Positions 1-35,268 of a stretch of DNA of 35,268 nt are shown here, one piece after another. The DNA lies in assembly GCA_027036355.1 (NCBI GenBank), contig JALVQZ010000155.1, positions 1-35,268 on the forward strand. Direction: 5' to 3'. The DNA comes from Acidimicrobiia bacterium. Its GTDB lineage: Bacteria; Actinomycetota; Acidimicrobiia; Spongiisociales; UBA5794. The notes below the pieces were generated by a model. It ran no database searches and was not told the DNA's origin. It saw nothing but the letters and a program-made list of their open reading frames with translations. Numbering within the stretch: the first letter of the stretch is position 1; each line of letters starts with the position of its first letter. The translations under genes were made by a program, and so were the position numbers.

Positions 1-1047
1 CTTCCCGACCGGGAACTCGTCGATGTAGCCGTAGCCACCGTGGATCTGGACCCCCCGGTCGGCGACCCGAACCGCGGCCTCGGACGCGTGGAACTTGGCG
101 ATCGTCGACTCGATCGTCACCGTCTCGCCCCGGTCGAACATGTCGGCGACCCGCAACGTCAACAACCGTGAGATCTCGACGTCGACGGCCATCTCGGCCA
201 GATGCTCCTGGACGAGCTGGAACGCCGCGATCGGACGACCGAACTGCTCACGTTCCCCCGCGTACGCGAGGGACGCTTCCAACGCTCCCCGGGCGATCCC
301 CACACACCCTGCCGCCACCGACATCCGCCCCCGGTTCAGCGCCGACAACGCCACGGCCAGTCCCTGACCCACCTCACCGAGACGGGCGTCGTCGCCGACA
401 CGGACATCCTCGAGGTACAGCTCGGCCGTGTCCTGGGCTCGCAGGCCCAGCTTCCCGGTGATCTTGCGGCGGGTGAACCCCTCCGCGTCGGTGGGGACCG
501 CGAACGCCGTCAGGCCCCGCGAACCCTCACCGGTCCTGGCGAACACCAACGCCAGGGCGGCCTTGATGCCGTTGGTGATGAAGATCTTCGAACCGTTCAA
601 CACCCATCCGTCACCGTCGCGCCGGGCGGTCGTCCGGAGGCTCGCCGGGTCCGAGCCCGACGACGGCTCGGTCAACGCGAAACACCCGATCGCCGTGCCG
701 TCGCAGAGGCCGGGAAGGAACCGGCGCTTCTGGGTCTCGCTCCCCCACGCGGCGATGGTCTTGCCCACGAGACCGACGTTGACCGAGATCACGCCCCGGA
801 TCGCCGAGTCCGCCACCCCGAGCTCTTCGAGCACGAGGCAGTACCCGACGTTGTCGCACGGCGTGCCGCCGTACTCGGCGGGAAGGGTCAACCCGAGGAA
901 CCCCACCTCGGCGAGGGCGTGGAGGATCGCCGGATCGTACTCCTCCGCCCGGTCCCATTCCCGCACGTGGGGAACGATCTCTGCCGCGGCGAACGCCGCC
1001 GCGGTCTCCCGGAACAAGCGATGCTCGTCGGTCAGCTCGAAGTTCAC
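1..1047 (-). CDS. acyl-CoA dehydrogenase (C-terminus runs off the window start)
   Basis: Reverse-strand translation from GTG at 1047 gives MNFELTDEHRLFRETAAAFAAAEIVPHVREWDR...GCFALTEPSSGSDPASL...GGYGYIDEFPVGK, typical acyl-CoA dehydrogenase motifs. The ORF has no stop inside the window, so the track omits it. Confidence 0.93.
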   Translation of the reverse strand, partial: MNFELTDEHRLFRETAAAFAAAEIVPHVREWDRAEEYDPAILHALAEVGFLGLTLPAEYGGTPCDNVGYCLVLEELGVADSAIRGVISVNVGLVGKTIAAWGSETQKRRFLPGLCDGTAIGCFALTEPSSGSDPASLRTTARRDGDGWVLNGSKIFITNGIKAALALVFARTGEGSRGLTAFAVPTDAEGFTRRKITGKLGLRAQDTAELYLEDVRVGDDARLGEVGQGLAVALSALNRGRMSVAAGCVGIARGALEASLAYAGEREQFGRPIAAFQLVQEHLAEMAVDVEISRLLTLRVADMFDRGETVTIESTIAKFHASEAAVRVADRGVQIHGGYGYIDEFPVGK

Positions 1048-1685
1048 GCCATCTCCGTCAGGTCGCTGGGCCCGAATGTAGCCAGTCGCTCGGCGACGCC
1101 GATGGCGACGGCACCGAGCGACGAGGCAGGCACCACGTCCCACACGAGGCCCCACGCCTTCGCCGTGGGAGCGTCGATGGCCGATCCCAGCAAGGCGGCA
1201 GCGAGCGCTCTCGCCCGGCCGACGGCGTGCGGCAACAGCCAGGTGCCGCCGCCGTCGGGCATGAGGCCGACGCGGGAGAAGGCCTCGACGAACCGCGCGT
1301 CGGCCGCCGCGACCACCACGTCGGCGGCCAGCGCCAGGCTCGCTCCGGCTCCGGCGGCGACCCCCTGAACGGCGCTGACGACCGGCTTCGGCCCGTACCG
1401 GATGCTCCGCACGAGCGGGTTGTAGGCCTCCTCGAGGCTGGCGCCGAGATCCAACGGCGGAGCACCGGGCGGCACGTACCGCAAGGAGAGGTCCTGTCCC
1501 GAGCAGAAGGCCCGACCCTCCGCGTCGAGGACGATCGCCCCGACGCGCGGATCGCCCATCGCGGCGTCCACCCCCCGACGCAGATCGATGACCATCTCCG
1601 CGTCGAGGGCGTTGAGCTTGTCGGGTCGTGCGAGCGTGAACACGGCGATCCGGCCTGCGGTTCGGCGGCGGATCGAGTCGGTCAC
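1044..1685 (-). CDS. enoyl-CoA hydratase/isomerase family protein
   Basis: [32 protein letters not shown]...GRAFCSGQDL...GVAAGAGASLALAADVVVAA; crotonase fold motifs. The GTG start at 1685 overlaps the preceding gene; the longer track ORF (to 1907) is over-extended. Confidence 0.9.
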   Translation of the reverse strand: MTDSIRRRTAGRIAVFTLARPDKLNALDAEMVIDLRRGVDAAMGDPRVGAIVLDAEGRAFCSGQDLSLRYVPPGAPPLDLGASLEEAYNPLVRSIRYGPKPVVSAVQGVAAGAGASLALAADVVVAAADARFVEAFSRVGLMPDGGGTWLLPHAVGRARALAAALLGSAIDAPTAKAWGLVWDVVPASSLGAVAIGVAERLATFGPSDLTEMA

Positions 1686-2608
1686 GGACCCACGCCGACG
1701 AACGCTTCGATGGCGTCGACGAACTCGTCCGCTCTGGACAGGATCGCCTCGTGGCCAGAGCCGAACATCTCGTGGATCCTCGCCTCGGGAAGGTACGAGG
1801 CGAGCTGGTACTGGGTGCGAGCGGGGACCACCTTGTCGTCCGACAAGATGATCACCATGATCGGAACGTCGAGGGTCCCCACCCAGGGCCGCGAATCGAA
1901 CCGCCACACCGCGGCGCCCGACTCGTAGTAGAGGGTCGGGTCACGGTTCATCAGGTTCTCCCACAACCACCGGCCGTGTTCGATGGCGATGATGCCTTGG
2001 GAGACGAGGAGCCGGTACGTGACCATGGCCGACTCCTTCTTGGAGAGGCGAGCGGCGGCCCGCCCCAGCCAGAAAGCGACCCGGACCGCCCCCCGGTGCC
2101 GGTCGATCGGGTAGGCGGCGGTCGCGGCGAGGATGAGCGACCGGACCCGGCCCGGGTACCGGCGGGCGAACGCCTGCGCCGCCATCCCGCCCATCGAGTA
2201 ACCGAACAGCGACACGGGGCCCTCGACACCGATCGCGTCGAGGATGCCCGCGAGTTCGTCGGCCAGGTCCTCGATGTCGAAGTGATCTCGGATCCGGTCG
2301 GACTTCCCGTGGTTGCGATGATCGGGAACGATGACCCGATAGTGCTGCGACAAGCGTGGAAGGACCCGGAAGAACGTCATCAGGGAATCGAAGCTCCAGC
2401 CATGGACGAGCACGAGAGGCGGAGCGGCCGGATCGCCCAGCTCCCTGACGAGGAACTCGTGTTCGCCGACGATGACGGTCCGGCCCGTGACCCGGCTCGG
2501 TCGGCGTTGGATGCCATGGAACCGAGGCGGGAACTCCGGTCCCAGCAGCCGCCAGGCCATCCACGCCAGGAAGCCGTACCACAGGGCCCGAGCCGTTCGT
2601 CGGATCAT
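1682..2608 (-). CDS. alpha/beta hydrolase
   Basis: [40 protein letters not shown]...[19 protein letters not shown]; nucleophile elbow GYSMGG. Confidence 0.9.
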
Positions 2609-3045
2609 CGATCCCCACCGAGGTCGTCGACGGCGAACACGTACTCGGCCACCGGCACGCCGTCGACGAGGTGTTCGACGATGATCCGCTCCATCACCTC
2701 GGGAGTCACCGAGTGGTACCAGGTTCCCTCCGGGTAGACGACCACGATCGGGCCCCGCTCACAGATCCGGAAACAGTCGACCTTCGATCGCAGCACCGTT
2801 CCCCCGCCGTCGGTGGCCGGCGGCGGAGAAGCGTCGAGGTCGTCGCCGCGCCACGGGGCGGGGGCCGAGGCGAGGCCGAGCTCCTTCAGGCGCCGCTTCA
2901 GGTACCGCCACAGTTCGGCGGATTCCTCGGCGGTCGAACACCGCGGGGTGGACTGCTGGGCGCAGACGAAGACGTGACGGCGGAGCGTCCCGATGCCCAG
3001 CGACGTAGCGATCGCCCGCAACCGATCCCTACCGACGTCCTCCAT
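2605..3045 (-). CDS. (2Fe-2S) ferredoxin-like, thioredoxin-fold protein
   Basis: [16 protein letters not shown]...[45 protein letters not shown], typical of thioredoxin-like [2Fe-2S] ferredoxins. Confidence 0.75.
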
Positions 3046-3122
3046 CGTGACAGTCTCCCCGAGGTCACCGGACTATGGCAAGTCGCTCTCGGCGGCCCGT
3101 AGGGCCGATACGCTGGGGGCCC

Positions 3123-4181
3123 ATGGAACCCATCCGCCTGACGGCCTTCTCGCACGGCGCCGGGTGAGCGTGCAAGCTCGGCCCTGACGAGCTGGCGCAG
3201 GTCCTGCGCCGTCTGCACACCACCGCACCGATCGAGCACCCGGATCTCCTCGTCGGGATCCCGGGAGGGGACGACGCGGCCGTCTTCAAGTTCCGGGAGG
3301 ACCTGGCGATCGTTCAGACGGTCGACTTCTTCACCCCGATCGTCGACGAAGCCGCCGACTGGGGCCGGATCGCGGCCGCCAACGCGCTCTCGGACGTCTA
3401 CGCGATGGGTGGGCGCCCGTTGATGGCCCTCCAGCTGGTCGGATGGCCCAGGGACCGCCTGTCGCTCGACCTTCTCGGCGACGTCATGGAAGGAGGGGCG
3501 GAGGTGCTCACCGAAGCCGGTTGCCTGCTCGTCGGGGGCCACACCATCGACGACGCCGAACCGAAGTACGGGTTCGCGGTGACCGGACTCGTCCATACCG
3601 AGGACCTCATCACGAACGCGGCCGCCGAGCCGGGCGACGTCCTCGTGCTCACCAAGCCCGTCGGCACCGGCATCGTCGCCACGGCGATCAAACGGGGCGA
3701 AGCCGACCCGGCGGTCAGGGACGCGGCGGTGGCGACGATGCGCCGGCTCAACGACGCGGCGGCCCGTGCGGCCACTCGGGTCAGGGTGCGAGCCGGGACC
3801 GACGTCACGGGCTTCGGCCTGCTCGGCCACCTCGGCGAGATCGTGAGAGCCTCCGGCGTCTCGGCCGAACTGGACGTCGAGGCCGTGCCGGTACTCCCCG
3901 GGGTGTCCGAGCTGATCGACGCCGGGATGGTACCCGGCGGGACCTTGCGGAACCTGGAATCGGTGGCCCGGATGGTCGACTTCGGCATGCTGGGGCGGGA
4001 CACCCAGCTCCTCCTCGCCGACGCCCAGACGAGCGGCGGCCTCCTCCTGGCCGTTCCGGCGCCGCTGCACGGCGCGCTGCTCGAAGCGCTCTCGGAGGAG
4101 GGTGTCGACGCCGCCTCCGTGGGACGGATCGTCGCTCGCGGGTTCGCCGATGGACCGACCGGACGGATCACCGTCCGCTGA
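3123..4181 (+). CDS. selD: selenide, water dikinase; predicted selenoprotein with in-frame TGA (Sec) at 3165-3167
   Basis: From ATG 3123: [104 protein letters not shown]... One continuous frame to 4181 apart from the TGA; the SHGAG(C/U)xCK motif is the SelD active site. The ORF track reports only 3405..4181. Confidence 0.93.
3194..3210 (+). promoter_or_regulatory. candidate bacterial SECIS stem-loop
   Basis: GGCGCAG-GTC-CTGCGCC perfect 7-bp hairpin with GGUC at the apex, starting 26 nt after the in-frame TGA; resembles the GCAGGUCUGC apex of E. coli fdhF SECIS (from memory). Confidence 0.7.
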
Positions 4182-4262
4182 CCGACCGGACGGTCCCCCG
4201 ACTTGCCGTCGGCTTCCAGGGTCCTACCATCGATGCATGCTCGGGTCGCTCCGCGACCCGAT

Positions 4263-4335
4263 GGCAGGCCCCCTCGTCCCCCCTGGGGGGCCTGCCCCTT
4301 TCACGGAGCCGGCGTCCCCGCGACGCCGGCTCCGT
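4263..4335. terminator. two consecutive GC-rich hairpins between selD and mgtE
   Basis: GGCAGGCCCCC...GGGGGGCCTGCC (4263-4296) and ACGGAGCCGGCGTC-CCCGC-GACGCCGGCTCCGT (4303-4335, perfect 14-bp stem). Confidence 0.6.
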
Positions 4336-4359
4336 CGTTCCCGATAGGCTGACGTCCCC

Positions 4360-5787
4360 ATGAAGTTCCGGTTCCCCCAGCCCCGCCGCGTCACCCACGC
4401 CCTGCGTGAGCTGGCGCGCCGTCAACCCGACGAGGCCGAGGAGTACCTCGAAGAGCACCACGAGGAATGGGAGCAGCTCGCCGAGACCGTCCCCGAAGAC
4501 GCCGCCGACATCCTCGAAGCCATCGACGAGGAAGGAGCCGCCGAGCTGCTCACGGGGCTGCCTCCCGACGATGCCGGCGAGGTCCTCGACGAGATGAAGC
4601 CCGAGGCGGCGGCGGACATCCTCGAGGAGCTCGATCCCGCCACCGCGGCGGACCTCATCGAGGAGATGGAACCCGACCAGGCCGCCGACGTCATCGGGGC
4701 CCTGGAGGAGGACGAACGCACCGCGGTGCTCGCCCACCTCGAGCCGGAGAAGGCCCGCGAGATCGAGCGGCTCCTCGTCTACGAGGCGGACACCGCCGGC
4801 GGCATGATGACCACCGACGTCGCCGCCCTGCCGATCGGGATGACCGCAGGCGAAGCCATCGAAGCCCTGCGCCGCCTCCACGACGAGCTCGGCTCCAACC
4901 TCACCTACGTCTACACCGTCGATCCGCGAGGCCACCTCGTCGGCGTCGTCCCGTTCCGGGAGCTGGTCTTCGCCCGACCAGGCCAGGGCCTGGACGAACT
5001 GGTCATCCGCGACCCGGTGTCGGTGACGCCCGACACCGACCGGGAGCACGTCGCCGAGCTCATCCACCGGTACCACCTCCAAGCCATCCCGGTCGTCGAC
5101 CACGACGGCCTCCTGCTCGGCATGGTCAAGTTCGGCGAGGCGATGGAAGCGATCCAGGCCGAAGCCGGCGAGGACCTCGCGGTCATGTTCGGCGCCGGGG
5201 AAGAGGAGTCCGTGTTCACCCCGGTGCGTGAGTCGGTGAGGCGCCGCCTGCCCTGGAACCTCTTCAACCTCCTGGCCGGGTTCGTGACCGTGTTCGTCGT
5301 GGCGCAGTTCGAGGACACCCTCGCCCGCTACGCGCTCCTGGCCGCCTACATGCCGCTGGTCGCCGGGCTCTCGGGCAACAGCGGCGCCCAAGCGATCGCC
5401 GTCACGATCCGATCGATCGCCGTCGGCGAGCTCCCCCGCGGCAAGGAGCTGCGGGCGGTTCGTCGGGAGCTGGCCATCGGCCTGGTCCGTGGCACGATCA
5501 TCGCCACGGTCGGTGCGATCCTGGTGGCGGCCACCGTGGCGTTGCTGTCCCGGGGAGGCCCCGCCGATCCCGGACAGATCCCGGTGGCGCCGGCGCAGAT
5601 GGCGTGGATCATCTGGATCTCGATGATGATCGGGTTCACCGTCGCCGCCCTCGCCGGATCGTCCATCCCGCTGATCCTCCGCCGTCTCGGCCTCGACCCC
5701 GCGCTGGCGTCGAACATCTTCCTGACCATGACCACCGACGCGGTGGGATTCGGGACGTTCCTGCTGACCGCGACGCTGCTCCTCTAG
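4360..5787 (+). CDS. mgtE: magnesium transporter MgtE
   Basis: N-terminal acidic helical repeats (LLTGLPPDDAGEVLDEMKPEAAADILEELDP...), CBS domains (GGMMTTDVAALP...), then a TM domain (MPLVAGLSGNSGAQAIAVTIRSIAVGEL). Confidence 0.95.
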   Translation: MKFRFPQPRRVTHALRELARRQPDEAEEYLEEHHEEWEQLAETVPEDAADILEAIDEEGAAELLTGLPPDDAGEVLDEMKPEAAADILEELDPATAADLIEEMEPDQAADVIGALEEDERTAVLAHLEPEKAREIERLLVYEADTAGGMMTTDVAALPIGMTAGEAIEALRRLHDELGSNLTYVYTVDPRGHLVGVVPFRELVFARPGQGLDELVIRDPVSVTPDTDREHVAELIHRYHLQAIPVVDHDGLLLGMVKFGEAMEAIQAEAGEDLAVMFGAGEEESVFTPVRESVRRRLPWNLFNLLAGFVTVFVVAQFEDTLARYALLAAYMPLVAGLSGNSGAQAIAVTIRSIAVGELPRGKELRAVRRELAIGLVRGTIIATVGAILVAATVALLSRGGPADPGQIPVAPAQMAWIIWISMMIGFTVAALAGSSIPLILRRLGLDPALASNIFLTMTTDAVGFGTFLLTATLLL

Positions 5788-5790
5788 CTC

Positions 5791-6294
5791 CTACGAGCCG
5801 ATCACGGCGGTCCCGGCGTCGCTGAAGGGACCCTCGTAGACGATCCGGAAGCCCTCGACGAGCCGGGCGAGGAAGTGCTCCGACAGGATCGCCTGCTCCT
5901 CGTCGGAGGGTTCGTCGAGCATGACGATGTCGACGGCCGCGGGATCGTCGACCACGTAGACCTCGTAGATCGGTGGGAACGTCTCGACCACGTCGGTGAT
6001 GACGTCGTAGACGTCGATGTCGGTGAGGCCCTGACCATCGCCCTCGACCAGCACGACGACGGCGTCACCGAGATCCGAGACGGGGATCCTTCGAACGATC
6101 CGGTACTCGACGCCTTGGGCGCCGATGAGCGGCGGCAGCGTCGTGGTGGTCGTGGTGGTCGTCTCCGACGGCGCGGTGGTCGTGATCAGCGGCCGGGTCG
6201 TCACGGTCGTCTCGACGGAACCCGAGCGGTTGCACGCCGAGGCGACGACCCCGACGGCGACGACGGTCACGACCACGGTGCGAGCGATCCTCAC
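5791..6294 (-). CDS. putative lipoprotein with Thr-rich linker
   Basis: VRIARTVVVTVVAVGVVASACNRSGS (lipobox VASAC) followed by a TTTTTTTT linker; GTG start. Confidence 0.75.
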   Translation of the reverse strand: MRIARTVVVTVVAVGVVASACNRSGSVETTVTTRPLITTTAPSETTTTTTTTLPPLIGAQGVEYRIVRRIPVSDLGDAVVVLVEGDGQGLTDIDVYDVITDVVETFPPIYEVYVVDDPAAVDIVMLDEPSDEEQAILSEHFLARLVEGFRIVYEGPFSDAGTAVIGS

Positions 6295-6360
6295 CCGGCC
6301 ACTCTACCGGCGTGGCGGCGTACGGGCCGGGAGCCTGTCACATCGGGCCGGCACTACCGA

Positions 6361-6780
6361 TCATCGCGATGCCAGCCACTCGGCGTAGTCGACCCCGTCC
6401 ATCCACGGGGTGTGGTGGACGAGCCGGAAACGTCGCTGCACGTCCTCGAAACGTTCCGGGTCGGGAGCGTCCTCCAACTCCAGCATCGCCAGATCCAACG
6501 TCGGCCGCCACGCCGGTGGACCCAAGGCGGCGTCGACCTTCGACTCCCACGGGTCGGCGTCGGCGTCGGCGTCGGATCCCGCCCAGAGATCCCGGAGCTT
6601 GATCGCCATCCGAACGGCTTGGCGCAGGGATCTGGCCCGTGCCCGGTCGATCCGGTAGCCGTCGGCCGCCAGGGTCTCCAACCACTCGGCGAACGCCCCA
6701 TCCGAGCGCCACGCCTCCGGGTCCTCGACCACCGCGCGGTACAGGCGGTCCACGGCGTCCACGAGCGGAGCGCCGCTCAT
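6361..6780 (-). CDS. hypothetical protein
   Basis: 139-aa ORF overlapping the start of the adjacent aminotransferase stop by 4 nt, consistent with a co-directional operon. Confidence 0.65.
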   Translation of the reverse strand: MSGAPLVDAVDRLYRAVVEDPEAWRSDGAFAEWLETLAADGYRIDRARARSLRQAVRMAIKLRDLWAGSDADADADPWESKVDAALGPPAWRPTLDLAMLELEDAPDPERFEDVQRRFRLVHHTPWMDGVDYAEWLASR

Positions 6781-7616
6781 CGTCCGGTCTCTGCGGCCAC
6801 GAGCTTCCTGAACGCCGCGGCCAGCCGTGCGGTCCGAGCACCCGGATCGAAGCGGCGAGCGTCGATGGCACCGACGGGGAGGACCTCCTTGACGGTCGAC
6901 ATGGCGAACACCTCGTCGGCGGCGAGGACCTCGTCGAGCGCGTACCGGCCCTGTTCGACCTCGATGCCGGAAGCGGCAGCCAGATCGAGGACGGCCGATC
7001 GGGTGATCGAGGCCAGGATCCCCAGCTCGAGGGACGGGGTCCGCAGCGTGTCGCCATGGAACCAGGCCACCGAGAAGGTGGGGCCTTCGAGGACGTCACC
7101 GTCCCGGCCGATCAACAGCGCGTCGTCGAAGCCGTCGCGTCTGGCGGCGAGGGCGGCGGCGAGGTTGAACCCGTACGACAGGATCTTGGCGCCGGTGAGC
7201 TCCGAGCGGGCCCCGTCGGGATGCCATGGAGCGAGGCGAGACCCGACACGGAGCGCCCGGGGAACCGCCGGTGGGCGCTCGGCGTACACGACGATCTTGG
7301 AGCCGATGCCGGGATGGACCGGATCGACGCCGCCGGAGACGAAGAGCCGCACGACGGCGTCTCGGGCGCCGTCCGCCACGGTCGTGCACCATCCAGCCAA
7401 CGACCCACGATCCGGGAGCGGCAGGTGGAGGGCCGCGGCCGAATGGGCGAGCCGGTCGAGATGGGCGTCGAGGCGGAAGATCGTCCCGCCGTACGCACGC
7501 ATCGCCTCGAAACACCCGTAGCCCCGCTGGAACCCGATGTCGAAGACGCTGACGCACGCGTCCTGAGCCGGAACGGCCACCCCGTCGATCAGTACGTCGC
7601 CGACGACGTCGATCAT
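6777..7616 (-). CDS. class IV aminotransferase (branched-chain aminotransferase / aminodeoxychorismate lyase-like)
   Basis: MIDVVGDVLIDGVAVPAQDACVSVFDIGFQRGYGCFEAMRAYGGTIFRLDAHLDRL...; class IV PLP fold motifs. Longer track ORF to 8312 is over-extended into nadE. Confidence 0.9.
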   Translation of the reverse strand: MIDVVGDVLIDGVAVPAQDACVSVFDIGFQRGYGCFEAMRAYGGTIFRLDAHLDRLAHSAAALHLPLPDRGSLAGWCTTVADGARDAVVRLFVSGGVDPVHPGIGSKIVVYAERPPAVPRALRVGSRLAPWHPDGARSELTGAKILSYGFNLAAALAARRDGFDDALLIGRDGDVLEGPTFSVAWFHGDTLRTPSLELGILASITRSAVLDLAAASGIEVEQGRYALDEVLAADEVFAMSTVKEVLPVGAIDARRFDPGARTARLAAAFRKLVAAETGR

Positions 7617-9331
7617 CGCGACGGCACCTCGCGGAAGTGATTGGTGATCGGGAGGCGACGATCCCGTCCGAAGGCCTTGCGGGTGATCTTGACCCCGGGT
7701 GCAGCTTGACGCCGCTTGTACTCGTTGCGGTCGACCATGGCCGCCACCCGGCACACGAGCTCCTCGTCGAACCCGTCGGCGACGATGTCGGCGATGGATC
7801 GATCCATCTCGACGTAGCGCACCAAGATGGCGTCCAAGACCTCGTAGGGAGGAAGCGTGTCGGTGTCCTTCTGGTCGGGCCGCAACTCCGCCGAGGGCGC
7901 CTTGTCGATCACCGGCTGCGGGATCACCTCGCCGGTTCGGTTGCGCCACTCGGCCAGCCGGTAGACCATCGTCTTGTAGACGTCCTTGAGGACCGCGTAC
8001 CCCCCGACCATGTCGCCGTAGAGCGTCGCGTACCCGACGGCCATCTCGGACTTGTTGCCCGTGGCGACGACCATCCCTCCGAACTTGTTGGACAGCGCCA
8101 TGAGGATCGCTCCGCGGATCCTCGCCTGCAGGTTCTCCTCGGCCACGTTCGCCTCGGTACCGGCGAACGCGGGGGCGAGGGTGTCGAGGAACACCGAGAA
8201 GACCGGCTCGATGGGGATCTCGTCGAACCGGATCCCGAGCCGTCGAGCGAGGTCCCGGGAGTCCGACACCGATCCCTCCGAGCTGTACCGGGTCGGCATC
8301 GTGACCCCCCACACGGCGTCGGCGCCGAGAGCGTCGACGGCGATGGCGGCCGTCAGGGACGAATCGATGCCACCGGAGAGGCCGACGACGACCTCGGGGA
8401 AGCCGTTCTTCCTGACGTAGTCCCGCAACCCGGTCACCAACGCCTCGTAGACCTCCGCCTCCGGATCCAGCCGCGCCACCGAGGGCGGAACGACCGGAGG
8501 GTCGCGGCGCACCTCCGGACCGGCGGTGACGGGGATCGGTTCCCCGGCGGTGGGTCGAGGCGGCGGCAATGGGACGTCGACGACGAACCGCTCCTCGACG
8601 AACTGGGGGGCCCGGTAGATCGCCCGCCCCCCGGCGGCGAACACCATCGATTCGCCGTCGAACACGAGCTCATCTTGACCACCCACCGTGTTGACGTACA
8701 CGACCGCGGCGCCGGACCGTTCCGCCTCGGCGGCCAGCAGCGCCGCCCGCTCGTCTCCCTTCCCGACGTGATACGGCGACCCGTTGATGTTGAGGAGCGC
8801 CCGCGCCCCGGCCGTGGCCTGCATGGACGGGGGCCCGTCGGGAGCCCAGATGTCCTCGCAGATCGACACGCCGACGGTGACACCACGGATCGAGAACAGG
8901 ACCACCGGTTCGGTGCCTTCGGCGAAGACCCTGGCCTCGTCGAAGACGCCGTAGTTGGGAAGCAGGACCTTGTGGTAGACGCCCTTGATCTCCCCGCCGG
9001 CGAGGACCGCAGCCGCGTTCGTGACCCGCCGCGGCACCGAGTCGTCGTCGAAGCGGTCCGGCACCCGATCGACGAAGCCGACGACCACCGCGACGTCTCC
9101 CGACGCCTCCGCGAGACGGTCGAGCACGGCCAGGTTCGCGTCGACGAACGAATCCCGCAGCACCAGATCCTCCGGCGGGTACCCGGTGACCGCCAGCTCG
9201 GGCAGGACCAGCACGTCGGCACCGACGGTCTCCGCCCAGGCCATGGCGTCGAGGATGATCCGTTCGTTGCGGTCGAGATCGCCGACGACGAGGTCGAGCT
9301 GGCCCCCGGCGACTCGAAGATGTCCGGTCAT
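7613..9331 (-). CDS. nadE: glutamine-dependent NAD+ synthetase
   Basis: Nitrilase domain (VLPELAVTGYPPEDL, SICEDIW, NGSPYHVGKGDER) plus synthetase domain (VVGLSGGIDSSLTAAIAVDALG, ATGNKSEMAVGYATLYGDMVGG). Confidence 0.96.
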   Translation of the reverse strand: MTGHLRVAGGQLDLVVGDLDRNERIILDAMAWAETVGADVLVLPELAVTGYPPEDLVLRDSFVDANLAVLDRLAEASGDVAVVVGFVDRVPDRFDDDSVPRRVTNAAAVLAGGEIKGVYHKVLLPNYGVFDEARVFAEGTEPVVLFSIRGVTVGVSICEDIWAPDGPPSMQATAGARALLNINGSPYHVGKGDERAALLAAEAERSGAAVVYVNTVGGQDELVFDGESMVFAAGGRAIYRAPQFVEERFVVDVPLPPPRPTAGEPIPVTAGPEVRRDPPVVPPSVARLDPEAEVYEALVTGLRDYVRKNGFPEVVVGLSGGIDSSLTAAIAVDALGADAVWGVTMPTRYSSEGSVSDSRDLARRLGIRFDEIPIEPVFSVFLDTLAPAFAGTEANVAEENLQARIRGAILMALSNKFGGMVVATGNKSEMAVGYATLYGDMVGGYAVLKDVYKTMVYRLAEWRNRTGEVIPQPVIDKAPSAELRPDQKDTDTLPPYEVLDAILVRYVEMDRSIADIVADGFDEELVCRVAAMVDRNEYKRRQAAPGVKITRKAFGRDRRLPITNHFREVPSR

Positions 9332-10464
9332 ATCCCGGCGACGGTCTCGGCGATGAGGAAGTCGACGACCGCCTGGAGCGCCTCGTGCTCCTCCGCTCCG
9401 TGCGCGATCGCCTCGTTGAAGACACGAAGCTGCTGGTCGGCGCTCGTGCCGCGGCGCAGGATCTCCCTGGCGTGCTCCACCTCTTCGACGCATCCGAGGA
9501 TCTCGGCATCCTCGCGGACCAGGTCGATGATCTCGTCGATGAGCTGAGGGAGCCCCACCAGCTCGCCGCGACCGAAGTCGATCAGGGACTCCGAGATGCC
9601 GTAGCGCTGCGCCCGCCACACGTTCTCCGAGATCAGCATCCGGCTGTAGGTCCGCCACCGTTGGTTCTCGAGTCGCCGCCGGTAGAGCATGGCCAGCAGC
9701 GACTGGTACAGGGCCGCCAACGTCACCCCGTCGTCGAGGCGGGTGCAGATGTCGGTGCTGCGCATCTCGAGGGTCGGGTAGCGGGCGCTGGGACGGATGT
9801 CCCACCACAGCCGGGTGCCGTCCTCGATGACGCCGGCGTCGACCAGAACGTCGATGTGGCGGTGGTAGTCGCTCCAGCCGGCGAACTCCTCGGGCAGCCC
9901 GGTCCGCGGGAGCGACCGGAACACCGAGGTGCGGTACGAGCGCAGCCCCGTGTCGGTGCCTTGCCAGAACGGCGACGACGTCGACAACGCCAGGAGATGC
10001 GGGAGGAAGTAGGTGACCTGGTTCATCAGGTCGATCCTGAGGTCCTCGTCCTCGATGCACACGTGGACGTGCATCCCGCAGATCAAGAGCCGCCGCACCA
10101 CCCCTTGGAGGGCTTGGGCCAGCAGGTTGTACCGTTCCTTGTCGGTGTGACGTTGACGCCCCCAGATGGCGAAGGGATGCGTCGACGCGGAGATGATCGC
10201 CATCCCGTAGTCGTCGGCCACCTCCGCGATCGCCCGCCGCAGCGCCGCGACATGGCCTCGCACCTCCTTGACGTCGGCGGCGACCGGGGTCCCGATCTCG
10301 ACCTGCGAGCGGATGAACTCGGGGCTCACCTGCCCCTCGATGATCTCCTCGCATCGGCGGAGGAGGCTGTCGGGGAGGTCGGGGACCAGGTCCCGGGTCT
10401 CACGGTCCACGAGGAAGTACTCCTCCTCGATCCCGATGGTGAAACTCGGTCGGTCCAGTCGCAC
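9328..10464 (-). CDS. carboxylate-amine ligase, GCS2 (YbdK-like) family
   Basis: VRLDRPSFTIGIEEEYFLVDRETRDLVPDL...GMHVHVCIEDEDLRIDLMNQVTYFLPHLLALSTSSPFWQGTDTGLRSYR. GTG start preceded by AAGGGGAG. Confidence 0.93.
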   Translation of the reverse strand: MRLDRPSFTIGIEEEYFLVDRETRDLVPDLPDSLLRRCEEIIEGQVSPEFIRSQVEIGTPVAADVKEVRGHVAALRRAIAEVADDYGMAIISASTHPFAIWGRQRHTDKERYNLLAQALQGVVRRLLICGMHVHVCIEDEDLRIDLMNQVTYFLPHLLALSTSSPFWQGTDTGLRSYRTSVFRSLPRTGLPEEFAGWSDYHRHIDVLVDAGVIEDGTRLWWDIRPSARYPTLEMRSTDICTRLDDGVTLAALYQSLLAMLYRRRLENQRWRTYSRMLISENVWRAQRYGISESLIDFGRGELVGLPQLIDEIIDLVREDAEILGCVEEVEHAREILRRGTSADQQLRVFNEAIAHGAEEHEALQAVVDFLIAETVAGI

Positions 10465-10569
10465 GTCGCTCCCCTTGGTCTTCCCCCGGCAGCGTAGCGG
10501 GCCACGGCGCGCGTCCACCGGCGACCGCCCGGAGCCGGCGAGACGTTCGGGCCGTAGAATCACGTCCAC

Positions 10570-11742
10570 ATGCCGGATCTCGACGCCGTCGCCGCTGCCG
10601 CCGCCCAGGTCGCCCCTGGTGCGATCGAGCTGCGTCGAGATCTGCATCGCCATCCGGAGGTCGGTTGGACCGAACGGCGAACGACCTACGAGATCGCCCG
10701 CCATCTCAAGGCGCTCGGGGTCATCCCTCGGGTCCGACCCGACGGCACCGGCCTCGTCGCCGAGATCGGCGCGGGCGAGCCGATCGTCGGCTTCCGCGCC
10801 GACATCGATGCGTTGCCGCTCCACGAGGCCAACGACGTGCCGTATCGCTCCCAGAACGAAGGCGTCATGCACGCGTGCGGGCACGACGTGCACGCGGCGA
10901 TCGGGGTGGGCATCGCCTCGGTCCTCTCGACGATGGACGACCTCGGCGGCACCGTGCGGTTCATCTTCCAGCCCGCCGAGGAGCTCCTCCCCGGTGGAGC
11001 CGTCACGCTGACCGACGAGGGTGTCCACCGGGACCTGTCCGCCATCATCGCCTACCACGTCGACCCGTCCCTCGAACCCGGCCGGCTGGGGCTTCGGGTC
11101 GGGGCGATCACGAGCGCCTCGGACAGGATGGTGGTTCGTCTCCACGGGCCGGGAGGCCACACGTCCCGGCCCCATCAGACGGTCGATCTCGTTCACGTCG
11201 CAGCCCGGGTCGTGATCGACCTCCCTGCCCGGCTGCGAGCCGCGATCGACCCACGCCACGCCATCGTCCCCGTGTTCGGGAGCATCGCGGGAGGCCGGGC
11301 CGCGAACGTGATCCCCACCGATGTCGAGCTCGTGGGGACGATCCGATCCCTCGACACCGAACTGTGGCGCCGGTTGCCGAAACTGACCGAGCGTCTCTGC
11401 GCGGACATCGTCACCCCTCTGGGAGCGACGTTCGAGCTCGACTATCAGCAGGGGTCGCCCCCCGTCGTCAACGATGCCGCGGTGGTCGATGCGATCACCG
11501 ACGCCGCGACCGGGCTCCTGGGAGCCGATGCGATCCATGAGACCCATCAGTCCCTCGGATCGGAGGACTTCTCGTGGTACCTGGAGTCCGTTCCCGGCGC
11601 GATGATCCGCCTCGGGGTCGCCCGCGCGGACCGCACCGTGGACCTCCATTCGGCGTCGTTCGACATCGACGAATCAGCCGTCGAGACCGGCATCGCCGCG
11701 GGCGCCGCGGCGCTGCTCAGGTTGCTCGATCGTCCTCGATGA
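10570..11742 (+). CDS. M20 family metallopeptidase / amidohydrolase
   Basis: ELRRDLHRHPEVGWTE...GFRADIDALPLHE...GVMHACGHDVHAAIGVGIA...QPAEELLPGGA. Confidence 0.95.
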   Translation: MPDLDAVAAAAAQVAPGAIELRRDLHRHPEVGWTERRTTYEIARHLKALGVIPRVRPDGTGLVAEIGAGEPIVGFRADIDALPLHEANDVPYRSQNEGVMHACGHDVHAAIGVGIASVLSTMDDLGGTVRFIFQPAEELLPGGAVTLTDEGVHRDLSAIIAYHVDPSLEPGRLGLRVGAITSASDRMVVRLHGPGGHTSRPHQTVDLVHVAARVVIDLPARLRAAIDPRHAIVPVFGSIAGGRAANVIPTDVELVGTIRSLDTELWRRLPKLTERLCADIVTPLGATFELDYQQGSPPVVNDAAVVDAITDAATGLLGADAIHETHQSLGSEDFSWYLESVPGAMIRLGVARADRTVDLHSASFDIDESAVETGIAAGAAALLRLLDRPR

Positions 11743-12754
11743 GCATCAGGCCCTCGGTGACGAGGGCGTGGACGAGCGTCTCGGCTTCCCCAGGCCGGAC
11801 CGAGATCGTCAGGATGCCGCCGCCGCCGTACGTGGCGTGCCGGAGCTGGAGGTCACGCACATCCACGCCGCTGGCGGCGAGGGCGCGGCCCACCTTCGCC
11901 AGCTCGCCGGGACGGTCCGCGATGGCGATCCGGACCGGCACCACCGGCGGTGCCATCGCCTGGCGGATCCGGCGTGCCTCCACGAGCCGCTCCTCGAGGC
12001 CTTCGAGCTGCCCGGACGCCAGCGCGGCACGGGTCTCGTCGAGTAGATCCATCAGCCGCCCGATCGCGGCGTCGAGCTCACGCCGGTTGGCGGCGAGCAG
12101 CTCGAGCCAGGCGTGCGGGTCGGAGGCGGCGACCCGGGTCAGATCGCGGAAGCTCCCCGCGGCCAGCTCGAGCGCGGTGCCGTCCTCGGCGGCGAGGGCC
12201 ACCAAGCTGGCGGCGAGGATCTGTGGGAGCTGGCTGATCCTCGCCACCGCGGCATCGTGGTCGGCGGCACGCATCGGCACCGGAGTCGCCCCGAGGTCGC
12301 CGATGAGGTCGGCGACGATCGCTCGATCTTCGACGGAGCCCACGTCCTCGACGACGATCCACGCCGCGCCGCGGAAGAGCGCCCCTGAGGCGCCCTCGGG
12401 TCCGGTCGTCTCTCGCCCGGCCATCGGGTGGGTGGCGACGAACCGACCGAGTCGGCGGCCTGCGGCGACGACCGGTTCCTTCACCCCGGTGACGTCGACG
12501 ATCAGCCCGTCATGATCGACGGTCGCCAACAGGTCGACGGTGGCGGCGAACGGGGCGGCGATGAACAGGACCTGGGGTGAAGATCCGACGAGCTCGGCGA
12601 GGTCCTCGCTCGCCTCGTCGAGGGCACCCTCGTCGGTGGCCCGCTCGAGGACGGACCGGTCCGGATCCCACCCGGTCACGTGATGACCCGCCTGCCGGAG
12701 ACCCATGCCGATGGATGCCCCGATGAGGCCCGTTCCGACGACGGCGATCCGCAT
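11717..12754 (-). CDS. prephenate dehydrogenase with C-terminal ACT-like domain
   Basis: MRIAVVGTGLIGASIGMGLRQAGHHVTGWDPD...VDVTGVKEPVV...ATHPMAGRETTGPEGA. Convergent 26-bp overlap with the M20 gene. Confidence 0.93.
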   Translation of the reverse strand: MRIAVVGTGLIGASIGMGLRQAGHHVTGWDPDRSVLERATDEGALDEASEDLAELVGSSPQVLFIAAPFAATVDLLATVDHDGLIVDVTGVKEPVVAAGRRLGRFVATHPMAGRETTGPEGASGALFRGAAWIVVEDVGSVEDRAIVADLIGDLGATPVPMRAADHDAAVARISQLPQILAASLVALAAEDGTALELAAGSFRDLTRVAASDPHAWLELLAANRRELDAAIGRLMDLLDETRAALASGQLEGLEERLVEARRIRQAMAPPVVPVRIAIADRPGELAKVGRALAASGVDVRDLQLRHATYGGGGILTISVRPGEAETLVHALVTEGLMLIEDDRAT

Positions 12755-12759
12755 GGGGT

Positions 12760-13797
12760 TCAGAGGGAGAGACCCATGGCTTCGGCCACGGCCGAGATCT
12801 GCGTCATGAGGTCGGCGAACTCGCTGGGAAGGATCGCCTGGGCGCCGTCGACGAGTGCGGTCTCGGGAGACGGATGGACGTCGATCATCACCCCGTCCGC
12901 GGGGGCGGCGACGGCGACCCGTGCCAAGGGCGCGACGAGCTCACGCTTGCCCCCCGAATGGGACGGATCGACGATGACCGGTAAGTGCGACAGGCCCTTG
13001 AGGACCGGCACGGCGGAGATGTCGAGGGTGTTCCTCGTGGCGGTCTCGAACGTGCGGATCCCCCGTTCGCAGAGGATCACCTCGTGGTTGCCCTCCTTGT
13101 AGACGTACTCCGCGGCGTTGAGCCACTCCTCGATGGTGGCAGTGAACCCTCGCTTCAGCATCACCGGTTTCGGCTGGCGCCCGAGCTCGGACAGCAGCGT
13201 GAAGTTCGCCATGTTCCGGGTCCCGACACGGATCAGGTCCGCATAGGAGGTCACGAGCTCGACGTCGCGGGGGTCGACGACCTCGGCGACGAACGGCATC
13301 CCGAACTCCTCGCGGGCCTCGGCGAGGAGCTCGAGACCCTTCTCCCCGAGACCCTGGAACGAATAGGGCGATGTTCTGGGCTTGAACGCGTCGCCACGCA
13401 GGATGGTGGCTCCGGCCGCTCTGACGGCTTCGGCCGACCGGAACAGCTGATCACGCGACTCCACGGCGCACGGCCCGGCGATCACCGCGAAGTGCCCGCC
13501 GCCGACCGGGATCCCGCCGACGTCCACGATCGAGTCCTCGGACTGGAAGTCGCGGCTGACGAACTTGAACGGCTTGAGGACGGGAACGGCTCGTTCGACT
13601 CCGGGGAACGCTTCCCAGGGGAGCTGCTGGATCCGGATCCGATCGCCGACGACCCCGATGACGGTCCGTTGGGCTCCTTCGGACACATGGGCTTCGGCCC
13701 CGGCCTCTGCGAGTCGATCCAGGACATGCCGGATCTCCTCGGAGGTCGCGCCGGCCCGCATCACGATGATCAAGGATTCGTCTCCGTTCGCTGCCAT
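12760..13797 (-). CDS. aroF: 3-deoxy-7-phosphoheptulonate synthase (DAHP synthase, AroF/AroG-like)
   Basis: FAVIAGPCAVESRDQLFRSAEAVRAAGATILRGDAFKPRTSPYSFQGLGEKGLELL...VIVDPSHSGGKRELV. Adjacent to tyrA-like gene; longer track ORF rejected. Confidence 0.95.
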   Translation of the reverse strand: MAANGDESLIIVMRAGATSEEIRHVLDRLAEAGAEAHVSEGAQRTVIGVVGDRIRIQQLPWEAFPGVERAVPVLKPFKFVSRDFQSEDSIVDVGGIPVGGGHFAVIAGPCAVESRDQLFRSAEAVRAAGATILRGDAFKPRTSPYSFQGLGEKGLELLAEAREEFGMPFVAEVVDPRDVELVTSYADLIRVGTRNMANFTLLSELGRQPKPVMLKRGFTATIEEWLNAAEYVYKEGNHEVILCERGIRTFETATRNTLDISAVPVLKGLSHLPVIVDPSHSGGKRELVAPLARVAVAAPADGVMIDVHPSPETALVDGAQAILPSEFADLMTQISAVAEAMGLSL

Positions 13798-14008
13798 GGA
13801 CCCGCCAGGATAGGGGCTCGGACAGCGGCGACGTCTCGCGGGTATCGAGCCGGCATCCGACCGGCGCGACGGCGCGGCCCCGACACGGCACGGCCTTTCG
13901 GCCCTGACCGGCCCGAACGCCGAGCGGTACGCTGGGAACACGAGCAACCGTCGGCATGCCGTGCCGATCCGGTGTGCGCATGCCGCTTTCGCGAGGGAGC
14001 GATGAGCC

Positions 14009-15664
14009 ATGCGCAACCCGTCGTCCACGACCAACCGCCTCCGAGACCGCGCCATCGCCCTGGTCGCGCTCCTCACGATGACCGGCGCCATCGTCCTCGC
14101 CGGGGCCGGGACCGCCGAAGCCGCATCGCGACGCACCAACGGACGGATCGCCTACACCCGCGAGGGCACGATCTGGACGATGAACGCCGACGGCACCGAA
14201 CAGGCGCCACTGCTCCCGGCGACGATCTACGCAACCCGGTCCGACCCGGCCTGGGACCCGGGGGGCGGACGGTTGGCCTATACGGTCACGTCGGCGCTCG
14301 GTTCGGATATCTGGGTCGTACGCTCGGACGGGACCGACACCGTGAACCTCACCCAGACGGCGAGCATCGACGAGTCCCAGCCGGCGTGGTCACCGGACCG
14401 ATCCAAGATCGCGTACGTGCGGGACGACACGATCTGGACGATGAACGCCGACGGCACCGGACAGGCGCCACTGCTCCCGGCGTCGTTGCCGGTCAAGCGA
14501 TCCCATCCCGCCTGGTCGCCCGACGGATCCACGATCGTCTTCACGCGGTCCACACCGGGGCTGTCCTCGGAGATCGTGGCCGTCAACGCCGATGGAACGG
14601 GTGAGCACGCCTTGACCTCGACCCCGTTGGTGGACGAGACCATGCCGGCCTGGTCACCGGACGGCTCGAAGATCGCCTACGAGGCCGACGGACGGATCTG
14701 GACCATGAACGCGGACGGCACATCGCCGGCGGAACTGCCGGGACAGGCGGGACCGGGGTTCTGGAAGGATCCCTCCTGGTCGCCGGACGGAACGAAGATC
14801 GTCTACGTTCGCTTCGCGAGCCCGGCGGCAGGCGACGACGTCGGATCCATCGACGTCGACGGTTCGAACGACACCAACCTGACGACGACGTTCGGCACCG
14901 ACGAGAGCTCACCCTCCTGGCAGCCCGTCTTCGCGGTGGCCGGCCCCTCCACCGTCGGCCTCTTCGACCCGGCCACCGGCATCTGGAACCTGCGGGACGA
15001 GGACGACGCCATCACGAGCTTCTACTACGGCGATCCGGGGGACGTCCCGTTCGTGGGTGACTGGGATTGCGATGGGATCGACACGCCGGGGCTGTACCGA
15101 CAGTCCGACGGGTTCGCGTACCTGCGCAACTCGAACAGCCAAGGGGTGGCCGACATCACGTTCTTCTTCGGGAACCCCTCCGACGTCCCACTGGCGGGTG
15201 ACTTCGACGGCGACGGGTGCGACACGCTGTCGCTGTACCGACCCTCCGAGCAGCGGTTCTACATCGTCGACGAGCTCGGCCAGGACGGCGGAGGCTTGGG
15301 GCCGGCCGACTACTGGTTCGTGTTCGGGAACCCCGGCGACACCCCGGTGGTGGGCGACTGGGACGGCGACGGGATCGACGAGATCGGGCTGTACCGGGAA
15401 TCGACAGGGTTCTTCTACTACCGCAACACGCTCGACACGGGGGTGGCAGACGGGCAGTTCTACTTCGGCGATCCGCAGGATCGGTTCGTGGCCGGGGACT
15501 GGGGCGTGATCGACTGGGAGGACACTCCGGCGGTGTACCGGGGGGCGGATCGGACGTTCTACTTCCGCCATACGCTGACCGAAGGCGTCGCCGACTCGCA
15601 GCTGGTCTGGTCCACCGCCGGCACCCACTGGCTGCCGATCGCCGGCCACTTCGGGCTCGACTGA
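14009..15664 (+). CDS. secreted TolB-like beta-propeller protein with C-terminal Asp-rich (GDWDGDGIDxxGLYR) repeats
   Basis: Signal peptide MRNPSSTTNRLRDRAIALVALLTMTGAIVLAGAGTAEA; repeats IWTMNADGT..., PAWSPDGSKIAY; C-terminal repeats GDPGDVPFVGDWDCDGIDTPGLYRQSDGF and similar. Confidence 0.9.
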   Translation: MRNPSSTTNRLRDRAIALVALLTMTGAIVLAGAGTAEAASRRTNGRIAYTREGTIWTMNADGTEQAPLLPATIYATRSDPAWDPGGGRLAYTVTSALGSDIWVVRSDGTDTVNLTQTASIDESQPAWSPDRSKIAYVRDDTIWTMNADGTGQAPLLPASLPVKRSHPAWSPDGSTIVFTRSTPGLSSEIVAVNADGTGEHALTSTPLVDETMPAWSPDGSKIAYEADGRIWTMNADGTSPAELPGQAGPGFWKDPSWSPDGTKIVYVRFASPAAGDDVGSIDVDGSNDTNLTTTFGTDESSPSWQPVFAVAGPSTVGLFDPATGIWNLRDEDDAITSFYYGDPGDVPFVGDWDCDGIDTPGLYRQSDGFAYLRNSNSQGVADITFFFGNPSDVPLAGDFDGDGCDTLSLYRPSEQRFYIVDELGQDGGGLGPADYWFVFGNPGDTPVVGDWDGDGIDEIGLYRESTGFFYYRNTLDTGVADGQFYFGDPQDRFVAGDWGVIDWEDTPAVYRGADRTFYFRHTLTEGVADSQLVWSTAGTHWLPIAGHFGLD

Positions 15665-15720
15665 TCCGGATCCGATGTCCGGGGCGCCGAGGGGACGAGA
15701 GACTCCCTAGCCTTCGCACG

Positions 15721-16665
15721 ATGCGACGGATCCTCGTCACCGGTGCCTCGACGTGGGTGGGTACCCGACTGGTGCGCGCCCTCGAGCGACGCGCCGGCGT
15801 GACCGTGTTCGCCGTCGACGAGATCCCCCCTGTGGAGCCTCTCGAGTCGGAGTTCCGCACCATGAGCCTCGACCGCCTCGAGTTCGCCCACTATCTCCTC
15901 GGTGTCAGACCCCACACCGTCGTCCATCTCCAGACCATCGACCGTTCGGCCGAACTGGGCGCGGACCGAGTCCACGAGGAGGCCGTGGTGGGCTCCCAGG
16001 CACTGTTCGGCGCGATCGGCAGGTGCACGACCGTCACCCAGATCATCGTCCGCTCGGACTCGGCGGTGTACGGGGCGGGTCCGAGGAACCCGTCGGTGCT
16101 GGGGGAAGCCACCGTGGCCCACGGCCGCCGGCATCGCCATCAACGCGACCTGGAGGACATGGAGCGCCACGTCCTGGCGATGGCGGCGGTCCACGAGCAC
16201 GTCCACTACACGATCCTCCGGCCGGCGCCGCTGTTCGGCCCCGACAACCCGAGCGCCCTGACCCGATACCTGAAGATGGCGACGGTGCCGACCCGCATGG
16301 GCTTCGATCCGCGTCTCCAGTTCCTCCACGAGGACGACGCCGTCGACGTCTACCTGCATCTCCTCGATCATCCGACCGAGGGGGTGTTCAACCTGGCCGC
16401 CCCCGGGCAGCTCTACCTGAGCCGCGTCCTGCGCCTCGGTCGCCGGCTGGCCCAGCCGCTGCCCCGCCCTGCCTTCCGCCGAGCCCAGCGCGGGTTGGCG
16501 CGGGCGGGGAGAGGTCTGCCGGCATCCGACGTCGACCTCCTCCAGCACGGCCGGGTGATGGACACCACACGGATGCGCCGCGACCTCGGGTTCGTCCCCC
16601 GATACACGTGCCGCCAGACGGTGCTGTCGGGCTACGGGAGGCATCCGGAGGGTGGGAACCCATGA
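15721..16665 (+). CDS. NAD-dependent epimerase/dehydratase (SDR)
   Basis: MRRILVTGASTWVGTRLVRALERR...; order epimerase then acyltransferase resembles mycobacterial Rv0501-Rv0502. Confidence 0.88.
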   Translation: MRRILVTGASTWVGTRLVRALERRAGVTVFAVDEIPPVEPLESEFRTMSLDRLEFAHYLLGVRPHTVVHLQTIDRSAELGADRVHEEAVVGSQALFGAIGRCTTVTQIIVRSDSAVYGAGPRNPSVLGEATVAHGRRHRHQRDLEDMERHVLAMAAVHEHVHYTILRPAPLFGPDNPSALTRYLKMATVPTRMGFDPRLQFLHEDDAVDVYLHLLDHPTEGVFNLAAPGQLYLSRVLRLGRRLAQPLPRPAFRRAQRGLARAGRGLPASDVDLLQHGRVMDTTRMRRDLGFVPRYTCRQTVLSGYGRHPEGGNP

Positions 16666-17831
16666 GCCGTTTCGAGGGCCTGACCAAACGGGAGCTCCTG
16701 GCGCGGGCCGCCGAGGCGGGGATCAGGGGTCGTTCGCGGATGCGCAAGGCCGAGCTGATCGCGGCGTTGGAAGCCCTCGACGAGGAGCCTCCGTCGCCGT
16801 CCGGCGACGTCCCGCCCACGGCGCTGCCGTCGGCGCGGGTCCGCCGAGAGGCGTTGGCGGACCGCCTCCGTGGGTTCGTCGATCCGACGAAACGCTGCCG
16901 GTGGAGAACCGTCGAGGGTCACGTGTGCGGGCTGCCCGTCATCGTCGGCGACGTCCGGTGCGCCCTGCACGGGGGGATCGATCTGCACGACGCGGCCGTG
17001 CCGGTGACCGGCGAACTCGGGATCCACACGTGGCCGACGCTGGCACGGCACCTCCTGTTGGCGACCTACGACATCGACCCGATCGGTTTGGATCCGCTGG
17101 TCACCGAGATGGTCTGGCACGTGCTCAACACGTTGTACTTCGAGTACTTCCGCGTCGAGGTGGAGGGCATCGAGAACGTGCCCATGGACGGCCCGGCGTT
17201 GCTGGTGGCGAACCACGGCGGGGCGGCGCTCCCCTACGACGGGATGATGCTGGCGTTGTCGGTGTTCAACGAGGCGAGGCGTCCCCGCCGGGTCAGGGTC
17301 GTCGGGACCGAGATCTTCGGCATGCTCCCGTTCGTCTCGCATCTGTACCGGAAAGCGGGCGGTGCCTATGCCGCCCGGGCGGACGCCGAGTACCTCCTGG
17401 ACCGTGGCGCGCTGGTCGGGGTCTTCCCCGAGGGCGAACGCGGGTTCATGAAGCCGATCTGGCAGGCGTACGAGGTGCAGCGGTTCGGCAGGGGCGGCTT
17501 CGTCGACCTCGCCGAGCGCACCGGCTCACCCATCGTTCCGGTGGCGATCGTCGGATCCGAGGAGGTGCATCCGGCCATCACCGTCTCCGAGCGTCTCGCC
17601 CAGCTCGTCCGGCTGTTCTTCCCCGACCAGCGGGTCGACGCCATCGCGGTGTTCCTCAATCCGATCCCTCTGCCGGTCAAGTGGCACATCCGGTTCCTTC
17701 CCGCCGTTGTTTCCTCCCATCCCGGGACGCGTCCCGATCCCCTCGCCACCCTGGAACGGACCGAGGCCATCCGGTCGACGATCCAGGAGGCCTTGAACGA
17801 CATCCTGGGGAACCGCCGGACGGCGTTCTGA
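16662..17831 (+). CDS. PlsC-like acyltransferase with N-terminal Rho_N/SAP-like motif
   Basis: N-term LTKRELLARAAEAGIRGRSRMRKAELIAALEAL; acyltransferase block LLVANHGGAALPYDG...GVFPEGERGFMKP. ATGA overlap with upstream epimerase. Confidence 0.88.
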   Translation: MSRFEGLTKRELLARAAEAGIRGRSRMRKAELIAALEALDEEPPSPSGDVPPTALPSARVRREALADRLRGFVDPTKRCRWRTVEGHVCGLPVIVGDVRCALHGGIDLHDAAVPVTGELGIHTWPTLARHLLLATYDIDPIGLDPLVTEMVWHVLNTLYFEYFRVEVEGIENVPMDGPALLVANHGGAALPYDGMMLALSVFNEARRPRRVRVVGTEIFGMLPFVSHLYRKAGGAYAARADAEYLLDRGALVGVFPEGERGFMKPIWQAYEVQRFGRGGFVDLAERTGSPIVPVAIVGSEEVHPAITVSERLAQLVRLFFPDQRVDAIAVFLNPIPLPVKWHIRFLPAVVSSHPGTRPDPLATLERTEAIRSTIQEALNDILGNRRTAF

Positions 17832-17847
17832 GACCGCAAGAACTACT

Positions 17848-17884
17848 GCTTGCATTTGCAAGCACTTTGCGATATACTTGCAAG
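17848..17884 (+). promoter_or_regulatory. promoter (TTGCAT-N17-TATACT) with overlapping TTGCAA palindromes
   Basis: -35 TTGCAT 17850-17855, -10 TATACT 17873-17878; inverted repeat GCTTGCA-TT-TGCAAGC 17848-17863 and CTTGCAAG 17877-17884. Confidence 0.75.
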
Positions 17885-17888
17885 CAAG

Positions 17889-18239
17889 ATGAAGACGCAC
17901 CTGACCGACGTGGGCACGTTCATCAGGGAACAGCGCGAGAAGAGCGCCATGTCCCTGCGCAAGCTCGCCGACCAGGCAGGGATCTCGAACCCCTACCTGT
18001 CCCAGATCGAGCGAGGACTCCGCCGCCCATCGGCCGACATCCTCAAGTCGATCGCCCGAGCCCTGTCCATCAGCGTCGAAACGCTGTACGAGCGAGCCGG
18101 ATTGCTCGACGGGATCCCCCGGTCCGGGGTGATCTCGGCCATCGAAGCCGACCCGGCACTCACGACGAGTCAGAAGCGAGCCCTGACGGAGATCTACCAG
18201 AGCTTCGTCAACGACACCCAGAAGGAGGAGTCACCATGA
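17889..18239 (+). CDS. XRE-family helix-turn-helix regulator (Rv0474-like)
   Basis: MKTHLTDVGTFIREQREKSAMSLRKLADQAGISNPYLSQIERGLRRPSADILKSIARALSISVETLYERAGLL. Start moved from the track TTG (17850), which lies in the promoter, to ATG 17889. Confidence 0.92.
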   Translation: MKTHLTDVGTFIREQREKSAMSLRKLADQAGISNPYLSQIERGLRRPSADILKSIARALSISVETLYERAGLLDGIPRSGVISAIEADPALTTSQKRALTEIYQSFVNDTQKEESP

Positions 18240-18778
18240 CACCCACCATCCAGATCCCCAAAGAGCAGGTCACGAAGGCCTTCTACGCGCTCCTGGGGGC
18301 GCCGGTCCTGACCACCGCCAAGCTGCGTGAGCTGAGCAAGGAGGTCGGCCGGGATCTCTCCAAGGAGCTGTCGGGCCTCGGCGTCGACGAGTTCGCCGCC
18401 GAAGGCGAGAAGCTGGCCAGTCGCCTCCAGGACCGCAAGGTCGTCGAGCAGGTCCAGCACAAGGTCGAGGACGTTCAAGCCAAGGTCGACGTGGAACAGC
18501 TCCAGGTCCAGGTCGAGAAGCTCCGCGATCAACTCGAGGGCGTGCTGGCCAACTGGCGGGAGACCTTCGCCCCCGTCGAGAAGCGCTCGACCGTGAGCCG
18601 CGTGCCGGTGGAAGCCGAGGAGTCGGCGCCCAAGAAGACCGCTCCCAAGAAGACCACGGCCCGAAAGACCGCCCCCAAGAAGACCACGGCCAAGAAGACC
18701 ACCGCCAAGAAGACCACGGCCAAGAAGACCGCTCCGAAGAAGACCACGGCGAAGAAGACCACGACGCCCAAGGCCTGA
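18236..18778 (+). CDS. HBHA / lipid-droplet (MLDS)-like protein with Lys-rich C-terminal tail
   Basis: MTPTIQIPKEQVTKAFYALLGAPVLTTAKLRELSKEV...VQHKVEDVQAKVDVEQLQVQVEKL then PKKTAPKKTTARKTAPKKTTAKKTTAKKTTAKK repeats; follows XRE gene as Rv0474-Rv0475 (hbhA). Confidence 0.82.
   Translation: MTPTIQIPKEQVTKAFYALLGAPVLTTAKLRELSKEVGRDLSKELSGLGVDEFAAEGEKLASRLQDRKVVEQVQHKVEDVQAKVDVEQLQVQVEKLRDQLEGVLANWRETFAPVEKRSTVSRVPVEAEESAPKKTAPKKTTARKTAPKKTTAKKTTAKKTTAKKTAPKKTTAKKTTTPKA
18630..18772 (+). repeat. degenerate tandem repeat (AAGAAGACC-type) encoding the Lys/Thr-rich tail
   Basis: Repeated AAGAAGACC(G/A)C(C/G/T)... units within the HBHA-like gene. Confidence 0.85.
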
Positions 18779-18796
18779 ACCCTCGAGCGCCAACGC

Positions 18797-18821
18797 GAAG
18801 GCCCCCTCGACGGGGGCCTTC
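18797..18821. terminator. hairpin terminator after HBHA-like gene
   Basis: GAAGGCCCCC-TCGAC-GGGGGCCTTC, perfect 10-bp stem. Confidence 0.7.
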
Positions 18822-18843
18822 GTCGCGTCACCGGCGCCGGGGC

Positions 18844-19245
18844 TCAGACGACCAGGGGATCGATCTCCTTGGCCGCCGACACCCACTTGGACACCATGCC
18901 GATCGTGGGCAAACGCCGGACGTGCCGGTTGAGCACGTTGGCATCGGCCATGGCGTCGAGAAGGCGTTGCGGGTTCCGCCGCCGAAGGTCCTTGATGGTC
19001 TCCACGCCGGCGACCTCGAGCAAGGTCACGTACTCGGTCCCGATGCCCTTGATCCGCATGAGGTCGGCCCGGTGGACCCACCGAAGGAGGTCCTTCTCTC
19101 CCAGACCGGTGGCCTTGGCGAGGCGTCTGCGACCCTTCTGGTCGGCGCCGGCACGGAGTAACGCCTGGGTCGTTCGGATCCGGGCCTTCCGGAGCTTCGT
19201 GGCGCTCTTGTGATCCAAGCCGCCGATCGCGTCGATCGATGCCAT
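18844..19245 (-). CDS. DUF4332-like helix-hairpin-helix protein
   Basis: MASIDAIGGLDHKSATKLRKARIRTTQALLRAGADQKGRRRLAKATGLGEKDLLRWVHRADLMRIKGIGTEYVTLLEVAGVETIKDLRRRNP. Confidence 0.82.
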   Translation of the reverse strand: MASIDAIGGLDHKSATKLRKARIRTTQALLRAGADQKGRRRLAKATGLGEKDLLRWVHRADLMRIKGIGTEYVTLLEVAGVETIKDLRRRNPQRLLDAMADANVLNRHVRRLPTIGMVSKWVSAAKEIDPLVV

Positions 19246-19322
19246 CTCCGTCCCTTCCGATCGCTGCACTGGCCGGGATCGGCCCCCTCCGACAGGCGGC
19301 AAGCCTACCGAATGCCGCCCGA

Positions 19323-19340
19323 CCCCGCCATGTGGCGGGG
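19323..19340. terminator. small GC-rich hairpin downstream of the MobA-like gene
   Basis: CCCCGCCA-TG-TGGCGGGG perfect inverted repeat. Confidence 0.4.
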
Positions 19341-19346
19341 CGAGCC

Positions 19347-19967
19347 CTACCGTCGCCGGAGCGGCAGATCGTCGACCGTCCGAACCCGTCGCGGAGCCGC
19401 CCGATCGACATGCACCAGTTCGAGTCCCTCGTGGCTGGCCAACCACGACGGGAGATCCACCTCCCCCTCCACGCCGAGGAGATCCGGGATGAGCTCCCTG
19501 CCGACGACCACGGGCCAGCCGGTGGCGTAGCGGTAGCGAGGGGCGACCCCGGAGCGCGGAACCGACCGCCACCGATCGACGAGCGCGGCGACGACCGACG
19601 CCGGGACGTCGAGGACGTCACCGGGCAGGACCACCACCGCCGGGGCGGTGGACTCCCGCCACACCGTGTCCATCCCGGCCCGCAGCGGAGACGCCGATCC
19701 CTCCTCCCATCCCTCGTCCAGCACGACGGTCACACCGGTCAGGTCCACCCGTTCGAGGATCTCCTCGGCGTCGGGGCCGACCACGACGACGATCCCTTCC
19801 ACCGGCCACGACCGGACCGACTCGAGGACCCGTCCCAGCAGCGGCGAACCGCCGACGTCGGCCACGTATCGGGAGCCGGGGAACCCCGAGTCCTCGGCGG
19901 ACCCGTCGGCGGCCAGCACGAGCGCGACGGCGGCCGGGAGATCTTCCGGGGTCGCCTCGTCGGTCAC
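19347..19967 (-). CDS. MobA-like nucleotidyltransferase
   Basis: AAVALVLAADGSAEDSGFPGSRYVADVGGSPLLGRVLESVRSWPVEGIVVVVGPDAEE...VVVLPGDVLDVPASVVAALVDRW. Confidence 0.8.
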   Translation of the reverse strand: MTDEATPEDLPAAVALVLAADGSAEDSGFPGSRYVADVGGSPLLGRVLESVRSWPVEGIVVVVGPDAEEILERVDLTGVTVVLDEGWEEGSASPLRAGMDTVWRESTAPAVVVLPGDVLDVPASVVAALVDRWRSVPRSGVAPRYRYATGWPVVVGRELIPDLLGVEGEVDLPSWLASHEGLELVHVDRAAPRRVRTVDDLPLRRR

Positions 19968-21118
19968 TGGGCCAGCTCGGCGGGGATCTTGAAACGCAGG
20001 AACGCCCCGACCTCGTAGGGAGCCAGTTCGGTCTCGGTCGTCACGTAGTGCACCTCGCCACCGCCTTCGCGGACCGCTTCGGCGACGGCATCGAGGATGT
20101 CGGGCACGTCCTCCATCGAGGCTCCGCACACCGGGCACGTCGCTTCGCCGTTGATGGACAGGAACCCGCACGCCGGGCATCGGGAACCCGGCCGCGTCGT
20201 CTGACCCTGCACGAGCAGCACGTCGACCGCCCGCTCGTTGACCCGCGGCACCACCTCGGTGAGACCCAGGACCGCGTCGCCGCCGGAGCGGGCCACATCG
20301 AGGAGCTTGGCCACCTCCTCGCTCTGGGTCCGGCGCTCCCACCCGTCGACGACCTCTGCGGCCGCCGCCAGGACCTTGGCCGGCGTCATCGTTCCCGGAT
20401 CGATCGTGAACGTTCCCGCCACCAACGGTGCGAGATCGGGATGCAGGCTCTCGACGAGCCCCTCGGTGTGCTCCCGATGGCCCCCCACGATGAGGAGATC
20501 GAACCCGTGCTCGTCACGCCACAGCTGGTAGAGACGGGCGCCGATCCCGCGATAGTGCCGCTGCAGCACCTCGTCGGCGCGGTTCCTGACCCGATGCTCC
20601 TCGAGGCCGTACCAGCCCCCGAAGTTGTCCTTGCGGATCTCCTCCTCGGCCATCTCCTCCCACGTCTGCAGCTCGCCTTGGTAGAACCGGAAGATGTGGG
20701 CGTAGCGGCGGTCAACGACGACCACGGCGAACCGCTTGAAGTAGTCGAGCATCGCGTCCAGGGGTCCCATGTACGGCGTCGTGTCGACCACGGCCCGGTC
20801 ACGGACCGGCGCCGGCAGGCTGAGGTACTCCTCGATCCCGGCAGCCTCCGACCGGATGATGCCGACACCCCGACCGAGGTCCTCGGCGATCCTTCCCGTC
20901 ATCGACAAGATCGCCTCGATGTCGGCTTTCACCGACATCTTGTCCTCGCGGTCCATGGCGTCGGCACGGTCGGCGATCGGATCGAGCAGGTCCTTGAGAC
21001 GAGGAGAGATCGCCCGCAGCGTCCCCACGCCGGGGCGTAGCCCGATGTACACCGACACGATGGGCTTGCCGCCGGCGTCCAGTCCACGAAGCCGTTCGAT
21101 CGTCTCGGGGTCGAGCAC
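19964..21118 (-). CDS. bacterial eRF1-like protein (baeRF/Vms1-type) with C-terminal zinc ribbon
   Basis: GTG start; PIVSVYIGLRPGVG...FAVVVVDRRYAHIFRFYQGELQTWEE...LLIVGGHREHTEGLVESLHPDLAPLVAGTFTIDP...CPACGFLSINGEATCPVCG. Confidence 0.78.
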   Translation of the reverse strand: MLDPETIERLRGLDAGGKPIVSVYIGLRPGVGTLRAISPRLKDLLDPIADRADAMDREDKMSVKADIEAILSMTGRIAEDLGRGVGIIRSEAAGIEEYLSLPAPVRDRAVVDTTPYMGPLDAMLDYFKRFAVVVVDRRYAHIFRFYQGELQTWEEMAEEEIRKDNFGGWYGLEEHRVRNRADEVLQRHYRGIGARLYQLWRDEHGFDLLIVGGHREHTEGLVESLHPDLAPLVAGTFTIDPGTMTPAKVLAAAAEVVDGWERRTQSEEVAKLLDVARSGGDAVLGLTEVVPRVNERAVDVLLVQGQTTRPGSRCPACGFLSINGEATCPVCGASMEDVPDILDAVAEAVREGGGEVHYVTTETELAPYEVGAFLRFKIPAELAQ

Positions 21119-21267
21119 CCGTCACCTCCAGTCGAGCGGGCAGTACATCCATGAGGCTACCGGCAGCCGCGTCGCACTGGGAGAGGCCAACGTCCCTCCT
21201 CGGCGGGACCCGAGGCCCGCGACTCTCTAGGCTGGCCGGGACCTCGAGCGACGATGGAGGTGACGAG

Positions 21268-22380
21268 GTGATCGTCGGCGTACCGACCGAGATCAAGACG
21301 GAGGAGTACCGGGTGGCGATCACCCCCGTCGGCGTCCGGGAGCTGACCGGCCACGGCCACGAGGTCCTCGTGCAGGCCGGAGCCGGCGAAGGTTCCTCCA
21401 TCGGAGACGACGACTACCGGGCCGTCGGCGCCCAGATCGTCCCCACCGCCGCCGAGGTCTTCGACCGTGCCGACATGATCATGAAGGTCAAGGAGCCCCA
21501 GCCGTCGGAGATCGGCATGCTCCGACCCGGCCAGATCCTGTTCACCTACCTCCATCTCGCCGCGTACCCCGCCGAAGCGAAAGGGCTCGTCGACTCGGGT
21601 GCCATCGCCATCGCCTACGAGACGGTCCAGCTGCCCTCCGGCGAGCTGCCGCTGCTGGCGCCCATGAGCGAGATCGCCGGACGCATGGCCGCCCAGGCCG
21701 GCGCCCACCAGCTCGAGAAACCCGCCGGCGGACGGGGTCTGCTCATCGGCGGCGTCGCCGGAGTCCCTCCCGCCCGGGTGCTCGTCCTCGGTGCCGGCAA
21801 CGCCGGACGCAACGCCGCCGCCATCGCCTCGGGCATGGGCGCCGAGGTCCTCGTCCTCGACCTCAACGTGGACCGTCTCCGCCACATCGACGAGGTCTTC
21901 CACGGCCGCATCATCACCGTCAAGTCGTCCATGCACGCCATCGACGAACTCGTCCCGACCGCCGACCTCGTCGTCGGGGCGGTGCTCGTCGCCGGAGCCA
22001 GGGCGCCGGTGATCGTGTCCGAGGATCACGTGGCGTCGATGCGGCCCGGCAGCGTCATCGTCGACATCTCGATCGATCAGGGAGGATGCATCGCCACGTC
22101 CCGGGAGACGTCCCACCAGGAACCCACCTACGTCGACCACGGGGTCGTGCACTACGCGGTCGGCAACATCCCCGGAGCCGTTCCGAACACCTCCACCTAC
22201 GCCTTGACCAACGCCACGATGCCGTACGCGGTCGCCATCGCCGACGGGCTCGGTAAGGCCCTCGAGCGGTACCCCGAGCTGGTCCCGGGCGTCAACGTCG
22301 CCCACGGGGCGGTCACCCACCCGGCGGTCGCCGAGTTCCTCGGGACCGACTACGTGCCACCGGCCGAAGCGCTCAGCTGA
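21268..22380 (+). CDS. ald: alanine dehydrogenase
   Basis: VIVGVPTEIKTEEYRVAITPVGVRELTGHGHEVLVQAGAGEGSSI...MKVKEPQPSE...YLHLAAYP...HYAVGNIPGAVPNTSTYALTNATMPY. Confidence 0.97.
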   Translation: MIVGVPTEIKTEEYRVAITPVGVRELTGHGHEVLVQAGAGEGSSIGDDDYRAVGAQIVPTAAEVFDRADMIMKVKEPQPSEIGMLRPGQILFTYLHLAAYPAEAKGLVDSGAIAIAYETVQLPSGELPLLAPMSEIAGRMAAQAGAHQLEKPAGGRGLLIGGVAGVPPARVLVLGAGNAGRNAAAIASGMGAEVLVLDLNVDRLRHIDEVFHGRIITVKSSMHAIDELVPTADLVVGAVLVAGARAPVIVSEDHVASMRPGSVIVDISIDQGGCIATSRETSHQEPTYVDHGVVHYAVGNIPGAVPNTSTYALTNATMPYAVAIADGLGKALERYPELVPGVNVAHGAVTHPAVAEFLGTDYVPPAEALS

Positions 22381-22395
22381 GCCTCGAACGGTCGC

Positions 22396-22878
22396 TCACC
22401 CCGCCGGTTCGACGACGTCGCCGGCCAGGACCGACCGGGCCCGCAGCCTCGCCCACCACAGGTACAGCGCCGTCGCCGCGTACACGATCGAGGCGGTGGC
22501 CTGGAACCACAGGTCGCCGATCCCCTCCCCGGCCTGCCACGAGAACACCAGCGCAGCGGCGGCGAAGGTCATCTGCAGCGAACCGACCGTCACGAAGTAG
22601 GCCCGCCCATACGGCCGGGCCATGACCAGCAGGCCCGACACGGCCCAGGCCACGAGCACCGCACCGACCCAGCGCAACCCCGCGTAGTCCCGGGCGACGA
22701 TCGTCGGCACTCCGACGGCCTCGAAGAACCCGACCGGCACGAGCAGGATCGGAACGCCCACGAGCAGGTTCACGAACACGTACGTGACGAGCGCCATGCG
22801 CAGGGTGTCCGCCGGATCCCTCCGTCGAACGGGTGGCTCCGGTTGCGGCGCTTCGGCGTGCCCGTCGTCGTGTTCCAC
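22396..22878 (-). CDS. small multi-pass membrane protein, unknown function
   Basis: Four predicted hydrophobic segments (TYVFVNLLVGVPILLVPVGFF, LRWVGAVLVAWAVSGLLVMA, VGSLQMTFAAAALVFSW, ASIVYAATALYLWWA). Confidence 0.7.
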   Translation of the reverse strand: MEHDDGHAEAPQPEPPVRRRDPADTLRMALVTYVFVNLLVGVPILLVPVGFFEAVGVPTIVARDYAGLRWVGAVLVAWAVSGLLVMARPYGRAYFVTVGSLQMTFAAAALVFSWQAGEGIGDLWFQATASIVYAATALYLWWARLRARSVLAGDVVEPAG

Positions 22879-22879
22879 G

Positions 22880-23344
22880 CTATGGCTCCTCCATCATCGC
22901 CTCGACCAGCAGCTCCTGGACCGCTCCCAGCCAGGCGACCATACCCAACTCGGGCCGCTCGTCGACGGAACGTTCCCAACCCTCGTCGTCGCCGACGGTC
23001 ACCCCGGCGCGTGCGGCCAACGCCAGCCTGGCATCCCCGATCACCCGCAACCACGCCTCCGCGTCGGCCTCCGACAGGACGTCGGCGGTGCGCACCGTCG
23101 CCTCGAAGGTCTCCCGGTCGGCGGCCCGGGCCGCGTCGAGATCCGAGCCGGTGAGACGTCGGAACTCGAGGTCGGCGGCAGGATCGTCGAGGACCCCGGG
23201 GGGTGACAGCCGCCTGACGGCGGGGTCGTCCACGTCCCGTCCCACGGTCGACAACCAGCCGGGGAGGGTCGCCAGCAACATCCGGGCGGCCGGATCGAGC
23301 CCCACCTCGATGGCCCCTGCCCGCCGGCGGAACGCGACGGTCAT
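22880..23344 (-). CDS. DUF2017-like protein (ClpS-linked)
   Basis: Overlaps ClpS gene start by 4 nt; VGLDPAARMLLATLPGWLS...MVAWLGAVQELLVEAM resembles the DUF2017 family usually found next to clpS in actinobacteria. Confidence 0.75.
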   Translation of the reverse strand: MTVAFRRRAGAIEVGLDPAARMLLATLPGWLSTVGRDVDDPAVRRLSPPGVLDDPAADLEFRRLTGSDLDAARAADRETFEATVRTADVLSEADAEAWLRVIGDARLALAARAGVTVGDDEGWERSVDERPELGMVAWLGAVQELLVEAMMEEP

Positions 23345-23631
23345 GCCCGTTCCATCGTCGCCCACAGACCGTGGTGGTGGAGCCGGTGCACGTGGATCTC
23401 GGCCTGCTCTCGAGGAGCGGTGGCCACGATGGCGCGGCCGGAGCGATGCACGGTCAGCATCAGCTCGGTCGCCCGCTCCTTCGGGTAGCCGAACACCTTC
23501 CGGAAGACCCACACGACGTACGACATGAGGTTCACCGGATCGTTCCACACGACCACGTTCCATCCCCGATCGTGGACCCGCCGGTCCGACGGCACGGCCT
23601 GCCGGGCGGGCGCCTCCGGCGCCGCGGTCAC
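23341..23631 (-). CDS. clpS: ATP-dependent Clp protease adaptor ClpS
   Basis: GWNVVVWNDPVNLMSYVVWVFRKVFGYPKERATELMLTVHRSGRAIVATAPREQAEIHVHRLHHHGLWATME. Confidence 0.95.
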   Translation of the reverse strand: MTAAPEAPARQAVPSDRRVHDRGWNVVVWNDPVNLMSYVVWVFRKVFGYPKERATELMLTVHRSGRAIVATAPREQAEIHVHRLHHHGLWATMERA

Positions 23632-23852
23632 CCTGACCCCTCGACCTGCCTGGCCCGCGCCTGGGCCCGCTGCTCGTTGATCCAGTCCTCGAAGTCCCGC
23701 CGGGCGACCCGCCACTCACGACCGAACTTGACCGCCGGGAGCGTCCCGGATCGGAGCTGGCTGGTCACGACGAAGGTCGACACGCCCATGTACTCACAGA
23801 TGTCCGCGACCGTCAGCCACTCCTTCGGCAGGTCCACCGTGATCCGCTCCAT
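23628..23852 (-). CDS. excisionase/MerR-like HTH DNA-binding protein
   Basis: MERITVDLPKEWLTVADICEYMGVSTFVVTSQLRSGTLPAVKFGREWRVARRDFEDWINEQRA. Confidence 0.88.
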   Translation of the reverse strand: MERITVDLPKEWLTVADICEYMGVSTFVVTSQLRSGTLPAVKFGREWRVARRDFEDWINEQRAQARARQVEGSG

Positions 23853-24035
23853 GGGGACAGTTCTACCCGGTCCCGACCGCCCAGTCCAGATGGCCGGGTT
23901 CCGGCACGACGCTTGCGTTCGCCCCCGGTGGCCACCTATCGTGGTGCTTCGCAGTCTCTCTGTGACCAGCCCGGTCGCGCTGTTTGGGTCGTAGGGGCCA
24001 ATGACGGAGCGGAGCGTCCCGGGAAGGTTGAAGCG

Positions 24036-25181
24036 ATGAGGATCAAGGCGACGACGCTCGAAGCGCACCGCTTCGGCGTCACCCGACGCGGCTACGACCC
24101 CGCCGAGGTCGATGCCGTCATCGAACGACTCGTCGACACGCTGCGCGGCTACGAGGAGCGCACCGCCCGCCTCGAAGCGCGCATCGCCGAAGCCGACGAA
24201 TCCGCCCTGGCGATGCGACGGATGCTCGTCGCCGCCCAGCACACCCACGACGAGCTCCTCGCCGAAGGACGCGAGGAGGCCGACCGGTTGGTCGCCGCGG
24301 CCACCGCGACCGCCGAGGAGCGGCTCATGGCGGCGACGGCCCGCGCCGAGGAGCTGGTCGCCGACGCCGAGGAGGAGACCGCCCGCGTCCTGGCCAGGAC
24401 CCAGGCGGAAGCCGCCGAACGCCTCCTCGAAGCTCACCGGAAGGCCGACGAGATCGAACGCGAGGCCGTGTCGCTACTCACCGACGCCCATCGGACCATC
24501 GAGGGTCGCCTCACCGAGGTCGACCGGAAGGCGCTCGACGACCTCCAGGTGGCCGAGGAGACGAGAGCCGACGCCGAGGTGTGGGCGCTGGCCCACCGTG
24601 AGCGTGCCGAGATCGAGGCCACGGCGATCCTCGAGGGAGCTCGCGCCGAAGCCGAGGGCATCGTGGAAGGCGCCTCGCGAGAGGCTGCCGCGATCCTCGA
24701 CGAAGCCCGGGCCGCCGCCGCTGCGCTGCTCGCCGCCGCCAAGGAGGAGAAGGCGCTCCTCGAGAACCGCCTGGCCCAGCTCCGCACGGCGGTGACGACG
24801 GCCGAACGGGAGCTGGAGGCGCTCGCCGCCGTGGCTCTCGAACGCGCCAGGACGGTCGGCGAGCTCATCGACCTGGAGGTCGACGGTCTGGCCGCGATCG
24901 ATGCCCCGTCGAGCCGCAGGGTGAGCACGACGGCCAGCTCTGGGACCGAGGCGTCCGCGCGGATCGTCTCGACGTCGGTGCCCGACGAGGACGGCACCCG
25001 CCCGGGGCTCCGCCTGGCGGTCGCCCGCGACGCGGTCATCGCCGATCCGGACGGCTCGGGCCTCCCTCCGAGCGATCGGAAGGTGGTCGGACCCGAAGAT
25101 GCCGAGCCCGAACGCGGCAAGACGATCTACCAGCGTCGCGCCGCCGGGCTCAAGCGACGGCTCGCCGCCGCCGAGGACTGA
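24036..25181 (+). CDS. DivIVA-domain coiled-coil protein
   Basis: MRIKATTLEAHRFGVTRRGYDPAEVDAVIERLVDTLRGYEERTARLEARI... then a long Ala/Glu/Arg-rich coiled coil. Confidence 0.85.
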   Translation: MRIKATTLEAHRFGVTRRGYDPAEVDAVIERLVDTLRGYEERTARLEARIAEADESALAMRRMLVAAQHTHDELLAEGREEADRLVAAATATAEERLMAATARAEELVADAEEETARVLARTQAEAAERLLEAHRKADEIEREAVSLLTDAHRTIEGRLTEVDRKALDDLQVAEETRADAEVWALAHRERAEIEATAILEGARAEAEGIVEGASREAAAILDEARAAAAALLAAAKEEKALLENRLAQLRTAVTTAERELEALAAVALERARTVGELIDLEVDGLAAIDAPSSRRVSTTASSGTEASARIVSTSVPDEDGTRPGLRLAVARDAVIADPDGSGLPPSDRKVVGPEDAEPERGKTIYQRRAAGLKRRLAAAED

Positions 25182-25220
25182 TCCCACAGGTCGGAAGGGG
25201 CGGAGTTCGGGGCCCCTCGA

Positions 25221-25254
25221 CGTCGACGGGTCACCTCCGGGTGACCCGTCGACG
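25221..25254. terminator. perfect 15-bp hairpin downstream of the DivIVA-like gene
   Basis: CGTCGACGGGTCACC-TCCG-GGTGACCCGTCGACG. Confidence 0.7.
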
Positions 25255-25264
25255 CGTCCACACC

Positions 25265-25450
25265 CCGAACCCAGGGTTCGCCAAGCCCTCACAGGGCTCC
25301 CACAACCCAGGGTTCGCCACGCCCTTCGAACTCTGGGCTGGCGAAGCCCTCAGAGGGCCTCCACAACCCTGGGTTCGCAGCGCCCTCAGAGGACCTCCCG
25401 AACCCAGGGTTCGCCAAGCCCTCACGGGGCTCCCACAACCCTGGGTTGGC
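25265..25450. repeat. tandem palindromic repeat array, about 36-bp period, six AACCC(A/T)GGGTT-type cores
   Basis: Cores at 25268, 25304, 25329 (degenerate AACTCTGGGCT), 25365, 25401 and 25437: spacing 36, 25, 36, 36, 36. Most core intervals also carry an AGCCCTCACAGGGCT-like dyad. Confidence 0.9.
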
Positions 25451-25471
25451 CGAGTCCTCTACGCTGCGGGC

Positions 25472-26272
25472 ATGGACGATCTCACCTGCCTGCGTGTCTC
25501 GGTCGACGGGGCGGTCGCGCTGATCGAGCTGGACCGGCCCGAACGGCTCAACGCCTTGAACCCGACGCTGATGAACGAGCTCATCACCGTCGCTGAACGC
25601 CTCGACGACGATCCCACCATCCGCGCCGCGGTCGTGACCGGCCGAGGGCGCGCCTTCTGCGCCGGATTCGACCTCGACGTCTTCGCCGGATCCGGCCTCC
25701 TCGACGGATCGTGGGCCGACCGCTACGACGCCGTCCAGCTCGGCGCGTCGATGGCCGACACCCTCGAACAGATCCGGCCGATCACCGTCGCCGCGCTCCA
25801 TGGCCACGTCGTCGGCGGCGGTGTGGTGCTCGCCGCCGCATGCGACCTGCGGGTCGCAACCGACGACACCGTCTTCTCGATCCCCGAGGTCGACATCGGC
25901 ATCCCCCTCGCCTGGGGCGGCATCCCTCGCCTCGTCCGCGAGCTGGGCCCGGCGCTCACCAAGGAACTGGTGATGACGTGCCGGCCCTTTTCGGCGGCGG
26001 AGGCCGCCGCCGCAGGGTTCCTCAACCGGGTCGTCGAAGCGGGCGGTCATCTCGCGGCAGCCGACGAACTCGCCGCCGCGGTCGCCGCCCGGCCGGCCGT
26101 CCCGGTGACCATCACCAAGCGCCATGTGAACGCCATCGTCCGACAGGCGTCGATGGCGGACTTCGCGTTCACCGACGGTGCGGCTCTGATGGCTGCCCTG
26201 GCCGATCCCGAAGCGGCCGAATGGCGACGCTCCTACCTCACGGGCCACCGCTCCGAAGACCCAGAGAGCTGA
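25472..26272 (+). CDS. enoyl-CoA hydratase/isomerase family protein
   Basis: MDDLTCLRVSVDGAVALIELDRPERLNALNPTLMNELI...GRGRAFCAGFDLDVF...GHVVGGGVVLAAACDLRVA. Track start at 25241 would translate the repeat array and is rejected. Confidence 0.92.
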   Translation: MDDLTCLRVSVDGAVALIELDRPERLNALNPTLMNELITVAERLDDDPTIRAAVVTGRGRAFCAGFDLDVFAGSGLLDGSWADRYDAVQLGASMADTLEQIRPITVAALHGHVVGGGVVLAAACDLRVATDDTVFSIPEVDIGIPLAWGGIPRLVRELGPALTKELVMTCRPFSAAEAAAAGFLNRVVEAGGHLAAADELAAAVAARPAVPVTITKRHVNAIVRQASMADFAFTDGAALMAALADPEAAEWRRSYLTGHRSEDPES

Positions 26273-26303
26273 CCCGCTGCCGCCCCGCCGGTACGATGCC
26301 GCC

Positions 26304-27650
26304 ATGGAACGTCGACCCCCCGGGGGCGGCCCGCGCCGGCGGCCCTCCCGACTCAAGCGACTCGTCGACCTGATCGTCCCGCTGCTGTATCGCTCCGTCG
26401 ACGTGCACGTCTCGCCCCGCGCATCCACCGACGGTCCCACCATCGTGATCGCCAACCACTTCGGCGGTTTCGCCGACGCCCTCCTCCTCATCCACGCCTT
26501 GGACGACGTCCCCCGGATCCTGGCCAGGGACAAGATCTGGAAGATCCCGCTCGTGCGGGGCGTCATGCGGGCGATCCGGGCGATCCCGGTCCACAAACCC
26601 GAAGACCGCACCGGACCCACCTCCAACCGTGACATGTTCGGGGCCGCGTACGAGGCGCTCGCCGACGGCGACACGATCCTCATCTTCCCCGAAGGCATCA
26701 CCGTCGACGACCCTTCGATGGCGCGCCTGAGAACCGGCGCGGCCCGGATCGCGCTCGGAGCCCGGGCCGGCGGCGTCTCGGGGATCGAGGTCGTCCCCAT
26801 CGGGATCCACTACGAGGACAAGGCTGCACTGCGCAGTCGCGTGTCGGTCATCGTCGGCGACGCCATGGACCTCGACGACACCCTGACCCGGATCGCGCCG
26901 CCCGGGACGGACGCGACCCCGGAGAACCACGAGCTCGTGCGGGACCTGACGACCCGGATGGAGGAACGCCTCCGCGACGTCGCCCCGAACTTCGCCAACT
27001 GGCAGGAGGCCAACGACCTGACCTTCGCCGCGGAGGTCGCCGTCCGCGCCGGCCAGGACGATCCCCACGCACCGGTGTCCACGGCCGAGCGCGATCGACT
27101 CGCCGGCAAGCTCGCCGTCGCCGAGGCCGGCGCCCGCCGACGGGTCATCGAGGCGGTGGAACGCTACCGGCGCGACCTGGAGGCGGTCGGCCTGACCGAC
27201 CGACAGGCATACCACCGCACGGGCACCCTCGAGTTCGCCTGGCACGTCGCCAAGACCGTGCTCCTCGGCGCCGTCCTCGTCCCGTTCGCCCTCATCGGGA
27301 TCGCCACGAGTCTCGTCCCCTTGCTGGTCATCTTCGGGATCGGGATGCTTCCGGTGTCGCCGGCGGTCAAGGCCACGCTCAAGCCGGCAGCCGCCATCGT
27401 CCTGTTCCCCCTCGCCTGGGGCGTCGCCGCGTGGCGCATCGTCTTCGACAACCTGGGTCCGGTATGGACGATCGTCGCCGTCGCGTTGATCCCCCTCTAC
27501 CTCGTCGCCGGGATCGTGATCAGCGAGCGGGTCGTGCTGCTGTGGCGCGCCTTCGAGGCGTGGCACGGCCGCAAGGGCCTGTCCACCGCGACGGCCCGGA
27601 TCTCGTACGAGCGGGCCCGCGTCGTCGAGGCGGTGGGCGCCGCCACCTGA
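26304..27650 (+). CDS. 1-acyl-sn-glycerol-3-phosphate acyltransferase-like membrane protein
   Basis: TIVIANHFGGFADALLLIHAL...ILIFPEGITVDDPSMARLRTGAARIALGAR; C-terminal TM helices. Confidence 0.9.
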   Translation: MERRPPGGGPRRRPSRLKRLVDLIVPLLYRSVDVHVSPRASTDGPTIVIANHFGGFADALLLIHALDDVPRILARDKIWKIPLVRGVMRAIRAIPVHKPEDRTGPTSNRDMFGAAYEALADGDTILIFPEGITVDDPSMARLRTGAARIALGARAGGVSGIEVVPIGIHYEDKAALRSRVSVIVGDAMDLDDTLTRIAPPGTDATPENHELVRDLTTRMEERLRDVAPNFANWQEANDLTFAAEVAVRAGQDDPHAPVSTAERDRLAGKLAVAEAGARRRVIEAVERYRRDLEAVGLTDRQAYHRTGTLEFAWHVAKTVLLGAVLVPFALIGIATSLVPLLVIFGIGMLPVSPAVKATLKPAAAIVLFPLAWGVAAWRIVFDNLGPVWTIVAVALIPLYLVAGIVISERVVLLWRAFEAWHGRKGLSTATARISYERARVVEAVGAAT

Positions 27651-27697
27651 CCCCGACAAGGGTCAAGCATGCCTCGGACCGTACCGATGTAGAGCTC

Positions 27698-29242
27698 ATG
27701 CGCGCGCGACGCTCGATCGGCACGACGGGGGATGGCCGGTTCCGTCTCCACAACGTCCTCTTCAGGGTCGGAACGATCCTCGTGTTCGTCGCGGTCCTGG
27801 CGGCGATCCGATGGGCGAAGGCGGTCATCTGGCCACTCGAAGGACGCCCACCCGAGAACCTCTGGGACGAGCTGCTCGTGTTCGGGTCGATCACCTGGGC
27901 GATGATCATCCCCTGGGCGGTGGCCGATCTCGCCGGATGGAGCATCTACCGGCGCCGGACCGCGGCCACCCATCGGGATCCGGGCGACCCGATCGACCGT
28001 CCGGTGTGTTTCCGGGTGGTCGCTCGAGGCGACCAACCCGAAGTGGTCATCGCCACGACCCTCAACATCGCCGAGACGATGCAACGCCGGCCGCTGTTCC
28101 CGTACACGATCGAGGTCGTCACCGACCTGCCCGTACCGGGACTCCCGACCGGTGACCTGGTCACGAACCTGGTGGTCCCTGCCGGCTACTCGACCCCCAT
28201 GGGCGCGACCCACAAGGCCCGCGCCCTGCAGTACGCGATCGACACCTCACCGGTCGACGACCGGACATGGATCGTCCATCTCGACGAGGAATCCCACATC
28301 ACCGAGAGCATGATCGCCGGCGTCCGCGACCACATCGCCGCCGAGGACCCGTCGGAGCGCCCGCGCATCGGCCAGGGCCTCATCCTCTATCACCGTGGCC
28401 TGGAGGACAACACCATCCTCACCTTGGCCGATTCGGTTCGGGTGGCCGACGACATGGGCCGCTTCCACTTCCAGTACCGACTCCATCGGATGCTGTTCGG
28501 GATGCATGGTTCGTTCGTCGTCGCCCGCAACGACGTCGAGCGCCTCATCGGTTGGGACATGCCCCCCGAGGCGTGCATCACCGAGGACACGACCTGGGCG
28601 CTGTTGCAGATGGAGGCCGGTACCCGCTTCGCCTGGGTCGACGGCTACGTGGTGGAACAGTCCCCACAGACCCCGCTCGATTTCCTGCGCCAACGGCGAC
28701 GCTGGTTCGTCGGGCTGTGGTGGGGCGCCCTGCACGCGCCGGTCCGCCTCCGGTATCGCATCTCGCTGGCGGTGTCGACGACCATCTGGAGCGTCGGATG
28801 GATGGCGCTGTTCTACAGCGTCATCCGCATCTTCTCCGGCGTGATCGTGCCGGCGCCGATCGCGTGGCTCGGCGACGTCGTGTTCGCCACCTACATCACG
28901 AACTACACCCTCGGAGCGTGGGTGAGCCTGGTCGACAAGGGCGTGGCCGGGTTCGCCCGGGCACGGTACCTCGCCTTGCAGGTGGTGCTGGTGCCGGTGT
29001 TCACGTTCCTCGAAGCCGCCGCGGTGGTCTACGCCCTCGCTCGTCCCGAGACCGGGTTCCACGTCGTGCGCAAGACGGCGCCGGAGCGTCGTCTCCGGCC
29101 GGTGCCTACCGCGGTGCCGACGGCGGCCCAGCGCGCCGCGGCCGGCCTGTTGCGCACCCAACGACCCGACGTCGAGCCGGTGGAGGAGGTCGAGGAGGCC
29201 GACGCCGAGACGCCACCGGCGGCGGGCGGTCGGGCGAGTTGA
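27698..29242 (+). CDS. CESA-like / Egghead-like family 2 glycosyltransferase
   Basis: HLDEESH, TEDT, QRRRW (D...D...(Q/R)xxRW) motifs plus several TM segments; ATG at 27698. Confidence 0.87.
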   Translation: MRARRSIGTTGDGRFRLHNVLFRVGTILVFVAVLAAIRWAKAVIWPLEGRPPENLWDELLVFGSITWAMIIPWAVADLAGWSIYRRRTAATHRDPGDPIDRPVCFRVVARGDQPEVVIATTLNIAETMQRRPLFPYTIEVVTDLPVPGLPTGDLVTNLVVPAGYSTPMGATHKARALQYAIDTSPVDDRTWIVHLDEESHITESMIAGVRDHIAAEDPSERPRIGQGLILYHRGLEDNTILTLADSVRVADDMGRFHFQYRLHRMLFGMHGSFVVARNDVERLIGWDMPPEACITEDTTWALLQMEAGTRFAWVDGYVVEQSPQTPLDFLRQRRRWFVGLWWGALHAPVRLRYRISLAVSTTIWSVGWMALFYSVIRIFSGVIVPAPIAWLGDVVFATYITNYTLGAWVSLVDKGVAGFARARYLALQVVLVPVFTFLEAAAVVYALARPETGFHVVRKTAPERRLRPVPTAVPTAAQRAAAGLLRTQRPDVEPVEEVEEADAETPPAAGGRAS

Positions 29243-29395
29243 TGCCCCCAGCAGCGTCGCCGCGCCGGACGCGATCTCCGGCGACGAGAATGGGACCATG
29301 CCCGCCGTCGTCCCTCCACGCGAACCCGTTCGATCGGAACCACCACGGCCATCCCCTTCGGCAACCCAGGCGTTCGACACGGCGGCGGTGATCCG

Positions 29396-30244
29396 GTGAA
29401 CCCACACCGGTGGCTGATCCCTGTCCCGGTAGCCGTGCTGCTGTTGGTGCTGGGCGGCTGTGACCGTTCGGCGGCCACGACCACCGCCGCGGCGCCCATC
29501 GCCACCACCGCACCGGTCACCACGACGACACCGACTCTCGACTGGCTCCTCGTCGGAGAAGAGACGGAGCCCTACGGGATGACGGCGCTCCTCGAGGGCA
29601 CCTTGGAGATCGACGCGACCGGCCGCTGCATCACCGTGGTCGAACACCCCCTGCTCCCCCTCGTGTTCAAGGCCGGTACCCACATGCTCGACACCGACCC
29701 GCCCGTGATCGTCCTCCCCGACGGGAGGGCGCTCCACGGCGGCGACCGGCTCTCCCTCACCGGCGGCGCCATCCCGGCGGAGAACCTCGCTCGCATCGAC
29801 TCCCTCTCCGGTCTCGACGTGCCCGACCCCTGCTGGCCCACCGACCCCGAGAACCAGGACCTCTGGGTCATCGCCCCTGGGCCCGAGGCCGTCGAGATCC
29901 TCGAGGTCCAGGACTGGCTCCCCGTCGTGCCCGACGGCGTCACCATCGACGCCGTCGACCGCCTCGAAGGTGAACTACTCATCGACCCCTCGCGCCGCTG
30001 TGTCACCGTCGACGGTATCCCCATCGTGGCCCCACCGGGATCCTTCGTCGAGATCGGCACGAGCCCCCGCCTGTGGCTCCCCAACTTCGGTGCATCGAAC
30101 CCGCCGGGTTCCATCGTCGCCTTCGATGGGATGCTCGTTCCCCTCCCCGGCCTCCCCATCCTCGGCCTCACCGACATCGACATCCCAGATCCGTGCGTGC
30201 CGACCGGCACCACCGACCCCGGCGTCTTCGTCATGGCCCCATGA
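29396..30244 (+). CDS. putative lipoprotein with two internal repeats
   Basis: Lipobox LVLGGC, Thr-rich linker; LEGTLEIDATGRCITV...DVPDPCWPT and LEGELLIDPSRRCVTV...DIPDPCVPT repeats. Confidence 0.75.
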   Translation: MNPHRWLIPVPVAVLLLVLGGCDRSAATTTAAAPIATTAPVTTTTPTLDWLLVGEETEPYGMTALLEGTLEIDATGRCITVVEHPLLPLVFKAGTHMLDTDPPVIVLPDGRALHGGDRLSLTGGAIPAENLARIDSLSGLDVPDPCWPTDPENQDLWVIAPGPEAVEILEVQDWLPVVPDGVTIDAVDRLEGELLIDPSRRCVTVDGIPIVAPPGSFVEIGTSPRLWLPNFGASNPPGSIVAFDGMLVPLPGLPILGLTDIDIPDPCVPTGTTDPGVFVMAP

Positions 30245-30254
30245 GCGGGGGCTC

Positions 30255-30425
30255 GGCTCCTCGCCCCGTCCGAGCCTCACTCCCCCAGGCCGTGCTCCGC
30301 CAGCAGGTCCGTCACCGCCTCGTTGATCTGCGACCACCGCACCCCCACCACCTCTCTCATAGACCGCCACCCGGCCCAGACGTCGACGTAGTCCCATCCT
30401 AAGAACCGTCGTGGTGAGGCCGGGT
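30255..30425 (-). pseudogene. remnant of a paralogue of lipoprotein gene 33409..34779 with large internal deletion
   Basis: 30261-30355 matches 33384-33482 closely (CTCACTCCCCCAGGCCGT(G/A)CTCCGCCAGCAGGTCCGTCACCGC(C/G)TCGTTGATCTGCGACCACCGCACCCCCACCACCTC); 30379-30418 matches 34102-34140. Confidence 0.8.
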
Positions 30426-30487
30426 CCGGTCAGGGACATGTCGACCGGGCAGCATGCGCACCGTCCCGACCCCTGACGGACGACCGG

Positions 30488-31567
30488 CTACCAGTCCGCG
30501 GCGACGTAGTTCCCGGCATCGAGGAGCCCAGTATCGCCGTCGTCCAGTGAGCGCCATCGGACCTCGCCGGCAACGGTGACGTAGAGCAGAAACGTGCCGC
30601 TCGCGTCGACCCTCACGCTCGTTGACGGATCGGGCAAGCCGACATCCATTCGTACGACATCGCCGGTCACCGGATCGAGCCGACTCAGACCGGTACCGGT
30701 GCAAGCGTTGCCGACCTCGGATCCGGATCGGTCCAGAAGCAGGACGGTGCCGTCGTAGGACCACGTCACCGAACATGCCCGGTAACCGGCAGGCAGAATG
30801 TGATCTTGGTGGGCGAAGCCGGTGGTGCTGATCCACGACAACCTGACGAACGCAGCCGAGCCAGACGCCAGCGAACCAGGGAGCACGGTGTCGTCGCCCA
30901 GGAGCGTCACGACGATGCCGTTGGGATCGACCGCAACCGATCGCGCACCGACACCGAAGAGGAAGAGCGCCCTATCGGGTTCCCCTTCCGGGACCATCAA
31001 GAGGTCGCCTGTCGCCGAGACGATCGCTCTGACTCCTCCGCAGTCGTCCGTCAGCAGTCCATCGGCCTCGAACGCGAGGGTGCCGTCCGCGCCGAGGGTC
31101 CACAGCGACCCGGACGCCGGTTCACAGCATCGCCCCAACCACAACGTGCCGTCCGAGTCACTGAGTGCGATCGTCTCGAAACGCTGCGGTGGCGTCTCGG
31201 ATCCAGTTGCCTGGTCCTCATCGAGAACGATGCTGGGTGCACCATCGTCGTTGACGACGACGAGGTCGTGGTCGTTGGGCGCCTGGATCAACCCGACCCA
31301 GCGGGTCGGCCGATGGGCGGCGGGCTGACCCGAACAGAGGTCCGGCAGATCCTCGCCGGCCGGGACGGTCGTCGCTGTGGTACCAGTGACGGTGGTCGGC
31401 GTCGGCTCGGTCGATGGAAGCGTCGGCTGCGACCGTGCAAGACCGCTCGGCGCGCATGCCGTGCCGGCGAGGGCGACGGCAACGACGACGACGACGTGCC
31501 ACGCGCCCAGCGGAACTGGTCTTCTGCGGCGGCCGGCACATCGTCGCGCGGTCCCGAGCGGTATCAC
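30488..31567 (-). CDS. putative lipoprotein, beta-propeller-like
   Basis: GTG at 31567; WHVVVVVAVALAGTACAPSG lipobox; repeated GDL/DPVTGDVVR/LW-type blades. GTGA overlap with upstream ORF stop. Confidence 0.65.
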   Translation of the reverse strand: MIPLGTARRCAGRRRRPVPLGAWHVVVVVAVALAGTACAPSGLARSQPTLPSTEPTPTTVTGTTATTVPAGEDLPDLCSGQPAAHRPTRWVGLIQAPNDHDLVVVNDDGAPSIVLDEDQATGSETPPQRFETIALSDSDGTLWLGRCCEPASGSLWTLGADGTLAFEADGLLTDDCGGVRAIVSATGDLLMVPEGEPDRALFLFGVGARSVAVDPNGIVVTLLGDDTVLPGSLASGSAAFVRLSWISTTGFAHQDHILPAGYRACSVTWSYDGTVLLLDRSGSEVGNACTGTGLSRLDPVTGDVVRMDVGLPDPSTSVRVDASGTFLLYVTVAGEVRWRSLDDGDTGLLDAGNYVAADW

Positions 31568-31785
31568 GTAGGCCCCCCGCACGAACCGATGTAGTACCCG
31601 GCGGACTTGTTCGCATAGCGGTGTTGAACGATCTTCTCGAGGAACACGGACGCTGCCCAGGTGCTCGTCTTCGGGTTGTAACACTGGAGGTGGAACGCTT
31701 GGAGAAGATTCTGGTACGCCGCCTCCGTCAGGGGACCCCATGCGCCATCGATGCTCAAACCCGCCGAATCCCCCACCGAGCGCAC
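31564..31785 (-). CDS. small ORF with peptidoglycan-binding-like motif
   Basis: VRSVGDSAGLSIDGAWGPLTEAAYQNLLQAF; resembles the IDGxxGPxTxxA signature; stop overlaps the next start. Confidence 0.45.
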   Translation of the reverse strand: MRSVGDSAGLSIDGAWGPLTEAAYQNLLQAFHLQCYNPKTSTWAASVFLEKIVQHRYANKSAGYYIGSCGGPT

Positions 31786-31819
31786 TCATGTGCGACAAGA
31801 ACGTTCTCCGACACTCGGT

Positions 31820-32485
31820 CTACGGTCGCCAGCCGCGATCAAGTTGCCCGTTCTCTCGTGCGACGCTGGCGAACTCCGGAAGAAGATCGTCCCATGTTCG
31901 TTCCTGGAACCCGCCAGCGGACGCCTCGACGAACCACGGATTCAACGGACCTGCCTCGAAGTGACTGCTCACTTCGCCCGTGTCGAGTATCCGAGCGATC
32001 GCGAATCTCTGATCAACAAAGTAGTAGAGCCCCGCTCGCTGGTCCTCGACAAGGAACAGCGCGAAGCGCGAGCCCAGGTCTTCGGAGGAGAATCTCCACG
32101 CATCGGTGATCACCTTAGCCGTCGCACTCTTCGTTTCTGGATCCCGCAATAGCACTTGGTAGCGAACGACGACTTCGTCGCCAACTGCTGGTCTTCCCTT
32201 GGCGATTCGATCGATGACGAATACTGCCCCGTCATAGACCTCCTCCTCGGCAAACGGATCCTCCTCATCGACGTACGTCCACACGACATTACGAAGTTCG
32301 GTCAGTGTGCCGACTGCGACAAGGTCGGCCATCGCCGCCATGGACTGCACAGAAGGCTCGTAGTCGATATAGCTATACGTGGCTCGAGCAATCGGCAATC
32401 CGGACGCCGCATCTTCCCGAGCGCAGCTGGACAACACGACAGCTGCCACCAACACCAGTGCGAGTGTCGTCCTAGGGCGCCCCAT
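31820..32485 (-). CDS. putative lipoprotein
   Basis: MGRPRTTLALVLVAAVVLSSCAREDAASG lipobox LSSC; start overlaps upstream stop (TGATG). Confidence 0.7.
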   Translation of the reverse strand: MGRPRTTLALVLVAAVVLSSCAREDAASGLPIARATYSYIDYEPSVQSMAAMADLVAVGTLTELRNVVWTYVDEEDPFAEEEVYDGAVFVIDRIAKGRPAVGDEVVVRYQVLLRDPETKSATAKVITDAWRFSSEDLGSRFALFLVEDQRAGLYYFVDQRFAIARILDTGEVSSHFEAGPLNPWFVEASAGGFQERTWDDLLPEFASVARENGQLDRGWRP

Positions 32486-32946
32486 CAATACCTCCCGTTG
32501 ACCTTCTGAATCTCGTACCACGAGATGGTGCCATTGCCGCCGCCGTCCATGCACGAACGCCCGGACGTTCCATGTCCGAAGCCGACCGCATGACCGAACT
32601 CATGGCAGATCTTGTTCCACAACTGCGTCGCTGTGTGGGAAGGCGCCTTCCTAGTCAGCAACTTCTCCACAAAGCGAGCGCGGTTCTGATCACAAACCCC
32701 GCTGGACTGATTCTTCCATCGCTTGCAGATCGCATCGGCGTGCACGACCGCCGACGGGCGAGGATCCGGGACCTGCCTTATCGGAGACGACCCACCGCGC
32801 TGGTGTAGAGAACGAGAACCGCGGGAAGCGTCGACCTCGACTGGATGCACGGCGATCAACAAACGAGGGTTTCCCACCAATCCGTGCTGCTGGGAGATAA
32901 ACGCCCAGGCTACCTGAGGCATCTGGAATCGCTGCGAACGCCACAT
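32485..32946 (-). CDS. metzincin-like zinc metalloprotease domain (5' end uncertain, possibly frameshifted)
   Basis: WNKICHEFGHAVGFGHGTSGRSCMDGGGNG: HExxHxxGxxH followed by a Met-turn-like SCMD. Possible Tat signal SRRQFPGTGVSVMAGGTIAATSLPHVAFA in another frame from ATG at 33031-33033. Confidence 0.55.
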   Translation of the reverse strand: MWRSQRFQMPQVAWAFISQQHGLVGNPRLLIAVHPVEVDASRGSRSLHQRGGSSPIRQVPDPRPSAVVHADAICKRWKNQSSGVCDQNRARFVEKLLTRKAPSHTATQLWNKICHEFGHAVGFGHGTSGRSCMDGGGNGTISWYEIQKVNGRY

Positions 32947-33408
32947 GAGGAAGCGAGGTCGCTGCGATGGTTCCTCCCGCCATCACGCTGACGCCTGTGC
33001 CCGGGAACTGCCTTCGAGAAATGCCGCCCATGGAACGCTCCCTGGGAGTAGTCCTCGACTGGAAGGCCTGACTGCCCGAGAAGCGAGCTTCCGGCAACCT
33101 CGCTTCGGCCGTTCCTGCCGCCGGAGACCTCTCGTGGGGTTCACGGGCCGATCGTTCCGCGGGGCCGCTGGGCCTTCTCATCCGTCGACCGTATCACCGA
33201 TCCCGTGTCCGGTGTCGGACGAATCACGTCCGGTTCCGGACGACTTCTTCCGTTGGGTCGGAGACTCCGACCGTTGCGTGGGGTCGACCAAACCACCGGG
33301 GCCAGATTCGAGGCATTCCCGACGATCGCGGCTGGCGTGTCCCAGATCACGGCTATCCCAGAGAGCGCACCGTCTCGCGCAAGGTCGGCTCCTCGTTCGG
33401 TCCGAGGC

Positions 33409-34779
33409 TCACTCCCCCAGGCCGTACTCCGCCAGCAGGTCCGTCACCGCGTCGTTGATCTGCGACCACCGCACCCCCACCACCTCACGGCCCGACGCGT
33501 CGCGGGCGACGAACAACGTGTCGTCGGGATCCCCTGACTCGACCGCCTCGAGGACCTCCTCGAAGGGGCCTTCCACCACCAGGTTCCCGTCGGCGTCGTA
33601 GACCGCCACTCGACCCAGCTCGTCCAACTGGGCGAAGAACCACGTGTCGAACACGACCCTGTAGCCGTCGACCTCCACCACGATGTCCTCCTCCCGGGCC
33701 TGCCAGTAGCGGGCCTCGGACTCCTCAGGCGTCAATCCCAGCGGCTCCTGACCCGGACGAGCCAACCGCGGGAGCGACCGCACGGTCACCTCCCAAGCCG
33801 ACTCCTGCTGCCGCGACGCTCGATCCGAACGCCGAAGGGCGGCCTCGATCGTCCCGGCCGGGTCTTCGACGGGAACGTCCGCCAGAACCTCGAGCCTCCC
33901 ACCTGACGGGACCCACGCGAGTCGCCCATCCCCTCCCGGCGCGGCCGCCTGCGACAGCCACACGACCCGAGATCGAGGGTCCTCGAGCCATTCTTGCGCC
34001 TCGTCTGGGGCGAGACGGAGCGTGAAGCCTGAAGCGATCGACGGATCGAAGCGAAGCCATACCCCATCGGGGTCGTAGAGCACCTCGAGCGTACGGACCG
34101 TGACGTCGACGTAGTCCCATCCCAACAACCGTTGTGGAGAGACCGCCTCGGTCGGCTCGACGCGCACGACCAGTCTGGTACGGACGAGCGCCTCGTCTCG
34201 AGAAGGACGGAGTTGCGCGTCGACGGCTGAGCCAAGCACCGCCGATTCCGTCACGAGGACGTCCAGATCCAGCTCGGTCGGATCCCGGAACACCCCATCT
34301 TCACCGAACACGACCGCATAGGTATCGGAGGACACGATCCCCTGGTCGAACACCAAGGGCGCGACGGCAAGGACCATATCCTGGCCCTCTCGGAGCGGCC
34401 GCACCCTCGGGTAGAGCGAAGTGGGCTCGGCAGGCCAGAGCATCCGGATCACCTCGTCCGGCAACTCGCCGAGGAGCACCGAACTCGCGGCGGCCTCCCG
34501 AAGCTCGAAGCGACCTCGGCCGACGATCTCGACGGACTCCAGCTTCGGGCCGATCTGCGCTCTGACGATCGCGGTCGAGTGAGCAACGGTCACCCACCAA
34601 TCGCCCTCGGTCACGTCGAAGACCGACAGCGTATCGAAGGTGTCCCCCGGCGGCCGCGTCGTCGTGGTGGCTCGAGGCGCAGCCGAACTCGACGAGGATG
34701 GCCCAACGGTTCGACCGCCGGTGCAGGCCGACGCCACCACACCCAGTACCACCACCATGGCAGCGAGCCAACGGGTCAT
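33409..34779 (-). CDS. putative lipoprotein, unknown function
   Basis: MTRWLAAMVVVLGVVASACTGGRTVGPSSSSSAAPRATTTTRPP lipobox plus linker; 456 aa. Confidence 0.78.
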   Translation of the reverse strand: MTRWLAAMVVVLGVVASACTGGRTVGPSSSSSAAPRATTTTRPPGDTFDTLSVFDVTEGDWWVTVAHSTAIVRAQIGPKLESVEIVGRGRFELREAAASSVLLGELPDEVIRMLWPAEPTSLYPRVRPLREGQDMVLAVAPLVFDQGIVSSDTYAVVFGEDGVFRDPTELDLDVLVTESAVLGSAVDAQLRPSRDEALVRTRLVVRVEPTEAVSPQRLLGWDYVDVTVRTLEVLYDPDGVWLRFDPSIASGFTLRLAPDEAQEWLEDPRSRVVWLSQAAAPGGDGRLAWVPSGGRLEVLADVPVEDPAGTIEAALRRSDRASRQQESAWEVTVRSLPRLARPGQEPLGLTPEESEARYWQAREEDIVVEVDGYRVVFDTWFFAQLDELGRVAVYDADGNLVVEGPFEEVLEAVESGDPDDTLFVARDASGREVVGVRWSQINDAVTDLLAEYGLGE

Positions 34780-34792
34780 CTGCGGCCCTCCT

Positions 34793-35023
34793 TCATCGAT
34801 GGTATCCCGGCGTGTCGACTCCGTCTCCGTCGAAGTCTCCCAACATCGGCGCCATACCCGACACCCCGAACACGAACGACGTCTCTGCGCCGCCTCCGAG
34901 ATCGTTGTCGAGGTACCAGGTCGCTCCTCGCACCACGCCGATCTCGTCGCCGCACCCTGCGTGCCAGTCGCCCGCGACCGGAACATCACCTGGGTCACCG
35001 AAGTAACAGTCGGCCAGGGTCAT
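34793..35023 (-). pseudogene. short fragment of GDWDGDGxD-repeat secreted protein
   Basis: DCYFGDPGDVPVAGDWHAGCGDEIGVVRGATWYLDNDLGGGAETSFVFGVSGMAPMLGDFDGDGVDTPGYHR, same repeat type as the C-terminus of 14009..15664, without a signal peptide or N-terminal domain. Confidence 0.5.
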
Positions 35024-35119
35024 TCGTCGACGGCGTCTCCGTGGGTCACCACTTCTCGCGATCCCATGAGCATGGAACATGCCGCCACGTTCGAGGTTGA
35101 AGATCACCGCCCCGGGGAG

Positions 35120-35268
35120 CGACCCGAGACCGGGTTCCACGCGGTGCGCAAGACGGCGCCGGAACGTCGGCTCCGGCCGGTGCCCACCGCGGTCCCGACG
35201 GCGGCCCAACGCGCCGCAGCCGGCCTGTTGCGCACCCAACGACCCGACATCGAACCGGTGGAGGAGCC
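35120..35268 (+). pseudogene. 5'-truncated second copy of the glycosyltransferase C-terminus (runs off window end)
   Basis: ETGFHAVRKTAPERRLRPVPTAVPTAAQRAAAGLLRTQRPDIEPVEE versus ETGFHVVRKTAPERRLRPVPTAVPTAAQRAAAGLLRTQRPDVEPVEE at 29048-29188. Confidence 0.85.

Follow-up and report, generated by a model that had tools for sequence, protein, structure and literature searches.

SelD (selenide water dikinase) and FdhA have been listed as the selenoproteins with the widest distribution in bacteria (Zhang et al. 2006, PMC1794560). In the 35,268-nt stretch of DNA analysed here (the window), a selD frame is broken by a single internal TGA, and the question raised by this locus is whether that codon ends translation or is read as selenocysteine (Sec). 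As listed in Table 1, the frame opens with an ATG at 3123, carries the TGA as codon 15 between SHGAG and ACK, and stays open beyond codon 15 up to a terminal TGA at 4179-4181, which confirms the frame proposed in an earlier note on this DNA. When read through, it yields a protein of 352 aa with a computed mass of ~36.5 kDa (with Sec). This protein scored 399.8 bits against the NCBIfam selD model TIGR00476 (cut-off 125; residues 5-312) and 383.8 bits against NF002098 (cut-off 299), and thus belongs to SelD by curated cut-off. It is alike to the Cys-containing SelD of PDB 3u0o over residues 3-340 (E 9e-89), and differs in that 3u0o has Cys17 opposite codon 15, where Sec is predicted here; the earlier note had likewise placed the TGA at the catalytic Cys/Sec position. 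The other catalytic-site features of SelD were also found, namely the Lys following the site in SHGAG-U-ACK and the GDDA motif within GGDDAAVF (residues 48-55). As judged from the sequence comparisons below, this selD is almost certainly a Sec-containing gene, in which UGA15 together with a SECIS would direct Sec insertion by the known bacterial pathway.

Table 1. Coordinates of selD and associated features (positions in the window).
Feature	Position	Strand	Remarks
Thioredoxin-like (2Fe-2S) ferredoxin-like protein	2605..3045	-	divergent neighbour of selD, linked across the order
selD (selenide water dikinase / selenophosphate synthetase)	3123..4181	+	352 aa, single UGA read through
In-frame UGA, predicted Sec15	3165..3167	+	Cys17 position of PDB 3u0o; codon survey of homologues
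Second (side) hairpin	3175..3193 (3175-3180 with 3188-3193)	+	between UGA and SECIS stem; some covariation, weaker support
SECIS upper stem-loop GGCGCAG-GUC-CUGCGCC	3194..3210	+	7-bp stem, loop GUC 3201-3203, 33 nt past UGA
Shortened ORF from standard calling of selD	3405..4181	+	table-11 ORF list

The TGA could instead be a true stop, leaving either a pseudogene or a restart at 3405 that gives a shortened protein without the active site. Gene callers do give 3405-4181 only, and the table-11 ORF list agrees with the earlier note that this is the sole ORF in the selD frame; residues 1-94, among them the active site and GGDDAAVF, are lost because table-11 calling starts at 3405. Moreover, TGA works as a stop in such genomes, as it is the terminal stop of selD itself and of 60 of 109 homologues. 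However, conservation at the protein level extends to the part before 3405: when 3123-3404 was compared with the homologous locus L022 (93% identical), the codon differences were mostly synonymous (12 synonymous, 3 non-synonymous). On this pattern, and on the matches to the selD model from residue 5 and to 3u0o from residue 3, the segment is to be taken as genuine coding sequence.

The codon at the active site was then read in homologous loci via tblastn coordinates. In the 109 loci covering the site, TGA was found in 85, TGC in 18, and TGT in 6, with no other codon, so that over all 109 loci the pattern is that of a selenoprotein gene, in which an in-frame UGA stands where homologues have Cys or UGA. 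This also bears out the earlier note's background statement that the SelD site holds Cys or Sec depending on the organism. The retention of TGA in 85 loci spanning several phyla, with Cys codons as the sole replacement, argues further against a true stop. When the 109 SelD proteins were placed on a tree, only 3 changes of the Sec/Cys label were needed, compared with a mean of ~22 after shuffling of labels. As to whether the TGA might be a sequencing or assembly error for TGC or TGT, it is one base from a Cys codon, and the assembly appears to be a draft of the metagenome type. Yet a second member of the genus (G007/L102, identical in sequence to L022; JALSQW010000032.1) has the same TGA, as do many other loci, and with it comes a matching hairpin that is missing from the Cys forms. 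An error is thus refuted by independent assemblies and its probability is negligible; the earlier note had named another codon at 3165-3167 as telling against its reading, and the second genome has TGA there as well.

Bacterial SECIS elements have been described as having a loop of 3-9 nt with G in one of the first two positions, a stem of 4-16 bp, a distance of 16-37 nt from the UGA, and an energy of at most -7.5 kcal/mol (PMC13188914). The upper stem-loop in selD lies within all four published limits, with a 3-nt loop beginning with G, 7 bp, 33 nt, and -14.3 kcal/mol. For covariation, the alignment comprised 60 sequences of the UGA type, drawn from Actinomycetota, Gemmatimonadota, Chloroflexota, Bacillota, Planctomycetota, and others. 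In the SECIS stem (helix 2), 93.5% of cells were paired and two-sided changes occurred in 6 of the 7 pairs, for example CAG/CTG to CAA/TTG and GCG/CGC to ACG/CGT. The two-helix structure as a whole was 90.9% paired, compared with 84.1% in shuffles and 31-42% when slid, and it surpassed all 500 shuffles on 4 of 5 measures; in both hairpins the two-sided changes extended across several phyla. In contrast, the SECIS stem columns in 19 Cys-type sequences were 36.8% paired, with no excess over shuffles. That Cys-type homologues, unlike selD here, are without the hairpin is the strongest evidence that its role is tied to the UGA rather than to the protein. A covarying SECIS restricted to the TGA type also speaks against a true stop, and we regard that explanation as highly improbable. 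Because the 51-nt region, judged by folding energy alone, was unremarkable for its composition (z -1.07), the structural case rests on the covariation and on the Cys-type control. No Rfam element was found in the window at the gathering threshold.

The side hairpin (3175-3193) was 87.9% paired in UGA-type sequences, with two-sided changes in 3 of its 6 pairs. It is less certain than the SECIS stem because Cys-type genes, with 67.5% of cells paired, preserve it in part by virtue of codons held in common, and codon conservation therefore accounts for some of its pairing. For Sec-type SelD, a SECIS is an existing prediction (PMC4561486). We offer only tentatively, as somewhat less than an even chance, the proposal that the selD SECIS is a conserved two-hairpin element in which the hairpin at 3175-3193 brings the loop near the UGA, and that this element constrains the protein to LAQVLR after Sec. 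When the covariance model of the element was run over the whole genome, it recovered the selD site alone (E 5e-19), with the next matches at chance level, and detected no second selenoprotein. The best other full-length match (C181, 18.3 bits) proved on inspection not to be a selenoprotein frame.

The assembly (2.99 Mb, 290 contigs, 97.7% complete; selD on contig C155) was searched for the Sec machinery, which the earlier note, seeing none in the window, had expected elsewhere in the genome. No tRNA gene lies within the 35,268-nt window. The tRNA-Sec was found at C163:21340-21430 (73.2 bits, gathering threshold 47), with the anticodon tca (UCA) assigned by ARAGORN, and selA (C183:12341-13663, 398 bits) and full-length selB (C183:10552-12324, 292.8 bits) adjoin each other on the same strand of a third contig. 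Together with selD, the genome thus holds the complete Sec-decoding gene set; the absence of selB and selC, which by the earlier note would have counted against Sec decoding, is not what was found. As the machinery lies on other contigs of this 290-contig assembly, it is joined to selD through binning; the same set recurs in relatives. A search of this genome for the selenouridine synthase YbbB/SelU (TIGR03167) gave no match, and the selenouridine trait was not assigned; the known uses of selenophosphate in this genome are therefore Sec proteins.

The genome also encodes a formate dehydrogenase catalytic subunit (FdhA) with a TGA in SCNRT-U-HAPSV, the Sec context of FdhA; the earlier note had suggested a look for other selenoproteins such as this one. 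The UGA is followed, 18 nt on, by GUCGUC-GGUCU-GGCGAC, a plausible SECIS, which we do not claim because it is absent from the minimum-energy fold. The alpha chain of this formate dehydrogenase is split over two ORFs (L139, G000:C250:36000-50000; ~4534-6417 and ~8850-9000), with the Sec-containing catalytic part apart from the N-terminal Fe-S part (model positions 1-50) and NuoE/NuoF-like frames between them.

A further explanation is that the UGA is read as an amino acid other than Sec, such as Trp after code reassignment, or is passed by near-cognate readthrough. Some bacteria are known to have reassigned UGA. For hymenopteran insects, it has also been proposed that the UGA of SPS genes is read through without Sec (PMC4561486). 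Against such a reading, UGA is the terminal stop of selD itself, the alternative in relatives is Cys only and never Trp or Arg, and the TGA form goes together with tRNA-Sec, SelA, and SelB; we judge this explanation extremely improbable. Decoding as Sec, as the earlier note had supposed, is supported by the machinery genes, the TGA in FdhA, the covarying SECIS, and a site occupied by Cys codons or TGA only.

By analogy with the known pathway, we infer both Sec insertion at UGA15 and the enzyme activity of SelD. On the selD mRNA, the hairpin with its GUC loop, 33 nt beyond the UGA at codon 15, would be bound by SelB carrying GTP and Sec-tRNA-Sec(UCA), and the UGA would receive Sec in place of a stop. 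SelD made in this way would convert selenide and ATP into selenophosphate with Sec15 as the active-site nucleophile, and SelA would turn selenophosphate into more Sec-tRNA-Sec, serving SelD itself and formate dehydrogenase. SelD would then depend in part on its own product, because SelA needs the selenophosphate that SelD makes.

Co-occurrence was next examined across the class, where 109 out of 148 genomes contained full-length SelD. A tRNA-Sec of at least 57 bits was present in 64 of the 66 class genomes with SelD read through TGA (exceptions G038 and G104), where the site codon was checked directly in 38 of the 66 and tallies were made by hand. Two genomes listed with an internal TGA (G051 and G137) have Cys at the site and were left out of the 66, and the three TGAs listed for G125 resolved into one active-site TGA, the true stop, and one codon beyond. 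Among the 39 class genomes without SelD, tRNA-Sec was found in one (G112, 77% complete). Moreover, the members of the order without SelD (G026, G054, and G144) had no selB over the cut-off and no tRNA-Sec of at least 57 bits. In the ~1-Mb genomes of family f12, SelD, where present, is always of the Sec type, and nearly all have tRNA-Sec; G011, G147, G037, G108, G045, G005, G053, and G128 (L140-L147) are ~1-Mb class genomes with both Sec-type SelD and tRNA-Sec. These ~1-Mb genomes are probably streamlined.

One of the 3 label changes on the tree falls within the order, where the Cys-type SelD of G001 (L130) is nested among Sec forms, and selB and tRNA-Sec are kept, a pattern as expected for Sec-to-Cys conversion, which has been reported as common for SelD (PMC1794560). 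G034 (L158) and G066 (L159) likewise combine a Cys-type SelD in this Sec-type order with retained selB and tRNA-Sec, and the SelD genes of all three genomes are candidate Sec-to-Cys conversions. The SelD of a record titled Armatimonadetes (L028, QQUL01000225.1) grouped closely with family f1 of the order (100/100 support); this record is a mislabelled or contaminated bin.

Sec-containing SelD is already textbook knowledge (PMC1794560, PMC4561486, PMC13188914), and the selD described here shares with the known SPS2-Sec type its family and length, a UGA at the position of the active-site Cys, a SECIS just downstream, and SelA/SelB/tRNA-Sec in the genome. It shows no difference of kind, and occurs here in an uncultured order among sequences labelled Acidimicrobiia. 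A literature search, judged by titles and abstracts, found no paper on Sec use in Acidimicrobiia and none for Actinomarina, which weakly suggests that the lineage is undescribed in this respect. Use of the 21st amino acid is thus very probable in this uncultured actinobacterial order, whose selenium use is easily missed because selD is cut in automatic annotation. The UGA-type and Cys-type selD genes also provide a clean comparative set in which the presence of the RNA element goes with that of the UGA.

In other systems, SelD is fused N-terminally to NADH-dehydrogenase or NifS (PMC2398784, PMC4561486). The SelD domain is common to these proteins and to selD here, but the latter has no fused domain and has instead a neighbouring ferredoxin-like gene. 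The product of this gene matched NCBIfam NF041612 below the cut-off (51 bits) and had no Pfam match. The gene and selD lie on one contig within ~2 kb in 26 of the 27 order genomes that have both, with varying orientation, either divergent or same-strand downstream (L127, L130, L111, and others). The ferredoxin-like protein is possibly a redox partner in selenium metabolism; the gene is not strictly tied to selenium, because it is kept in two genomes without SelD. Elsewhere in the window, positions 19964-21118 (- strand) encode a baeRF family 10 protein (bacterial archaeo-eukaryotic release factor-like; 74.7 bits).
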